From NCBI RefSeq assembly GCF_001458775.1, contig NZ_CZPZ01000033.1, forward strand, positions 1 through 64,000: DNA of 64,000 nucleotides, given 5' to 3'. Shown one piece after another: positions 1 through 64,000 of the stretch. Each line of letters opens with the position of its first letter. Position 1 is the stretch's first letter. Under the pieces are notes generated by a model that saw nothing but the letters and a program-made list of their open reading frames with translations, did no database searches and was not told the DNA's origin. Position numbers and translations under genes: made by a program. The DNA is from Candidatus Nitrospira nitrificans (GTDB lineage Bacteria > Nitrospirota > Nitrospiria > Nitrospirales > Nitrospiraceae).

Positions 1-61
1 ATTGTTTCGCCAATTCCAACACGCCAACCTTCGCCCGGATAATTTTCTGTTCGGTGGTCAT
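1..61 (-). CDS. IS481-type transposase, N-terminal fragment cut by window edge
   Basis: An ATG on the minus strand at 59-61 opens a frame that reads MTTEQKIIRAKVGVLELAKQ and runs off the window. This is the conserved opening of IS481-group DDE transposases, which continue into an HTH region, as I recall the family. A good ribosome site (AGGAG) lies about nine bases upstream. The insertion sequence must therefore end between 62 and about 110. I could not fix its terminal inverted repeat, because the other end lies outside the window. The element abuts the 3' end of the broken regulator, and the last codons of that gene may be IS sequence. Only 20 residues are visible, so the family call rests on a short match. 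Confidence 0.7.
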   Translation of the reverse strand, partial: MTTEQKIIRAKVGVLELAKQ

Positions 62-108
62 CGTCCGCACTCCTTTCGTGAAGGCGAGGACTCTACCGGA
101 CTGTCAGA

Positions 109-3100
109 TTAAGTTCTAGCACTTACATTCTTGGCGAGGCGTTGCATTTCCGTCGAGGGTTCTCTTCCAGCCATGATCACTGCCTTCTGATAGCGGGCCA
201 AGACTTTCTTAGCCTCGCTCTGTCGATCTAAGCTATGGAGAAATCTGATCAAACGCGGATAAAGCGGTTCGGCCAGTGGATCGGCTTCCAGCCCGTTTTC
301 CAAACAGGTCAATGCTGCTTCCTCCTGGCCTTCTGTCTTCTTCCAGTCACTTACGTGCTGCACCGCTTGTTCAAATTGATGTCTGAGGCGTTGTCTGTAG
401 TGATCAGCCCATTCATGAGCACCATCGTCCTCAAGAAATGGCCCTCGATATAAGGCGATTGCTTGCTCATCGCGTCGGATTCTTGCATCCGGCTGAGTTT
501 GTCGGTGCTTGGAATCGTCCGCGCCGCTCAGCAGTGTTTGAAATGCCATGGCATCGACCCAACACATCTGCCGGTTCAACGAGACCTTGCCATCTCTGGC
601 TTGGATAAGGCCGTCAACGGCCAGGAAGCGCCGCAACCGTTGGAGAGATTTGTGAAGGTTTTCCTGACCTGTATCTCCTTCGGCATCCGGCCACAGCGCG
701 TCGATGAGTCGCGAGACAGGCACGCCATCACCGCCCAACGCAACGATCGCCTTCAGGAGCTTCAGGACTTGATAGGGTGCTTTCCGGCGTGGCGGCAGGG
801 GCTTGCCATCCAGATGAATCTCAAAGCGACCCAACGTGTAAATTTTGATGGGCCAAGGCCAGGCTTCGTTGGTAGCCGCTTCTCCCACGGGAGTCAGCTT
901 GGTTGTACGGATCAGCTTCTGCACGTATTCCACTTCGATCTTGGCTTCCAAGGCCTGTGCACACAATCGCGCCATCATGTCCGGCATCCACCAGTAGATG
1001 AAGGTAAAGCCATGCTGATTACCGATGGCCAGCGCTTGCTGCAAAATGGCCCTCGCTTCCACCTCGTTCTCGTGATCAAAGGCAAAGAATGCTTTCAGCA
1101 GGTGCGCTACGTATCGAACGTATGGACTCTCCATGTCTTGTGCAATCTTCTCAACACGATTCAAGTATTGTCGTGCTTCCATAGTTTTGCCAAGCGCGTG
1201 AAGGAGATCTGCCGCAGCATAGCTGAGGTGTGCTTCCGGGAACGGACTGCCTTTCAAGCCTTTGACCTCAAGACCTTCCTGGATTAACGTCCAGGCCCTG
1301 GATAGGTCCCCTTTGATTCGATGAACCCAGGCTTGTTGATAGAGAAAGTTTGCGCGCATCATATGATCGGGATGCGCCACTAAAATGCCGAGTCGATTGA
1401 GGTACTGCTCGGCAGAGATCACATCACCCTGAAACAGCGCGCCATAGGCGCATACTCCTAACATCGTCGAATCAAATACATGCACCCCGGTTTTTTGGGA
1501 GATCTCAAGGCCCTGCTCTCCGTGGTGCACGGTTTGTGCGGGATCGCCGCAAAACCAGGCCAACATTGATGCATTTGCATGGTAGACCAGACGTGTCAAC
1601 GGCTGGGTGGATTCAGATTCACCGGCAGATTTCAGGAGTCTCGCATATTTGTCGGCCGACGCTATCTGCTCGAGCCACAGGAGGAGGATAACCAAGCCCG
1701 CGACGAGAGTGGAGTGTTTCTCGATGCCTTGCACCCCTTCGATCAGATTCTTTGAACGGTCAATCCAGGGTGTGATGACTGAAGCGCGCGGACATCTCCA
1801 CATCAATGCATTCAATAAGGAAAACGTTACCTGCGACTCGATCTCCGGGGAAGGGAAGGAGACATCCGACGAAACCACATCCAGCATGATAGCGATCCAG
1901 CGATCGAGTTTGCGGAAATCGAGCCAGGATATTAGGATAGAGGACAGGACGCCGGCGCAGGCCATGAGCATGCCCGCCCTGTCATTCTGCGCTTTGAACC
2001 TTTCGAATGCCCGCGCGAACAGGTCCTGGCTTTCAACCGGATCGATCGGCATTCGGCAAGCCCCGAGCCAATACGACAACCATGGTTGCTGATCGTACTG
2101 CTCAGCCGGAATCAGCTTGAGCCAGCCTTCCAACGTTTGAGTTCGTCCCTGTTGTAATAGCATCGGTGCCCGCGAGAGGATCAACCGGACAATCTGCTCT
2201 AGTTGACCCGCTTCGTAATAAAGGGCGACTGCTTCCTCAAATCTATCCGTCTCTTCCAGCAGCGAGGCCGCAGTCCGTTGAGTTGCTGCGATTTCGTCCG
2301 GGGATAAGGCAACCTTTGCATGTGCCCGTAGGAACTCCCGAAAGAGTGGATGGTACTGATATACGGGATCAGTTCCCATCTTCCGCTCGGTGAAGTAACG
2401 GGATTGGTAGAGATTGAACAGGATGTCATCCGCCATGACATTCCTCGTCAGCCGCTCGGCAAGCGCCGGAGGTATGTTTGGCAGAAAGGCCGTCTGCAAG
2501 AGGAATCGTTGGTGTTCAGGACTCAGACGGTGCAATACTTCACGGGCCAAGTACTCGAAGATCACCTGCGGCGTCTCGGAAGTGGAAGAAAGATCAGGGA
2601 GGCTTGCCGCCTTCTGTTCCAATTGCAGCACTAATCCTGCCACCCATCCCTGGAGCCGATTATGCAGTACCGCTGCCAGAGCTGCTACTTTCGCCGTTTG
2701 AGCACGGGCATGGAGTCGAATAATCGCTCGCGATTCTTCATTCGTCAGCCGAAGGGCTTCCTCATCGATGAAGTGGATCTGCCGGGTTGCCTGCAGTCGC
2801 GTGAACGCAGGCGGCGGCAAGGCGCGACTCATGACGATCACATTTATCTTTTCCGGTAATGCTTCTACGCCCAACGCCACCGTTTGATGGAAGAGAGAAT
2901 CCAGAGGCACTTCCTGGTAGTTGTCGAGAATCAGGAGCGCGGGTCGCTTAAGGCGCGTATAGAGCTGTTCGAAAAAGCGGCGGGTGAACGTCGGCAGTCC
3001 TTGCAAGTATTCTGGCGTGAGGTGGGGAAGCGGCGTGCGGTACCGAGGCGCTGCTTGTTTGGCTGCCACACCCAGATAGTGGAAGAATGTGGCGAGGTCG

Positions 3101-3351
3101 CCGTCTCCCTCGTCCACCTGATATCACAAGGGACGGATCTTCCGGGCGCGGAGATAACTCGCCACGAACGTGGTCTTGCCGAATCCCGGTGGAGCATTGA
3201 TCCAAATGACAGGTCGCTTGCGGGCTCCATCGAGCAATCGATACAGGCGGGGACGTTCGACTATTGCAGGAAGCCGTGGCGGGTTAAGTTTGGCCAGCGA
3301 AGCGTGGAGCTTGCGCGACTGACGCGCCCGTGGCATTCGGCATCCTCGCAC
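109..3351 (-). pseudogene. MalT-like ATPase / BTAD transcriptional regulator interrupted by an in-frame TGA
   Basis: About 1080 codons. The N-terminal part (3351 to 3124) carries a Walker A motif (APPGFGKTT, residues 53-61) of a STAND-type ATPase. The middle is a helical TPR-like region. The C-terminus has an OmpR/PhoB-type winged helix (from IKIYTLGRFEIHLDGKPL) followed by a bacterial transcriptional activator domain (BTAD). Such proteins are large signal-dependent activators related to MalT and AfsR. The two open segments (3351-3124 and 3117-109) share one frame and are separated by a single TGA at 3124-3126. It falls in RKIRPL-stop-YQVDEGDGD, where relatives have Trp (RPLWYQ), so TGG to TGA is the simplest explanation. 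The GTG at 3117 could start a product lacking the P-loop, which would not be a normal regulator. This may be true inactivation or a base-calling error. Confidence 0.8.
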
Positions 3352-3490
3352 TAATAGGTTACCAAAGCAGTCGCATCATCCCATGTCTGCCCCCGCAACT
3401 CAACATGAAACATTGACTCCCCATCTCTCTGTAGATCATTATGATGGCGACTCGCGCTCCAAAAACTCAGAACATCTGTGCTGAGCTTCT

Positions 3491-4872
3491 ATGCGAGCAG
3501 ACCGAGATACGAGTCAAGCACTGCGGAAACACCTGCAGCGCCTGCTTCCGCTGAGCATCGTTCTTTTCATTCTGCTGGATTGGTCTTCAGTTGTACGAGC
3601 CGACGGTATCCGCAATCCCTTCCAGGGCGCAGCCGCCATTGCACAGGGGAATGCCTTTGCGGCTCAAGCGGACGACCCTACCGCCGTCTTTTATAATCCT
3701 GCAGGCATGACACAGTTGCATGGCGTCCAGCACACGGCAGGCGTGCAATTTCTCAACGTCAATACACACTTTACGAGTCCTACCGGTGTTTCGACCAGAA
3801 ATGATCAGCCGTTTCCAGTTGGTCTTCCTCCACCAGGGCAACTGTTCATCACGGCCAATCTCAAGGGTCTTGGCGTTCGCGCGCTAGGTGATCTCTCCGT
3901 CGGTCTCGGATTGCAGAACCTGTTTGGGTTTGCGGCGAAGTATCCACGGAATGGTCCATTCGCCAGTGCCGTCACGTTCGCGCAGTTCCCTTTGATCGAT
4001 ATCAAACCGACGTTTGCCTATAAAGTGACAGATAGGCTTTCTGTCGGGCTCGGCGCTGACGTCTTTACATTGTGAGCCTGCTGGGAGAGGGCCACTTGGA
4101 ACAGCAGTCGGTCCAAGGAGGCAGCACCATCGAATTGAACGGGAAAGGCACCACCACCGGGCTCAATGCCAGCATATTATATACGTTGTTTCAAACCGAT
4201 GAAGGGAAGCCTCGCCTCAATCTCGCTTTCGTCTGGCGCAGTCAAACGGTGCTTCCCGTTGACGGGGTATTCTTGGAAAACGGAGTCCGTGTAGCAGACA
4301 CCGCCTCTTCAATTCGTCTTCCTGAGATCTATACGTGGGGCGTGGCCTTCTGGCCCATCCGGGACGCAGAGCGCGAATGGAAGGTTGAGGTGGATGTGGA
4401 TTATGCGCGATGGGAGTCGATTCAAGATTTCGATGTTCGTCTTTCGAATGGCGTGATCCTGGCGAACCCACAACAATGGAGCAATGCCCTTAGCATCGGC
4501 GTCGGTACGGAATATCGATTGCTTTCGCTGACCAGCCATCCAGCTTGGAACGTGGCCTTGCGCACCGGCTATCTCCACTCTCAACAAGCCATCCCGGATG
4601 TGAATTTCAATCCGGCGGCGCCGGACGCCCCGTCTCATACCCTGTCCGTTGGTGTCGGCTTTCTATGCAAAGAGAACGGAAGATTTTTAGGCCTTTTAAC
4701 CTGTGGCGCGGAAGCAGGCTTCTTGGGGAGGAAGGCCCTAGGAATCGATGTGGCATACCAGGCTCTTCTGTTCGAGTCTCGAACTGTCGTCGGCAATCCG
4801 AATCCGACCGTGAACGGCACCTACCAGACCATCATACACGCCGGCTCGATGACGATGCGGGTCAACTTCTAG
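3491..4872 (+). pseudogene. FadL/OMPP1/TodX-family outer-membrane porin, frameshifted
   Basis: The first frame (3491-4075, 194 aa) has a signal peptide (hydrophobic stretch about residues 18-35 ending VVRADG). It is followed by the characteristic FadL start GIRNPFQGAAAIAQGNAFAAQADDPTAVFYNPAGMTQL-type sequence. The second frame (4072-4872, 266 aa) continues the beta-barrel strands and ends in a C-terminal Phe (MRVNF), as outer-membrane barrels do. The two frames overlap in GTGA at 4072-4075. The join falls inside one strand (GADVFT / SLLGEG), so a one-base indel near 4065-4072 splits a protein of about 460 residues, the normal family length. FadL proteins carry hydrophobic substrates across the outer membrane. 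Termination-reinitiation at the GTGA overlap could in principle yield two pieces, but a split barrel is unlikely to fold. Confidence 0.85.
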
Positions 4873-5054
4873 ACCCAGAAAGCCTCGCAATGTTGCACAT
4901 GGTCGCCGCTGGGACATAGAACGTTGGTTACAAGTTTCGAGGTAGGCTTTGAGATGACGACTGTCCGCCGGAGAGCTGTGGAATGTTGAGTGACAGAAAG
5001 TGCTGAGCTCGGTCGAGACTGAAGGCCTGGCGCGGTAGAATACCATGTCATCAT
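4873..5054. other. intergenic, no gene seen
   Basis: About 180 bases between the porin and the convergent PIN toxin. I see no start/RBS combination with a plausible product and no clear terminator hairpin. Confidence 0.5.
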
Positions 5055-5489
5055 TTATGCCCCAGCTTGTCCAAGGATACGGTGGAACTCATGAGCCTTG
5101 ACAATGCGCACCTCTTTATATTCGTGAAGGTCGAGAAGATCCGAGTCCCCACTAACAAGATAACTTGCGCGCCCCTCCAGTGCAGCAACCAGATATTTGT
5201 CATCATCCGGATCTTTCTCGACCGCCCTGATCTTCAAACGGCCTTCAGTGGGCTCAGCAATCAACGCAAGGGCGATGACCCAACGATCAATCTCCTCAGT
5301 GGTCAGGGAAAGATACCGTCGAACGCGTGGATAATTCAGACCGCGTCGAACTTCCTCAAAGATTGCAGCGGACCCGACAAGATGAAATGCCTGATCGTCT
5401 AATAAGAGACGAAGAATACGTCCCGGCAGTCCCTGCGGACGAAGACACGCACTGATATAAATATTGGCGTCGAGGACGGCTCGAATCAC
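5055..5489 (-). CDS. PIN-domain toxin (COG1569-type)
   Basis: A 144-residue protein with the PIN fold acidic set: Asp7 in VLDANIYIS, Glu in IFEEVRRGL, Asp in the KDPDDDKYLVAA segment and Asp in VSGDSDLL. Known PIN toxins are Mg-dependent RNases that cut tRNA, rRNA or mRNA. The length and the motif order fit the 'putative toxin component near a Phd-type antitoxin' group. It starts three bases after the stop of the Phd/YefM-type antitoxin, so the pair is one operon transcribed leftward. All expected acidic residues are present, so the toxin looks intact. The RNA target cannot be read from sequence. Confidence 0.9.
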   Translation of the reverse strand: MIRAVLDANIYISACLRPQGLPGRILRLLLDDQAFHLVGSAAIFEEVRRGLNYPRVRRYLSLTTEEIDRWVIALALIAEPTEGRLKIRAVEKDPDDDKYLVAALEGRASYLVSGDSDLLDLHEYKEVRIVKAHEFHRILGQAGA

Positions 5490-5492
5490 ACG

Positions 5493-5765
5493 TTACTTCC
5501 GACGCGGCTTGCGAGTACGATGCTTGGCTTCGTTACCAAGTTGATCGGCCTGGCCTTGAGAGATCCTGTCCGATCTCTGAACAAGGATAGAAAGCAAGTG
5601 TACGCGCGCGGCTTGCTGCATTTGTTCAAGTCGTTCGACAGGGACCATCGCCGCCAGGGGCTTGCCTTTGCGCTCAATGACAAATTGGTCATGCCGAAGC
5701 GCCACCCGATTCAGGAGATCTCCAAGCCGTTGACGGATCTCAAGGGTCGACACTGTTTCAATCAT
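5493..5765 (-). CDS. Phd/YefM-family antitoxin
   Basis: A 90-residue protein. Residues 1-50 match the Phd/YefM DNA-binding fold (METVSTLEIRQRLGDLLNRV-like start, then RKGKPLAAMVPVERLEQM). The C-terminal part is basic (KHRTRKPRRK) and would hold the toxin-binding segment. It precedes the PIN toxin by three bases. Antitoxins of this fold repress their own promoter, and a perfect 7-bp inverted repeat lies 18 bases upstream of the start codon, consistent with autoregulation. The ATG at 5763-5765 is the only start that gives the complete N-terminal strand. Confidence 0.88.
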   Translation of the reverse strand: MIETVSTLEIRQRLGDLLNRVALRHDQFVIERKGKPLAAMVPVERLEQMQQAARVHLLSILVQRSDRISQGQADQLGNEAKHRTRKPRRK

Positions 5766-5782
5766 AAATCACCTCATCCATT

Positions 5783-5799
5783 GCAACTAGTATAGTTGC
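5783..5799. promoter_or_regulatory. palindromic operator of the PIN/Phd pair
   Basis: GCAACTA-GTA-TAGTTGC is a perfect 7-bp inverted repeat with a 3-bp centre, 18 bases upstream of the antitoxin start. Position and symmetry suit a dimeric Phd/YefM repressor. Binding is inferred, not shown. Confidence 0.6.
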
Positions 5800-5883
5800 G
5801 AGAGATCAACCAGTCAACACGATCTTCCCGTAGTTGACTACGAATTTAGTGAGCAGGATACTGGCGGCAAGGGAGGAAACGTT

Positions 5884-6123
5884 ATGAGCAAGAAAATCAG
5901 ATACACCAATGAGCGCTTGACCATGGGGGAACGTGTCGCAGATTTCCTGCCGCCACCTTCGGCCTTAGTCAAGCATGAGCCGACCACTAAGGTGACGCTC
6001 GAGCTGACGCAAAGTAGTCTTGCGTTCTTCAAGAAACAGGCCAAGGGTGCACATGTACCCCACCAACGAATGTTACGTGATCTCATCAATGCATATGCGA
6101 AACAATACGACGTTGCGGTGTGA
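5884..6123 (+). CDS. ribbon-helix-helix antitoxin-like protein (CopG/BrnA type), orphan
   Basis: A 79-residue protein with a strong ribosome site (GGGAGG). The C-terminal half, TKVTLELTQSSLAFFKKQAK followed by a helix ending in LINAYAKQYDVAV, resembles a ribbon-helix-helix strand-helix-helix domain. The N-terminal half (GERVADFLPPPSAL) is typical of CopG-type antitoxins that sit with BrnT/RelE-like toxins. No toxin-sized frame lies directly upstream (5766-5883) or downstream (6124-6358), so it appears orphaned, consistent with decay of the surrounding region. Role as a DNA-binding antitoxin is inferred from family likeness. Confidence 0.7.
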   Translation: MSKKIRYTNERLTMGERVADFLPPPSALVKHEPTTKVTLELTQSSLAFFKKQAKGAHVPHQRMLRDLINAYAKQYDVAV

Positions 6124-6274
6124 GAAACCTTCGCTGCCCACTGCGCATCGCCCGTCACGAAGAAAGCGAGTTCGCCTATCGAAATGACGATAAGACAGGG
6201 CTCCCCTTTGTCTGTAGTGGGCAACATCATCGTCGTGCCGGATCCTCTTGCATCTGTCGGCGGCGGAGAACATG

Positions 6275-6303
6275 TTGACACTCCGCAAGGCCTTTGCTAG
6301 CGT
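6275..6303 (+). promoter_or_regulatory. possible sigma-70 promoter for the TumA/TumE-like pair
   Basis: A perfect -35 hexamer TTGACA at 6275-6280, a 17-base spacer, then TAGCGT at 6298-6303 (three of six matches to TATAAT). It would start transcription about 50 bases before the ATG at 6359. Confidence 0.35.
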
Positions 6304-6358
6304 CAGTACAATTCGCTTTTGATCGATCGAATGGTTATTCCGATGAAGGGATCCTCGC

Positions 6359-6649
6359 ATGGCCACGATTCAAATTAAGACTCCCTCTCCCGATCAGACC
6401 ATTCCGTTGGTCAAAGACGCCCTGGCAATGGAAACCAAACTTACACGCGACAGCCTGCGCACTACCGACGATCGTATCACCGCATTGACCCGACAACTCG
6501 ATGTCACTCCGGAGCAAGTCCTCGCAGGCTCTGTCCATCGGACGGAAGGCAACGAGGCGCTTCTTCTCGATCTTGAAGGCGAGCTGGAGCTCCGCCGGGT
6601 GTTGCAGGACACGCTTCACCATCTCGAACAACTCGAAGTATGTCCGTAG
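6359..6649 (+). CDS. putative antitoxin of a TumE-type pair
   Basis: A 96-residue acidic, helical protein with no recognisable enzyme motif. Its stop overlaps the start of the following DUF6516/TumE-like gene by ten bases, the usual arrangement for an antitoxin-toxin operon. The segment LDVTPEQVLAGSVHRTEGNEALLLDLEGELELRRVL is repeat-poor and probably forms two helices. The name follows only from position next to the TumE-like gene. It is intact while its partner is frameshifted. Confidence 0.6.
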   Translation: MATIQIKTPSPDQTIPLVKDALAMETKLTRDSLRTTDDRITALTRQLDVTPEQVLAGSVHRTEGNEALLLDLEGELELRRVLQDTLHHLEQLEVCP

Positions 6650-7025
6650 CCGACTACGTTGCGGACATTCGCCGCCATATCCTCGACACCCCGCACATTG
6701 TCTCTCACTCGCTCGGATACGAAGAGCGCCCTCCTCTCGGCGCAATTGTGAATGGCTTCGTTACCTTCGCGGACGGATCGCGCGTCCACTTCAAAGAATT
6801 TCTCCAGTTTCGACCGGTAACCACCAGACTCAAGTACGTGTACCACTACACCTCTTCGACTCACGGCCCTTCCGATATGACAATGCCCGCGATCCCGCGG
6901 CTCGGCACCTCTCCACATACCCCGACCATCTTCATACTCCCGACGGTCTCTTTCCATCGTTCAGCCCTACGTTCACCTCTGCTCTGCGCGAGGCGGCCAC
7001 ACACGTAAGGCGTTCTTCTCGATAG
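6640..7025 (+). pseudogene. TumE-like (DUF6516) toxin, frameshifted
   Basis: The frame from 6640 reads MSVADYVADIRRHILDTPHI and continues with the DUF6516 core (GFVTFADGSRVHFKEFLQF, then LKYVYHYTSS). After about 6855 the family sequence moves to the next frame, as FRYDNARDPAARHLSTYPDH, and ends in ALREAATHVRRSSR with a TAG at 7023-7025. The join lies near 6850-6875. The intact product would have about 128 residues, the normal size. TumE-type proteins are reported as RNase-like toxins. With the conserved FRYDNA segment out of frame, the toxin should be inactive, unless this is a sequencing error. Confidence 0.78.
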
Positions 7026-7108
7026 CCGATCGCCCACCACCAGCCCTACGATGTTGTCTTTTCCTCTCACCTCATACCGTTTCACGTTTCGTCTTTTACT
7101 TTTCACGC

Positions 7109-7747
7109 CTACCTCCGTTCATAGAACAGCTCCAGCGCCGAGGCCACGCCGTGGATGCGGCCTTTGTAAAAACTCTCCTCGAGACGGGCCCGCAGTGAGC
7201 GAATCCCGCCTTCGTCGCTTCGCTTGGCGAGTCCCTGAGACACCAGCATTTCCGTGGCCACGTCGACGAGCCGGTGTTTCCGCCGATTCATCTCTGCCGT
7301 CACAAAATCGCCAAGAATTTCAGATGCCCTTGCCGCAACGACCGATTCCAGGAACGAATCGTACCCCTGTTCTCGGATAATTCGCTCACGTATCACGCTC
7401 AGTTCCGCCCGCACTCGAGCCACGTTCCGCATCAAGATTGAAAACAGCTCTTTTCGGCCTTCATCGAATAACTTCTGCTCGATGTCGTCGAGAATGAAGC
7501 CGGGATCAACCGCCGCCGCGCGCGGCTCATCTCCCCATGATAACCGGTCGTAGCTTTGGCGGTTTTCCGCATCACCGATGATTTCGTACGCGGCATTGAG
7601 TTCGCGGATCTTGGCTTCGGCCTCTGCATTGTCGGGATTTCGATCCGGATGATGCTGGAAAACCAGCTTGCGATAGGACTTTTTGATTTCCTCATCGGAA
7701 GCTTCGCGGGAGACTCCCAGCACACGATAGTAGTCCATCCGTGGCAT
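7109..7747 (-). CDS. J-domain protein (DnaJ-like co-chaperone)
   Basis: A 212-residue protein. Residues 4-68 form a complete J domain ([23 protein letters not shown] motif within FQHHPDRN, then [16 protein letters not shown]). It lacks the Gly/Phe region and zinc fingers of true DnaJ. Residues 80-212 are a charged helical domain I do not recognise. The J domain would stimulate ATP hydrolysis by a DnaK. The C-terminal part probably selects a dedicated client. It stands alone between the TumE-like remnant and the MFS gene. The canonical dnaK-dnaJ lies at 60.6-63.8 kb, so this is a second, specialised J protein. Confidence 0.9.
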
Positions 7748-7894
7748 GCGCAGGACTATAGCACGGAGCTTCTGAAGGCTTCACCTTGACTCCAACGGCG
7801 AACGATTCTAGCCTGGTGCCTCCATGACTTTTCTCACGACACCACATCCACAACGGTGCGCTGGCCTGCTTCGATATGTTCGCTGTGAGCGGTT

Positions 7895-9159
7895 GTGGTG
7901 AGCGACAAATCTTGGCACTCCGGCGTGATGTCCTATCAATGGCTCGTGCTCTTCGTCGCCTGGTTGGGCTGGGTCTTCGATGCGATGGACGCGACGATTT
8001 ATGCCATTGTCTTGCATCCGGCCTTGCACGATCTGCTGCATACGGCTGGTGGCCCGCCGACCGCCGAGCAGATCGGCTGGTACGGCGGCATCATCTTTTC
8101 TATCTTTCTGATCGGCTGGGCGATCGGCGGTATTTCATTCGGCGTCATGGCCGATCGATTCGGCCGCACAAAAGTCTTGATCGCGACGATCATCATGTAC
8201 GCCGTCTTCACCGGAGCAGCCGCATTGGCGGAAACCTGGTGGCACCTGGCAATAGCCAGATTTCTCACCGCGCTCGGCATCGGCGGGGAATGGGCGGCCG
8301 GTGCCGCCATCGTGGCTGAGACGTGGCCCGAAGAGAAGCGTGCCAAAGCCGCGGGTGTTCTCCAGTCGGCGTGGGCCGTGGGGTTCTTCCTGGCCGCCGC
8401 CATGAATCTGACATTGAAGGAAACCTATGGCTGGCGAGGATTGTTTGTCATCGGTATTCTTCCCGCGTTCGTCGCGCTCCTCGTTCGCTGGTGGGTCAAG
8501 GAGCCGGTACGCTGGACCCATGCGCTCGAGCAGCAAGCCGTTCCCTTGACGGCCATCTTTCGTGGCGAGTTGCGGCGAGCGACGCTGGTCGGTTCAGCCT
8601 TGGCATTCGTCGCGGTGTTCGGTCTCTGGGGGGCCACGAATTGGGCTCCGACGCTGATCCGTGAATTGCCGGACTTGAAGGGGCAAGATCCGGCGATACT
8701 CACCAGATATGTCAGTTATGCCATCATGGCGTTGAACGCGGGGGCGATCTTCGGCTATCTCGGCTTCGGCCCACTCGCGGACCGATTCGGCAGGCGACCG
8801 GTATTCGCCTTCATGTGTCTCGGAAGTCTCATCATGTTGCCGGTCACCTATTTAACGCCGTCGAGTTATATAGGCGTCTTGATGCTCCTACCGATCCTCG
8901 GTTTTTTTAACAATGGGATCTTCAGCGGATTTCCGATCTATCTTCCAGAGTTGTACCCAACACAGTTACGGGCGACCGGCGCAGGATTCTGTTTCAACGC
9001 GGGGCGGGTTCTGGCGTCGGCTTCTCCGTTCCTTACCGGCTGGCTTGTCACGACGGTAGGCTCGTTCGGACGTGCGGCACCATCGCGCTGATCTATCTGC
9101 TCGGACTTGTTGTGCTTTTGTTTGCGCCGGAGACGAAAGGCCGTCGCTTGCCTGACTAG
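7895..9159 (+). pseudogene. MFS transporter with frameshifted C-terminus
   Basis: The frame 7895-9091 (398 aa) covers eleven or so membrane segments of a major-facilitator protein, with the family motifs MADRFGRTKVL after TM2 and LADRFGRRPVF in the second half. It ends abruptly in GSFGRAAPSR. The neighbouring frame directly continues as TIALIYLLGLVVLLFAPETK and stops at 9157-9159, supplying the missing last helix and the PETKG motif typical of sugar/organic-acid porters. A one-base indel near 9070-9080 therefore cuts off the final helix. Substrate is unknown. The start may be the ATG at 7928 (MSYQWLVLF) rather than 7895. The truncated form could still be made, but last-helix loss usually harms these carriers. 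Confidence 0.8.
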
Positions 9160-9190
9160 CCCTTGACTTATTGGTGTCCGAGCTTATCTC

Positions 9191-9880
9191 ATGGCCATGG
9201 ACATGACAGGTACCCCACGAGCGCTTACTCATGATGAGCGAAAAGCTGCGGAAGCGGCCTTTTCAGGTCGGCCGTGTAATCCCGCCTGGTCTGAATCCGC
9301 CAAGAGAGTGTATGACGGCCTCATCCATGCGCTTCCCACTCCGTCGGATGAGACCGTGGCGACGTCCAATCAGAATGCCCCAAGCGAAGAATTGCCTATC
9401 CCAGCGGCTTCGACGTTACCGACGGAGGAAGAATCGAAACTCCAAGGTTCGGCTGATGCGGGCAAAACGCCGGAGGCACGAACCGACGTTCCGACCAAGC
9501 TGATCGCGAACCGCCAACAGGCGATTCAAGCCGGATTCCTGATCGATGTGTCGACGGATGCGCAAAAACTCGGCCTGACCTTCCCCGTCACCGTGACGAA
9601 GCCCTTGTGGGAAATCGGGATCGCGCCCGGTGAATCGATGTCGGATGAGGAGAAGGCGGAACGGTTGCGAGATGTGTTGATGGCGTTTCGGCTGCGCATT
9701 GCCAGCCAGACCACCCTCTCGCCGCTGATCGACTTTCCGGCGATGCTGGCCCTGCCGCCCGGCGGCGTGCCGCAGCCGGTGCCGTTATTCGCATTGATTC
9801 AACCGGATGAACAGAACCGCGCGATGGCCACCCTACTGCTGCCCAACGAAGTCTCCGCGACGATCATTCCGATGAACTAA
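9191..9880 (+). CDS. hypothetical protein (DUF6573-like)
   Basis: A 229-residue protein. The first 95 residues are low-complexity, rich in Pro, Glu, Ser and Thr, probably disordered. Residues 105-229 form a compact domain beginning IQAGFLIDVSTDAQKLGLTF and ending LLPNEVSATIIPMN. The pattern of 'hydrophobic-IDVS, FPVxVTKPLW, DVLMAFRLRI' resembles DUF6573 proteins, as I recall them. No catalytic motif is visible. It is followed immediately, one base after the stop codon, by an interspersed inverted-repeat element. Function is not known. Confidence 0.6.
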   Translation: MAMDMTGTPRALTHDERKAAEAAFSGRPCNPAWSESAKRVYDGLIHALPTPSDETVATSNQNAPSEELPIPAASTLPTEEESKLQGSADAGKTPEARTDVPTKLIANRQQAIQAGFLIDVSTDAQKLGLTFPVTVTKPLWEIGIAPGESMSDEEKAERLRDVLMAFRLRIASQTTLSPLIDFPAMLALPPGGVPQPVPLFALIQPDEQNRAMATLLLPNEVSATIIPMN

Positions 9881-9993
9881 CAGGCTGTTGGAAAAGCCCG
9901 CTCGCGGCGCTTAAAGGCTCAACGTACGGCCCAAAGTACGCTTCGCCTCTTCGTTTGCTGCGGCCTTGCTGGACGAGCTTTTTGAACAGCCTG
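9881..9993. repeat. interspersed inverted-repeat element, copy 1
   Basis: A 113-bp unit that begins CAGGCTGTTGGAAAAGC and ends GCTTTTTGAACAGCCTG. The ends are complementary over 17 bp with two mismatches. It includes GCGGCCTTGCTGGACG before the right arm. A second, shorter relative lies at 28200-28297 with the same GCGGCCTTGCTGGA core. Both copies start one base after a stop codon. It may act as a transcript-end hairpin or be a non-autonomous mobile repeat. Confidence 0.75.
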
Positions 9994-10037
9994 CGGGTTC
10001 TTGTGAAATGGTCCAGGACTTCTGGAGCCCCTGATTG

Positions 10038-12686
10038 CTAACCATCTAGTTTCAACCCGGCCAGCTTCATGACCACATCCTTCTCTTCCGATTCCGTCTT
10101 GATCTCCCCGTTCAGATGCCCCTCGAGCAGTTGGTCAAGAATCTGTTTGAACCGTGGTCCCGGTTTGAACCCCATGGCCTTCAGATCCGCACCGGTCAGA
10201 ATCGGCTTCACGTGTTGATAGGTCGTCAGGAAGGCCGAGACCTGCCGCTTGACGGTGTCTCCTTTGCTCTTGGCCATGAGGAGCAACAGGGTTTCATCGG
10301 ACAGTCCGGACAGGAGGCGGTACACGTCCGCCGGTTTGAGTGGTCGTTGCGACGCAAGTCGGCGAATCACTTTGTGACAGCCCACGCGGGCCATTTTGAG
10401 CCTGCCGGCTTCTTGTTCGGAAAAGGGAAACCGTTTGAGCAGATCCTTCACGGCGCGCTCCGGCAACAGCTCGAGGAGTGCCATCATGTAGACCAACCAG
10501 ACATCCATTTTCCGATCCAAGTACAGGAGCCGGTACCAATCGACGGCTGCCTCGAGCGCGACCAACAACTTGTCCAACCGGTCGGACCAACTCAGCTTCG
10601 GATGGATGAATTTCAAGAGATTCAGCTCAGCCAATCGTTTGATGGCCTGCTTCGGTTCCCGCTCGACCAGCAGCAGTTTCAATTCTTCCAGCAGCCGGTG
10701 GCCGGATAATCGTTGGAACAGGTTCATCTTGACGGCGCCGGCGATCAACGCCGCCGTGTCCTTGCCCAAATGAAAGCCGAACCGGGATTCAAATCGGATG
10801 GCCCGAAACACGCGGGTCGGATCTTCAACGAAGCTCAGCCCGTGCAAGACGCGGATCACCTTGTCGTTCAAATCCCGTTGCCCGCCGTAGAAATCGAGCA
10901 CGTCACCAAAGCCCTGGCCGTTCAAACGGACGGCAAGCGCATTGATCGTAAAATCACGCCGATAGAGATCTTTCTTGATCGAACTTTGCTCTATAGTGGG
11001 CAACGCCGTGGGGTACTCGTAATATTCGGTTCTGGCGGTGGCCACATCGAGCCTGAAGCCGTCCAGCATCAACAAGATAGCCGTGCCGAATCGTTCATGC
11101 GCCTTGACCCGCGCATGCAGCGTGTCACCGAGCTTTCGCGCGAAGGCGATGCCGTCGCCTTCGACCACGAGATCCAAATCCAGATTTTCGATGTTCAACA
11201 ACAAGTCACGCACACAGCCGCCGACGACAAAGAGGGCGACCTCGCAGCGGTCAGCCAATCGACCCGCCTCTTCCAGCAATGTCACAAGCCGCTGCGGCAA
11301 GCGGCTCCGTAAGAGCCCCTTCACGTTGCGGCGCGATCCGCTGATTGCAGCTTCGGCTTCGCTCGGGCGGATGGACCGCATTCTGGCGACCTTCAGCACA
11401 TCGTCATGCAAGGTCCGCAGCAAATCCGTCCGCGTGATGACGCCCACGATTTTCGCGTCTTTGATGATCGGCACAAAGCGCTGGTTGCGCTCGATCATGG
11501 CTGTTTCGATTTCATGAAACGGAGTGTCCGGCTGCGCAATATAGGCATCGGTCTGCATGATGTCACGCACCACCATCTTGCCGAGCCGATGAAACAAGGC
11601 TTTCTGAATCGACTCCCGACTGACGAGCCCGGTGTAATGGTCCTTCTCATCCAAGATCGGGAAGACATTCAGCCCATAGGCCGTCATCCGCTGTCCCGCT
11701 TCAGTCACGCTGGTATCGAGCTCGATCGCTTTGACCGGTCGGGTCATGACATCCTGGGCCAGCAGAGTCGGTCGATACTGTGTGGTCAGCAGCCGGACGA
11801 CCTTCTCTTTGACTTCCACGAGTGTCTGCCCTTTGACCGTGGCGGCCGCCGCCACGGCATGGCCGCCGCCTCCGAATTCCCGCGCAATCCAGCCGACATC
11901 GATCTCGGGCCTGCGGCTTCTCCCGATCACTTCCACTCGGTCCGCCATCATCACCGCCACGACGACGGCATCGACCCCCTGTAATTCGGCGAGTCTATGC
12001 ACCACGCCGGCCGCTTCTCCACGGCAGCGATCGACCGTGCTCGTGGCTACCAGTACCTTGCGGCCTTCTAGATAATGCACGTCGCTATGTTCCAATAAAT
12101 CGTTCAACAGCGCGACGGCATCCGGATCGAGAGGGCGGTGCAGGGTCTCCGCCACCAGATTCAGATCCGCTCCGGCTGCGGCGAGAAACGCCCCGGCCTC
12201 AAAATCACGACTGGTCGTGGAGGAGAAGACGAACGACCCGGTTTCTTCGTAGAGGCCCAACGCCATCACGGTCGCCTCGAACGGCGTCACGGGAATATGC
12301 CGCCGTCGGAGTTGCTCGGCGAGAAGCGTCGTCGTCGCCCCGACCGATTCAATCACGGACTGCTTCGAACGGGCGGCGAGGGCTGAGTTTGGATCGGGGT
12401 GGTGATCGAACACGACGACTTCGACCGCCGGATTCTCGATGCACGATTTGAGCGTTCCGATCCGGTCGGGTTCTTGCGTATCGACAATCACCAGTCTGGT
12501 GATCCGCGAGAGATCGATGTCCTTGAGTTTGCTGATCTCGAGATCGTGCACCGCAAGAAAATTACGGACGGCTTCCTGGCCTCCGGCGGGCAAGACCAGC
12601 TTCGCTTCTGGAAAGAGTTTGCGCGCGGCAACCATGGAGGCCAGGCCGTCGAAATCCGCATTGCTATGTGTGGCAATGACCTCCAT
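10038..12686 (-). CDS. CCA/A-adding tRNA nucleotidyltransferase with DHH and CBS domains
   Basis: An 882-residue multidomain protein. Residues 1-300 form a DHH/DHHA1 phosphoesterase unit (NADFDG at 9-14, DHHP at 94-97, GGGGHA at 272-277). Two CBS domains follow at about 311-425. From 485 comes a class II nucleotidyltransferase (GGCVRDLLL at 489-497, catalytic DLDLV at 503-507), with the RRDFTINALA and DPTRVFRAIRFESR motifs further on. Proteins of this layout in deep-branching bacteria are annotated as A-adding or CCA-adding enzymes maturing tRNA 3' ends. The DHH part suggests linked 3'-5' exonuclease or nanoRNase activity, and the CBS pair suggests adenylate sensing; both are inference. The frame is uninterrupted, in contrast to its left-hand neighbours. 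Confidence 0.93.
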   Translation of the reverse strand: MEVIATHSNADFDGLASMVAARKLFPEAKLVLPAGGQEAVRNFLAVHDLEISKLKDIDLSRITRLVIVDTQEPDRIGTLKSCIENPAVEVVVFDHHPDPNSALAARSKQSVIESVGATTTLLAEQLRRRHIPVTPFEATVMALGLYEETGSFVFSSTTSRDFEAGAFLAAAGADLNLVAETLHRPLDPDAVALLNDLLEHSDVHYLEGRKVLVATSTVDRCRGEAAGVVHRLAELQGVDAVVVAVMMADRVEVIGRSRRPEIDVGWIAREFGGGGHAVAAAATVKGQTLVEVKEKVVRLLTTQYRPTLLAQDVMTRPVKAIELDTSVTEAGQRMTAYGLNVFPILDEKDHYTGLVSRESIQKALFHRLGKMVVRDIMQTDAYIAQPDTPFHEIETAMIERNQRFVPIIKDAKIVGVITRTDLLRTLHDDVLKVARMRSIRPSEAEAAISGSRRNVKGLLRSRLPQRLVTLLEEAGRLADRCEVALFVVGGCVRDLLLNIENLDLDLVVEGDGIAFARKLGDTLHARVKAHERFGTAILLMLDGFRLDVATARTEYYEYPTALPTIEQSSIKKDLYRRDFTINALAVRLNGQGFGDVLDFYGGQRDLNDKVIRVLHGLSFVEDPTRVFRAIRFESRFGFHLGKDTAALIAGAVKMNLFQRLSGHRLLEELKLLLVEREPKQAIKRLAELNLLKFIHPKLSWSDRLDKLLVALEAAVDWYRLLYLDRKMDVWLVYMMALLELLPERAVKDLLKRFPFSEQEAGRLKMARVGCHKVIRRLASQRPLKPADVYRLLSGLSDETLLLLMAKSKGDTVKRQVSAFLTTYQHVKPILTGADLKAMGFKPGPRFKQILDQLLEGHLNGEIKTESEEKDVVMKLAGLKLDG

Positions 12687-12724
12687 GCGTCCATTCTAGC
12701 AGGGGCCTTTAGACAGCGACATGA

Positions 12725-13207
12725 TTGCAAGGATAATGGGTAGCGTGAAGAACCGCAAGCTCACACGAGGGAAAGCAGCCGAGTCGTCATACTTCTGCGC
12801 CAGCGGTCGCAAGAGGCGATGGTCGTCCCGAAGCTGCTGGGAGAACGCTGCCGACCAGGCCCCCTCCCCGCGTGGTCTGAATCGAGAGAGGTCGGGTTCG
12901 CCGCTCCATCTTTCGGTTTCCGATTCGAAGTCTGAGAAGACATTCTGTCGTTTCTCTCGGATGCCTCGATCCTTTGCCTTGTGATGAGAATCCCACAGAT
13001 CCATGCATGGAGGGACGACCGGCTCTCGAACCGATTCAGCCCGTTCATCACCGCCATCCAACTCTCCTGCACGACTTTCTCCGCCGTTGCTCGATTGGCG
13101 ACATAGCGTCTAGCCATTCGGATGAGTGTTTCCTGATAGTGGGTGACGACGGTTTCACATGCCTCTTCTTCCCCCTGCCCGCAGTTGTGACACAAGCCGA
13201 TCCTCAT
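12725..13207 (-). pseudogene. ECF-type sigma factor, decayed
   Basis: From 13207 the minus strand encodes a recognisable sigma region 2: VVTHYQETLIRMARRYVANRATAEKVVQESWMAVMNGLNRFE-like sequence, then SLHAWICGIL. After about residue 75 the reading shifts. The adjacent frame carries the expected continuation (FSDFESETERWSGEPDLSRF, ending near 12850). No intact region 4 helix-turn-helix is visible in any frame before 12725. ECF sigma factors need region 4 to bind the -35 box, so this copy should be dead. It keeps the N-terminal zinc-finger-like CHNC segment. A conserved 28-bp motif sits about 240 bp upstream of its start, shared with the propeller units. Confidence 0.7.
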
Positions 13208-13595
13208 CGTTCATCAAATGGGAGACGTTCTTCATCGGCGATGTCCTGCTCGCCGGTACAGCAAAAGGAATTGAGCCTGTATACTTGGTCACGTTTGTAC
13301 TCATACTCTTCCTCCGGTCTACGGTCGCCTTGGACGCTTGCGTTCCAACACAGGTTTTTCGAACAAATCGATCGATTCAGCACTCATCCGTGAAGGCCGA
13401 TGATAGACTCATCGACATATTCGCAAACAATGATCAAAAAACCTTCACGAAATCATGACGTCTTCGTCACAGACTAATTGTTTTCCGGACATATGGCCGT
13501 GCGATCACACCATGGCCCAGTAGAAAACACGGCTTGTCCGTATGAGGTGAGTGAAGAGGATCAGGACGGGAAGACGTGATATGTGACCGAAAACT
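13208..13595. other. gene-free stretch with one regulatory motif
   Basis: About 390 bases between the decayed sigma gene and the histidine kinase. Frames crossing it have no credible product. It contains a copy of the 28-bp motif at 13446-13473; otherwise I see nothing. Confidence 0.6.
13446..13473 (-). promoter_or_regulatory. conserved 28-bp motif, copy 3 (candidate response-regulator site)
   Basis: Matches the motif upstream of the beta-propeller at 21 of 28 positions and the duplicated copy at 22 of 28. Read on the minus strand it contains GTGAC and GTCAT eleven bases apart, the spacing of direct half-sites used by OmpR/PhoB-type regulators. It lies upstream of the decayed ECF sigma gene and close to the two-component genes. 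Confidence 0.5.
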
Positions 13596-15140
13596 CTACA
13601 TGTGGGATGAGTATTCCGTTGTTACTGTAGCAACCGGCAGGACGCTCGGCTGGGCAACTGCGAGGTGAAAGACAAAGGTCGTCCCTTGATTGACGACACT
13701 CTGCACCTCGATGGCGCTCCCGTGCAGCTCTAGAATTCGCTTCGTGATCGCGAGCCCGAGCCCTGCCCCCTTGTCATTACTTCGATGGTTCTTCCCGACT
13801 TGATAGTATCGGTCAAAGACATGCGGCAAATCCTCCGGTGGAATGCCGCAGCCGGTATCCGTGACCCGTGTCATGACGTTCTCACCCATGCGGTTCAGGA
13901 TCACCGTGATCCGCCCCCCTTGCAGCGTGTATCTGAGAGCATTCTCAATCAGATTTTCGAGAACCCGTTCGATCAGTCCGATATCAGCCGAGACAAACGG
14001 GAGATCCTCACCCAGCTTGGCCTGAAGGGTCATCTGTTTGGCTTCAACAGTCAACCGAAACTTTTGAACGACGTCCTGCACCAGTTCACTCAGGGAAAAC
14101 GACTCGATACGAGGCTTCATCTCCTGCGAGTTCAGTTTAGCAAGCTCAAACAATTCCTCAATAAGTTCCCCTAATCGTTTGCTCTGCGCGATGGCAATGC
14201 CCAGATATCGCTGGCGCTCCTGCTGCGAGAACATGCCCTCCTTCAGCACCAAGGTCTCAAGATATCCCTGGAGACTGGTGACAGGGGTACGCAAATCGTG
14301 CGAAACATTGGCAACCAGTTCCCGCCGCAACTGGTCGGTTTCCTTCAACTGGTGAACTTGTTGACGAATGAGACTCGTCATGTGTGAAAAGGTCATCGCC
14401 AACTGATCGATATCGTCCCCCCGTCTGGTTGCGGATGGTTCTGCATCGGCTGGAGACGAGACGTCCGGCTGGGTAACCAGTTCACCGCACCGGAAGGTCT
14501 CCATTACCGACGCCAGCGAGCTGAGTCTTCGCGTCAAGAGTTTCAAACAGAGCAGTCCGGCTAGGAGGGTACCTACCAGGATGGCTCCGACAGTCCACAA
14601 GCTCAGCCGGAGAATATAGCTCTGCTCAAGCATCTGCATGACCGAGTCGAACTCTTCCCCGCCCAGGATAATGTACAGATAGCCTTCGAGGGAGCCGTCC
14701 AAGGTTTCGATGGGAAATACCGAAAACACCTTCCGACGCGTGATATCTCGAGGATCATCTCCCAGAATCGGGAAGTCCTCGGCGCCAGACAGAAAACGTT
14801 CAAGTGGTTCAAGGGAGATACGTTGTCGTTTGACCTTCCCTGGTGGAGCGGAAAAGGTCAGAATTGTGCCCTGCGGATCAAGCAGATACAGTTCAATGCT
14901 GGGATTGATCACCATGAGCTGGTGAAATACTTCCTTCAGCGCCTCCTCATTGACCCGTCCCTCCAGCATCAGCACCTGTTCGGACACCATCCGTTCGGCA
15001 AGCGTTCGATTCAGCTTCTGGCTGACCTCTTGAAAGTACAAGCGCGTGCTATACAGCGTGAGTGCCACCGCCACGGCGCCGATCACACAAAAGAGCCCGA
15101 AGAGCACGGCCGCTAATTTTCCATACAGTGTGTTGAACAT
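13596..15140 (-). CDS. sensor histidine kinase
   Basis: A 514-residue membrane kinase. TM1 is at about 8-30, a periplasmic sensor at 31-175, TM2 at about 178-201, a HAMP region at about 200-262, and HisKA with the phosphoacceptor His281 in VSHDLRTP. The HATPase domain has an N box in ENLIENALRYT, a G1 box in DTGCGIP and a G2 box in GAGLGLAI. The periplasmic part (LYLLDPQGTILTFSAPPGKV) looks like a double-PAS/Cache fold. It begins four bases after the response regulator stop, so the two are co-transcribed and should be cognate. The HAMP insert (DVSSPADAEPSATRRGDD) is longer than usual. The signal is unknown, but the adjacent envelope genes suggest cell-envelope sensing. Confidence 0.95.
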   Translation of the reverse strand: MFNTLYGKLAAVLFGLFCVIGAVAVALTLYSTRLYFQEVSQKLNRTLAERMVSEQVLMLEGRVNEEALKEVFHQLMVINPSIELYLLDPQGTILTFSAPPGKVKRQRISLEPLERFLSGAEDFPILGDDPRDITRRKVFSVFPIETLDGSLEGYLYIILGGEEFDSVMQMLEQSYILRLSLWTVGAILVGTLLAGLLCLKLLTRRLSSLASVMETFRCGELVTQPDVSSPADAEPSATRRGDDIDQLAMTFSHMTSLIRQQVHQLKETDQLRRELVANVSHDLRTPVTSLQGYLETLVLKEGMFSQQERQRYLGIAIAQSKRLGELIEELFELAKLNSQEMKPRIESFSLSELVQDVVQKFRLTVEAKQMTLQAKLGEDLPFVSADIGLIERVLENLIENALRYTLQGGRITVILNRMGENVMTRVTDTGCGIPPEDLPHVFDRYYQVGKNHRSNDKGAGLGLAITKRILELHGSAIEVQSVVNQGTTFVFHLAVAQPSVLPVATVTTEYSSHM

Positions 15141-15144
15141 GACG

Positions 15145-15861
15145 CTACCGATCCGACCATTCTTCCGAAAAGCTATAGCCGACCCCCCACACGGTCAAAA
15201 TATACCGAGGCCGACTGCCGTCATTCTCGATTTTAGCCCGCAGTCGATTGATGTGAGAGTTCACGGTATGTTCATACCCCTCATGTGAGTACCCCCACAC
15301 GTCGTCCAACAGTTTTGCACGGGTATAGACCTGACCCGGATGCTGGGCAAATTGGAGTAAGAGGTCAAACTCTTTGGCCGTCAATTCAATCGATCGGCCG
15401 CGCAGCTGGACCTTTCGCTTATCGACCTCGATCACGAGGTCACCCGCACGAATGGTCAAGGGTTTCGCAATGGGCGCCTGTGCACGAATGGCATCCATGC
15501 GCCGAAACAAGGCTTTGACTCGTGCAAGGAGTTCCAAAATACTGAACGGCTTGGTGAGGTAGTCGTCTGCCCCGACTTCCAAGCCCAGCACCCGATCCAG
15601 TTCCGTCGACTTCGCTGTGACCATCAGAACCAGGCTATACTTCGATGAGGCGCGCAGTTTCCGGCACAACTCCAATCCATCCATTCCGGGCAGCATCAAA
15701 TCGAGAATGATCAGGTCATAAGATTTGGCAAGAGCCTGCTGAAGACCTGCCGGACCATCCTGCGCCACATCCACGTCATACCCCGTATCGCGCAGATGGA
15801 GATGCACGAGCTGGGCGATGTCAGGATCGTCTTCAACGACTAGAATCGTGCGAGGTGCCAT
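15145..15861 (-). CDS. OmpR/PhoB-family response regulator
   Basis: A 238-residue protein counted from the ATG at 15859-15861 (MAPRTILVVEDD). A longer in-frame start exists at 16017 but adds a 52-residue segment unlike any receiver. A GGGGAACAG ribosome site supports the shorter start. The receiver domain has DD at 11-12, phosphoacceptor Asp54 in LDLMLP, and the TKPF lysine. The C-terminal winged helix (LTAKEFDLLLQFAQHPGQVY, then VWGYSHEGYEHTVNSHINRL) binds DNA, normally as dimers on direct repeats spaced 10-11 bp. A motif with that spacing occurs at 17207, 23956 and 13446. Confidence 0.95.
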   Translation of the reverse strand: MAPRTILVVEDDPDIAQLVHLHLRDTGYDVDVAQDGPAGLQQALAKSYDLIILDLMLPGMDGLELCRKLRASSKYSLVLMVTAKSTELDRVLGLEVGADDYLTKPFSILELLARVKALFRRMDAIRAQAPIAKPLTIRAGDLVIEVDKRKVQLRGRSIELTAKEFDLLLQFAQHPGQVYTRAKLLDDVWGYSHEGYEHTVNSHINRLRAKIENDGSRPRYILTVWGVGYSFSEEWSDR

Positions 15862-15963
15862 CTGTTCCCCATCCTGTCCACCGCCAACCACTCGACAATG
15901 TCTGGACCAGCGCCGGTGTGAGCGCTTCAGTGTTCCCGTCGACTCGTCCGTCTCCAGACACTT

Positions 15964-15989
15964 AGAAGCCTCGCCTACGCGAGACTTCT
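15964..15989 (-). terminator. hairpin between beta-propeller and response regulator
   Basis: AGAAG-C-CTCGC-CTAC-GCGAG-A-CTTCT forms two 5-bp stems split by a single A/C mismatch, with a 4-base loop. It lies between the propeller stop and the response-regulator start. No T-run follows on the minus strand, so it may slow or process the transcript rather than end it. Confidence 0.4.
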
Positions 15990-16026
15990 GAGTGGTCCTG
16001 AGCCAAGGATCGGACACGGCGGGCGG

Positions 16027-17130
16027 TTACTGCGCCACAAGGCCATTCGCCCCATTAGGGAGGCCCGAAACACCGGTCCCGGCGGTCAAGCGCCCATTGG
16101 CGCGATTGACCTGAAAGACCTCGATCGAACGGGCCCCTGCATTGAGCACATACAGAAACCGACTGTTCCGATTCAACGCCATATCAATGGGACCAGCACC
16201 GGTGGGGGTTGCCACGGCTTCCTGCAAAGCCAACCGTCCGCTCCGGCCGACTCGATAACTCGAAATATTGTTACTACCGGTATTGCTGGCATAGGCGAAC
16301 TGTTCGTTCTTCGTAATGACGATCCAGCAGGCGGCCGTTTGGGTGGTGGGCACCGACCCACTCCGCACGTTCAAGGTCCCGTCACGAAGAGTATATGAGG
16401 ACACCGCAGAGGCATTCGGCGTGCCGCCAAACGCCTCACTGACTACCAACACCCCTCGCCGAGTAAAGGAAAATCCAAATGGGGTGATGCCGCTGGACGG
16501 CTGTGACACGGGACCAGACGCCACACCATCCTCGTCGACTGCATAGGTGTCGATGATCTGCGTCGCCTTCTCAGTCACGACCAGCGTATCTCCGGATGGA
16601 TTGAACGAGATTTGCGCCGGGGCGGTGTTGGCCCCACTCAGCGGCCGAATCGATCCAGCGATAGGCTGCAACTTATTGAGGTGCGTCAGTTCGAACCCTG
16701 CGATGTTGCCGGCCCCTCCCGCGTTCAACACATAGACGTAATCATTATGAGTGGCAATACTGATGGGGCGAGTACCCCCGGAAGGCACTCGGTCCGTTAG
16801 CCTGAGTTGACGGCCGTGGATTTGAAACACCGAGATATCATTGCTGCCGGGATTCACCACCAAGAGCTCGTCTCCATCATCGCTGAATACCAGAGCCCCT
16901 TGATTGCCAAGGCCGCCTCCTGATCCCTTGCCTCCAGTCGGAAACGATCCTGCCGGTACCAGGGTGTCTCCATGCTGTCTGAAGACCAAGACAGTATTGC
17001 TGTCCGGATCATTCGACATTGTGTACACAACGGGCGACTGCCACTCATCGTTGGCAACGACTGAATCGGTGGCTCCCCACGATAAGGTGACGGCTGCCAC
17101 CAGCGCACCTATGATCAATTCACGTATCAT
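16027..17130 (-). CDS. secreted beta-propeller protein (lactonase/YVTN-like)
   Basis: A 367-residue protein with a Sec signal peptide (about residues 1-27, ending VVAND). It then has about seven repeats of roughly 45 residues with strands such as GALVFSDDGDELLVVNPGSN, YVYVLNAGG and FLYVLNAGARSIEVFQVNR. This is the fold of 6-phosphogluconolactonase-like and YVTN propellers. Lactonase activity is not assured, since I see no conserved active-site set. The start has a strong AAGGAGG site. It is the last gene of the DUF3047-propeller unit and is preceded by the 28-bp motif and a 22-bp palindrome. A short fossil of a second copy survives at 23849-23899. Confidence 0.88.
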   Translation of the reverse strand: MIRELIIGALVAAVTLSWGATDSVVANDEWQSPVVYTMSNDPDSNTVLVFRQHGDTLVPAGSFPTGGKGSGGGLGNQGALVFSDDGDELLVVNPGSNDISVFQIHGRQLRLTDRVPSGGTRPISIATHNDYVYVLNAGGAGNIAGFELTHLNKLQPIAGSIRPLSGANTAPAQISFNPSGDTLVVTEKATQIIDTYAVDEDGVASGPVSQPSSGITPFGFSFTRRGVLVVSEAFGGTPNASAVSSYTLRDGTLNVRSGSVPTTQTAACWIVITKNEQFAYASNTGSNNISSYRVGRSGRLALQEAVATPTGAGPIDMALNRNSRFLYVLNAGARSIEVFQVNRANGRLTAGTGVSGLPNGANGLVAQ

Positions 17131-17206
17131 CCAATCCTCCTTGGTTTATGAGCAAATTGCAAGAACTCGACTCTCCCACGATAGAGCCGCCATCTCACGT
17201 CACTCT

Positions 17207-17234
17207 CGCGAAAGCATCACATTTCTGTCACAGA
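17207..17234 (-). promoter_or_regulatory. conserved 28-bp motif, copy 1 (candidate response-regulator site)
   Basis: CGCGAAAGCATCACATTTCT continuing into GTCACAGA. On the minus strand GTGAC and GTGAT start eleven bases apart. It is about 77 bases upstream of the propeller start codon, where an OmpR-type activator would bind. Confidence 0.5.
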
Positions 17235-17310
17235 GCTGAGGATTGGAGCTTTGGTCTCCGGCCCTTATGAGGAGTACAGAGAAGTGAACCGGCAAGATGA
17301 ATACTTGGGA

Positions 17311-17332
17311 TTCGACGACAGCTGTCGTCGAA
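17311..17332. repeat. 22-bp perfect palindrome
   Basis: Each half is TTCGACGACAG or its complement, with no spacer. It lies 62 bases past the DUF3047 stop and 180 bases before the propeller start, so it could be a transcript-end hairpin or a binding site. The equivalent place in the second copy (near 24060) has lost the symmetry. Confidence 0.65.
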
Positions 17333-17393
17333 CACGAGTTATTCAATAACTTGAGGGCTGGAAATGAGATCGAGGTGTATCGACGAACTCTTC

Positions 17394-18137
17394 TTACCGC
17401 GATTTCATGAACACAATATCGCCGTAATAGGCGGTGGCTCGTTCCTTCGTATTGTCCGTATCGCTCATGATGGCAATGCCGTTGATCATCGGCGGCTCTT
17501 CTCCGAAGGCCTTCTTATAATCCTCGTAGATGTTACGGGACTCCTCGATCCAGGCACCGAGTTTTTGAGGCCCGCTCTCAACCACCACCATTTTGACGAA
17601 ATCCGTATAGGCATTGTCGATCATCGCCCCAACGGGAGTCTTAGTTTCCCACACGTAATTGATGGCTCCGATCGGAATATCTCCAAACAGCGCCTGGCCC
17701 GCCTTGTACTTGAGTTTCTTGCCGAAACTGACCTTGTCCGGGTCATATTCAAAGGTAATGTAAAGCCGGGCCGGATAGTCGTCCCCGTCTTTTCGCGTGG
17801 CATCGCTCTTCTGGAGTAAATTCTGGACCTTCCACCGCCATCGCACGATCGGAAATTCCTTCGGATCGATCCTGATTTCTTTGGTCAAGCCGGATGCCGA
17901 TGCATCGCTCATGGCCTTGACGACCACTTGCGCCTCGTCTTTCACCAGTTCGTAGGTCGTCAGCCTCGGGATCTTCTTGAAGGTCAGCGGCATCCAGCCA
18001 TCGGGCAAACTTGTGCCCGGTTCACTTGCGGAAAACTTCCCCACCTCAAGCACAGCACCGCCCTCTGCCCGTGCGGAGGTGACCGGCAACAGCGCGCACA
18101 AAATGACCAGCATGCGTGCCAACATATTCGGTCTCAT
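17394..18137 (-). CDS. DUF3047 secreted protein, copy a
   Basis: A 247-residue protein from the ATG at 18135-18137, which has a GGAG site nine bases upstream and gives a clean signal peptide (MLARMLVILCALLPVTSARA). A longer frame to 18395 exists but has no sensible N-terminus. The body matches DUF3047: WMPLTFKKIPRLTTYELVKD, then a central WRWKVQNLL, a DYPARLYITFEYD segment and a C-terminal YYGDIVF. The fold is probably a periplasmic beta-sandwich; the function is unknown. It is about 80% identical by eye to the gene at 24156. It follows the methyltransferase gene by 130 bases. Confidence 0.9.
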   Translation of the reverse strand: MRPNMLARMLVILCALLPVTSARAEGGAVLEVGKFSASEPGTSLPDGWMPLTFKKIPRLTTYELVKDEAQVVVKAMSDASASGLTKEIRIDPKEFPIVRWRWKVQNLLQKSDATRKDGDDYPARLYITFEYDPDKVSFGKKLKYKAGQALFGDIPIGAINYVWETKTPVGAMIDNAYTDFVKMVVVESGPQKLGAWIEESRNIYEDYKKAFGEEPPMINGIAIMSDTDNTKERATAYYGDIVFMKSR

Positions 18138-18267
18138 TGTGTGAGTCTCCATACTACCGTATCCTTCACACAAACAGCTGCTCATTCGGGTTCGGCAGCC
18201 AGTCTTCCATGACTCGATCAGTTTCCGAAGGACCGCGGCTATATACACAGTTTGGCCCGACTCAAGC

Positions 18268-19230
18268 TCACACCGCATCGCCGTACCTTCCATCGCATAG
18301 GGCGCCGCGCGCGAAGGTCTTGAATGGCCCCCTGACCCGTTGTTGAAGCACGTCCAACTTCCGCCCCTCATCCAATTCGAGTGCTTGAACCACATTGGCT
18401 GTAATATCCTCTTCCCTAATCAGGCGCAATGAGCTTTCCGCCAGTTCAGTCTGCAGACGTTCCAGGGCGCCTCCTCGTCGTGAGGCAAAGCCTGCGAAGA
18501 GGAGCTCTCCTCCGGGCCGAAGTACACGGTACACCTCCGCCAGAAAGCGCGGGATTGAAAGATAACAGTGGGCGCTCTCGATGTTGATCGCGACATCGAA
18601 ACCCGAAGCCTCGAACACAAGATTCTCCGCGTCTCCTTGTACATACCGCGGCCCTGTGTCTGTTTGATGATGTGCACGTGCTAAGGTTGTGGCACTTTGG
18701 GAGAAATCCAGCGCGATGAACGTCTTTGGCTTGAGGGTCCGTGCGAGGTAGGCCGCGCCGCCTCCGCGTCCGCTCCCAATCTCGATCACATCCAGGTCGG
18801 TTAACCGATCTCTCCGCGATCCTAAGGTAGCCACATACCTGTAGAGTTGCAGTGCAAAGCGTTCCGTGTCATGGAGTCCGAGGTTCTGGGGATGTGCATC
18901 GGATCCCAGTTCCGCATAGCCATAGTTCATGGTCGTCCACTCGCCGAACGGATAGCACCGCGCAAGGTACTCGTACAACAGGCGCGAGCCAATACGCTCA
19001 GCTTGTTCAGCAATAAAGCCATGACCGCGCGCACCAGTTACATAGCGCCAGGGGTGATTAAGCTGGAGGACATGCGTTTCAACCATGCCAAGACTGCTTG
19101 AGAAGCATGGCTCTGGCTGGAAGGCGAGTTGTGAGCCATAGATTTGAACCCGATAGGTTAAACCATTGATCGCATGACACAATCTTTTCAAATCTGGAAA
19201 TGACCTTTCAGTGTTGATACATACATCCAC
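18268..19230 (-). CDS. SAM-dependent methyltransferase
   Basis: A 320-residue class I methyltransferase. Motif I is VIEIGSGRGGGAAYLA (about 147-162), followed by FIALDFSQ (motif II), the FDVAINIESAHCY segment (motif IV region) and VLRPGGELLFAGF (motif V). An upstream segment, TTMNYGYAELG, resembles the MNYGY segment of lipid-type methyltransferases such as the phthiotriol dimycocerosate enzymes, suggesting a hydrophobic or polyketide-like substrate. The start overlaps the end of the KAS III-like gene by 23 bases. An internal start such as MVETHVLQL (residue 49) is possible. It is the last gene of the five-gene operon. Confidence 0.88.
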   Translation of the reverse strand: MDVCINTERSFPDLKRLCHAINGLTYRVQIYGSQLAFQPEPCFSSSLGMVETHVLQLNHPWRYVTGARGHGFIAEQAERIGSRLLYEYLARCYPFGEWTTMNYGYAELGSDAHPQNLGLHDTERFALQLYRYVATLGSRRDRLTDLDVIEIGSGRGGGAAYLARTLKPKTFIALDFSQSATTLARAHHQTDTGPRYVQGDAENLVFEASGFDVAINIESAHCYLSIPRFLAEVYRVLRPGGELLFAGFASRRGGALERLQTELAESSLRLIREEDITANVVQALELDEGRKLDVLQQRVRGPFKTFARGALCDGRYGDAV

Positions 19231-20278
19231 CGTACAAGAATTTGCTTGCTTCGGCGCCTAATATGAGAACGCGTTGCCCTTTTTTAAGGTCTCCGGATCG
19301 GCGCAGCATATCGAGGCTGACCCAAATTGCCGCTGACCCCAGATTTCCCAATTTGTCCGCGGTGACATAGATCTTCTCTTCCGGCACGTCAAAGTATTGG
19401 CTGAAAAGATGGGCCAGACGTCCATTGGCCTGATGGGGAAGAATCCAATCGAACTCCCGCAGAGCATGTCCGCGCTGCATCATGGCCTCGACTCCGCGCA
19501 CAAACAGCTCTCCTCCGTGCTCCCGCACGGTTTGCACATGATGTCGAAACACGGGCACCTGCATGCCGCACTGCGGCTGAGAAGATCCTCCGCCATCAAT
19601 GAAGAAGCCCGGCTCTCGCCCAAGACCGATCTGACCTACAAAAATATTAGAGAGGATCTGGTCCTCAGATCCATCGTCCTGCCCAACGATCACAGCCCCG
19701 GCGCCATCACCCATCTGCACGTAATTCACGAGTTGTTCGTTGTTAAGAAACGCATCGGAAATGTCGCAATACGGAGACCCTGTCTCACTTCCGACAATAG
19801 CGATGGCCTGAAGCCTGTTCGCGGCTGCCATTGCCGACGCGATTTGCAGCCCGTTGGCGAACCCAGTGCATGCCTGACGCAGTTCTAGATAGGGGCCCGT
19901 GTACCGAAGCTCATCGGCGACCCAAGCGATATTGGGCGGCAACAGCGTGTGAGGGGATGAGGTATGGCCGATAAGGTACTCGATCGAACCGATGCCGATT
20001 CCCGCTTCCCGCATCGCTCCGGAAAGCGCAGCGTGGCACAACTGCGGCGCCTGCATGGTAATACGTGTGCCACTGAGTGGAACTTGCAGATCACGGCTGA
20101 CATGGCGATGCGTGATCCCAAGCCGATAGGCAATACTTCTTGCACGTCGCACCGCGCGAGGATTGCAGGCATTCTCCAGCGCTTCAAACAAGGTGTCATT
20201 GCTGACCGCAGGCCCAGGCAGGCTTCGACCAGTGCCGAGCAGCTTCAGACGATTGATCGCGAAGTGCGCAGCCGTCAC
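19208..20278 (-). CDS. 3-oxoacyl-ACP synthase III-like enzyme
   Basis: A 356-residue thiolase-fold enzyme with the complete KAS III triad: Cys137 in RQACTGFANGL, His282 in LPHQANGRL and Asn312 in GNLGSAA. It is longer at the N-terminus than FabH and has the insert RRARSIAYRLGITHRHVSRD. No fab or acpP genes are nearby, so housekeeping fatty-acid initiation is unlikely. Relatives of this kind join acyl groups in specialised lipid, polyketide or resorcinol pathways. Its start overlaps the upstream diiron gene in ATGA (4 bases), showing translational coupling. Substrates cannot be read from sequence. Confidence 0.92.
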   Translation of the reverse strand: MTAAHFAINRLKLLGTGRSLPGPAVSNDTLFEALENACNPRAVRRARSIAYRLGITHRHVSRDLQVPLSGTRITMQAPQLCHAALSGAMREAGIGIGSIEYLIGHTSSPHTLLPPNIAWVADELRYTGPYLELRQACTGFANGLQIASAMAAANRLQAIAIVGSETGSPYCDISDAFLNNEQLVNYVQMGDGAGAVIVGQDDGSEDQILSNIFVGQIGLGREPGFFIDGGGSSQPQCGMQVPVFRHHVQTVREHGGELFVRGVEAMMQRGHALREFDWILPHQANGRLAHLFSQYFDVPEEKIYVTADKLGNLGSAAIWVSLDMLRRSGDLKKGQRVLILGAEASKFLYGGCMYQH

Positions 20279-21033
20279 AGCGCTCCCCTCTTGATGCGAG
20301 TGAATAACAAGCCTGCGTCTATCCCAATATCCTCAAAGGAGTCGGCCACGTGCTCAAGCATGCCTGTCAGGCCGCCACGGACGAGTTCCCCCAAGCGCGA
20401 ATAGTCATCACGGGAAAGGCCCAAGGCAAACGCATGTCGGCGGCTGATCGATACATGCCGTGCTTCGTCGTGCCGAATGTGTTCAACCAGCCGGCCAAGC
20501 ATGCTGTTGCCGCCTACCGCACTATGCTCCATGTACCACATGATGGCGCACACGGCACTATCCAATTGTGACACTTGTCCGAAATGATGCGCGACGGTTT
20601 CAGCTCGTCCCAGGCTCGCGAAGTACGCCTGCGACCGCCGTCGAATCGCATGTTCGTCACTGGCAGCCGGTAGGTTGGCACGTAAGACTTGCAAGCTCGC
20701 TTCGTGGGCAGTCTCGTCATTCTCGATGCCGTGCAAGAGCGTCACGCTCACATGCAGAGTCTTGCGTGTCAAATGTCCGTCTTCAATCCGAAAGAGGTTA
20801 ATGGCGGATTGTTCCCCGCACAACAAGGCAGGCGCTAACCTGGCCAGCGCCTCCTGATGCTTGCTCTTCATTATCAAGGGAAGAGTAGAGAACTCCTTAC
20901 TCCATTGAGCGAACCAGGTCCGCGCTGGGGTCGAACGCCATCGCGGAGGAGCAAAGCATCGGAACACTTTTCTCGGACTGTTTGCACTGTCGTGAGGCGC
21001 TGGCCAGGCACCAAGAGGATTGGTGTTCTTCAT
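20275..21033 (-). CDS. ferritin-like diiron protein, probable oxygenase
   Basis: A 252-residue helical protein with the full carboxylate-bridged diiron signature: Glu74 (CGEQSA), Glu107-x-x-His110 (ETAH), Glu169 (YMEHSAV) and Glu190-x-x-His193 (EARH). The order E...ExxH...E...ExxH is that of ribonucleotide reductase R2, AurF-type N-oxygenases and soluble monooxygenases. Known members oxidise amines, alkanes or acyl chains using O2. The closest subfamily is not evident. It starts seven bases after the MMPL stop and overlaps the KAS III-like gene by four bases. The basic N-terminal 55 residues may be partly untranslated if MKSKHQE (residue 55) is the true start. Confidence 0.82.
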   Translation of the reverse strand: MKNTNPLGAWPAPHDSANSPRKVFRCFAPPRWRSTPARTWFAQWSKEFSTLPLIMKSKHQEALARLAPALLCGEQSAINLFRIEDGHLTRKTLHVSVTLLHGIENDETAHEASLQVLRANLPAASDEHAIRRRSQAYFASLGRAETVAHHFGQVSQLDSAVCAIMWYMEHSAVGGNSMLGRLVEHIRHDEARHVSISRRHAFALGLSRDDYSRLGELVRGGLTGMLEHVADSFEDIGIDAGLLFTRIKRGAL

Positions 21034-21040
21034 GAAACCC

Positions 21041-23311
21041 TTATGGCACCGTTTGCCGAAGGAGGTTTTTGGAATAGGTACGTTGCAGCAATGCCGGCAG
21101 CACGAGAAGATCCGCTGCCAAGGCGACCAAGATGATGGAGACAGAAAGACTACTCATGGCCAGAATAGGAGCGAAATCGGAAAGCAAGCCTATCAACAAT
21201 CCCATTGATAACGTCATCGTCGTGATGATCAGAGCCGGTCCAACCTGGTTGAGCACCGCCGGGATGACCATGTCGCTCTGAGTCTGATTCAGTCGCCAAT
21301 ACCTCGCCAGAAGGTAGATCGTATCATCCACGATGATGCCCAGGATCATGCCCAGCACCACCGCTCCCCCAAGAGCAATATTGCCATCCACCAGCGCCCA
21401 CAGCGCATACGCCACGAGAACAGGAACAACATTGCACACGACACCGATCCACGCGGCCTTCACAGAACGTAAAATCAATCCGGCAATGAGGGCGATGGCG
21501 ACAAGACCAATACTGAGTGAGTAGACCATACTGGCCGCGTTTCTCTGACCAAGATGGGCGAACGTGAGATTGGCGCCGGCACCGCCTTGATAGGAAAAAG
21601 GCGTGAGATGACGATCAAGCCAGGCACGGACCCGATCATCGAACGCAATCATGGTTCGTGCGTCAAGGTTTTTGAGATAGACCGCAGCATGAATCGCCGA
21701 GTAGTCTTCGGATACATGATGCTGCAGCGACAAGGCAGCAGGCGTGTTGTCCTCCGCAATTCGTTGATAGCGCATCAATGATGATGCGTCTCGCACACCC
21801 ACCCCTTGGCGGATTCGAGGAAGATCGGCAATGGTCACCACACGGTTTACCTCTGGCTGTGTACGCAGCCAGAGTGAGAACGCTTCCATCCTTTCAAGGA
21901 ACATCTGCTGGAAAATCCCGTACCGTTGGCCCGTCTCGAGAGAATAGCTAATCTTATTCACACCACTAAACTCTTCATCAATAAGCCTGGTAGCTTGGCG
22001 GAACTCATGGCTATCCGGGAAATATTCAAACACATTGTCGTTAATCTCATTACCAAACACTCCCACAGCGGAAAGAAGAGCCACCAGAGTAAACGATGTC
22101 ACGATCGACCGAGAATTGGTGGTAATGAATCGAATCAACAGGGGAATCTGAAACACGGTGCGAAAATCGAGACCTGGCTTCACCTTCACGCCGCACAGTA
22201 ATACCGGCAATAGAATCACCGTCACCAGGAACGACAACGCAATACCGAACGCAACAATATACCCAACGGTCCGTACCGGCGGCGAGGGACTGAATGCGAG
22301 TCCTAGGAATCCCAGGATCGTTGTGAAGTTGGTGAGAGCGAGCGGCAACAAATTGAGTGTCAGCGCATGCCGGACGCTCTCCATTGGATTCTGCCCGTCC
22401 GCACGGCTATGGAGATATGATGTGGTGAAATGAACGGAGCTTGCGATGGCCATGCTGACAATGATCACGGGGACATACACAGCGATCGACGCCAACTCGA
22501 ATTCTAACCAACCGGCAACTCCGAAGGCACCCACCACTGGGAGAAGGGCGGTGAGCAGGATGGAGACGGCGACCCAAAAGCTAGAAAAGAGTACCCAGAG
22601 GGTCGCCAGGAAAAGCAGGATCAGGGCCGGCAAGAACATCTTCAAATCATGTCGAACCACCAGAACATAGGCTTCTTTCAGGGCTAACGTACCGGTGTAG
22701 TGGGCAATGATTGGAACCTGAGCGAGGCTGATCTCTTTCTTGACGAAGGCCCGCAGTTGCGCCATGGTGTTCAGCAGAACATCGGCCTTCCCGTCGCCGG
22801 GCAGGGCAAGAGTTATTTCGATAAGCGCGAACCGACCATCTTCCGACAATAGCAGGCGGCGTGCATATTCATCACTCAACAAACGGTCGCGGTTGGGATG
22901 GAGGACAGCAGGTTTGGTTGAGGGGGTTCCTTCATTATCCGAATCATGACCTTCAATCTGGACGGTATCAATTTCCGGATGGAGATCAACGAAGTCGGCA
23001 ATGGAACTGACGCGCTTAATAAATGGGAGGGCTCGCTCAGCGGCGATGATACGATCAATGACCGCATAATGGGCAGGAATGAGCATGTCGTGTTTCACAC
23101 TCTCGAGAATAATAATGACACTATCGTCGCCGGCGTACTTATCAGCCAGATCATTGTTGACGGCAAGCAGCGGATCATTGGTGTCAAAATAGGCGTCGTA
23201 ATTGGCGTTCAAGCGCAATCCGCTGGCGCCGTACCCAAGCGCGCCAATCACCACCAGGACGGCAGCAACGGAAACCCATGGGTACTTCATAGTTGTCGCT
23301 ATTAACAACAT
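21041..23311 (-). CDS. MMPL/RND-family exporter
   Basis: A 756-residue permease with two repeats. Each has one N-terminal helix (residues 10-33; about 415), a large periplasmic loop and a five-helix bundle (about 215-390; 590-740). GAGANLTFAHLGQRNA precedes the second bundle. Length and layout match the MMPL/HpnN group, which move lipids such as mycolates or hopanoids to the outer envelope, rather than the 1000-residue AcrB group. No membrane-fusion protein or TolC gene is adjacent. It overlaps the YHS lipoprotein gene by ten bases and precedes the diiron gene by seven, so export appears wired to the synthase-oxidase-methyltransferase set. Confidence 0.9.
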   Translation of the reverse strand: MLLIATTMKYPWVSVAAVLVVIGALGYGASGLRLNANYDAYFDTNDPLLAVNNDLADKYAGDDSVIIILESVKHDMLIPAHYAVIDRIIAAERALPFIKRVSSIADFVDLHPEIDTVQIEGHDSDNEGTPSTKPAVLHPNRDRLLSDEYARRLLLSEDGRFALIEITLALPGDGKADVLLNTMAQLRAFVKKEISLAQVPIIAHYTGTLALKEAYVLVVRHDLKMFLPALILLFLATLWVLFSSFWVAVSILLTALLPVVGAFGVAGWLEFELASIAVYVPVIIVSMAIASSVHFTTSYLHSRADGQNPMESVRHALTLNLLPLALTNFTTILGFLGLAFSPSPPVRTVGYIVAFGIALSFLVTVILLPVLLCGVKVKPGLDFRTVFQIPLLIRFITTNSRSIVTSFTLVALLSAVGVFGNEINDNVFEYFPDSHEFRQATRLIDEEFSGVNKISYSLETGQRYGIFQQMFLERMEAFSLWLRTQPEVNRVVTIADLPRIRQGVGVRDASSLMRYQRIAEDNTPAALSLQHHVSEDYSAIHAAVYLKNLDARTMIAFDDRVRAWLDRHLTPFSYQGGAGANLTFAHLGQRNAASMVYSLSIGLVAIALIAGLILRSVKAAWIGVVCNVVPVLVAYALWALVDGNIALGGAVVLGMILGIIVDDTIYLLARYWRLNQTQSDMVIPAVLNQVGPALIITTMTLSMGLLIGLLSDFAPILAMSSLSVSIILVALAADLLVLPALLQRTYSKNLLRQTVP

Positions 23312-23760
23312 GACCTGTCGGCTAGGCTTTTAAGCTTCTCAGCCCAATGGTCATCAGCTTTTCTGACCTTGCCCGAGAGGTCTTCGAGCCAGTTGTCTCT
23401 GACGCGCAGGCTGTAATTGAGGTACAGTTTGCCTGCATGGATGGTCCACGCTTCGGGAACCGTTGAGGCGATGAAACCTTTGCTCATCGCATAGGCGCAA
23501 TAACCCCCGTACTGGGGCATGTACGCCTCAGGAGCATTTGCGAACAGGTCGCGGTTCGTTTTGTTTTCAAAGTACCAGGTCGCTCCCGCATGTTGGTGCG
23601 TGAACTGGGAGCTACCTTTGACTGGCCTGTTTTGGCTGAAGTAGGCCACCGGGTCATAGCCGCGGATCGCAACATCATCTGTGGTGAACGTCCTGCTTTC
23701 TAAGGTGGTGCAGCCCACACAGATAAACACCAGCAGGGTTAAGAAATAAAGGAGTCTCAT
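23302..23760 (-). CDS. YHS-domain lipoprotein
   Basis: A 152-residue protein with a lipoprotein signal (LLVFICVGC, lipidated Cys at 16) and a YHS domain at about 32-100 (VAIRGYDPVAYFSQNRPVKG, then GGYCAYAMSKG). YHS domains are small and often metal-associated; this form (YDPVAYF...GYCAYA) is common in secreted proteins. The C-terminus ends in two Cys. It heads the five-gene operon. Location at the envelope beside an MMPL exporter suggests a periplasmic partner for the exported product or for metal supply to the oxidase, which is inference. Confidence 0.88.
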   Translation of the reverse strand: MRLLYFLTLLVFICVGCTTLESRTFTTDDVAIRGYDPVAYFSQNRPVKGSSQFTHQHAGATWYFENKTNRDLFANAPEAYMPQYGGYCAYAMSKGFIASTVPEAWTIHAGKLYLNYSLRVRDNWLEDLSGKVRKADDHWAEKLKSLADRSCC

Positions 23761-23848
23761 GTTTATCCCATCATATCCGTTCCGTTTATAGATTATCGCT
23801 ACGTGGGCAACAGATCTGTCTTCTTGAGCTAATCAGCTGACACGACCA

Positions 23849-23899
23849 GAGGGCGTCGCCATCATCGCTGAAAGCTAACGCGCCGTGATTGCCCAGCCC
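23849..23899 (-). pseudogene. fossil fragment of a second beta-propeller gene
   Basis: On the minus strand this stretch reads GLGNHGALAFSDDGDAL, matching GLGNQGALVFSDDGDELL of the propeller at 16027-17130 (near 16866-16916). It joins directly to sequence that corresponds to the promoter region of copy 1 (17155 onward), so most of the gene, including its signal peptide, was deleted. It shows that the DUF3047-propeller unit was once complete twice. Confidence 0.8.
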
Positions 23900-24152
23900 A
23901 CAACATTGCAAGAACGCGACTTCCCCACGATAGCGTCGCCATCTCACGCCGTTCTCGCGAAAGCATCACATTTTCGTCACGGAGTTGAACCTTGGGGCAG
24001 CAATCTCCGACCCCCAGGAGGATTCAATAGCCAGGAAACAGAAGGATGATGGGATATGTGGGATTCGACTACGGGTGTGTTTGAACGTGGTTGTTCAACG
24101 AGCAGAGGGTTGGAACGCAATCGAGGCGTGTTGCGCCGCTCTTCTTACTCAT
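23900..24152. repeat. duplicated regulatory region (partner of 17151-17393)
   Basis: Collinear with the region upstream of the propeller in copy 1: shared blocks include TTGCAAGAAC, CCCACGATAG, CGCCATCTCAC, the 28-bp motif, GGGATTCGAC and TTGTTCAA/AATAACTT-type remnants, up to CTCTTCTTAC. The DUF3047 genes on the right side of both blocks are also paralogous, so the repeat unit exceeds 1 kb. Confidence 0.8.
23956..23983 (-). promoter_or_regulatory. conserved 28-bp motif, copy 2
   Basis: Differs from copy 1 at only a few positions. Because it lies in duplicated DNA it is not independent evidence. The propeller it served is now a fossil, but the motif remains largely intact, 196 bases upstream of the YHS start, so it could have been captured by the five-gene operon. 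Confidence 0.45.
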
Positions 24153-24154
24153 AG

Positions 24155-24229
24155 GTCAGCAATTTGTACGACAGTAGATCAAGCATCCACGCGGGTTGCA
24201 GGGCTGTTTGTGTTGTCTAAGTTGCTGAC
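24155..24229. mobile_element. MITE-like insertion at the 3' end of DUF3047 copy b
   Basis: About 75 bp bounded by GTCAGCAA (24155-24162) and TTGCTGAC (24222-24229), perfect complements. The match extends imperfectly to 14 bp. The corresponding place in copy a has no such DNA. The insert replaces the normal C-terminus of copy b (FMKSR-stop) with a 26-residue unrelated tail. It may instead be a stem structure gained by other means. Confidence 0.5.
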
Positions 24230-24995
24230 TTCGGAGTAATGCTTTTATAAACACAATATCACCGTAGTAGGCAATGGCCCGCTCTTTCGTGTTGTCCGTA
24301 TCGCTCATGATCGTCACCCCGTTGATCATCGGCGGTTCTTCTCCGAATGCCTTCTTATAGTCTTCGTAGATGTTGCGTGACTCATTGATCCATATGCCGA
24401 GATTGTGAGGGCCACTTTCCACGACCACCATTTTCACAAAATCTGTATAGGCGTTATCGATAATCTCGCCGACCGGTGCTCTCCTCTCCCAGATATAGTT
24501 GATCGCTCCGATGGGAATGTCTCCGAACAAGATTTGACCGGCCTTGTGCTTGAGTTTTTTGCTCATGCTCACCTTGTCAGGGTCGTATTCGAAGGTGATG
24601 TAGAGCCGAGCCGGATAATCGTCTCCGTCTTTGCGCGTGGCATCGCTGTTCTTCAAAAGATGGTCGACCTTCCAACGCCACCGCACGACGGGAAATTCCT
24701 TGGGGTCGATCCTGACCTCCTTGGTCAATCCCGATGCGGACGCATCGCTCATGGCCTTGACGACGACATGTTCGCCGTCTCTCACCAACTCATATGTCGT
24801 GAGCGTAGGGATTTTCTTGAAGGTCAACGGCTTCCAGCCATCCGGCAGACGGCCGCCTGGCTCGCTTGCGGAAAACTTGCCCACTTCCAGCGCAGTTCCA
24901 CCCTCTGCCATAAGCCATGCCGGAGCGATGAACAACCACATGGCAATCCCTAGGCCCGTCGCGATCAGCCTCTTGCTGTTTTCGTCGGACTCCAT
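24156..24995 (-). CDS. DUF3047 secreted protein, copy b, with altered C-terminus
   Basis: A 279-residue paralogue of the gene at 17394. It has an N-terminal hydrophobic signal (TGLGIAMWLFIAPAWLMA) and the same DUF3047 body (GWKPLTFKKIPTLTTYELVR through YYGDIVFIK). The shared part ends at VFIK. It then runs into ALLRSQQLRQHKQPCNPRGC and beyond, encoded by the inserted 75-90 bp, adding three cysteines absent from copy a. It starts four bases after the flavoprotein stop, so it is translated with that gene. The odd tail may be tolerated, as the core is complete. Confidence 0.88.
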   Translation of the reverse strand: MESDENSKRLIATGLGIAMWLFIAPAWLMAEGGTALEVGKFSASEPGGRLPDGWKPLTFKKIPTLTTYELVRDGEHVVVKAMSDASASGLTKEVRIDPKEFPVVRWRWKVDHLLKNSDATRKDGDDYPARLYITFEYDPDKVSMSKKLKHKAGQILFGDIPIGAINYIWERRAPVGEIIDNAYTDFVKMVVVESGPHNLGIWINESRNIYEDYKKAFGEEPPMINGVTIMSDTDNTKERAIAYYGDIVFIKALLRSQQLRQHKQPCNPRGCLIYCRTNC

Positions 24996-24999
24996 CCTC

Positions 25000-26556
25000 C
25001 TATCCCCGTCTCATCCATGCGAACAGCTTGGTCAGAATGTGTTTTGTGCTCTGTGTAAAGTGGGCCTTCCGCCAGAGATTGACTACCTTTTTGTTCACCT
25101 CGGCTTGGGTAGGATAGGGATGGATGGTCCCGGCGATCGTTTTGGCTCCTCCGCCCGATTTCATTGCCACGGAGAATTCACTGATCATCTCGCCGGCATG
25201 GGCCGACACGATCGTGGCGCCGAGGATTGTATTCGTCCCCTTTTGAATGTGCACCCGCGCGAACCCTTCTTCTTCTCCGTCCAGAATCGCCCGATCCACC
25301 TCTTCGAGCTTGTACGTATAGGTTTCCACCTCGATGCCTTTCTGTTTGGCATCGCTCTCGTACATCCCGACATGGGCGATCTCCGGTTCCGTGAACGTAC
25401 ACCAGGGCATGTGTAGCGACTCGACATTGGCATACCCCAAGCCCAATGGATGAGGGAAGAGCGCGTTTTGGATGACGATTTGCGCCATGGCGTCCGCGGC
25501 ATGTGTGAATTTATAACGAGAGCAGACATCACCGGCCGCGAAAATCTTGGGATTGGTCGACTGCAATCGGGCATTCACCCTGATCCCGTTCTTATCGTAC
25601 GAGACTCCCGCGGTCTCCAAGCCGATCCTCTCTGTGTTGGGAATCCGACCGACGGCGACGAGAATCTCGTCGACGATGACATCGTACTGTTGTCCGTGTG
25701 AATCGACCGTCAGACGTTTTCCGCCGTTGATCTTTTCGACCTTCATATTTTTTGCGCAACAGCGCAACTTCACGCCATCGCGAAGCATCTGTTGTTCAAC
25801 GATACCCGCCGCATCTCGATCCTCGTTCGGCAGGATGCCATGTGTCTCTTCGATCAGATAGACTTGGCTCCCAAATCTGGCAAAGGACTGCGCCAGTTCG
25901 CATCCGATGGGGCCGGCCCCGATCACTCCAATACGTTGCGGTAGTTCCGTCAGTGAAAAGACCGTTTCGTTCGTCAGATAGCCGGCTTCCTGAAGGCCGG
26001 GGGTATCCGGTATTGCCGCTCTCGCGCCCGTGCAAACGGCGGCGGTCGCGAAGGTGAGAAGTCGATTCCCTGCCGGACCTTCCACTTGAGCCGTATCAAA
26101 ACCGAGAAACCGCCCGCCGCCGATATACACGTCGACGCCGAGTTTCGTATAACGTTGGGCCGAATCGTTCCGGCTGATACGTGCGCGCAGCTTGCGCATC
26201 CGAGCCATGACCGCGCCGAAGTCATACTGCACGCCTGTGGGAATATGGAGGCCATACTCCGTGACCTTCCGGAGATCGGCCCAGACCCTCGCTGCTCGGA
26301 TCATGGCTTTGGAAGGGACGCATCCGACATTGAGACAGTCCCCTCCCATCAGATGTTTCTCGATCAAGGCGACCTTCGCTCCAAGGCTCGCGGCGACGAC
26401 GGCCGTGATCAAGCCGGCGGTCCCTGCCCCGACGACCACGATGTTGTAGCGGCCGGTCGGCTCCGGATTGACCCAATCGGCGGGATGCACATTGGCGACC
26501 AGCTGCTGATTGAATTCGTCGTTCGGGGTGAGTAAGGGCTGATCGTGCGTACTCAT
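25000..26556 (-). CDS. mercuric-reductase-like FAD/NAD(P) disulfide oxidoreductase
   Basis: A 518-residue class I flavoprotein: FAD-binding GAGTAGLITA at 43-52, redox pair Cys74/Cys79 in GGDCLNVGCVPSK, NAD-binding GAGPIGCELAQSF, and the second FAD motif FAAGDVCSRYKFTHAA. The dimerisation domain ends with the HPYPT active-site His segment. It lacks the N-terminal HMA domain and the C-terminal Cys pair of true MerA, and no mer genes are present, so mercury reduction is unlikely. Such proteins often sit with TVP38/TMEM64 membrane proteins, as here (76 bases apart). Substrate unknown; possibly a thiol or quinone couple. Confidence 0.9.
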   Translation of the reverse strand: MSTHDQPLLTPNDEFNQQLVANVHPADWVNPEPTGRYNIVVVGAGTAGLITAVVAASLGAKVALIEKHLMGGDCLNVGCVPSKAMIRAARVWADLRKVTEYGLHIPTGVQYDFGAVMARMRKLRARISRNDSAQRYTKLGVDVYIGGGRFLGFDTAQVEGPAGNRLLTFATAAVCTGARAAIPDTPGLQEAGYLTNETVFSLTELPQRIGVIGAGPIGCELAQSFARFGSQVYLIEETHGILPNEDRDAAGIVEQQMLRDGVKLRCCAKNMKVEKINGGKRLTVDSHGQQYDVIVDEILVAVGRIPNTERIGLETAGVSYDKNGIRVNARLQSTNPKIFAAGDVCSRYKFTHAADAMAQIVIQNALFPHPLGLGYANVESLHMPWCTFTEPEIAHVGMYESDAKQKGIEVETYTYKLEEVDRAILDGEEEGFARVHIQKGTNTILGATIVSAHAGEMISEFSVAMKSGGGAKTIAGTIHPYPTQAEVNKKVVNLWRKAHFTQSTKHILTKLFAWMRRG

Positions 26557-26631
26557 TTCAGCGACCTGGTAGAGGTTCGGTCATCATAGCGTGGCACTCT
26601 TCGTTGTGAATCGTCCATTGAGAGATGTTCA

Positions 26632-27369
26632 TCACGCTCGTTTGGCCGTAACCCTCTTATAGATGACAGGCAACAAGGCAAGTAGTCCTAAGAGGACAAA
26701 GGCGCCGACGACGTTCGGGGATGCGATTTCTTTCAATGAGTTGATCGTCCCCAGCTGACGGCCTGCATAGGCATAGACGAAGGAACCGGGAATGATGCCG
26801 AGCGCCGTGGCGGCAACGTAGGTTCCGACGTTCACGCGCGTGAGCCCGGACACAAGGTTCACCACGAAGAAGGGAAAGAGGGGGATGAGTCGCAAGGTCA
26901 ACAAGTAGCTGAACGCGTTCTTGGCAAATCCTTCTTGGAATGGTCCCAACCACGTGCCGAACTTCTGTTCAACCGTATCTCGTAATAGATACCGAGCGGT
27001 CAGAAACGCGAGGGTCGCTCCGGTTGTTGCTCCAATATTCACAAGCAACGTTGCCAAAACAGCGCCGAACAAGAACCCTCCGGCCAATGTGAGGATGACC
27101 GCGCCCGGCAGCGATAATCCGGCAACGATCACGTACGCAGTGATGAAGATCCCCACCGCTGAGACAAAGTTGGCATCCGTGAACGCCAACAACCCGTCTC
27201 GATGTTCTTTCAACGTGGCCAAGGACAACAATCGTCCCAGGTCGAAATAGAAGAAGGCCGCGATTGCCAAGCCGATCACAATCGCGACAGAAATCTTGCC
27301 GAGATTCGAATCGCTGGATTCATTCTGATTCAAGATCGGGGTCGTCATGGCGGCGTCGTGGCGTATCAT
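26632..27369 (-). CDS. TVP38/TMEM64-family membrane protein
   Basis: 245 residues from the ATG at 27367-27369, chosen because AGGAG lies seven bases upstream. A longer frame reaches 27567 but runs into the divergent sulfite-oxidase gene. It has about six membrane segments with the SNARE-associated core (GGFLFGAVLATLLVNIGATT, then LRLIPLFPFFVVNLVSGLTR). These DedA-related proteins are linked to phospholipid scrambling or undecaprenyl-phosphate handling. The following flavoprotein gene is a frequent companion, suggesting a shared redox or membrane function. Confidence 0.9.
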   Translation of the reverse strand: MIRHDAAMTTPILNQNESSDSNLGKISVAIVIGLAIAAFFYFDLGRLLSLATLKEHRDGLLAFTDANFVSAVGIFITAYVIVAGLSLPGAVILTLAGGFLFGAVLATLLVNIGATTGATLAFLTARYLLRDTVEQKFGTWLGPFQEGFAKNAFSYLLTLRLIPLFPFFVVNLVSGLTRVNVGTYVAATALGIIPGSFVYAYAGRQLGTINSLKEIASPNVVGAFVLLGLLALLPVIYKRVTAKRA

Positions 27370-27554
27370 GGTGGCTCCTGGTGGTTCTGTCAATGAGATA
27401 AGCTGCTGGCGTGTAAGATCCGACAGGACGGCACATTCGTCGATGCTGTTCGATGAAATGTTCGGTTGCCGGAATGCTGTCAGGTGATCGACCGTCGGTG
27501 GGTGGGTTGCCAGATCGACTTCGATTCCCGTAGTCTGTTCAACAGGAGGCCGCA

Positions 27555-28199
27555 ATGGATGAAGCAAGCAGACTCACCAGAACTAAGGAACAGTGGGCGA
27601 AGGCCCGTCGAGGGGGAGAAGAACGCGAAGTGTTCTATGAAGGAGACGAGCGTCTCCCTCCCGGCCAGCATCTAGTCGAGAATTTTCCCGTGCTGGATCT
27701 CGGCTTCAAGCCGGAGATTTCCGTACGCGAATGGAGGCTCACGATCGGTGGATTGGTCGCCGCCCCTCTCGCTTGGACCTGGGAACAATTTTTGGCGCAA
27801 CCCCAATTCAAAAACCGGTCGGATTTTCATTGCGTCACCTCATGGAGCCGGTATGACAACGACTGGGAAGGCGTGAGCTTCAAGCACATCGCATCCCTGG
27901 TGCAACCGCTGGCGCTTGCCCGATTTGTCCTGTTCAAGTCCTACGACGACTACACCACGAATCTACCGCTCGAAGCCTGTGACGATGATGATGTGCTGCT
28001 CGCCCGCAGTTGGAACGGCACTCCCCTCTCCAGGGACCATGGTGGGCCGGTCCGTGTGATCGTCCCGAAACGATATGCCTGGAAGGGGGCGAAGTGGGTG
28101 AAAGAAATTACGTTTTCGGATACGGATGAGAAGGGGTTCTGGGAAGTTCGAGGATATTCGAACACCGCGTTTCCCTGGAAGAACGATCGCTACGGATAG
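27555..28199 (+). CDS. sulfite-oxidase-fold molybdopterin oxidoreductase
   Basis: A 214-residue soluble protein of the sulfite-oxidase fold (YedY/YuiH-like). It has the cofactor ligand Cys93 in DFHCVTSWSRYDNDWEGV, the segment VLFKSYDDYTTNLPLEACDD, LSRDHGGPVRVIVPKRYAWK and the terminal KWVKEITF. It lacks a signal peptide and a haem domain, so it is a cytoplasmic single-domain form; electron partner and substrate are unknown. A strong AGGAGG site precedes the ATG. Divergent from the TVP38 gene with a 185-bp spacer. An inverted-repeat element starts one base after its stop. Confidence 0.9.
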   Translation: MDEASRLTRTKEQWAKARRGGEEREVFYEGDERLPPGQHLVENFPVLDLGFKPEISVREWRLTIGGLVAAPLAWTWEQFLAQPQFKNRSDFHCVTSWSRYDNDWEGVSFKHIASLVQPLALARFVLFKSYDDYTTNLPLEACDDDDVLLARSWNGTPLSRDHGGPVRVIVPKRYAWKGAKWVKEITFSDTDEKGFWEVRGYSNTAFPWKNDRYG

Positions 28200-28297
28200 C
28201 AGGTGTTGAAAAAGGTCTCCGGCTTCACTCTCGCGTCGCACGCCTCGTCGCCTCTTCACTCGCCGCGGCCTTGCTGGAAGGCCTTTTTGAACATCCG
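28200..28297. repeat. interspersed inverted-repeat element, copy 2
   Basis: A 98-bp relative of the element at 9881-9993. It opens CAGGTGTTGAAAAAGG, closes GGCCTTTTTGAACATCCGG, and has the same GCGGCCTTGCTGGA core. Like copy 1 it begins at the base after a stop codon. It separates two convergent genes, where a bidirectional transcript end would be useful. Confidence 0.7.
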
Positions 28298-28307
28298 GGA
28301 GGGCTGG

Positions 28308-28643
28308 TTATTTCTTGATCCACCCACCCGGACCTTCAACGAAGTTTCCCGGTTTGGTATTCTGAACGGCCTTTTCTCCGGCGAGCGTTTCAACGGCCTG
28401 GACGTTGGTGCCGTTTCGCTTGGCGATCTCTTCGTAGGCCTGCCGCCGCTTCTGATTCACGTCTTCGATCAGTGCTCGGGCTTCGGCATCGGCAAGGGTC
28501 ACCGCCCCCAAATAGCCGTTGGTTTTCTCCCCGACCAACCCCTTCGCTTTCGCGTCATCCAAGGACAGGGCGAAAGCGGAAGAAGCGACCGTGGTCCATA
28601 AGATCGCCGCACACACCGCGATGGTCAGCCGCGCAATGAGCAT
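28308..28643 (-). CDS. ydbL: YdbL-family (DUF1318) periplasmic protein
   Basis: A 111-residue protein with a signal peptide (cut near SSAFALS) and the DUF1318 pattern: LDDAKAKGLVGEKTNGYLG, then a helix with IEDVNQKRRQAYEEIAKRN and GTNVQAVETLAGEKA. In enterobacteria ydbH-ynbE-ydbL form one operon acting in lipid transport to the outer membrane, with YdbL modulating YdbH-YnbE, as I recall. Here the same order is kept: it starts 15 bases after the ynbE-like stop. No features suggest loss of function. Confidence 0.88.
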   Translation of the reverse strand: MLIARLTIAVCAAILWTTVASSAFALSLDDAKAKGLVGEKTNGYLGAVTLADAEARALIEDVNQKRRQAYEEIAKRNGTNVQAVETLAGEKAVQNTKPGNFVEGPGGWIKK

Positions 28644-28658
28644 GATTTCCTCCGATAG

Positions 28659-28883
28659 CTAGAACAGTCCGCTGTCATTCGACAACACTTGATCCAAGTC
28701 CTTGTCGACCTTCAGCCGAATCTCATGATCGATCTTCACATTGAGATTAATCGTAATCGGTTTCTCCGGCGCGGCAACCTCGACTCGCGGGGTACAGGCG
28801 CCCAACGTGAGGAGCAGGATTCCCCACGCCAATATCCCGGCGCCGATCGGTTTGGGTCCACTCTGCATGGTCCGCCTCATCAT
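28659..28883 (-). CDS. ynbE: YnbE-family lipoprotein
   Basis: A 74-residue lipoprotein. The lipobox LTLGAC places the lipidated Cys at 30. The mature part, PRVEVAAPEKPITINLNVKI, is the short beta-strand that pairs with the YdbH C-terminus to span the periplasm, by analogy with E. coli. It overlaps the end of ydbH by four bases. The real start may be MQSGPK (residue 6), giving a shorter signal. Confidence 0.85.
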   Translation of the reverse strand: MMRRTMQSGPKPIGAGILAWGILLLTLGACTPRVEVAAPEKPITINLNVKIDHEIRLKVDKDLDQVLSNDSGLF

Positions 28884-31726
28884 AATGGTCGCCTATACTT
28901 TCTTTCGATGGCTCCCTGGATATCTTCGACCAAGCGAAGGCTCTTGAGGAGCGTGGGGATATGTTCCTGCACGGTCAGGTTGAAGTGAATCGGAGGGGTA
29001 TTCTGGAGGTCCGGATTCCTGCCTTCCAACCGCGCATTCAAGTCCAATATGCCGGTTTCTCCGTATTTCACGCCGACGCGCAACAGCGAGTACTGAAAGT
29101 TGTTGAGGGCTTGCGCGACAAGCTGGAGTTGCCGATCCGAATCTGAAAGGATCTTCGACGAATCGGACGTCGAAGCATACCGTATGATCCCTCCGGGAGG
29201 CTGTGCCTCGATCACTCCGTCTTTCACGATGATCCCATCCGATGTCATGGTCACGGGAAGCGTCCCGTTGAGCGTTCCGGTTCCCTGAAGCCCCTTTTGT
29301 TGTTCCACGCTGAGAATTTTTGCGAGATCGAGATTCCGCAGGGAAAACGTCGTTGTGAGCGGCAGCTTGGCTAAGTCTACCACGGGACCTGGATTGCTGA
29401 CCGTTCCTCCGAATACTTCGCACTGGAAATCCCTTACCTCGACCACCGGCAGATCATCCGCCGCTCTCCATTGTATCTGGTAGGAAGCCGCAAGGTTCGT
29501 CACGTCCACGCCGCTCTGTACCGCCGCAACGAAGATCGGGGCCGGCTGGGTCGTGACAATCGACTCAAGCCCCTGGGCGTGCAACGTCAACGTGGTGCTT
29601 AAGCCCTTCACGACATGATCGTGGTATTGGCCGGACAGTTTCTCGGCCACCACCTTCGCGGTCGCCGACACCCCGTTCATCATCGTGATCCGGTCCCGGA
29701 AGGCGCTCGACCACGACGCATCGACGTTCACCGTGAACATCCCATCGATCAGATCGGTCGCATGAGGAAGTCCCATGATCATCTTGCTGAGCCGCCGGTC
29801 GGTTCCGTTAAACGTCAGCGGACCGATGACACCATGCGCCGCTCCTTGCGCCGTTTGCAGCGGCTGCTCGATGGCAGCGATCACGAACCCTTCGTGCGTG
29901 GGGATATCGACCCGCAGGTCGGCCTTGATGCCGCCCTGATCCGCCGAGAACTTGACTATCCAATCACTCGTGGCAGGCCACCAGGAACCAGACACCGGAC
30001 TCACCCCTGCCATCGACAACGTTCCTTGCGCGGCCCATGCGGTCTTGGTCGTTTCGGCTCCCTGGACCTTCAAGACACCTTGCGCGATATGAATGTTCCG
30101 ACCGCTGAATTTCACGGTCGGAGCTCGAATCGTTGCGATCAGCACTCCCCCGCTGCAGCGGATCGCCGTCAGGTCGCATTCAATGGTCAGCGGCTCCGAC
30201 AAATTCAGCGTGACACTGGGAATAAGCGTGGGCCCCTGTCCGATCTGTTTCGCCGTCACTGAGGATGGAGGCAACAGTACTCCACGCACGTGTGTCCGAG
30301 CCAGCTTGACCGTCCCTTGGACTCCTCCCATCGCTTCTTTGGCTGACAGCAGCTCGGTCACGGCTTTCGGGAGAATACCCTCTAGATCATAGGCTCCTTC
30401 GGCCAACACCAGCTCATTTCCAAGGCCCTCGACGCGGGTGGCTTCGAACTGCGCTACTAATGGGCCTGGTGTCCGACCGTAGGTCACATGCAACGGTCCT
30501 TCCGCGACCGTGCGTATGGGAGTTTCCTTCCAATAGAGCGCCCCTTGCACGGCCTGCGTATTCTCAATCCGCACCGGCTGATCGCCATGAGGCAGTATCA
30601 AGCGGACCGCTTCGGGAATAATGCGAGGTTGAGCATTGACCGTCGCGGTCAGCAACACGCCGGGGTTCATGGCCCACTCAGCCTGAGTCGCATTGCCTCC
30701 GAACGTGCCGTCGTAGGCAACGGCAATATCCTTCGCCACGCCTTTCAGCGCCGGCAAGGTGACATGGACTCGAATATTGCCGTCCAGATGGGTGCGTTCG
30801 TCTTTCCACAAAGAGCTGAGCGCGGCTTCCGCGGCGGCAATCCCCGCCCAATCTATGGACACCTCTCCCGTGACCCTTTCCAGTTCCGGACCGATCGGGA
30901 CAAGGAGCGCGATGAATGGAGCCAGTTCTTGTACATTGACCTGGAGGCGGCCATTAACTTGAATCTGCGCGCCGTTTGGATGCGCCTTCGACTGCAAGGA
31001 AACAATCGGCGCCGCTTGGGGTCGCTGCGACGCCAAGGTTACCGACCAGGTACTGGCGGAATGTCCGACGACGGCCAAACCATAGGATGCGGTATCACGC
31101 CCGCGAAAAACGAGATGACCACCGACCTCGCGGCCGCTATACGTCAGATTCCCGTCGATCGTCACTCTGCGTAGCGGACCCGTCGCCTGCTCGCGAAAGA
31201 TGGTGAGATGATCCAGTTGCAACTCGTCGAATGGAAGAATGGGGAGACTGCGCAAGAGATCCCCCGCCGTCAACAATCGCCACGGCGATTCCCCGTCATC
31301 GGACTGATCCGTATCCCTTCCATCGTGCGCAGTGGGTTCCGCGGACTGCACGGTCAGCACATGGATGGCCGCGTCTCGGAGTAGGATCTGCCTCACGCGA
31401 CCTTGAAACAGTTGGCCCAGGTCATATCGTATTTCTGCATCAGTCAGGGAGACCATCAGTCGTTCTTCGCCCAAATCCTGTTGAAATGAGACGACGGGAA
31501 TGCGCATGCGCGTCCAGCCCGGATAGCTCAGCTGGAGGATGACGTTGCTGTAGCCGGAGTCACGAAGCCTACTCGCCAGCAAATAGGATGCGCTCAGCGG
31601 CAACAGTAAATAGCAGCTACAGAGCGCCGCCAATCCAAGGAGCACGACAATCTGGTATCGTTGGGCCAACATCGTTTGCGTGATTCGACTCGATGGTTCA
31701 GCCACGGTTGTCAAACAAACGCTCAA
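28880..31726 (-). CDS. ydbH: YdbH-like AsmA-superfamily lipid-transport protein
   Basis: A 948-residue protein with one N-terminal membrane anchor (about 25-50, QIVVLLGLAALCSCYLLLPL) and a very long beta-rich repeat region ending in the conserved YdbH/DUF2125-like C-terminus (GGIIRYASTSDSSKILSDSD, then VAQALNNFQYSLLRVGVKYG, then LNARLEGRNPDLQ). AsmA-like proteins form hydrophobic grooves carrying phospholipid from inner to outer membrane. It is about 70 residues longer than the E. coli protein. A later start at MLAQRYQ (31672) would shorten the cytoplasmic tail. It heads the ydbH-ynbE-ydbL operon. Confidence 0.9.
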   Translation of the reverse strand: MSVCLTTVAEPSSRITQTMLAQRYQIVVLLGLAALCSCYLLLPLSASYLLASRLRDSGYSNVILQLSYPGWTRMRIPVVSFQQDLGEERLMVSLTDAEIRYDLGQLFQGRVRQILLRDAAIHVLTVQSAEPTAHDGRDTDQSDDGESPWRLLTAGDLLRSLPILPFDELQLDHLTIFREQATGPLRRVTIDGNLTYSGREVGGHLVFRGRDTASYGLAVVGHSASTWSVTLASQRPQAAPIVSLQSKAHPNGAQIQVNGRLQVNVQELAPFIALLVPIGPELERVTGEVSIDWAGIAAAEAALSSLWKDERTHLDGNIRVHVTLPALKGVAKDIAVAYDGTFGGNATQAEWAMNPGVLLTATVNAQPRIIPEAVRLILPHGDQPVRIENTQAVQGALYWKETPIRTVAEGPLHVTYGRTPGPLVAQFEATRVEGLGNELVLAEGAYDLEGILPKAVTELLSAKEAMGGVQGTVKLARTHVRGVLLPPSSVTAKQIGQGPTLIPSVTLNLSEPLTIECDLTAIRCSGGVLIATIRAPTVKFSGRNIHIAQGVLKVQGAETTKTAWAAQGTLSMAGVSPVSGSWWPATSDWIVKFSADQGGIKADLRVDIPTHEGFVIAAIEQPLQTAQGAAHGVIGPLTFNGTDRRLSKMIMGLPHATDLIDGMFTVNVDASWSSAFRDRITMMNGVSATAKVVAEKLSGQYHDHVVKGLSTTLTLHAQGLESIVTTQPAPIFVAAVQSGVDVTNLAASYQIQWRAADDLPVVEVRDFQCEVFGGTVSNPGPVVDLAKLPLTTTFSLRNLDLAKILSVEQQKGLQGTGTLNGTLPVTMTSDGIIVKDGVIEAQPPGGIIRYASTSDSSKILSDSDRQLQLVAQALNNFQYSLLRVGVKYGETGILDLNARLEGRNPDLQNTPPIHFNLTVQEHIPTLLKSLRLVEDIQGAIERKYRRPL

Positions 31727-31879
31727 GCCCTGTCAAGAGGTCCGAACGGCTCTGCCGTCGGACTCGATCCGATCGGCCTCTGTGTTCTTGACGTTGTAAT
31801 GGAAAAACGGAGGGTCAGCCGTTTTCTTGCAACCCACCAGCTGGAGCGAGGGCGACCGCGAAGTGATTGTTCGCCGGCA

Positions 31880-32434
31880 TTATTTCAAGCAGAAGTTCAT
31901 ATCCAACAATCCGTCTTGTGCGACCGTTGCCTCGCCGCCGTCTTTGCAATGGAGCTTTTTCGGATTTTCGCCGACTCCTTGATCCGAGACAGACGAGGCA
32001 CTGCTCGATCCGGGTGAGCCTCCACCCAGTCCGACAGCGGTGACCGAATCGATCCGTCGCAGAGCGGTTCCCTCTTTGAGAGATGTCAGGACGAGGGCCT
32101 GCTGCGGCAGGGTACCGGCGAGCGGTACGGCTATGGCTTGGAAGGCTGTTCCCCCGTCACGCAGCTGCACCAGAACTTTATGGTACTTGAGCGTGGGACT
32201 CAGCGTGAAACCGATCACGGTGAAGTCACTCGAATAGGCTCCATGGTTGGCATGGTAGAGCGTTTCAAGACGGCTGATCTCGGCCAGCGCCACCTCCGCC
32301 TCCACAGACCTGGCCTTCTCCACAACATGCCGGTGCGAGACCATGGCCATGGTAGCCAGAATGCTGAGGACGGCCAGGACCATCATCAACTCGATCAACG
32401 TGAATCCGGCATTCTCCCCGAGTCGCTGAGTCAT
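31880..32434 (-). CDS. type IV prepilin-like protein
   Basis: A 184-residue protein with a class III signal: short basic leader, then GFTLIELMMVLAVLSILATM, cleaved after Gly10 with Glu5 of the mature protein present. The rest is a pilin-like globular domain (LYHANHGAYSSDF) with a Gly/Ser-rich linker and two cysteines near the end. It starts inside the stop of the upstream HAMP protein (4-base overlap), so the two are coupled. No pil assembly genes are nearby; it may be a minor pilin or pseudopilin using machinery encoded elsewhere. Confidence 0.9.
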   Translation of the reverse strand: MTQRLGENAGFTLIELMMVLAVLSILATMAMVSHRHVVEKARSVEAEVALAEISRLETLYHANHGAYSSDFTVIGFTLSPTLKYHKVLVQLRDGGTAFQAIAVPLAGTLPQQALVLTSLKEGTALRRIDSVTAVGLGGGSPGSSSASSVSDQGVGENPKKLHCKDGGEATVAQDGLLDMNFCLK

Positions 32435-33054
32435 CGAATCTTCACGCGCGTCTCGCTCAGAGATCTGAAGTCAAACCGCCGCAATACTGCGGCAATCTCT
32501 TCCGTGGCATTCTGCGCTTCTTTAATGCCCGAAGGAGCGGACTGCTCGATCTTCGAAAGGGCTGCCAGAAGCGACTGAGTCTGGTCCTGAATCGTGGCGA
32601 AGGATTGTTCGATATGTTGAAGCGCCTGGTTTGCGGTGCCCGCCAACTCGTCTAATCGATCACTCGGACGAAACCGTATTCTCCAGCGGAGATTGCCCCT
32701 GCCCCACTGTCGCACACTCTCCTCGAGCCGATACAACGGGCCTGCGATCCGCCTCGTGATGATGAGACTGAAGATCACTGCGCCGAAGAACAGAACGGGA
32801 ACAGCGACCCAGACGGTTTCGCTCAACATCAGCATCTCTGCGGAGGCGACCTGACGCTCTTCCAATGAACCACTGCCGTAGAGTGCCAGCATCGGCTTGA
32901 GATGGGCGCCATAGAAGGCCAGCGTGAAGAATAGGGCCGAGTAGAGAAACAGCAGTAATCCGATCCAAATCGCATAGCCCTTCTGGATCTGGTGGATGAA
33001 AAAACCATCTCGGCGGTCGACGCCGGATCGCGTAGGCGTTGCGGCAATGGCCAT
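32431..33054 (-). CDS. membrane HAMP-domain protein without output domain
   Basis: 207 residues from MAIAATPTRSGVDRRDGFFI. TM1 is at about 26-49 and TM2 at about 80-103 (VWVAVPVLFFGAVIFSLIIT), followed directly by a HAMP domain (RRIAGPLYRLEESVRQWGRG) and a coiled coil (QALQHIEQSFATIQDQTQSL). There is no kinase, cyclase or full chemoreceptor signalling tip. The small periplasmic loop offers a modest sensor. Coupling with a prepilin gene suggests that it reports on or steers pilus assembly, which is inference. Confidence 0.82.
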   Translation of the reverse strand: MAIAATPTRSGVDRRDGFFIHQIQKGYAIWIGLLLFLYSALFFTLAFYGAHLKPMLALYGSGSLEERQVASAEMLMLSETVWVAVPVLFFGAVIFSLIITRRIAGPLYRLEESVRQWGRGNLRWRIRFRPSDRLDELAGTANQALQHIEQSFATIQDQTQSLLAALSKIEQSAPSGIKEAQNATEEIAAVLRRFDFRSLSETRVKIR

Positions 33055-33184
33055 AGTCAACCTTCCTTCAGTTGGGTCCTTCCATGACACTTCCCGATAG
33101 CTCTGCGATCCACGGTACCATTGAGGCCGCCGCCGACCAAGTAATGGAGGGTTTTGTGAGGAGGCGGAACGGAGACGGCGGAAT

Positions 33185-33400
33185 TTATCCGGAAGTTGGA
33201 GGAAGATCGGCAGCCGGTTCCTCGCACTTCTTGCAGTTCAGATGGGTCCCCAGACGCTGCTCACGTCCAGCGACGGTAAGTACCCAAGGGCGATTGATGA
33301 AGGGAGGCTGATGTCGGACGTGCTGCCCATGGCCACAGGCCAGATCGGCCACCCAGTCACCCTCTTCATCTTGGTGATATCCGATGATCGGTTGTTGCAT
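33185..33400 (-). CDS. DUF3565 family small protein
   Basis: A 71-residue protein matching DUF3565 along its whole length: IIGYHQDEEGDWVADLACGH, GQHVRHQPPFINRPWVLT, then a terminal Cys pair (NCKKCEE). His and Cys residues (CGHGQHVRH, CKKC) suggest a metal site. The ribosome site is weak. Function unknown. Confidence 0.8.
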   Translation of the reverse strand: MQQPIIGYHQDEEGDWVADLACGHGQHVRHQPPFINRPWVLTVAGREQRLGTHLNCKKCEEPAADLPPTSG

Positions 33401-33505
33401 CTTATGATGGTGCTCGCATCGCAGCCGGAGGGTCGATGGAGATCAGAGTGGTGAGCAGGCCAACACTCGATCCCCTCCCGCAACCCGTTATGTCACAGCG
33501 TGAGA

Positions 33506-33961
33506 TTATCGTTTTTCGAACGGCAGTTCCGGCCGCTGGGCGGCGGGAAAATACCGCCAGTGTTTTTCCCCGTCTTGATCGAAGCTTCCGACAAAGATGA
33601 CGTCGCGATCGAGCGATCGAAATTCCGAGAGGTGTGTGTGGCAACTCTGGGGATCGATGATCCGCGCATCGTATTGCCCGACCACATAGACTCTGCCGTG
33701 TGCCGCTTGATAAATATTGCGCCGGCCGGCATAGCCGGTATCAGGAAACAATTCGGTTGAGGAGGAACAACCTCCCAGTCCCTTGGCGTGCATGGTGAGG
33801 GTAAATCGCTGGAGGAAGGGGTCCGTCGCCATCCTCACGATGCTCAGCCGAAGTCCCGCCGACGCAATGTCAGCCGAAGCCGGCTCGGGAGTGTTGCTGT
33901 TGCACCCGAGGCAGAGGAGCGCCATTCCTCCAAAGACGGCGGACCAGGAACGCGTGCTCAC
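33506..33961 (-). CDS. small lipoprotein of unknown function
   Basis: A 151-residue protein with a lipobox LLCLGC (lipidated Cys20). The mature part has the pattern LRLSIVRMATDPFLQRFTLT, SSTELFPDTGYAGRRNIYQA and SFDQDGEKHWRYFP. I do not recognise the family. It begins within the stop of the GlcG/HbpS-type gene (4-base overlap), so both are exported proteins made from one transcript. Confidence 0.75.
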   Translation of the reverse strand: MSTRSWSAVFGGMALLCLGCNSNTPEPASADIASAGLRLSIVRMATDPFLQRFTLTMHAKGLGGCSSSTELFPDTGYAGRRNIYQAAHGRVYVVGQYDARIIDPQSCHTHLSEFRSLDRDVIFVGSFDQDGEKHWRYFPAAQRPELPFEKR

Positions 33962-34506
33962 TTGGGCGCAAGAACCTTTGGGGCCGCGCCGATGGCGTTG
34001 AGCCCTTCCTGAGCGCAGGCATCATCCAGATGGGCCCCCGGTGCTCCACCCACACCGATCCCTCCGACCACTTCTCCGTTGATTTCGATGGGCAATCCTC
34101 CGCCTAGGATAAGAATCTCGCTGTTCATGTCGCGAAGTGCCTGCAGCGTGGGAACTTTTGCGGCGAGATCGGCCAACTCACTGGTCGGGCGTCGCACGCT
34201 GGCCGCCGTGTAGGCTTTTTTCCGGCTGCTATCGACCGTGTGTGGCCCAGCACCGTCAGCACGTCCCATCGCACGAAGGACGCCGGCTCGATCCACCACC
34301 GACACACTCACGCGATAGCCGTCTTTCTTGCAGGCGTCCAACGCTGCTTGAATGGCCTTATTCGCTGTCCCAAGCGGCAAAACTGATTCTTTTGCAAGCT
34401 CGTCCGCAGACGTCGGCTGTGGCGTGGGTAACCCCGCGAGAACCAGCACGACGGTCCCGACAACGGTCAGCCGATTGATTGATTTCTGCGCGAACGGAGG
34501 CATCAT
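33958..34506 (-). CDS. GlcG/HbpS-family haem-binding-type protein
   Basis: A 182-residue secreted protein. The signal peptide is about 1-35 (VVGTVVLVLAGLPTPQPTSA). Residues 45-180 match the GlcG/HbpS (DUF336) domain: ANKAIQAALDACKKDGYRVS, VVDRAGVLRAMGRADGAGPH, SRKKAYTAASVRRPTSELAD, and ILGGGLPIEINGEVVGGIGV. HbpS-like proteins bind haem or act in oxidative stress sensing; others are of unknown role. Coupled to the downstream lipoprotein gene by a 4-base overlap. Confidence 0.9.
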   Translation of the reverse strand: MMPPFAQKSINRLTVVGTVVLVLAGLPTPQPTSADELAKESVLPLGTANKAIQAALDACKKDGYRVSVSVVDRAGVLRAMGRADGAGPHTVDSSRKKAYTAASVRRPTSELADLAAKVPTLQALRDMNSEILILGGGLPIEINGEVVGGIGVGGAPGAHLDDACAQEGLNAIGAAPKVLAPK

Positions 34507-34624
34507 GGTCTCACCTAGCCTTTCCTCGATAGCATATGAGACTACGGATGCCTCAATGCGCTGTCAAGAGAGCCGGCGGCTGCCGGTGAGATGGAGGTAG
34601 GGCGTTGCTGAGAGGCTGCCTGTT

Positions 34625-36616
34625 TCAGTTTCGTTGATCGAGCAGTCCCTTTGTCATCGGCGCCCCCAATTCTTCGACGAGGGCGCGCAGCGGCTCCGCA
34701 ATCGACCACGCTTGTGCCGGACACCCTCGTGGATGGTGTGGAGAGTCCCCGTCAAAAATTTCGGATACGTGCCCGAGACAGGCTTCTTGTACATGGGCCT
34801 CTAGTCCTTTGAGAAAAGATCGCGCCTCAGCCCTTGTTTCAGCCGTATTTCCAAAGGTCTTGACCCATGCCGTTATAAAAGGACCCAAGAGGAACGGCCA
34901 GACCGTCCCCTGATGATAGGCGCTATCTCGTTCCAGAGGACCACCTTCATACCGCGGGCGATACCGACTGTCCTGTGGTGACAACGTTCTCAGCCCCACC
35001 GGCGTGAGGAGCTGGTCTTTGATTGTGTGGAGCACCTGCTTGGCTTGCTCCTTCGTCAGCAGATCATCACAGAGGGAGATCGCATATACTTGATTAGGAC
35101 GGACTGATGGGTCATCTCCCTCAGGCCCATCGATCGTATCGTACAAGTACGTTCCGTCTTTGCGCCAGAACCTCTTCCGGAAAGACTCCGCCGCTCGCAT
35201 CCGATCTTTCAGGCAACTCCGAGCGTACTCCGATTCGCCGACTTCATCAGCCAGACGCGCGCCGATGTCCAGAGCCCTCATCCACAGGGCCTGGATTTCT
35301 ACCGGCTTTCCGTACCGAGGTGTCACGACCCAATCCCCGATTTTCACATCCATCCATGTCAGCTGAACGCCGAGCGTTCCACCGGCGATGAGTCCATCTC
35401 CATCCATATGAATGTTGTATCGGGTACCTCGACGGTAACCGTCGAGAATCTGTTTGACCGCCGGCCAGGCGACGGATCTGAGGCTCGTCGTCCGACGACT
35501 GTATGCAAGATACCGATCGACGGCATAAACGAACCAGAGTGATGCATCGATGGTATTGTATTCCGGCTCCTCGCCGACATCGGGGAACCGGTTGGGCACC
35601 ATCCCGTGAGAAACATGAGCGGCAAATGATTCGATGATGTGTCGGGCGACATCATGCCGTCCCGTGACAAGGCACAATCCTGGAAGCGAGATGAAGGTGT
35701 CTCGCCCCCAATCCGTAAACCAAGGATACCCGGCGATCACTGTTTGCTTCGCGTCTCGCACGGCAAGAAATGCTTCTGCCGCCTGCCGGAATGCCTCGGC
35801 CAACGGATCGGCACCCCGCGCAGACGTTCGCAATCGCCCACGTCGCAGGCGCTCGCGAGAGACGAGCCGAGTGATGTCGGGGCTCTCGGTCGCGTTGCCG
35901 GTGAATGTAACCGTGTGGGGTTTTCCAGCTTTCAGCTCGAATGTAAGCTCGCCGGGTGACCACCAGTCTTCTTCACCATCAAGTCCCCGTTGCTGTTCCG
36001 CAGGAAATTGCACATGCCGATACCAGTCCGGCGCATGGCGATAGGCGCCTGAGTGATAGGCGCGGACAGCCGGCAGGCCGTGGTAGGGAGACCAGGTGAC
36101 GCACTGTCGGCCGATCGTGGCCGACGGCGAAAGGGTTCTGTTCTCGTGATGCAGGCCATGATACTCACGTCCCGTCAGCATCGGTCGCACTCTCAGCAGG
36201 ACCGGCGCGCGCTGTGCGCCCATCAACTTCCACCGAATAATGACAAGGTCTCGTCCACGGACACAAAAGATTTCACGTTGAATGAGTGTGCCGCTACAAG
36301 CGAACGTCCATGTCGGCCAGGGGATTGATGAGAATGAGGTGCAGTGCCTGTATCCGTGGGGATGGAGTGCTCCTGGATACAGGTTGGTGGAAAGAGAAAA
36401 CTTCTCGTTATCGATGTGAACCCATTCTTCGACGTGATTGACCAGTACGTATCGATCGGTTGGTGGTCGGCGCGCCGTCAATAACAGTGCGTGGTACCGG
36501 CGTGTATTGGCGCCGGCAACGGTCCCCGATGAAAACCCACCGCGACCGTTTACCTCCAACCATTCAAGGCTCAGCGCGCGATCCAGGTTCTGACAAGTAC
36601 CAGCTTCAATGTTCAT
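34625..36616 (-). CDS. amylo-alpha-1,6-glucosidase / glycogen debranching-type enzyme
   Basis: A 663-residue protein. An N-terminal beta-sandwich (EWLEVNGRGGFSSGTVAGAN, NTRRYHALLL) matches the GDE N-terminal domain. The (alpha/alpha)6 catalytic part begins near 290, with AGYPWFTDWGRDTFISLPGL, then EYNTIDASLWFVYAVDRYL and GTLGVQLTWMDVKIGDWVVT, and ends in the Glu-containing HVSEIFDGDSPHHPRGCPAQ. Acidic residues in these motifs are those of the GH133-like group, which removes alpha-1,6 branch glucose. It lies 110 bases downstream of the GH63-like gene, same strand, suggesting joint use in storage or solute glucan turnover. Confidence 0.92.
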   Translation of the reverse strand: MNIEAGTCQNLDRALSLEWLEVNGRGGFSSGTVAGANTRRYHALLLTARRPPTDRYVLVNHVEEWVHIDNEKFSLSTNLYPGALHPHGYRHCTSFSSIPWPTWTFACSGTLIQREIFCVRGRDLVIIRWKLMGAQRAPVLLRVRPMLTGREYHGLHHENRTLSPSATIGRQCVTWSPYHGLPAVRAYHSGAYRHAPDWYRHVQFPAEQQRGLDGEEDWWSPGELTFELKAGKPHTVTFTGNATESPDITRLVSRERLRRGRLRTSARGADPLAEAFRQAAEAFLAVRDAKQTVIAGYPWFTDWGRDTFISLPGLCLVTGRHDVARHIIESFAAHVSHGMVPNRFPDVGEEPEYNTIDASLWFVYAVDRYLAYSRRTTSLRSVAWPAVKQILDGYRRGTRYNIHMDGDGLIAGGTLGVQLTWMDVKIGDWVVTPRYGKPVEIQALWMRALDIGARLADEVGESEYARSCLKDRMRAAESFRKRFWRKDGTYLYDTIDGPEGDDPSVRPNQVYAISLCDDLLTKEQAKQVLHTIKDQLLTPVGLRTLSPQDSRYRPRYEGGPLERDSAYHQGTVWPFLLGPFITAWVKTFGNTAETRAEARSFLKGLEAHVQEACLGHVSEIFDGDSPHHPRGCPAQAWSIAEPLRALVEELGAPMTKGLLDQRN

Positions 36617-36726
36617 GTTCGAACGCCCCTCGCCGCTCGAGAAGCCCGCTTCGAAGCGAGCGCATCGCGTCAGCGAGCGACCGATTCGTCCAGCGCTTCA
36701 CGCTTCACGAACCACGCTTCCCGTTC

Positions 36727-39408
36727 CTATTCTCCTGACTGCTGAATCAACTTGGCGACCAGCCCGGTCCATCCCGTCTGGTGGCTGGCTCCGACACCGG
36801 CGCCGTTGTCGCCATGGAAATATTCATAGAAGAGAATCGCATCGCGCCAGAATGGATCGTCCTGGAATTTCTCGGTGCCTCCATAGACCGGCCGTCGGCC
36901 GGTCTTGTCGCGAAGAAAAATGTGCGTCAACCGTCGCGAAATCTCGGAGGCAACCTCGTTCAAAGAAGCAAATCGACCAGATCGGACCGGGCATTCGACT
37001 TTGTATTCGTCACCCAGGAAATAATGGAACTTTTGGAGCGATTCGATCAGCAGATAGTTGACCGGAAACCAGATGGGACCCCGCCAGTTCGAATTGCCCC
37101 CGAAAAGTCCCGTGCTCGATTCCGCGGGTTCATAGTCCACCCGATAGTCGTTGCCCATGATGGACAGCACGTAGGGATGGTCCTTATGGTAGCGCGAGAG
37201 CGCCCGGATGCCATAGGGGGAGAGGAACTCTTCTTCGTCGAGCATGTACCGCAACACCGACTTGAGCCGCGTGGGATTGACCAAGGACAAAAACCTCCGC
37301 ACCTCTCCATCGTGTGAATGGGTCTCGACATGGGCGCTGAAATCCGGTCTGTTTTCGATAAACCACTGCATGCGGTGCTTGAAACGAGGGAGTCTGTCGA
37401 TCAATTCTGAGTCCAGCGTCTCGACCGCAAAGAGCGGGATCAGTCCGACGAGCGATCGGACCTTGAGCGGACAGGTGTGACCGTCCGGTAGGTGCAGCAC
37501 ATCGTAAAAAAACCCATCTTCTCTATTCCACAACTCGATTTTTTCGCCGCCGATGTTATTCATGGCTCGGCAGATGTACACGAAGTGCTCGAAGAACTTG
37601 CTGGCGACGTCTTCGTACGCTCGATTGTCGCGCGCGAGCTCCAGCGCAATGGAGAGCATATTGAGGCAGTACATTCCCATCCAACTGGTCGCATCCGATT
37701 GCTCGATATGCCCCCCGGTCGGCAAGGGCGCGCTCCGATCGAAGACACCAATATTATCGAGTCCGAGAAAGCCCCCTTGAAAGATGTTTTTCCCTTCCGC
37801 ATCTTTTCGATTGACCCACCAGGTGAAGTTCAACAGCAGCTTATGGAACACCCGTTCGAGAAAGACGCGATCACCGATGCCTTTCCGTTTTTTCTCAATC
37901 TTATACACGCGCCATGCGGCCCAGGCATGGACCGGAGGATTGACGTCTCCAAAGGCCCACTCATACGCCGGAATCTGACCGTTCGGGTGCATGTACCATT
38001 CTCTCAACATTAAGATGAGCTGTTCTTTGGCGAAGGTTGAATCCACGAGGGCCAGTGGAATGCAATGGAACGCCAAATCCCATGCGGCATACCAGGGATA
38101 CTCCCATTTGTCCGGCATCGAGATCACATCGGCGTTGTAAAGATGTGTCCAGTCCGAGTTCCGTCCACGGAGACGTTCTTGGGGAGGGTCCGGCATCCCT
38201 GGATCGCCGACGAGCCAGCGTTTCAGGTCATAATGGTAGAACTGTTTACTCCACAGTAATCCAGCGAACGCCTGCCGTTGGACCAGCCTTGCGTCCTCGG
38301 AGAGGTCGGCCGGAGCCAGTTCGTCATAAAATTCATCGGCTTCATGAATGCGTTGCTCAAAGAGTTCATTGAACGCTTGAACTTCAAACCCCGCTGCCTT
38401 TGTTCCATTGGTCAGTCGCAGGCGAATGATCTCCGATGCTCCAGGAGGGAGTGATAACTGATATTTGGCGGCAGCCTTTGAGCCGACCTTCTCAGGATTG
38501 ACCGCGTCTTTTCGGTTGTGGACAACGTAATCATGAAAACTATCTTTCACATATGTAGCGCCGTCTAGGTCGCCGTATAGTCGGCGCGTATTCGTCTCAT
38601 TCTCGGTAAAGAGTAACGGGGGCTTCCCGTGGCACCATAGGCGACGTTCACCATAATATTCATGATCCAATTCAATCACGCTCATCCCGTCGACGGCTTT
38701 TCCTTCCCGCATTCTCGGCCGGCGGGCATCGATTCCCCATGACCAAGTATTCCTGAACCAGAGAGTGGGTAAGAGTGTTAAATCAGCGCAATCCGGCCCG
38801 CGGTTCGTCACATGAATACGAACGAACAGATCCTCCGGCGTCGCCTTTGCGTACTCGACGATGACATCAAAGTAGCGGTTCGCATCGAAGACACCCGTAT
38901 CGATCAACTCGTATTCCGAGTCTCCACGTTGACGCCGGCGATTTTCCTCGATCAGACGGGCATAAGGAAATTCAGCCTGTGAGTACTTATAGAGATACTT
39001 CATGTATGAATGTGTGGGCGTTGAATCCAGATAGAAATAGTATTCCTTTACATCTTCGCTGTGATTCCCTTCGTTTCCCGTCAACCCGAATACCCGCTCC
39101 TTGAGAATCGGATCATGTCCATTCCAAAGGGCGACGGCAAAACAAATATATTGGTGACGATCTGAAATCCCGGCCAGTCCGTCTTCGTTCCATCGGTAGG
39201 CGCGTGAGCGAGCATGATCATGCGGAAAGGATTCCCAGGCCGTTCCGTGAGGGCTGTAGTCCTCACGCACCGTTCCCCAGGCCCGTTCACTCAGGTAGGG
39301 CCCCCATCGTTTCCAATGCTGTTTTCGGGTGGCATCTTCTTCGAGGCGCTGCCGCTCGGCGAGCCGGGAAACGTCAGCTGGGGAGGGTGTCCGAACCGTT
39401 TTTGCCAC
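36727..39408 (-). CDS. GH63-like (MGH1-type) glucosidase
   Basis: An 893-residue cytoplasmic protein. The N-terminal beta-domain begins near [20 protein letters not shown]. The (alpha/alpha)6 barrel carries [29 protein letters not shown], the [20 protein letters not shown] helix, and the terminal [20 protein letters not shown] and [20 protein letters not shown]. These are the MGH1/GH63 hallmarks, with likely acid/base residues Asp in AWDLAFH and Glu near the C-terminus. Bacterial relatives hydrolyse alpha-glucosides including glucosylglycerate or mannosylglycerate. Exact substrate unknown. Start follows an A-rich AAAGAGGTG ribosome site. Confidence 0.9.
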
Positions 39409-39672
39409 GACACCTCTTTTCTACGTATGGATCGTGAGAAAGGACGGCGCTACGATGCGCCTCCTCCGGCTCCAAATCAAGCCGTGTCGTCGATCATGAA
39501 CCACCAATTTCCTGCTCTTCTTCGGTTTCTTGAGGAGTTATCTAAAGAAAGAGACAGGGATTGTGTCGAGGGAAGGAGGACGTCTTACGACAATCTGTAG
39601 CGGAGGCGGTCGCGATATACGGGGTGTGCGTATGGAAATGGAAGAACGGGATGGGTCAACCGGACCAGGCGG
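39409..39672. other. intergenic, no gene seen
   Basis: About 260 bases between two same-strand genes. Frames crossing it lack ribosome sites and family likeness. No repeat or strong hairpin was seen. Confidence 0.5.
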
Positions 39673-39858
39673 TTAACTCCAGACCACTCGTTCCTGATTC
39701 AAGAGGTACTCAATCACCTCGATGCTGTTCCTCATCTGGATCTGGGCCTGTTCGGACATAGGGAGCACGGCCCCGACCAGCTTGCCGGATTCCATATCCA
39801 TGAGCGAGGGGATGTCTTCACCCGACAACTTTTCAAGATTGCTGCGAAAGCTAGCCAA
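39673..39858 (-). CDS. small hypothetical protein, TTG start
   Basis: A 61-residue protein starting at a TTG (39856-39858) with a near-perfect AGGAGG six bases upstream, which decides the start. The sequence SGEDIPSLMDMESGKLVGAV is followed by a helix EQAQIQMRNSIEVIEYLLNQ. No membrane segment or known domain. It stands alone, and the strong ribosome site argues that it is real. Confidence 0.6.
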   Translation of the reverse strand: MASFRSNLEKLSGEDIPSLMDMESGKLVGAVLPMSEQAQIQMRNSIEVIEYLLNQERVVWS

Positions 39859-40011
39859 GGGGAACCTCCTGGTTGAATCCTTCTCGGCGCACTTGCGGCG
39901 TTACTTGAGTTAAGGAATGATCCGGAGGTGCACACGCTAGAGAGAAATCATACCATACAGGTCCCCTCCCTCAGGGGCAGCCCCTCTATCTCATTGTTTC
40001 CGTGATGGTTA

Positions 40012-41052
40012 TCAGCGATTGTGTGCGGGGATCGGAAGCGGAGGAAGCGCGCCAAGATAACGAAACGCCCCGCGCTTGAGCAGCGTCGTGTCTGGCTTCA
40101 ACCGGAAATCGTCATGCTCCATATCGACGAAACCTGGATCGGTCGTTATATCCGACTCAGCCTGGAGCTCCGGCGCCGGAACATTCGGGGAGCCGGCTCT
40201 CACATAGTTTCCATCACTATTGAATAACGCGTTGTACGAGGTCTTCGTCTGACTTGAAGCGGCAATGAGAAAGCCGATCTTATTGAAGCTCAAAATATTT
40301 CCCGAGGCCTCGATCGTCGACGAGCCTAGGAATGCCGCTCCGCCGCCGTTCTTGACCAGGGTATTGTTGGTCAGGACCGCTTTTGCCTGATCATTCACGA
40401 CAATAGCTTCAAACCCACTTCTCGTGATGATGTTCCGATCAAGCCGAATATCAGACTTTCCCGTGACATTCACTCCGTAGTCATTGTCATGAATGAAGTT
40501 TCCGATCAATTGGACTTGAGAATCCGTGACATGCACGCCGGTCGTCTCACTCCCCCCGATCACACAGTCTTCGATACGAACACCCTGCACCTGTTGGCCG
40601 AACACCATCCCTTTCACATGAAGATGATGGAGTGTAATGCCGGTTCCATTGAAGATCCCAAGGGCGTGTCCACCGTGCTCGTTGATCGTGAGCCCGCTGA
40701 TGTCGATGTCCGTTGCCCCATACGGCCACTTCCCCACATGGAGCACACCGACCATCGTCCCTCGTCCCTGCAGAACCGTTGTGTCGACTCCCGCACCGAC
40801 GATCTTGATCTTTTCTTTGCTATGAATGGTCAAGTCCTGCGCATAAGTTCCGGCCTTGATCAACACCGTATCGCCTTTCCCGGCGCTGTCGACCGCTTCT
40901 TGAATCGAAGCGAAATCCCCCGAGCCGTCGAGCGCGACAGTGATGGTTCGAGGTGCTGGTGCAGGGTTCTCCGCCTGGGCTATCGCAAACCCTGCGCCGG
41001 TCAACCAGAGAAGCACCGCCGTGAGAAAAACGGGCCGCATGGAGAATTTCAT
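40012..41052 (-). CDS. secreted right-handed parallel beta-helix protein
   Basis: A 346-residue protein with a signal peptide (VFLTAVLLWLTGAGFAIAQA). A pectinesterase-type opening (ITVALDGSGDFASIQEAVDS, AGKGDTVLIKAGTY) is followed by about ten beta-helix coils (ISGLTINEHGG, ITLHHLHVKGM, VQLIGNFIHDN, VTGKSDIRLDRNIITRSG). NosD/pectate-lyase-like helices of this type bind or cleave carbohydrates. I do not see a clear catalytic Asp pair of pectinesterase. Probably an envelope polysaccharide-interacting protein. It is divergent from coaE, about 50 bases away. Confidence 0.88.
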   Translation of the reverse strand: MKFSMRPVFLTAVLLWLTGAGFAIAQAENPAPAPRTITVALDGSGDFASIQEAVDSAGKGDTVLIKAGTYAQDLTIHSKEKIKIVGAGVDTTVLQGRGTMVGVLHVGKWPYGATDIDISGLTINEHGGHALGIFNGTGITLHHLHVKGMVFGQQVQGVRIEDCVIGGSETTGVHVTDSQVQLIGNFIHDNDYGVNVTGKSDIRLDRNIITRSGFEAIVVNDQAKAVLTNNTLVKNGGGAAFLGSSTIEASGNILSFNKIGFLIAASSQTKTSYNALFNSDGNYVRAGSPNVPAPELQAESDITTDPGFVDMEHDDFRLKPDTTLLKRGAFRYLGALPPLPIPAHNR

Positions 41053-41103
41053 ACAAGCGGAGAGCCAACCCTGTCAATCACCCTTTGTGGTACGGCATAA
41101 CGC

Positions 41104-41721
41104 ATGATAAGCTCCGCCGCCATGATACTTGTCGGTCTGACTGGTGGCGTGGCGACCGGGAAAAGCACGGTTGCGAAAATGTTCAGGCGATGCGGCGCCG
41201 TCGTGATCGATGCCGATCAGTTGGCGCGAGAGGTTGTCCAGCCGGACAAACCGGCGTGGCGAGATATTGTCCGCGCATTCGGCACGAGAGTCCTCAATCC
41301 TGATCGGACGATCAACCGCCCAGCGCTCGGCTCGCTCGTATTCCATCTTCCCCGAAAACGGCGTCAGCTTGAGCGGATCATTCATCCTCGTGTGGCTCGT
41401 GAACAGCGACGGCTGACGAGACAGGCGGCGAGATTCGATCCGAGCGCCGTCGTGATCTATGACGTTCCCCTCTTATTTGAGGCGGGTATCGATAAACGTG
41501 TCGACACGATCGTCGTCGTCACGGCCGATCGCGAAACCCAAATCACCCGTCTCAGTAAGCGAAACGGCCTCTCACGATCCGAAGCCTTGCGACGGATCAG
41601 GAGCCAGCTGCCGATGAATAAAAAGTGCCGGCTCGCTGACTTTGTTCTCGATGGGACGAAAGACACACGACGCCTCAAAAAAGACGTAGCCAAGATTTGT
41701 GAAGACCTTCGGTCGTCGTAG
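41104..41721 (+). CDS. coaE: dephospho-CoA kinase
   Basis: A 205-residue P-loop kinase: GLTGGVATGKST Walker A at 12-23, VIDADQLAREVV, and the NRPALGSLVF and DVPLLFEAG motifs of CoaE. It phosphorylates dephospho-CoA, the last step of CoA synthesis. The better start may be MILVGLTGG at 41122. Followed at a short distance by trxB on the same strand. CoaX at 59.1 kb supplies the first step of the same pathway. Confidence 0.95.
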   Translation: MISSAAMILVGLTGGVATGKSTVAKMFRRCGAVVIDADQLAREVVQPDKPAWRDIVRAFGTRVLNPDRTINRPALGSLVFHLPRKRRQLERIIHPRVAREQRRLTRQAARFDPSAVVIYDVPLLFEAGIDKRVDTIVVVTADRETQITRLSKRNGLSRSEALRRIRSQLPMNKKCRLADFVLDGTKDTRRLKKDVAKICEDLRSS

Positions 41722-41811
41722 CGGGCCATTTTCTTCCATGAGAAGACCGACCGGATACGGCGTAACAACCTCCTACCTTCTGATTCTTGCGCTGTGATAG
41801 AGTCACAAACC

Positions 41812-42732
41812 ATGCGGCGAGTCGTCATCATCGGTTCCGGTCCGGCTGGGCTCACCGCCGCCATCTATGCGGCGCGGGCCAACCTGGCGCCGCTTCTCAT
41901 CGAGGGATGGCAATCCGGCGGACAGCTGACGACCACGACGGAGGTCGAAAACTTCCCCGGTTTTGCAAAAGGAATCATGGGTCCGGATCTCATGAAGGAA
42001 ATGTGGGCGCAGGCGGAGCGATTCGGGACGGAGTTTCTCACCGGTGACGTCTCCGCCGTACGCTTCACGAACCACCCGTTGACGCTGACGATTGATGGCG
42101 AGCGTACCGTCCAGGCGAAAACCGTCATCATCGCCACCGGGGCATCGGCCATTCAGATCGGATTGCCGAATGAAAAGCGGTTGACCGGCCATGGCGTTTC
42201 CACCTGCGCCACCTGCGACGGGTTTTTCTTCAGAGGGAAAGAACTCATCGTGATCGGTGGCGGCGACAGCGCGATGGAAGAAGCGATCTTTCTTACCAAA
42301 TTTGCGACGAAAGTCTCGATCGTCCATCGACGCGATAAGCTTCGCGCATCGAAGATCATGCAAGATCGAGCGATGAAGAACGAAAAAATCGCCTTTATCT
42401 GGAACAGCGTCGTAGAAGATGTGCTCGGACAGGATGTTGTGACCGGAGTTCGTCTCAGAAATATAGTCACTGGAAAAAGATCAGAGTTGGCCTGCGCCGG
42501 TATCTTTGTCGCGATCGGTCACAGACCGAATACCGCATTGTTTGCCGGCCAGATCGATATGGACGAGAAGGGCTACATCAGGACTCACGCGGGAACAGCC
42601 ACCAGTATCCCGGGCGTCTTTGCCGCCGGTGATGTGCAGGATTCAAGCTATCGCCAGGCCGTGACCGCAGCCGGATCCGGCTGCATGGCTGCGATCGATG
42701 CCGAGCGGTTCCTTGAAGCGCTCGGCGCGTGA
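41812..42732 (+). CDS. trxB: thioredoxin-disulfide reductase
   Basis: 306 residues from MRRVVIIGSGPAGLTAAIYA. An in-frame ATG six codons earlier (41794) is possible. FAD motif GSGPAGLTAAIYAARA, the redox pair in STCATCDG, the NADPH motif GGGDSAMEEA, and the second FAD motif GVFAAGDVQDSSYRQAVTAA. It transfers electrons from NADPH to thioredoxin. Length is normal. Lies between coaE and thiI on the same strand, probably one transcript. Confidence 0.96.
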   Translation: MRRVVIIGSGPAGLTAAIYAARANLAPLLIEGWQSGGQLTTTTEVENFPGFAKGIMGPDLMKEMWAQAERFGTEFLTGDVSAVRFTNHPLTLTIDGERTVQAKTVIIATGASAIQIGLPNEKRLTGHGVSTCATCDGFFFRGKELIVIGGGDSAMEEAIFLTKFATKVSIVHRRDKLRASKIMQDRAMKNEKIAFIWNSVVEDVLGQDVVTGVRLRNIVTGKRSELACAGIFVAIGHRPNTALFAGQIDMDEKGYIRTHAGTATSIPGVFAAGDVQDSSYRQAVTAAGSGCMAAIDAERFLEALGA

Positions 42733-42779
42733 ATCGTTCCTCGCGAAGCGGGCTTCACGGATAACGAGCGACGCCAGAT

Positions 42780-43961
42780 ATGAGATGTGCCATCGCCCAT
42801 TACCACGAGCTTGCCCTCAAAGGCCGCAACCGCGACTACTTCGAGCAATGCCTCATTCGGAACATCCGGACAGCCCTCAAGGATGTGGGTGTTCGACAGG
42901 TCCAGAACCTTCACAGCCGGATCCGTATCGACCTCCCTCCGGAAGCGCGCGCGGATATTGTTCGAGATCGGCTCGTTCGTGTGTGCGGCATCGCAAACTT
43001 CTCGCTGGGGCGCGTGATTCCGCTGCGGATCTCGAACCCTGACCTGGCGGCGCTCGCCGAGGCCGCCGTCGAAGAAATCAATGCCACATCCTGCGCGACG
43101 TTTCGGGTCACGGCCAAACGAGCCGATAAGCGATTGGCGCTGACGTCGATGGACATTGAAAAGGCCGTCGGCGCAACCGTCTGCGAACGGACCGGTAAGA
43201 CCGTTAATCTGAAGAAGCCTGACATTACTATTTATATCGAGCTGCTTTCGAGGGAAGTCTATTGCGCGGCGGAAAAAGTCGAGGGTCCGGGTGGGATGCC
43301 GGTGGGAGTCAGCGGAATGGTCGCCTGCCTTATCTCGGGAGGCATCGATTCGCCGGTTGCCGCCTACCGCATGATCAAACGAGGCTGCCATGCCTCCTTT
43401 GTTCACTTTTCCGGCCGCCCGTTGGTCAGTCGTGCCTCTGAGGACAAGGTGCGGGAACTGGTCCAAACCCTCACGGCCTATCAATATGCGTCGCGTCTCT
43501 ACGTCATTCCTTTCGGGGAAATCCAGCGTGAGATCGTGCTGAATACGCCGCCACCATTTCGCGTCGTCCTCTACCGGCGGATGATGCTCCGCATCGCTCA
43601 AGAACTGGCGCGGAAGGAACGATGTTGGGGGTTGGTCACGGGAGATAGCCTCGGGCAGGTCGCGTCGCAGACTCCTGAGAATCTGACTGTCGTGGAGGAA
43701 GCGGCCGAGCTTCCGATTCTCCGACCGCTCATCGGAATGGATAAGCGGGAGATCATCGACGAGGCCAAGCGGATCCGAACCTACGACACATCCATTGAGC
43801 CCGACCAAGATTGCTGCAAACTGTTCACCCCGCCACACCCCAGCACGAAAACCCGGATCGATGACCTTCGAAAGATCGAACGGAGCTTGGACATCACGCA
43901 ACTCGTCAAGCAGGGGTTGGAGAAGGCTGAAGTGTCAGAATTTACTTTCCCGGCTGATTGA
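42780..43961 (+). CDS. thiI: tRNA 4-thiouridine synthase, without rhodanese domain
   Basis: A 393-residue protein. An N-terminal ferredoxin-like plus THUMP domain (1-165) is followed by a PP-loop ATPase (LISGGIDSPVAAYRMI at about 184), and the TGDSLGQVASQTPENL and RPLIGMDKREIIDEAKRI motifs. It makes s4U8 in tRNA. The C-terminal rhodanese domain of E. coli ThiI is absent, as in many bacteria that use a separate cysteine desulfurase relay; the thiazole-synthesis role would thus rely on another protein. Cys pair in DQDCCKLF is conserved. Confidence 0.94.
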   Translation: MRCAIAHYHELALKGRNRDYFEQCLIRNIRTALKDVGVRQVQNLHSRIRIDLPPEARADIVRDRLVRVCGIANFSLGRVIPLRISNPDLAALAEAAVEEINATSCATFRVTAKRADKRLALTSMDIEKAVGATVCERTGKTVNLKKPDITIYIELLSREVYCAAEKVEGPGGMPVGVSGMVACLISGGIDSPVAAYRMIKRGCHASFVHFSGRPLVSRASEDKVRELVQTLTAYQYASRLYVIPFGEIQREIVLNTPPPFRVVLYRRMMLRIAQELARKERCWGLVTGDSLGQVASQTPENLTVVEEAAELPILRPLIGMDKREIIDEAKRIRTYDTSIEPDQDCCKLFTPPHPSTKTRIDDLRKIERSLDITQLVKQGLEKAEVSEFTFPAD

Positions 43962-44120
43962 AGATCCGATTCCCGGCGTATCGTCACTCAGAGCATCGGT
44001 ACCCATCGCCAGCATCGAAGCCATTGCAAAACTGCATCGACCACGGTAAGCTCGGCACTCCCGTCGAGCATGTTCCCCTCACCTGCTCGATCTTCGAACC
44101 AGCCGACGATCTACCATAAC

Positions 44121-44210
<90 letters not shown>

Positions 44211-44275
44211 AACCAACAGCCGTGTCTGCTCAATTTACCTAACCGATCCAAAACCCATCGCCCTAAGAACACAGA

Positions 44276-44413
44276 GAGAGGGTGGGATTCGAACAAGAGG
44301 GTCCGCGGGGGAAAGGTTCCCCCGCGTGGGGAGCATACGAGGGGGCTGGCCCCCTCAGTAGGAGCGTGAGGCGCCTCGGCGAACGCGACTTCGAATACCC
44401 ACCCTCTCCGCCA
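44276..44413. repeat. element bounded by tRNA-Ser T-arm copies, with two GC hairpins
   Basis: 44276-44294 is an inverted, 19-base identical copy of the tRNA-Ser T-arm/acceptor piece. 44390-44413 is a direct copy of the tRNA 3' end, including CCA, with one extra base. Between them are a 10-bp stem at 44304-44326 (3-base loop) and an 8-bp stem at 44339-44356. The two tRNA pieces can pair with each other, giving a 138-base structured unit. It may be an integration scar or a tRNA-targeting repeat. Confidence 0.65.
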
Positions 44414-44415
44414 CA

Positions 44416-44466
44416 AGATATCTCAAGGCAAAGAGTCTTTGTTTTGAGATATCTCGCTCTTTTTCT
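44416..44466 (+). terminator. terminator after the tRNA-Ser region
   Basis: AGATATCTCAA (44416-44426) pairs perfectly with TTGAGATATCT (44444-44454). Two G-T pairs and CAAAGA/TCTTTG extend the stem inward. CTCTTTTTCTTC follows on the plus strand. The stem overlaps the last codons of the minus-strand nuclease gene. Confidence 0.65.
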
Positions 44467-45961
44467 TCAGCACTCTCCGTAACTCCACCATTGCCAACGT
44501 ATCTCGCGCGCAATAGCGTAACAGCGCCTCCCGTATGGAATTTCGTTCTATCCAATCGCGTTCGAGAAAGACCATTCGATAGTATTCAGCCGCCGCCTGA
44601 CCGCCGGCTTGTATCGCAAGATCGTCATACCCAAGCGCAGGCACCACCGCAGGCAACACGGACTTAATCGAGTACGATCCGTTGAAGGCGGGATGATAAT
44701 AGTGATTCTTGATGATCGGGAGCAGGTCCCATAACCGTTTCACGATCGCTTTGCACGCGGACTTGAATTCCGGAAACGTCTCCGCCAACTGGCGTATGAG
44801 CGATTCCTCGTATGCTGAATAGACTACAATGCTTCCGGTCTCACCGAGCGATTCGATGAGAGCCTCGACCCACCGTCTGCGAGGGTCCGACGCCTCATCG
44901 TGAAGAAACTCTTGGTGCGTCACCTCGCCGGATTCGAGTTCGATATGGTTGGACCATTGCACCGGAAGAGACTGATAGGGTCTGGTAGAGGGAAACCGAG
45001 GCAATGCCAACATGACGGTTTCGGCATCGAGATGATGTATGGGATAGTTCAACGAACGAAGAATCCGACCCAATTCCGATGAAACCCACTCGACATTGTT
45101 TTTGACCTTTCGTTGCGCATCCGACAGCCTTGCGTCGTCTGGAATGTCGTCGATCGTCATGATGCCCTGCCGGACAAGTTGACCGACAATCTCTTTCTTG
45201 CCCGGCAGATGATAGATCCAGCGCTGGGGCTTCTCCTTCGTGCAATGGGTCCAGAAGGGACAGTCGTAAGGTGTGTGACAATGCTGAGCCGGCTCGATCA
45301 TCGGGACCTGCGATCCCGACAAGAGAGCTTTCATGGCAGCCACTCGTTCCGGCACCCGCCCTCGACGATCCGCCACTGCTTCCGATACGTCTTCGATCGA
45401 GAAGAGCGCCTGCAGATCGACGTTCCCGTCTTTGTAGAGATATCCTGTGTCGATATGCATGAGGCAGGTCGCATCAAGCCGTAACCCGGCCCCTTGTACC
45501 ACATGGCTTTGTATGGCGAGGTCATCAAGGTGGACATCCTTCACCCTCGTTGATGACTTCACCTCGATCAAACGCCAGGACGATGATTCCCCTTCACCAG
45601 TCTGCACGCGTTCCAAAATATCGACGCGCACCAGCACTCCGTCATGTTCGAACGCCCCTTCGAAGATGGCGGGGATCATGGGATCTTGAAGCAAGGCAGC
45701 AGTCTCTGCGATCGCCGCCTCTCGCTGACGAAATCCGGACTTCACCAATACCCCTCCTCGAAAGCGCTGCCGGGCCAGGATCCCGATCTCGGTTCCCATA
45801 TCCAAGATCGCCTGCGTCGACGCATCCGGCGGAGTTGCCAACGCAGGCTGATGAATCTCCAGATAGAGCCGCTTGTGGCATTGCAACCCTGAGAGGTATT
45901 TCGATTTAGATAAACGGGGCGGCGCGAATGTCGTGGGGAATATCTGATGAGTGTCGGCCAT
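44423..45961 (-). CDS. DUF2779 protein: Cas4-like nuclease fused to a DEDD-type exonuclease-like domain
   Basis: 512 residues from MADTHQIFP, chosen for the GGAGAA site just upstream. A start five codons earlier is possible. The N-terminal half resembles Cas4/PD-(D/E)XK: Cys28 in SGLQCHKRLY, Asp114 in VRVDILE, Glu133-x-Lys135 in LIEVKSS, then Cys228, Cys234 and Cys240 (HCHTPYDCPFWTHC), giving four Cys for an Fe-S cluster. The C-terminal half (DUF2779) starts with HLDAETV (Asp312, Glu314), an RNase H/DEDD exonuclease-like motif, and ends with YCARDTLAMVELRRVL (third acidic residue). DNA-end processing is the likely activity; its biological role is not established. No cas genes are near. Confidence 0.85.
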   Translation of the reverse strand: MADTHQIFPTTFAPPRLSKSKYLSGLQCHKRLYLEIHQPALATPPDASTQAILDMGTEIGILARQRFRGGVLVKSGFRQREAAIAETAALLQDPMIPAIFEGAFEHDGVLVRVDILERVQTGEGESSSWRLIEVKSSTRVKDVHLDDLAIQSHVVQGAGLRLDATCLMHIDTGYLYKDGNVDLQALFSIEDVSEAVADRRGRVPERVAAMKALLSGSQVPMIEPAQHCHTPYDCPFWTHCTKEKPQRWIYHLPGKKEIVGQLVRQGIMTIDDIPDDARLSDAQRKVKNNVEWVSSELGRILRSLNYPIHHLDAETVMLALPRFPSTRPYQSLPVQWSNHIELESGEVTHQEFLHDEASDPRRRWVEALIESLGETGSIVVYSAYEESLIRQLAETFPEFKSACKAIVKRLWDLLPIIKNHYYHPAFNGSYSIKSVLPAVVPALGYDDLAIQAGGQAAAEYYRMVFLERDWIERNSIREALLRYCARDTLAMVELRRVLKKKSEISQNKDSLP

Positions 45962-46033
45962 TGTTCTCCGGTCCATCGAACATCAAGGATTTCTCACAGA
46001 GCCTCGGAAGGAACTCTGTTAGGATAGCGCCCC

Positions 46034-47359
46034 ATGGGTAACGGTGTCACTCAGATCAGACGGTCCGTGATGACTTTGGCGCTCCCCGTCACGCTCACCA
46101 CGCTGCTCCAACGGGCCGAAGGCATTGTCGCTGTCTTTTTGGTCGGCGGGTTGGGTGCCACATCAATCGCCGCGGTCGGTCTGGGGCAACTGCTGGCCTT
46201 CGTGGCCACGACTCTGGTCTCCGGCATTTCGGTCGGGACGAATGTGATCGTCGCCCAGTTGTGGGGAGCGCGGCGCCGACAAGACGCGGGAGAAGCGGCT
46301 CGGCACTTCTTAGGACTGTCGATCGGCGTCTCGTTCCTGTTGGCCGGCCTTGGGATAGCCGGCAATCTGCTCGTCATGCAGCAGCTCGGTGCGGAATCCG
46401 CAGTCATTGAGCTCGCCCTCCCCTATTCGACGCTTATTTTCCTCCTGATTCCCTGTACCGTCTTGATCCAAGTCCTGTCGTCCATTCTCCAAGGGACAGG
46501 GGACACAAAGACTCCCCTGTACGGTCTGATCGGTGTCAACCTCCTCCATGTCGTCCTGGCGTATCCCCTCATCTATGGACGGTGGGGAGCTCCCGCGTTG
46601 GGGCTCAAAGGGGCGGCGATTGCCGTCGGCCTCGCCGAAGCCTCAGGGATGCTCTATCTCTTGCTGCGTTGTCGCCCCATCTTGAAGGAGTCGTCCACGC
46701 TGCGCCTCGACCTCATACGATCGATCTGGGACATTGGCGCGTCGGTCTCCGGTGAACGGATCGTTCAACAAGCCGGCATTTTCATCTATACCAAACTTGT
46801 CCTCCTCTACGGCACTGTCGCCTATGCCGCGCATCAAGTCGGGTTGTCGATCGAATCCTTTTCTTTCCTGCCTGGCTATGGACTTGCCATTGCCGCCGCC
46901 ACCATGGTGGGCCAAAGTATCGGAGCCGGCAAGTACACCAGAGCGAAACTCGAAAACTGGGAAGCCAATCGGCTGGCCATTGTGATCATGGCCGGCATGG
47001 GTGTGCTGTTTTTCTTCTTCCCCTACACGTTGCTTCGTGCATTTACAACCGATGAAGCGGTGATCGAGCTTGGAACGACATTTTTGAAGATTGTCGCCTT
47101 GTTGCAAGTGCCGCTCGCCCTCACCATGGTTTTGGCCGGGTCGCTGCGGGGCGCCGGCGACACACGCTTTATCATGGGCGCCACGATGATCGGTATGTGG
47201 GGTGTCCGTGTGCCCTTGGCGCTGATCGCGGCGCTCTGGCTCCGCCAGTCCGTCTCATTCATCTGGGCGGCGATGATCGCGGACTGGACGGTGCGAATGG
47301 GGTTGTTGATCTGGCGATATCAGTCCGAACGGTGGCGGCAGATTCAGGTCATCCGGTGA
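46034..47359 (+). CDS. MATE-family efflux transporter
   Basis: A 441-residue membrane protein with twelve predicted helices in two repeats: PVTLTTLLQRAEGIVAVFLV and the matching VSGERIVQQAGIFIYTKLVL. It has the motifs GLGQLLAFVATTLVSGISVG and GLAIAAATMVGQSIGAGK. MATE proteins export cationic drugs or metabolites using Na+ or H+. Substrate unknown. The last 16 bases overlap the 3' end of the convergent SulP-carbonic anhydrase gene. Confidence 0.93.
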   Translation: MGNGVTQIRRSVMTLALPVTLTTLLQRAEGIVAVFLVGGLGATSIAAVGLGQLLAFVATTLVSGISVGTNVIVAQLWGARRRQDAGEAARHFLGLSIGVSFLLAGLGIAGNLLVMQQLGAESAVIELALPYSTLIFLLIPCTVLIQVLSSILQGTGDTKTPLYGLIGVNLLHVVLAYPLIYGRWGAPALGLKGAAIAVGLAEASGMLYLLLRCRPILKESSTLRLDLIRSIWDIGASVSGERIVQQAGIFIYTKLVLLYGTVAYAAHQVGLSIESFSFLPGYGLAIAAATMVGQSIGAGKYTRAKLENWEANRLAIVIMAGMGVLFFFFPYTLLRAFTTDEAVIELGTTFLKIVALLQVPLALTMVLAGSLRGAGDTRFIMGATMIGMWGVRVPLALIAALWLRQSVSFIWAAMIADWTVRMGLLIWRYQSERWRQIQVIR

Positions 47360-49635
47360 GAGGCGGGATGCGATCGCGCAGTCTTCGGCAACGCTATCTC
47401 GTCCAATCCCTCTTCTGCCAAAAATTCGATGTCTCCCGTCGTCACGTCGTACATCGCACCGACAATCGCGATGCGTCGTTCTCGAACCAAGCAGTCAAGC
47501 GTCCGACTGTGGTTGCGCATCTCTTTGACCACCCGCAGAACATTGTCTTTGGCCACGGCATTCACGATTTCCAACATCGCAGGCGAGGATGGTTCACCCA
47601 TCTGTTCAGCGAGACCTTCTGTAGAGCGCTGAATTGCGCTGACGATGGAATCGAGGTGTTGACACCCTGTTGCTTCGGCAGCGGTCTGGCGCGAGGAGAA
47701 GAATTTGACCGCAGCGGACACTGCGCCGCATCTGGTATGTCCGATGACGACAATGAGTTTGGCCCCAGCCACGGCACAGCCGTATTCGGCGCTAGCCAGC
47801 ACTTTTCGACTCGTGATGTTTCCAGCGATCCGGATGCTGAAAATGTCGCCCATGCCGAGATCGAAGATCGACTCGACCGGTGTCCGAGAATCGATGCAGC
47901 TGAGCGCCACGGCCAACGGATGTTGCCTGTCCGCCGTGGCACGAACTTGGCGATTGAAGTCTCTGGTGAGACGCCGCCCTCTGCGTACCCGTTCGTTGCC
48001 GTCTTTGAGAATTTGCAGAACTTGATGCGGCGTGATGGCGTCTTGTAATTCCCTGGTCGAATAATCGACATACTGGATCTCATCCTCAAAGTCGTACTCG
48101 TCCCGAAATCCCACCAGGCTGACCTCGACGCCATGGGCCGGCCCGGTTTGTTCCTTGAAGTCTCGAATCAAGTCCAGAACGTCCGGATCGATATAATCCG
48201 TGTTCCGCGCGTCAAGCAGGACATGGCCGTTGCGAGGCACCTCATTCAGCACTGTAGAAAGGGCGGCGCGATTCAAGAAACTCACTTGATTGGCCAGCTC
48301 GATATGGACCACGTCTCCGCCGAGATGCCTTTCCACGAAGCGATGCACCGGACGGCGCATGTTGCTGTTGAGGATGAAGCCGATGGCCACAACCATGCCG
48401 ATCGCGATCCCGATCAAGAGATCCGTGAAGACAATGGCCGTCACGGTCGCCGCGAAGGGGATGAATTGGTAGCGACCCTCGTTCCACATCTGCTTGACGA
48501 CCGCCGGGCTGGCCAGTTTGATGCCGGTCATCAATAAGATCGCCGCGAGTGACGACAAAGGTATGACGTTGAGCCAGGTCGGTATGAGCGGAACACTGAT
48601 CAACAGCAACGTGCCATGCACGATCGTGGCGAGCTTCGTTTTCCCGCCAGCATTGACGTTGACGGAGCTGCGGATGATCACCGACGTGACCGGCAGCCCG
48701 CCGACCAATCCACTGGCCACGTTTCCCACTCCCTGCGCCACCAACTCTCGACTCGGCGGTGAAGTCCGCTGTTGCGGGTCGAGCCGGTCGACGGCTTGGA
48801 GGTTCAGCAAGGTTTCCAAGGAGGCCACGATGGCAATCGTCAACCCGGCTGTATAAACAGCCGGGTTGGTCCATTGCGTATAGTCCGGCAGAGGAAGCAA
48901 TCCCAATAATTCACCCATGTTGTCCGCCACCGGCACCTGGACAAGGTGACTTGATCGAATGAGCCAGGGATCGCCGAGTTGCTCGAACCAGAAGCTCATA
49001 CCGACTCCGAACAGCACCACGGCCAGCGGAGCGGGGAATATCGATTCTTTGAGGGGCTTCCATCTGCTCCAGAGAACAAGCAGGGCAATGGAGGCTAAAC
49101 CGATGACCGACGCGCCAGGCTGAAAGGCATCGAATATTTTGATGAGTTCAGAAAACGTCGTTTCGAGGTCCGGTTGGGAAAAGGCCATTTCTCCTTCGGG
49201 GTCGGGATCATGTCCCACGACGTGAGGGATTTGCTTCAGGATCAAAATGACTCCAATGGCGGCCAGCAATCCCTTGATCACACTGGAGGGGAAAAAGGCC
49301 GCGATAAAGCCCGCCTTGGCCAGCCCAAGGCTGATCTGAATCAATCCGGCGAGGATCACCGCGAGCAAGAAGACCGAGAACGAGCCGAGAGACAGTATTT
49401 GAGCGGCAACGATCGTGGTCAACCCGGCCGCCGGGCCGCTGACGCTTAGCTGAGATCCGCTGAGCAGTCCCACCACGATGCCGCCGATAATTCCGGCCAA
49501 CAGCCCGGACACTAACGGTGCATCGGAAGCAAGCGCAATCCCCAGGCACAGAGGCAGCGCGACAAGGAAGACAACAAGACCTGATTTGATATCAGCCAGT
49601 AGGTTGCCGGCAGACATAGCGGCCATTGTATGCAA
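47344..49635 (-). CDS. SulP bicarbonate/anion transporter fused to beta-carbonic anhydrase
   Basis: A 763-residue fusion. Residues 10-425 form the SulP transporter core (GLLAGIIGGIVVGLLSGSQL, SGPAAGLTTIV, GLVGGLPVTSVIIRSSVNVN). A STAS-like segment lies at about 430-530 (VLLDARNTDYIDPDVLDLIR). Residues 540-763 form a beta-carbonic anhydrase with zinc ligands Cys580, His633 and Cys636 and the Asp582/Arg584 dyad in SCIDSRTP and GHTRCGA. Linking CO2/HCO3 interconversion to transport would deliver inorganic carbon directly. This layout is known in several phyla. The start may be M7 (MSAGNLLADIKSG). Confidence 0.95.
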   Translation of the reverse strand: MHTMAAMSAGNLLADIKSGLVVFLVALPLCLGIALASDAPLVSGLLAGIIGGIVVGLLSGSQLSVSGPAAGLTTIVAAQILSLGSFSVFLLAVILAGLIQISLGLAKAGFIAAFFPSSVIKGLLAAIGVILILKQIPHVVGHDPDPEGEMAFSQPDLETTFSELIKIFDAFQPGASVIGLASIALLVLWSRWKPLKESIFPAPLAVVLFGVGMSFWFEQLGDPWLIRSSHLVQVPVADNMGELLGLLPLPDYTQWTNPAVYTAGLTIAIVASLETLLNLQAVDRLDPQQRTSPPSRELVAQGVGNVASGLVGGLPVTSVIIRSSVNVNAGGKTKLATIVHGTLLLISVPLIPTWLNVIPLSSLAAILLMTGIKLASPAVVKQMWNEGRYQFIPFAATVTAIVFTDLLIGIAIGMVVAIGFILNSNMRRPVHRFVERHLGGDVVHIELANQVSFLNRAALSTVLNEVPRNGHVLLDARNTDYIDPDVLDLIRDFKEQTGPAHGVEVSLVGFRDEYDFEDEIQYVDYSTRELQDAITPHQVLQILKDGNERVRRGRRLTRDFNRQVRATADRQHPLAVALSCIDSRTPVESIFDLGMGDIFSIRIAGNITSRKVLASAEYGCAVAGAKLIVVIGHTRCGAVSAAVKFFSSRQTAAEATGCQHLDSIVSAIQRSTEGLAEQMGEPSSPAMLEIVNAVAKDNVLRVVKEMRNHSRTLDCLVRERRIAIVGAMYDVTTGDIEFLAEEGLDEIALPKTARSHPASHRMT

Positions 49636-49746
49636 TGCCCCGAACCCACACGATCCGGGAATTTCCTAGCAGAGGTCGATTCAGACGGACGTGATCAATA
49701 GCGCGCCGGAGTATGTGAGGGTGCGAATGCTGTGGAACATGTGTCA

Positions 49747-50094
49747 TCAAGTCATTCGCTGATCCGACCAAGCATAGGCTGCGCCAAAACAGAGACCGGC
49801 CACCGCCGCCTGGATGAAGGCCTCCTCCGCATGGACGGCGATAGACCACCAGACAATGGCTGCTATCAGACCCGACACTCCTCCCAGAAGAACCTTGCCC
49901 CCTGCAAGTTTCAGCCAATCGGTCAAAAGCACCCATGACGTCATGTACACGACTCCGGCTGCAGCCGATGCCCAGAGATGCATGAGGTCGTGCTGAAAGA
50001 ACCAGACTTGAATCGCTCCCGCGATCGCGCCAAGAATGACCCCCATGATCGCTCTTTTTACCAGTATTGAATAGTGAAACGTGGTGTCGGCCAA
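49747..50094 (-). CDS. small membrane protein, unknown
   Basis: 115 residues with four predicted membrane helices (AIMGVILGAIAGAIQVWFFQ; LWASAAAGVVYMTSWVLLTD; KVLLGGVSGLIAAIVWWSIA; FIQAAVAGLCFGAAYAW). No family recognised. It lies 110 bases upstream of the SulP-carbonic anhydrase gene on the same strand order, so a role beside the transporter is possible but unsupported. A good start and consistent hydrophobic pattern support a real gene. Confidence 0.7.
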   Translation of the reverse strand: MADTTFHYSILVKRAIMGVILGAIAGAIQVWFFQHDLMHLWASAAAGVVYMTSWVLLTDWLKLAGGKVLLGGVSGLIAAIVWWSIAVHAEEAFIQAAVAGLCFGAAYAWSDQRMT

Positions 50095-50188
50095 TTCATC
50101 CTCCCACTAGAAGGTAAAGATCCGCGCTTCAGCGCAAAATGCCATTACCGACATCTCTAAGCGCAATGGCGCGACCCACCGTCCTCAT

Positions 50189-51541
50189 TCAGCTCACAAC
50201 GTTAGGTGGGCAAGTGGTTTGCCTTGTGTCACGGCCCGGCCCTTTCGTGATTTCAATCCGCGCGACACCTTTGACATTGGCGCAGAGATCACCCAGTCCC
50301 GGCGTGACCAGGCGGAACGGGCCGCCCTTCGTGTCCGGCAAGGACGCTCCGTCCAGTTCGTAGACAAGCACCCCATGCTCTCTCGCCTGCTGAAGCGTGA
50401 GACAGGCGGAATAGGTTCCATCCGAGGCGTGAAAGGCGACATGGTCTGCCTCGATCGCCAAAGCCGGAACATCGAGCAGCCCCTTCAACCGAATCCCCCG
50501 TCCCTTCATGCCGGGCATGACCGTGGCGATATCGAGTTGATGCTCTTCCGGCAACGACGCGATGGCCCTGCGGTCGAATGACACCGGCTGAACGACGGCG
50601 CCTTCGATCCGGATTCGGCCGTGGCCGGTCTGTTCCTTCTCCGTGATCGTCTTGATCATCGCCGTCAAGGCTTCATTCACCGGTGTCGGAATGCCGAACT
50701 CGCGCCCTTTCCTGACGATGAAGCCGTTCAGGTAGTCGATTTCCGTCCGCCGCCCGGCCTTCCAATCGTCATACATCGAAGTGTGAATGTCCCGAATCTC
50801 CTGCGTCGCTTTCACGACTCGCTCCGGCATATCCAACGGCAAGGGCACCTTCATCGCAGCCGAGATGGCCGCGCATTCTCCGACAATCTGTCGGATCACA
50901 CCCGTCATCTCCGGATGATCGAGCGCTTTGGCCACACGATCATCGATGAGCACCGTGATCGGATTGAAGACGCAGTTCCAACACATCTTTTCCCATTTGC
51001 TGCGGCGAAGATCTTTGGAGAGATGGCAAGGAATGTCCGCTGTGACAAACAGGTCACGGATGGCGAGAAGCCGTTCGCTCTCATGGCCCATCAATTCACC
51101 GATGGCGACAGCGCCCTTCTTGTAATGGTCGATCACCCCGGGCTCGGCGATTTTGGAATAGATATAGGCGACGCCGCCCACGACGCAATCACGACTGAGT
51201 CGAGCGATGAGCCGGTCTTCGGTATCGATCCCGTTCTGCAACGTCAGAATCACGGTCTTCTTGGTGAGGATGGGTTCGATCTGGTTCATGACTTCATCAA
51301 GGTCGTAGGCTTTTACAGCCAGAACAATGAGGTCCGGTTTCGGGAGTCCGTGAGCTTCGGATGCAACCGGCGGTCGGACGGTGAACGAACCACCGGCACT
51401 ACGAATTGTCAGGCCATTCTGTCTGACTGCCTCACACGTCTTCGGCCTGAGAAGAAAAGAGACATCGGGATTATTCTTCGCCAGGTGTGCCCCGAAAAAC
51501 CCGCCGACCGACCCAGCGCCCACGAATAAAATGTGTTTCAT
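50189..51541 (-). CDS. PanE-like ketopantoate reductase fused to a sulfite-oxidase-like domain lacking the Mo-ligand Cys
   Basis: A 450-residue protein. Residues 1-315 match 2-dehydropantoate 2-reductase: NADP-binding GAGSVGGFFGAHLA at 8-21, LAVKAYDLDEVM, LQNGIDTEDRL, and the C-terminal helical domain with KWEKMCWNCVFNPITVLID and SMYDDWKAGRRTEIDYLNG. Residues 325-440 resemble a sulfite-oxidase fold: RLKGLLDVPA, HVAFHASDGTYSACLTLQQA, LVYELDGASLPDTKGGPFRL, and CANVKGVARIEI. The position of the molybdenum Cys reads IATVMPG, so this domain should not hold the usual cofactor and may bind something else or be structural. Reductase activity on ketopantoate is probable but could have drifted. Confidence 0.85.
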   Translation of the reverse strand: MKHILFVGAGSVGGFFGAHLAKNNPDVSFLLRPKTCEAVRQNGLTIRSAGGSFTVRPPVASEAHGLPKPDLIVLAVKAYDLDEVMNQIEPILTKKTVILTLQNGIDTEDRLIARLSRDCVVGGVAYIYSKIAEPGVIDHYKKGAVAIGELMGHESERLLAIRDLFVTADIPCHLSKDLRRSKWEKMCWNCVFNPITVLIDDRVAKALDHPEMTGVIRQIVGECAAISAAMKVPLPLDMPERVVKATQEIRDIHTSMYDDWKAGRRTEIDYLNGFIVRKGREFGIPTPVNEALTAMIKTITEKEQTGHGRIRIEGAVVQPVSFDRRAIASLPEEHQLDIATVMPGMKGRGIRLKGLLDVPALAIEADHVAFHASDGTYSACLTLQQAREHGVLVYELDGASLPDTKGGPFRLVTPGLGDLCANVKGVARIEITKGPGRDTRQTTCPPNVVS

Positions 51542-51631
51542 CGCTCATCCCCGTTCAGTTGCTTGCCAAGCGGCCGTACTATAGCATGCACCTCCACAGA
51601 GACACAGTAGCGTACTTGCGCATCGATACCT

Positions 51632-52378
51632 ATGGCTCGTGGATCCGATCTCGGACTCGTGAAAGAAAAGATGGTTGCCGCTGAGGCAATCACCGTCCTC
51701 ACCGGCGCCGGCATCTCGGCCGACAGCGGAGTGCCGACGTTTCGCGGCGCGGACGGCTTGTGGAAGAACTTTCGCGCGGAGGAGCTTGCGACGCCCGACG
51801 CCTTCGAGCGGGATCCGGGTCTCGTGTGGGAGTGGTACAACTGGCGGCGCGAGCTGATCGCCACAAAACAGCCGAACGATGCGCACAAAGCCATCGCCGA
51901 ACTGGAGCGCCGCTGTCCGGACTTTTGGCTGATGACTCAGAATGTGGACGGGCTGCATCGAGACGCCGGCTCACGGAAGCTCTCGGAGATTCACGGCAAC
52001 ATCTGGATGGTGCGGTGCACCGGATGCGGCCGGGTCGAAGAGAATCGTGAGGTTCCCATCCAGATCCTGCCGATGTGCACGGTCTGTCACTGTCTCCTGC
52101 GACCCCATATCGTCTGGTTCGGAGAATCCTTATCTCCTGATGATCTCGCCCACTGCTCCAGAGCGCTCAAACACTGCGACGTCTTGCTTGTCATCGGCAC
52201 ATCCGGTGTCGTCTATCCGGCCGCAGGGTTTGCATCCGTCGCCAAAGAGGCCGGCGCATTCGTCGCCGAAATCAACCTCGACCCCACCCCGCAGTCGACG
52301 CTGGTCGACATCTCATTGCAAGGCCGGGCAAAAGATCTCGTACCCTTACTTTTCGAATTGCTCCAGAAGCGGGATTAA
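51632..52378 (+). CDS. cobB: Sir2-family NAD-dependent deacylase
   Basis: A 248-residue sirtuin: GAGISADSGVPTFRG at 25-39, TQNVDGLH at 102-109, catalytic His121 in EIHGNIW, a zinc site Cys129-x-x-Cys132 and Cys149-x-x-Cys152, and GTSGVVYPAAGF. Tyr69-x-x-Arg72 (WYNWR) is the class III signature that in CobB and Sirt5 accepts succinyl- or malonyl-lysine, so desuccinylase/deacetylase activity is expected. Its last 33 bases overlap the convergent HAD gene. Confidence 0.94.
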   Translation: MARGSDLGLVKEKMVAAEAITVLTGAGISADSGVPTFRGADGLWKNFRAEELATPDAFERDPGLVWEWYNWRRELIATKQPNDAHKAIAELERRCPDFWLMTQNVDGLHRDAGSRKLSEIHGNIWMVRCTGCGRVEENREVPIQILPMCTVCHCLLRPHIVWFGESLSPDDLAHCSRALKHCDVLLVIGTSGVVYPAAGFASVAKEAGAFVAEINLDPTPQSTLVDISLQGRAKDLVPLLFELLQKRD

Positions 52379-53071
52379 CTCCTCCAAGCTCTGGATGGTC
52401 CGAACGCTTAGGCCCTCCTGCTTTCCGTCACGGTCCAAGAGAACGGTGTGAAGGCCGGCTTTTCTCGAACCTTCCACGTCGTCTCGCAGACTATCGCCGA
52501 TATGCAGGGCCTCCTCCGGATCGACGGCATGCTTCTCCAACGCGAGATGAAAAATCCGGGGAGCCGGTTTCGCGGCTTGGGCCAAACTCGAGATGGTGAC
52601 GGTATCGAATGCCTCGGCGATCCCGAGCCCGCGCAGCACGGCAAATAGACGAGAATCGAAATTCGAGATGATACCGAGCTCCAGATCCAGTTCTTTGAGC
52701 CGAGTCAGGGTCGAAGCGGTTTCAGGAAACAAGCGCCAGGATCGATGGTCCTCAAACACGCCAAATACGTGGTCGAAGAACTCGTCGAATCGCTCGAACA
52801 TGCCCACGCGATAAAAGACGTGATGCACGATATCGAACCACCACAGCCGTTCATTCTGTTTGAGTCGAGTCGGCTCGGTTACGGAAAAAACCGGCGGTGG
52901 CGCTTCACGGAAGGCTCGACCGAACGCATGCTTGATCGCGAGCGACGAGTCAGGTTTCTGTGGAAAGCCGAATTCAACGGCATGTCGAAGGTAGATTTCA
53001 GCGACCGATCCGTGCACGTGAAAGAGGGTATCGGCTGCGTCGAAAAACACAACTCGTATCGACGAACTCAT
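52346..53071 (-). CDS. HAD-superfamily (subfamily IA) hydrolase-like protein
   Basis: A 241-residue protein. Motif I reads FFDAADTLF: the nucleophile Asp11 is present but the residue two further is Ala rather than the usual Asp of phosphatases, as in HDHD3/dehalogenase-like members. Motif II SNFDSR, motif III Lys in AKPAPRIFHLAL, motif IV IGDSLRDDVEGSRKAG. The helical cap is at about 20-115. Because the acid/base Asp is missing, phosphatase activity is doubtful; substrate unknown. The 3' end overlaps the sirtuin by 33 bases. Confidence 0.9.
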   Translation of the reverse strand: MSSSIRVVFFDAADTLFHVHGSVAEIYLRHAVEFGFPQKPDSSLAIKHAFGRAFREAPPPVFSVTEPTRLKQNERLWWFDIVHHVFYRVGMFERFDEFFDHVFGVFEDHRSWRLFPETASTLTRLKELDLELGIISNFDSRLFAVLRGLGIAEAFDTVTISSLAQAAKPAPRIFHLALEKHAVDPEEALHIGDSLRDDVEGSRKAGLHTVLLDRDGKQEGLSVRTIQSLEELIPLLEQFEK

Positions 53072-53153
53072 GATGGGTTCACCGTGATCTCATTTCGTAA
53101 TTCGGTCGCGTACCGAAATGCATCGCAAATCCGATCACCTATCGGCGGTTTTC

Positions 53154-53182
53154 TTGACAAAGCATACCCCCCTTGTTAGCTT
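53154..53182 (+). promoter_or_regulatory. possible sigma-70 promoter for the receiver protein
   Basis: Perfect TTGACA at 53154-53159, 17-base spacer, TAGCTT at 53177-53182. Transcription would start about 25 bases before the ATG at 53214. Confidence 0.4.
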
Positions 53183-53213
53183 CGAAGAAACTAAAAAGTG
53201 GGGAGAATTTTTC

Positions 53214-54359
53214 ATGGCTTCGCCGATCTTTGTCGTGGACAGCAGCCCGGCGGTGAGACGGATGGTGGAACAGATCTCAACCCCTGAAGGGTTTGAGGTC
53301 CTTGGGTTTCAGGATGGACCAGCCGCCCTCGAGGCTGCTCGGCGAAGCTCGCCGTCACTGATCATCGCGGACTATCATCTCGACAACATGACGTTTTCAG
53401 GGTTTTGCAAGGAGATCAACAAGCTGGACAATCTGACGGAAACCTATCTCATTTCGTTGGTGAATCCGGCCGACCACCCGGACGAAAATCACCTTCGCGC
53501 GTTGGGCGTCAAAGCCTTTCTGAAGAAACCGTTTCAATCCGACGATTTGCTTGGCGTCCTGAAGTCTCTTCAACAGGAGCCCGCCGGCACCTCGAACGGC
53601 AAGGGCTTGAAGCGGCGCGTTTGGCCGCCGACTTCGGCTTCCACCGATTTCGATGATGAGGCGATCGATCATCTCTCGGATGGCGACGGCCAGGAGGAGC
53701 CTATGATCCAGTCCGGCAGCCCATCGAGTGCATCACCGGCATCATCTGCCGCCTCTACGGCTCCGGAAGATGCCATGAAGAGCCTCTTCGACCAACTCTT
53801 CCAATCGATGATCAAACGAAGCGAGCTGAGCCTTGCCGAGCTACTCCCTCGCGTGATCGAGGAGAAACTGGGAACCCATGTCCGACCGATCGTTCAGAAG
53901 GAGTTGCATGCGCAGCTGGGCAGCATTCTTTCTCAGGAATATCTCACCACGATCATTCACCCTCTGGTGTCACAGGCATTGCCCGCTCTCATCAAAAAGG
54001 AGCTCGAGGCCGGCGAGCCCATCATCCGGCGAGCCCTGTCCGATGTGGCCAGCGCTTCTCTCGGCGAGAGCGTCGATCGGCTGGTCACGGCTCAGGTCGA
54101 ATCCGGAGTCCGGCAATACTTACCCGTTGTCGTGCGGGAACAGGTGGGAACGGTCGATCAGCTGGTCAAAGATGAGATTCAACGTGCTGTGCAGAAGCAG
54201 GCCCCGCTCCTGGCAGACGACATGGTGAGAACCGCAGTTGGACAAACCGTGGAACAGGCCGTTCAGAGAATCGTGCCTGATATTGCCGAGCAGCACATCA
54301 AAGCCGAACTCAAACGCCTGATCGAGACCGAAGAAGCGTCGCACTCCTCTACGATCTAA
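53214..54359 (+). CDS. receiver-domain protein with long helical C-terminal tail
   Basis: 381 residues from MASPIFVVDSSPA, with a GGGGAGA site upstream. A longer frame from 53118 is unlikely. The receiver domain is at 1-118, with Asp9, phosphoacceptor Asp53 in IADYHLDNM and Lys in LKKPF. Only one Asp replaces the usual acidic pair (VVDSS), which may weaken Mg binding. A Ser/Pro-rich linker is at 130-190. Residues 195-380 consist of helices rich in Leu, Val, Glu and Arg (ELSLAELLPRVIEEKLGTHV, SQALPALIKKELEAGEPIIR, VGQTVEQAVQRIVPDIAEQH) with a roughly 35-residue periodicity. No DNA-binding or enzyme domain. Probably a scaffold or polar organiser in the style of PopZ-like helical assemblies, which is inference. 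Confidence 0.82.
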   Translation: MASPIFVVDSSPAVRRMVEQISTPEGFEVLGFQDGPAALEAARRSSPSLIIADYHLDNMTFSGFCKEINKLDNLTETYLISLVNPADHPDENHLRALGVKAFLKKPFQSDDLLGVLKSLQQEPAGTSNGKGLKRRVWPPTSASTDFDDEAIDHLSDGDGQEEPMIQSGSPSSASPASSAASTAPEDAMKSLFDQLFQSMIKRSELSLAELLPRVIEEKLGTHVRPIVQKELHAQLGSILSQEYLTTIIHPLVSQALPALIKKELEAGEPIIRRALSDVASASLGESVDRLVTAQVESGVRQYLPVVVREQVGTVDQLVKDEIQRAVQKQAPLLADDMVRTAVGQTVEQAVQRIVPDIAEQHIKAELKRLIETEEASHSSTI

Positions 54360-54469
54360 CTTTTCTTGCCCCGTTTCCCTCGCCGAGCCTTGGCCAGGGC
54401 CTTCACCCGCTTGACATTCTTCTGGTGTTTCTTTCGTGTCTTCCGATCCTTCTCGCGACCTCGTGCCAT
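54356..54469 (-). CDS. small, strongly basic protein (37 residues)
   Basis: From the ATG at 54467-54469 with GGAGG close upstream, it reads MARGREKDRKTRKKHQKNVK and ends RRGKRGKKS. About half the residues are Lys or Arg. Too short for a firm family; the charge suggests binding to RNA or the ribosome. The last bases overlap the receiver-protein stop. Divergent from valS. Confidence 0.65.
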   Translation of the reverse strand: MARGREKDRKTRKKHQKNVKRVKALAKARRGKRGKKS

Positions 54470-54621
54470 GATCCTCCTACTGGAAAGTGTGTGATGCGCT
54501 CTTTTGTGGCCGATTGTATAGCACATGCCTCGCCAGGTCACAAGCTGAGAGCACATCCATTTTCCGCATCGTTATAGACATGCTAAGATGCGCGTCTCTG
54601 TTCCGAAAGGACCTTGCAGCA

Positions 54622-57366
54622 ATGACCACACGTCAACTCGATAAAACATATGACCCGAAAGCCGTTGAAGACCGCTGGTCCCGCGAGTGGATCGCCCGGG
54701 GATATTTCCGTGCCGACGCAACGAACCACCCCGGCCGACCCTACAGCATCGTCATTCCTCCTCCCAATGTGACCGGCTCGCTCCATGTCGGACATGCGCT
54801 CAATCATTCGCTGCAAGACATTCTGATCCGGTGGCGGCGTATGCAGGGGTGTAACACCCTCTGGCTCCCTGGAACCGACCACGCCGGCATTGCCACGCAG
54901 AATGTGGTGGAAAGGCAGCTGATGACCGAAGGCCTGTCGCGCGAGTCGCTGGGACGGGAGCGATTCGTTGAGCGGGTTTGGCAATGGAAAGCGACGTCGG
55001 GCAACACGATCGTCAATCAACAAAAGCAGCTCGGAGAATCCTGCGACTGGGACCGCTTGCGATTTACGATGGACGACGGCTTGTCCAAGGCCGTCATCGA
55101 GGTCTTTGTGCGCCTGTATGAAGACGGGTTGATCTATCGCGGCAAGCGGCTCATCAATTGGTGCCCGCGCTGCCTGACCGCCCTTTCCGACATCGAAGTG
55201 GAACATGAGGAGATAAAAGGTAAACTCTATCACCTCCGCTATCCGCTCGTTGATGATCCGAACATCGGTTTGATCGTAGTCACGACACGGCCTGAAACGA
55301 TGTTGGGAGACACGGCCGTTGCCGTGCATCCGGACGACCCTCGCTATCGCCATCTGATCGGCAAGAAGGTGCGTCTGCCGCTGACGACGCGAGAGATTCC
55401 TATTGTAGGAGACCGGATCCTTGTCGATCTGGAATTCGGCACCGGTGCCGTCAAGATCACGCCGGCTCACGACTTCAACGACTACGAAGCGGGAGAGCGG
55501 CACGGACTCCCTCGTCTTGCGGTGCTTGATCATGCCGCATTGCTTGATGCCGCCGGGATGCAACAAGCCGGAGTCGAATCATCCGTCGTCGAGATGCTCC
55601 GTGGCCTTCCCGTCTCCAAAGCCCGTCACAAGGTTGACGCGCTGCTTCGTGAGCAAGGGATCCTGGAAAAAACCGAAGACCACAAGATGGCGGTTGGAAA
55701 GTGCTATCGCTGCAAGACGGTCGTCGAGCCATATCTGTCCCCCCAGTGGTTCATCAAGATTCAACCTCTTGCCGATCCCGCTATCGAGGCAGTTGAAGCG
55801 GGACGGATCCGGATTATCCCCGAAGGCTGGGTGAACAATTATCTCGGCTGGATGCGGGATATCAAAGATTGGTGCATCTCACGGCAGATTTGGTGGGGGC
55901 ACCAAATCCCCGCCTGGTACTGTCTGACATGCAACAGCGGTCAGATCGTCACCGCGGACGGTCGGGTCACAATCCTACAAGACGCCGTACCGATCATCTC
56001 CAAATCGGTCCCCCTTCAGTGTCCGGCCTGCAACAGCCGGCAATTGCTCCGCGATCCGGACGTGCTCGATACCTGGTTCTCCTCCGCCCTCTGGCCGTTC
56101 ACGACCCTGGGCTGGCCGGATCAGACGCCTGAACTCAAGACCTATTATCCGACTTCCACGTTGGTCACGGGCCTCGACATTCTGTTCTTCTGGGTGGCCC
56201 GCATGATCATGATGGGGCTCAAGTTCATGGGAGATGTGCCCTTCAAAGACGTCTATATCCATGCCTTGGTCCGCGACGCGGAAGGCCAGAAGATGAGCAA
56301 GTCCAAGGGCAACGTGATCGACCCGCTGCATGTCATGGATCAATTCGGCACCGATGCCCTTCGGTTCACCCTCGCCTCGATGGCCTCGCCGGGGCGCGAT
56401 ATCAAGCTGGCGGAAGAACGGATCGAGGGTTACCGCAATTTCGCCAATAAGATTTGGAATGCGGCGCGATTCGCGTTGATGTATCTCGACGGACCGAGTA
56501 CCGCTCTCCCCGTGGCGCAACGGACGTTCCCCGACCGGTGGATCCTGAGCCGTCTTGCCCACACGATCCACATCGTCACGGCGGAGTTGGAGTCATACCG
56601 TTTCGATCGTGCAGCGACAGCCCTCTACCAGTTCATGTGGCATGAGTACTGTGACTGGTATCTGGAATTGATCAAACCGATTCTGCAAGCACCCGACCAT
56701 CCGGATGGAGCCGGCACTCGGCACACGCTCGTGGAGACATTGGAAACGACCATGCGGCTGCTGCATCCCTTCATGCCGTTCATCACGGAAGAAATTTGGC
56801 AAACGATCCCCCATCAGGGAGACAGCATCGTCGTGCAGGGCTATCCGGTCCTGGACCAGGCGTGGGCCGCGCCCGACGCGGAGCAGCACTTCGCGTTGCT
56901 GGAACAAACGGTGGGACTCGTCCGAACCGGCCGAGTGCTCTTGAATTATCCGCCGGGACAGCAGATTCCGTTTCATGTCGGGCACGACGACCCGAACAAG
57001 CAGAACCGGCTCCATCAGTTACACCGACATCTGGCTCACCTCGGCCGCGGCACCGCCGACGTGAGTCCGCCCCGAGATTGGCCGGCGGCAAGATTGTTGC
57101 GATTGGTCACGGAAGGCCTCTCAGTGGGTATCGCCGTCGCCGATGACGTCGACCTGAAGAAAGCGATTGAGCGCCTAGGAAAACAGCTCGCGGAGACCGA
57201 CAAGGAATTGCAACGCGTCGACGGGAAACTGAAAAACGCTGAGTTTGTGTCGAAAGCTCCGCCGGATGTGATTGCCGAACACCAGGAGAGGGTACAAACC
57301 CTCGCTTGCGATCGTGCTTTACTGGCAGACAGCGAACGGCAGCTCCGCGCGATGCTTGGGACCTAA
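54622..57366 (+). CDS. valS: valyl-tRNA synthetase
   Basis: 914 residues from MTTRQLDKTYDPKAVEDRWS; an AAGGA site supports this ATG over the longer frame from 54487. The HIGH motif is PPNVTGSLHVGHAL, the KMSKS motif is GQKMSKSKGNVIDP, and the editing CP1 domain spans about 185-340 (TTRPETMLGDTAVAVHPDD). The C-terminal coiled-coil arm that grips tRNA ends the protein. First gene of a valS-nadC-birA-coaX group with 3-24-base gaps. Confidence 0.96.
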   Translation: MTTRQLDKTYDPKAVEDRWSREWIARGYFRADATNHPGRPYSIVIPPPNVTGSLHVGHALNHSLQDILIRWRRMQGCNTLWLPGTDHAGIATQNVVERQLMTEGLSRESLGRERFVERVWQWKATSGNTIVNQQKQLGESCDWDRLRFTMDDGLSKAVIEVFVRLYEDGLIYRGKRLINWCPRCLTALSDIEVEHEEIKGKLYHLRYPLVDDPNIGLIVVTTRPETMLGDTAVAVHPDDPRYRHLIGKKVRLPLTTREIPIVGDRILVDLEFGTGAVKITPAHDFNDYEAGERHGLPRLAVLDHAALLDAAGMQQAGVESSVVEMLRGLPVSKARHKVDALLREQGILEKTEDHKMAVGKCYRCKTVVEPYLSPQWFIKIQPLADPAIEAVEAGRIRIIPEGWVNNYLGWMRDIKDWCISRQIWWGHQIPAWYCLTCNSGQIVTADGRVTILQDAVPIISKSVPLQCPACNSRQLLRDPDVLDTWFSSALWPFTTLGWPDQTPELKTYYPTSTLVTGLDILFFWVARMIMMGLKFMGDVPFKDVYIHALVRDAEGQKMSKSKGNVIDPLHVMDQFGTDALRFTLASMASPGRDIKLAEERIEGYRNFANKIWNAARFALMYLDGPSTALPVAQRTFPDRWILSRLAHTIHIVTAELESYRFDRAATALYQFMWHEYCDWYLELIKPILQAPDHPDGAGTRHTLVETLETTMRLLHPFMPFITEEIWQTIPHQGDSIVVQGYPVLDQAWAAPDAEQHFALLEQTVGLVRTGRVLLNYPPGQQIPFHVGHDDPNKQNRLHQLHRHLAHLGRGTADVSPPRDWPAARLLRLVTEGLSVGIAVADDVDLKKAIERLGKQLAETDKELQRVDGKLKNAEFVSKAPPDVIAEHQERVQTLACDRALLADSERQLRAMLGT

Positions 57367-57369
57367 ACG

Positions 57370-58251
57370 ATGGCCACACTCCCCGCCGCAGAGATCCGCC
57401 GCACGGTGCGCCAAGGGCTCGAGGAGGATCTGGCTCAGGGAGATGTCACGACAGCGGCACTCTTTTCGTCTCCGGTGCCGGCTCGAGCCGAGATTATCGC
57501 GCAACAGCCGTTGGTTGTGGCAGGCATGGCCGCAGCCGTTCAAACCTTTCTCATGGTCGATCCTTCTCTGCGGTTGTCGGTTTCCAAACGAGACGGCGAC
57601 CGAGCTCAGAATGCAGAGCCGCTTCTTCAGATCGAGGGTGATGGGCGGTCCATCTTGCAGGCTGAGCGGGTTGCGTTGAACTTTCTCCAACACCTGTCCG
57701 GAATCGCCACCTTGACGCAACGGTTCTGCCGGGCCGTGCGAGGTTACCCAGCCTGTATCCTGGATACCAGAAAAACGATTCCCGGCTGGCGCGCGCTTCA
57801 GAAGTGGGCCGTGTCGCTTGGCGGAGGGATCAACCACCGCCGATCACTGAGTGACGGCATTCTGATCAAAGATAACCATCTGGTCCTCCTCCAACGCAAT
57901 CGACGACCGGTCGAACGGGCCTGCCGATTGGCACATGCTCGTCGCTCACGTCCGCTCCCCATTATCATCGAGGCGGAATCCCTCGCTGAGGTCCGGCAGG
58001 CGATCGCGGGAAAGCCTGATATTATCCTGCTCGACAATATGGCTCCGGACCTGGTCCGACGTGCCGTGGCATTGATCAAGAAGCAGGCGTTGGTGGAAGT
58101 GTCGGGCGGCATCACTCTGAAGAACGTTCGAGCCATGGCCATGGCCGGCGCCGATCGCATCTCCATTGGAGCGCTCACCCATTCCGCCCCGGCAGCGTCA
58201 GTCAGCCTGGTCATGACGCTGGCTCCGCCTTCACGACGCCGGCGCTCGTAG
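57370..58251 (+). CDS. nadC: nicotinate-nucleotide diphosphorylase (quinolinate phosphoribosyltransferase)
   Basis: A 293-residue protein with the NadC motifs EEDLAQGDVTTAALF, ALNFLQHLSGIATLTQRF, LDTRKTIPGWRALQKWAVSL, GGGINHRRSLSDGILIKDNH, EAESLAEV, and LLDNMAP with VEVSGGITLKNV. It converts quinolinate and PRPP to NaMN, de novo NAD synthesis. It starts three bases after valS and ends three bases before birA. Confidence 0.96.
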   Translation: MATLPAAEIRRTVRQGLEEDLAQGDVTTAALFSSPVPARAEIIAQQPLVVAGMAAAVQTFLMVDPSLRLSVSKRDGDRAQNAEPLLQIEGDGRSILQAERVALNFLQHLSGIATLTQRFCRAVRGYPACILDTRKTIPGWRALQKWAVSLGGGINHRRSLSDGILIKDNHLVLLQRNRRPVERACRLAHARRSRPLPIIIEAESLAEVRQAIAGKPDIILLDNMAPDLVRRAVALIKKQALVEVSGGITLKNVRAMAMAGADRISIGALTHSAPAASVSLVMTLAPPSRRRRS

Positions 58252-58254
58252 TCA

Positions 58255-59094
58255 ATGTCGTCCTCCGCCCCACTCAGCCTCGATCGTATTCGCAGCACCC
58301 TTGCGACCGAGTCACTTGGGCATGTCTTGTATCTCCATCAGGATCTCCCCTCGACGAACGCCGAAGCGGGGTCTCTGGTTCGAACGGGCGCGCGGCACGG
58401 CACCGTCGTGCTTGCCGAAAGCCAGTCAAGCGGTTACGGTCGACATGGGCGTGCGTGGTTCTCTCCGCCGGGGCTGAACATTTATTGCTCCGTCATCATA
58501 CGTGGGATGGGTGACAACCTATCGCTTTCACAATGGCTATCCTGGGTGCCGCTTGTCAGCGCGCTTGCCGTCAGCGAGGCCGTTCAACAGACTGCGGCCG
58601 TGTCCCTTTCGCTGAAGTGGCCGAACGACCTGCTTTTCCAGGAACGGAAAGTCGGCGGGATTCTCTGCGAGAGCAGTCTCACCCCCACGAATGATCCGGC
58701 CGTGGTGATTGGAATCGGGCTCAACGTGAATGTCCCCTCGCTGTCTTTTCCGGAAGAATTACGGCCGATTGCGGCTTCCTTGTTGGATGCTTCGCGACGA
58801 CCGATCGACCGCAATCGGCTCATTGCGCAACTGCTCCTGGAGCTTGAACAATGTCTTGGCGAGCTTCGATCTTCCGGACCGGTCCGGCTGCGGCAGGCCT
58901 ATACGGCTCGCTGTGCCACATTGGGACGCCATATTCGCGTCCTGTTCACGAATGATCCCCCGATCATCGGCATCGCAGAGGCGCTTTCTGCCGACGGCGC
59001 GCTGCAAGTGAGAACCGCGCCGACTCATCTTCGTTCACAGCCGATGCCCCTTGTCGATGTCCGTGCCGCCGATGTCATTCATCTGAGAGAGTAG
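58255..59094 (+). CDS. birA: biotin-acetyl-CoA-carboxylase ligase, catalytic form without HTH
   Basis: A 279-residue ligase. The catalytic domain starts about residue 20 (LYLHQDLPSTNAEAGSLVRT), with the biotin/ATP loop SQSSGYGRHGRAWFSP, a KWPNDLLFQERKVGGILCE core and a small C-terminal SH3-like domain. There is no N-terminal helix-turn-helix, so it lacks the repressor function of E. coli BirA. It attaches biotin to carboxyl carrier protein. Confidence 0.94.
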   Translation: MSSSAPLSLDRIRSTLATESLGHVLYLHQDLPSTNAEAGSLVRTGARHGTVVLAESQSSGYGRHGRAWFSPPGLNIYCSVIIRGMGDNLSLSQWLSWVPLVSALAVSEAVQQTAAVSLSLKWPNDLLFQERKVGGILCESSLTPTNDPAVVIGIGLNVNVPSLSFPEELRPIAASLLDASRRPIDRNRLIAQLLLELEQCLGELRSSGPVRLRQAYTARCATLGRHIRVLFTNDPPIIGIAEALSADGALQVRTAPTHLRSQPMPLVDVRAADVIHLRE

Positions 59095-59118
59095 CGAAAA
59101 TACAGGTGGCCGGGTAGA

Positions 59119-59916
59119 ATGGGTTCGATGCTTTTAGCGGTCGACATTGGGAACACCAACGTGGTCGCGGGAATCTTCGAGGGGTCGGTTCTGCTGACCC
59201 ATTGGCGGTTGGCGACCGACCCTAAGACCACGGCGGATGAGTATGGTGTCCTGTGCCTCAGCCTCATGGCCCGAGACGGGCGACTCCCGGAACACATCAC
59301 CGGCGCGATCATCTCCAGCGTCGTCCCCGCCCTCACGGAGACGTTTGAGTCGATGATTGAAACGTCCTTTGGCTCCACCCCGATCACCGTTTCTTCCGAC
59401 ATGGACACAGGCCTCACCCTGAAATACTCGAATCCGAAAGAGATCGGAAGCGACCGCATTGTGAATGCGGCGGCGGCTTATGAGAAGTTTCACCGTGATC
59501 TCATCATCGTCGATTTCGGCACCGCGACGACGTTTTGTGCCGTCAACCGAGATGGAGAGTATCTCGGAGGGGTGATTGCGCCGGGTCTGACCATTTCCGC
59601 TGAGGCCTTGTTTTCGCGGGCTGCGAAGTTGAGCAAGGTTGAACTCGCCCGGCCCAAGACCGTCATTGGAACCGATACCGCCGGGAGTATTCAATCGGGG
59701 CTCATCTTCGGCTATGCCGGTCTCGTCGACACTCTCGTTCAGCGGATGGAAAGGGAACTGGGACGCACGTCGTATGTGGTTGCCACGGGAGGATTAGCCT
59801 CGGTCATCGCGCCGGAGGCGCGGTCGATTCAACATCTGGAGCCGTTGTTGACTCTTCATGGGCTTGAACTCCTTTATCGCCGCGCCCGCGGCGCGAGTCT
59901 GACGCAGTGGGTCTAG
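59119..59916 (+). CDS. coaX: type III pantothenate kinase
   Basis: A 265-residue ASKHA-fold kinase: N-terminal LLAVDIGNTNVVAGIFEG, SSVVPALT, DFGTATTFCAVNRDGEYLGG, PGLTISAEALFSRAAKL and ATGGLASVIAPEA. It catalyses the first step of CoA synthesis and is not inhibited by CoA, in contrast to CoaA. Last gene of the valS-nadC-birA-coaX cluster. Confidence 0.96.
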   Translation: MGSMLLAVDIGNTNVVAGIFEGSVLLTHWRLATDPKTTADEYGVLCLSLMARDGRLPEHITGAIISSVVPALTETFESMIETSFGSTPITVSSDMDTGLTLKYSNPKEIGSDRIVNAAAAYEKFHRDLIIVDFGTATTFCAVNRDGEYLGGVIAPGLTISAEALFSRAAKLSKVELARPKTVIGTDTAGSIQSGLIFGYAGLVDTLVQRMERELGRTSYVVATGGLASVIAPEARSIQHLEPLLTLHGLELLYRRARGASLTQWV

Positions 59917-59956
59917 TCCTCTTCGCCCCCACGTCATTTTATTTTTTCCGTACCCG

Positions 59957-59984
59957 TTGACTTCTTGGCTCCTATGGATATCTC
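59957..59984 (+). promoter_or_regulatory. possible promoter of grpE-dnaK-dnaJ
   Basis: TTGACT (59957-59962), 16-base spacer, TATCTC (59979-59984); about 20 bases before the grpE ATG. Weak -10. No CIRCE element (the HrcA operator) is visible and hrcA does not precede grpE in this window. Confidence 0.25.
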
Positions 59985-60005
59985 CAGGCTTGTACAGGTA
60001 TCAGG

Positions 60006-60590
60006 ATGAGTGACGACCAAGAACAGAAAAAACCAAACGCCAGTACAATCGATAACTTAGAGGCGGCTTCTCCGGTCATGGAGGCGGCAGACTCCTCCGT
60101 GCAGGATGAACTGGCCGGTAAGACCGAAGAATGCAATGCGCTCAATGATAGGTATCTCCGGCTGGCTGCGGAATTTGAAAACTACAAGCGCCTGATACAA
60201 CGCGACCAGCGTGAGCAGATTCGATTCGGGAATGAACAAATTCTCAAAGAGCTGTTGCCCGTCGTCGATAACATGGAACGGGCGATCAAATCGGCTCGAA
60301 CAAGTGGCGGCGATTCGGCGCTCGTGCAGGGTGTGGAACTGACGCTCAAGCAACTCTCCGGGACCCTGATCAAGTTCGGCGTGCAGGCGATCGAAACAGC
60401 CGGCCGGGAGTTCGATCCAAGCGCCCATCAAGCCGTCTCGTACGGACCATCGAACGACGTGCCGGCCAACAGCGTATTGGAGGAGTTTCAAAAAGGGTAT
60501 CGGTTGCACGACCGGATTTTACGAGCGGCCATGGTCAGTGTGTCGTCAGGGCCGGCCGATCCAAGCGAACATGACTCAACGACGCATTGA
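60006..60590 (+). CDS. grpE: nucleotide-exchange factor GrpE
   Basis: A 194-residue protein: disordered N-terminus, a long helix with RYLRLAAEFENYKRLIQRDQ, then LPVVDNMERAI, and the beta-wing with FDPSAHQAVSY through GYRLHDRILRAAMVSVS. It releases ADP from DnaK. It precedes dnaK by 41 bases. Confidence 0.96.
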   Translation: MSDDQEQKKPNASTIDNLEAASPVMEAADSSVQDELAGKTEECNALNDRYLRLAAEFENYKRLIQRDQREQIRFGNEQILKELLPVVDNMERAIKSARTSGGDSALVQGVELTLKQLSGTLIKFGVQAIETAGREFDPSAHQAVSYGPSNDVPANSVLEEFQKGYRLHDRILRAAMVSVSSGPADPSEHDSTTH

Positions 60591-60631
60591 CCTGATTCAG
60601 TCGTCGTTGTCGAGAAGGAAGGAGTCCACCA

Positions 60632-62551
60632 ATGGGTAAAGTCATCGGCATCGATCTCGGGACCACCAATTCTTGCGTGGCGATTATGAGCGGCGGAGAC
60701 CCCGTCGTGATCGCCAACGCCGAAGGGAGCCGGACCACTCCTTCCGTCGTCGCCATTACCGATAAAACCGAACGGCTGGTCGGACAGATTGCGAAACGGC
60801 AAGCGATCACCAACCCCGAGAACACCATTTATTCCGTGAAGCGCCTGATGGGCCGCAAGTTCAAAAGCCGCGAGGTTCAAGAAGCCATGAAGCGGCTTCC
60901 GTACAAGGTGGTTGAGGCCGATAACGGTGATGCGCATGTCGAGTTGCGCGGCAAACGCTATAGCCCACCGGAAGTCTCCGCCATGATTCTGCAGAAGATG
61001 CGGCAGACGGCCGAAGACTATCTGGGTGAAAAAGTCACCGAGGCCGTGGTGACCGTCCCCGCGTATTTTGACGACAGCCAGCGCCAGGCGACCAAAGATG
61101 CCGGCCAGATTGCCGGGCTGAACGTCCTGCGCATCATCAATGAGCCGACGGCAGCCTCCCTCGCCTACGGTCTGGACAAGAAGAAAGACGAGCGGATCGT
61201 CGTGTATGACTTGGGCGGCGGCACCTTCGACGTCTCTGTTCTTGAAATCGGCGAAGGCGTGTTCGAGGTGAAATCCACCAACGGCGATACGTATCTCGGC
61301 GGTGATGACTTCGATCTCCGCGTGATGGATTGGCTGGTCGACGAGTTCAAGAAAGACCAGGGCATCGATCTGCGGAAAGACCGGATGGCGCTCCAACGCC
61401 TGAAGGAATCGGCGGAACGGGCCAAGATCGAGCTCTCTTCGTCTCAAGAAACGGAGATCAATCTGCCGTTCATCACCGCCGATGCCAGCGGCCCCAAGCA
61501 TATGGTCACGAAACTCACACGGGCCAAACTGGAACAGTTGGTCGACGATCTCATTCAACGCACGATTGAACCTTGCCGCAAGGCCTTGTCCGATGCGGGC
61601 GTCACCGCCAAGGATATCCAAGAAATCGTGTTGGTCGGCGGCATGACCCGCATGCCCAAAGTGATTCAGGTGGTGAAGGACTTCTTTGGAAAAGAACCAC
61701 ACCGCGGCGTGAATCCCGACGAAGTCGTCGCTATCGGAGCCGGCATTCAAGGCGGAGTCCTCAAGGGCGAAGTCAAAGATGTGCTGCTCCTCGATGTCAC
61801 TCCATTATCGTTGGGCATTGAGACGCTGGGCGGCGTGTTCACTAAGCTCATCGAACGCAACACGACCGTTCCGACCAAAAAGAGCCAAGTGTTCTCGACG
61901 GCTGCCGACAACCAAACGGCCGTCACCATCCGCGTGTTTCAAGGTGAACGGGAAATGGCCAATGACAACAAACTGCTCGGGCAGTTCGACCTGGTCGGTA
62001 TTCCTCCGGCTCCGCGCGGCATGCCGCAGATTGAAGTGACTTTCGATATCGATGCCAACGGCATCGTGCACGTATCGGCAAAAGATCTCGCCACACAGAA
62101 AGAACAATCCATCAAGATCACGGCGTCCAGTGGTCTGAGCAAGGATGAAGTCGAGAAATTCGTTCGAGACGCGCAGTCGCATACGGAAGACGATAAGAAA
62201 CGCCGCAAGCTGGCGGAAGCCAAAAACCAGGCGGACAATCTCGTCTATCAAACCGAAAAGAACATCACGGAGTACGGCGACAAAGTTTCCGTCGAGGAAA
62301 AGACGAAAATCCAGGATGCCGTCGCAGCCGTCAAAAAGGCGCTCGAGGGCACCGATGCCGAGGCCATTGAATCGGCGACGCAGACACTCATGACGGCATC
62401 GCACAAGTTGGCCGAAGAGATGTACAAGAAAGCCGCCGCATCCCCGGGTCCGCAACCGGGCGCCTCGTCCTCCGACGGCGCCGGTGAGACCAAGACCGAC
62501 GAGAAAGTCGTGGATGCAGAATTTGAAGAAGTGGACAAAGACAAAAAATAG
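60632..62551 (+). CDS. dnaK: chaperone DnaK (Hsp70)
   Basis: A 639-residue Hsp70: [19 protein letters not shown], the [20 protein letters not shown] and [20 protein letters not shown] phosphate loops, the linker [16 protein letters not shown], a beta-sandwich substrate domain and a C-terminal lid ending in a Gly/Ser-rich tail with VDKDKK. Strong AAGGAG site. Full length. Confidence 0.97.
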
Positions 62552-62574
62552 CCTAGAATAACGCCTCAGACAAT

Positions 62575-62603
62575 CCGAGTTCCCGACACCGTCGGGAACT
62601 CGG
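62575..62603 (+). terminator. strong hairpin between dnaK and dnaJ
   Basis: A 13-bp perfect stem, CCGAGTTCCCGAC with GTCGGGAACTCGG, closed by a 3-base ACC loop. It lies 24 bases past the dnaK stop and 22 before the dnaJ start. CTATTTCAT follows, a poor T-run, so partial termination or mRNA processing is more likely than a full stop. Confidence 0.65.
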
Positions 62604-62625
62604 CTATTTCATAGCTCAATTCGCA

Positions 62626-63759
62626 ATGGCACCTGTGTCAAAACGCGACTACTACGAAACTCTCGGCGTCGATAGAAACGTATCCGACGACGATCTGAAA
62701 AAAGCCTATCGCAAGCTCGCGCGCCAGCACCATCCGGACCTCCATACCGGCGATCAACAGAAAAAAACAGCCGAAGAAAAATTCAAAGAGATCAACGAAG
62801 CCTACGAAACGCTGAGCGATCAAGAAAAGCGGAAACGCTACGACATGTTCGGCCACGCCGGGGCGCAACAAGGTGGGCCGGGCTTTGACGGGTTCGATTT
62901 CAACCGCGGCGGATTCGGAGACGTCTTCAACGATATCTTCGAGGATTTTTTCGGCCAAGCGCGAGGCGGAGGGCCGACTCGGGCCGAACGGGGCAACGAT
63001 CTCCAATACAACCTCGAGATTGAGTTCGAAGAGGCCGTGTACGGAAAAGAGGCCAAGCTCAAAATTCCGCGTTGGGAAATCTGCGTCGATTGCAAAGGAA
63101 CGGGGGCCAAATCAGCGGCCTCCATCAAGACATGCGCCAGCTGCAAAGGCGCCGGTCAAATTCGATTCCAGCAAGGGTTCTTCAGCGTCAGCCGTCCATG
63201 CGGCCAATGTGAAGGCACCGGTCACTTCGTCACGGACCCCTGCTCGACCTGCCAAGGACGGCAACGTGTTTACAAAGAACGCACCATTGCCGTCCATATT
63301 CCAGCCGGTATTGAGACCGGCATGCGACTTCGTCTCTCCAATGAAGGAGAGCATGGCCCCAATGGTGGCCACCCCGGGGACCTCTATGTAGCCGTGACCG
63401 TCAGACCCCATCAAATCTTTCATCGCAAAGGACTCGACATCGTCTGTGATGTGCCGGTCAATCTCGTCACGGCCGTGCTCGGCGGGAAAGTGGAAGTCCC
63501 GACTCTCACGGGGGCGACCGTCATCAAGGTGCCGCCCGGCACGCAACATGACAAGGTTCTTCGGATTAAAGGGTTAGGGGTTCCCAGCCTGAAGGGGGGA
63601 TCGACCGGCGATCAGGTCTATACGATCAAGGTTCAAATTCCCACCAAATTGACGGCCAAACAAAAAGAACTGCTGATGGAGTACGCGAAAGAATGCGGCA
63701 TGACCATGGAAACCAACGGCGACGGTTTCTTCGATAAGATGAAGACCTTCTTCGAGTAG
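62626..63759 (+). CDS. dnaJ: chaperone DnaJ (Hsp40)
   Basis: A 377-residue type I DnaJ: J domain with HPD in ARQHHPDLHT, a Gly/Phe-rich segment (FDGFDFNRGGFGDVFNDIFE), and four zinc-binding repeats (CVDCKGTG, CASCKGAG, CGQCEGTG, CSTCQGRQ), the last losing its final Gly. C-terminal client domains follow (VAVTVRPHQIFHRKGLDIVC). It loads clients on DnaK. Confidence 0.97.
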   Translation: MAPVSKRDYYETLGVDRNVSDDDLKKAYRKLARQHHPDLHTGDQQKKTAEEKFKEINEAYETLSDQEKRKRYDMFGHAGAQQGGPGFDGFDFNRGGFGDVFNDIFEDFFGQARGGGPTRAERGNDLQYNLEIEFEEAVYGKEAKLKIPRWEICVDCKGTGAKSAASIKTCASCKGAGQIRFQQGFFSVSRPCGQCEGTGHFVTDPCSTCQGRQRVYKERTIAVHIPAGIETGMRLRLSNEGEHGPNGGHPGDLYVAVTVRPHQIFHRKGLDIVCDVPVNLVTAVLGGKVEVPTLTGATVIKVPPGTQHDKVLRIKGLGVPSLKGGSTGDQVYTIKVQIPTKLTAKQKELLMEYAKECGMTMETNGDGFFDKMKTFFE

Positions 63760-63800
63760 TCTTCCTACCCCACATCCGGATCAATTCCGTAGAGCCTCTC

Positions 63801-64000
63801 ATGCCCGTGTTTGTTGTCTCCCCTGAGTGCATCGATCAACGGACAATATCGGTCACCGGCGACGTGTTGGTGCATATCAGAGACAGTTTGCGCATCACAG
63901 TCGGTGAGACTCTGTGGCTCGGCAACGGACAGGACGCCAGGTACCGCGTCGAAATCACCGAGGTGTCCAAACGAGCGGTCACCGCGCGCATTCTCGAAAC
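63801..64000 (+). CDS. rsmE: 16S rRNA m3U1498 methyltransferase RsmE, N-terminal part (cut by window edge)
   Basis: The first 66 codons (MPVFVVSPECIDQRTISVTG, HIRDSLRITVGETLWLGNGQ) match the N-terminal PUA-like domain of RsmE, which in many bacteria sits next to the dnaJ/prmA region. The SPOUT catalytic domain lies outside the window. Short, so assigned on the N-terminal domain and neighbourhood only. Confidence 0.72.
   Translation, partial: MPVFVVSPECIDQRTISVTGDVLVHIRDSLRITVGETLWLGNGQDARYRVEITEVSKRAVTARILE

Follow-up and report, generated by a model that had tools for sequence, protein, structure and literature searches.

An accessory Nitrospira cassette, exchanged horizontally, that may make and export a specialised acyl or lipid compound

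A compact group of genes in Candidatus Nitrospira nitrificans raises the question of what a KAS III-like synthase, a putative diiron oxidase, a methyltransferase, an MMPL-type exporter and a YHS-domain lipoprotein might do together. The genes lie within a 64,000-nucleotide stretch of contig NZ_CZPZ01000033.1, hereafter the window. A first-pass annotation had described five genes on one strand. All five are indeed present but, as judged from the ORF list and the sequence of the window, only four of them are intact ORFs, all on the minus strand: those of the YHS lipoprotein, the MMPL protein, the diiron-like protein and the KAS (Table 1). The methyltransferase gene is not intact. The spacings given for the other genes, -10 bases between YHS and MMPL, +7 between MMPL and the diiron-like gene and -4 between the latter and KAS, match the ORF coordinates.

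Table 1. Positions of the cassette genes, their flanks and the junctions in the window.
Feature	Coordinates	Strand	Basis
YHS-domain lipoprotein, cassette gene 1	23302..23760	-	NCBIfam NF041384 YHS_seleno_dom, lipobox-like ..VGC
MMPL/RND-type exporter, 756 aa	21041..23311	-	PF03176
ExxH protein of 252 aa, probably a ferritin-like diiron oxidase	20275..21033	-	motif; outside Pfam families
KAS III-like synthase, 356 aa, Cys137/His282/Asn312	19208..20278	-	PF08541 and PF08545, both above cut-off
Methyltransferase gene with frame disruptions close to both ends	18222..19139	-	alignment to intact orthologues
33-bp remnant of the 3' end of the convergent P450 gene, which is otherwise deleted; marks the deletion breakpoint	18179..18210	+	blastn
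DUF3047 copy b, came in with the cassette (flank)	17394..18152	-	PF11249, 264 bits
DUF3047 copy a, resident, beside FAD oxidoreductase (flank)	24156..24995	-	position in cassette-free genomes
Left junction of the cassette	23836..24148	-	blastn blocks, tblastn of propeller protein

The methyltransferase gene, METHYLTRANSFERASE, looks broken in the window genome when it is compared to its intact orthologues, which are found at L012:10270-11193 in genome G065 and on contig L007 in G062. Against these copies the homology breaks up into three segments whose frames are shifted (19139-19047, 19059-18298 and 18308-18222). In the ORF that had been taken for an intact gene (18268-19230), the first ~60 residues and the last residues are off-frame. 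Judged by the orthologues, the gene starts near 19139 and leaves about 68 bases between itself and the KAS stop; the 23-base overlap with KAS described in the first-pass annotation is therefore an artefact of the off-frame 5' extension of this ORF. The tail of the methyltransferase is read within the next ORF (17394-18395) and, for this reason, the DUF3047 ORF, with its listed start at 18395, looks too long.

Such a disruption might come from a sequencing or assembly error, in which case all five genes would be functional in the window genome. The core frame of the methyltransferase is in fact conserved (dN/dS 0.17-0.22), and the source is a 36-contig assembly. However, several indels cluster in the methyltransferase gene alone. 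The other four genes of the cassette, like FADox, propeller and HK in its flanks, align with their orthologues from end to end without a frameshift; moreover, the disruption adjoins a genuine deletion. We consider an error of this kind rather unlikely.

The intact L012 methyltransferase spans the whole phthiotriol/phenolphthiotriol dimycocerosate methyltransferase model (184 bits, cut-off 300), as does the intact L007 copy, and the L012 protein scores 177 against the Mtf2 model (cut-off 400). The likeness to lipid methyltransferases, previously noticed in a short segment, holds over the full length, and sequence comparison places the enzyme as a homologue of the PhMT and Mtf2 lipid O-methyltransferases, not as an equivalog. 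A methyltransferase domain matching mad2 was the sole PADLOC match, and a defence system was rejected.

The set of five parts proved to be incomplete, since the first reading had overlooked a cytochrome P450 gene, an ancestral member that is deleted in the window. In G062 and G065 this sixth cassette gene is convergent with the methyltransferase gene, tail to tail; it encodes 402 residues, and the two copies are 94% identical. The L012 protein belongs to the P450 family (PF00067, 83 bits vs. a cut-off of 22.8) and its sequence contains the F..G.H.C.G haem motif. When the L012 P450 gene was compared to the window by blastn, the trace of its 3' end was recovered at 91% identity over 33 bp. Window positions 17390-18179 correspond to L012:7984-8773 and positions 18179-18417 to L012:10231-10470 (blastn). 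A clean deletion of ~1.46 kb has taken the rest of the P450 gene from the window genome. Methylation by the set, as first proposed, is not supported for this genome, where the methyltransferase is frame-disrupted and its P450 partner deleted; the last tailoring steps have probably been lost.

The cassette is present in 4 of 79 Nitrospira genomes (the window genome, G062, G065 and G089), and the diiron gene and the KAS subfamily are confined to exactly the same four. Among 396 sampled Nitrospirota genomes the diiron gene was absent from other genera, in collections of limited extent where homologues outside Nitrospira are under-sampled. Neighbourhood comparison confirmed the order of the five genes in G062 and G065, two other species, which also carry the P450 gene. 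G089 has the MMPL-diiron-KAS block at another site, on contig L006; P450 is missing there, the methyltransferase gene is reduced to a stub, and similarity to the cassette ends ~120 bases past the KAS stop. This contig begins just before MMPL, so the position of YHS lies outside it. An HD-GYP-like gene and then an mraZ-like gene (names read from the sequence) follow KAS on L006 (4205-7115), in a neighbourhood unlike that of the window. As the methyltransferase is damaged or truncated in two of the four carriers, and P450 is missing in two, the six genes may not make up one obligate pathway.

Along 18179-23835 the window shares 90-91% identity with L012 and L007, as compared to 74-82% for most flanking blocks (blastn), and dS is 0.16-0.35 in cassette genes vs. 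0.41-1.66 in flanking genes. Four cassette-free genomes (G011, G006, G019 and G007) show the empty site, with the order SUOX-VTT-FADox-DUF3047-propeller, followed in three of them by RR-HK; the G007 contig stops at the propeller gene and the G006 contig within VTT. FADox and DUF3047 border the cassette in G065. In the window its neighbours are the resident DUF3047 gene (copy a), which has the same position as in the four cassette-free genomes and is accompanied by a propeller stub, and the incoming one (copy b), which is 93.5% identical to the cassette-adjacent DUF3047 of G065. Two DUF3047 paralogues of different origin thus flank the cassette; we know of no function for DUF3047. At the left junction the cassette leader ends at 23835, positions 23841-23901 are a fragment of the beta-propeller gene (14/17 residues in a tblastn search with the propeller protein), and positions 23905-24147 derive from the intergenic DNA that separated DUF3047 from the propeller gene at the old site. 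The whole segment 23841-24147 is the scar of the recombination that brought the cassette in. The low dS of the cassette with respect to its flanks, its sharp edges and the empty site in relatives clearly indicate that it has recently been exchanged between species by horizontal transfer. Since the four copies share this recent origin, their co-occurrence is weak evidence for a joint function.

The exchanged genes are under purifying selection. Their dN/dS is 0.11-0.47, and the substitutions in KAS, the diiron gene and P450 are more conservative than their random placement would give: amino-acid changes are fewer (0/2000 for KAS and P450, 0 to 4/2000 for the diiron gene). These results bear on the possibility that the cassette in the window genome is a decaying remnant, at present functionless. 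The P450 deletion and the disrupted methyltransferase frame in the window, together with the methyltransferase stub in G089, are what decay would leave, but KAS, diiron, MMPL and YHS genes are open in all carriers where they are seen and are kept by selection, which may nevertheless predate the damage. We hold a remnant to be improbable.

The KAS protein belongs to the KAS III (thiolase-like) superfamily, as its N- and C-terminal ACP_syn_III domains exceed the Pfam cut-offs and the Cys-His-Asn triad is present. The triad, recognised in the first-pass annotation, is conserved without exception in four homologues, one of them from Streptomyces and 42% identical. The earlier view that this is not a housekeeping enzyme agrees with the two FabH-type KAS III paralogues found elsewhere in the same genome and with the narrow distribution of the cassette subfamily. 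In addition, the protein falls below the NCBIfam fabH (107 vs. 292 bits) and PRK09352 (120 vs. 249) cut-offs. A FabH role was rejected on account of these scores and of the other KAS III genes that serve the genome. A dialkylresorcinol pathway was also rejected, the KAS being far below the DarB/StlD cut-offs (56 vs. 550 and 66 vs. 450 bits). As stated before, no ACP is close by: a PP-binding domain is absent from the window, and the closest lies at C33:98629, ~35 kb past the window end. An aryl polyene pathway, which needs dedicated ACPs and KAS I/II-type pairs, was rejected in view of this absence and of the single KAS III of the cassette. The same genome (G000) holds large NRPS/PKS-type clusters at C34:2720-49106 and C12:74303-80884, with ORFs of 780-3096 aa rich in PP-binding domains.

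In the plasmid collection, the nearest relative of the KAS is the 42% identical protein encoded by Streptomyces clavuligerus pCLA1; its gene is flanked by those of a fatty-acid desaturase and of a luciferase-like monooxygenase, and the gene of a KR-ACP protein follows (L008:13829-19003), which is a specialised-metabolite setting. As in the cassette, KAS III comes directly after the gene of an iron-dependent oxidising enzyme. However, the desaturase is a membrane protein unrelated to the soluble ExxH protein, the pCLA1 cluster has a dedicated ACP, and homologues of the diiron and methyltransferase genes are absent there. Viral contigs scanned with the KAS and diiron alignments gave no relative of either.

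With DarB/StlD, CerJ and PqsD the KAS shares the thiolase fold family and the catalytic triad, whereas the partner genes of those pathways are missing from the cassette. In the main alternative reading, the core four genes belong to another pathway: KAS III and the diiron enzyme would make a small diffusible acyl signal or antibiotic of alkylpyrone, quinolone or beta-lactone type, MMPL would export it for self-protection, and the methyltransferase and P450 would be optional tailoring enzymes. The loss of the latter two from half of the carriers, in which MMPL, diiron and KAS persist, is consistent with this reading, as is the distant similarity of the KAS to the PqsD and CorB structures. However, the PqsD match is no better than those to ordinary FabH structures, the cassette has neither an anthranilate/acyl-CoA ligase nor a cyclase partner, and no resistance or regulator gene is conserved alongside it. 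A signal or antibiotic is conceivable, although we regard it as doubtful.

The ExxH protein probably carries a diiron site. Its residues E74...E107xxH110...E145...E190xxH193, the pattern on which the oxidase had first been recognised, are invariant across four homologues, down to 29% identity; D158 is as invariant as E145, and the third-helix ligand would be one or the other. The ExxH pair and two further carboxylates make up the motif of ferritin-like diiron oxygenases, with a predicted iron site. The two ExxH motifs and a probably all-helical fold recall AurF, the aldehyde-deformylating oxygenases, BioE and the heme-oxygenase-like oxidases, but no curated Pfam model reached its cut-off for the window protein (AurF, heme-oxygenase-like oxidase and ADO families included), and a weak EncB/encapsulin-ferritin NCBIfam match, found in 3/4 homologues, was below cut-off. 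A PDB profile search with this protein returned nothing below E 0.1, and its AlphaFold2 model, derived from an alignment of only 3 close homologues, had a pLDDT of 34. In the absence of a family and of a usable model, the ExxH protein is the most novel part of the cassette. Its only plasmid-borne relative found, 29% identical, is located on a Piscinibacter plasmid (L005:11824-12603); it is annotated as hypothetical and adjoins an alpha/beta hydrolase gene.

Each enzyme class of the cassette has a namesake in biotin synthesis (BioZ for KAS III, BioE for the diiron protein, BioC for the O-methyltransferase and BioI for P450), and a route to the biotin precursor pimelate might be considered. The KAS matches 3-oxopimeloyl-ACP synthase structures, the P450 matches BioI and the methyltransferase weakly matches BioC. 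All these similarities are general superfamily matches, however: the methyltransferase reaches 52-56 bits against a BioC (TIGR02072) cut-off of 185, and other methyltransferases of the same genome match BioC better. BioE is a ferritin-like diiron oxygenase with ligands E26, E53xxH56, E125 and E155xxH158 (PMC12915131), a spacing unlike E74, E107xxH110, E145/D158 and E190xxH193. The presence of the cassette in just 4/79 Nitrospira, and an MMPL exporter that would be out of place, also stand against this route, which we judge extremely improbable and have rejected.

MMPL is a member of the MMPL/RND family (76.4 vs. 20.5 bits). It shares the MMPL-type RND architecture with HpnN and the HAE3 family, with scores well below their cut-offs (66 vs. 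752 bits for the hopanoid exporter HpnN, TIGR03480, and 118 vs. 352 bits for HAE3); a hopanoid pathway was rejected on the HpnN score. The close homologues, 89-91% identical, are those of the three other carriers, and four further genomes have homologues with 27-29% identity. A distant relative in a Sulfitobacter plasmid adjoins a type I PKS; there, the genes of the PKS, of MMPL and of an outer-membrane lipoprotein-sorting protein are consecutive (L045:1093-11927). The RND/MMPL type and this neighbourhood are in line with the lipid-export role first assigned to MMPL. The YHS protein, a member of the YHS (seleno)protein family (155 vs. 70 bits) with its lipobox-like motif at the N-terminus, has 86-91% identical orthologues on L007 and L012. 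Both the MMPL and the YHS family include proteins of diverse function.

A literature search for the gene combination found no described pathway matching the set, in agreement with the first-pass annotation. The kind of system, an acyl synthase with tailoring enzymes and an MMPL exporter, is known, while its composition and the ExxH protein are new. The mycobacterial DIM/PGL system offers the closest parallel in design: a PKS-made lipid, methylated by the O-methyltransferase PhMT (Rv2952), goes to the envelope with MmpL7 and the lipoprotein LppX. By analogy, the cassette probably works like this export system without being a member of it, KAS III replacing the PKSs. A full-length O-methyltransferase of the same family, an MMPL exporter and a lipoprotein are common to both. 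In contrast, the cassette has a single KAS III and no type I PKS, FadD or ABC transporter, its lipoprotein has a YHS and not an LppX fold, a diiron enzyme and P450 are added, and all its scores are under the NCBIfam equivalog cut-offs.

Somewhat in preference to other explanations, we favour the reading of the locus as a horizontally exchanged accessory Nitrospira cassette that makes and exports a specialised acyl or lipid compound. What remains of the original proposal is the non-housekeeping KAS, the gene order, the methyltransferase match, the exporter and the lack of a matching described pathway; methylation in the window genome is not supported. The data show the content and order of the genes, the disruption, the deletion, the exchange and the purifying selection. 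The ancestral set comprised the YHS lipoprotein, MMPL, the probable ferritin-like diiron oxidase, the KAS III-like enzyme and the PhMT-like O-methyltransferase on one transcript, with P450 convergent. Each chemical step, the direction of transport and the class of product we infer as follows. The KAS III-like enzyme would join or transfer an acyl unit from the ordinary CoA/ACP pool of the cell, the diiron enzyme and P450 would oxidise the chain, and the methyltransferase would cap a hydroxyl or carboxyl. The product would leave the inner membrane through MMPL, with the YHS lipoprotein assisting on the periplasmic side. If the pathway still runs in the window genome, its end product would be unmethylated and less oxidised, because P450 is deleted and the methyltransferase frame disrupted.

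A more specific version can be put forward only tentatively. A new family of soluble ExxH (predicted diiron) oxidases and a single KAS III would act together on an acyl chain bound as a thioester and, with no PKS involved, build an O-methylated envelope lipid specific to a few Nitrospira; recombination at a shared site would carry the cassette from one species to another, and the window strain would be changing its product through the loss of P450 and methyltransferase.

Little is known of the lipids and small metabolites that nitrite-oxidising and comammox Nitrospira make. Since the window genome has lost P450 and its methyltransferase looks broken, the intact version of the cassette must be studied in relatives. 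The carriers form a natural series: two have six genes, one has four intact genes, and one is without methyltransferase and P450. If the proposed function is true, the cassette would be a compact lipid pathway, open to testing and with an unclassified oxidase, and product differences along this series would reveal the roles of the tailoring steps.
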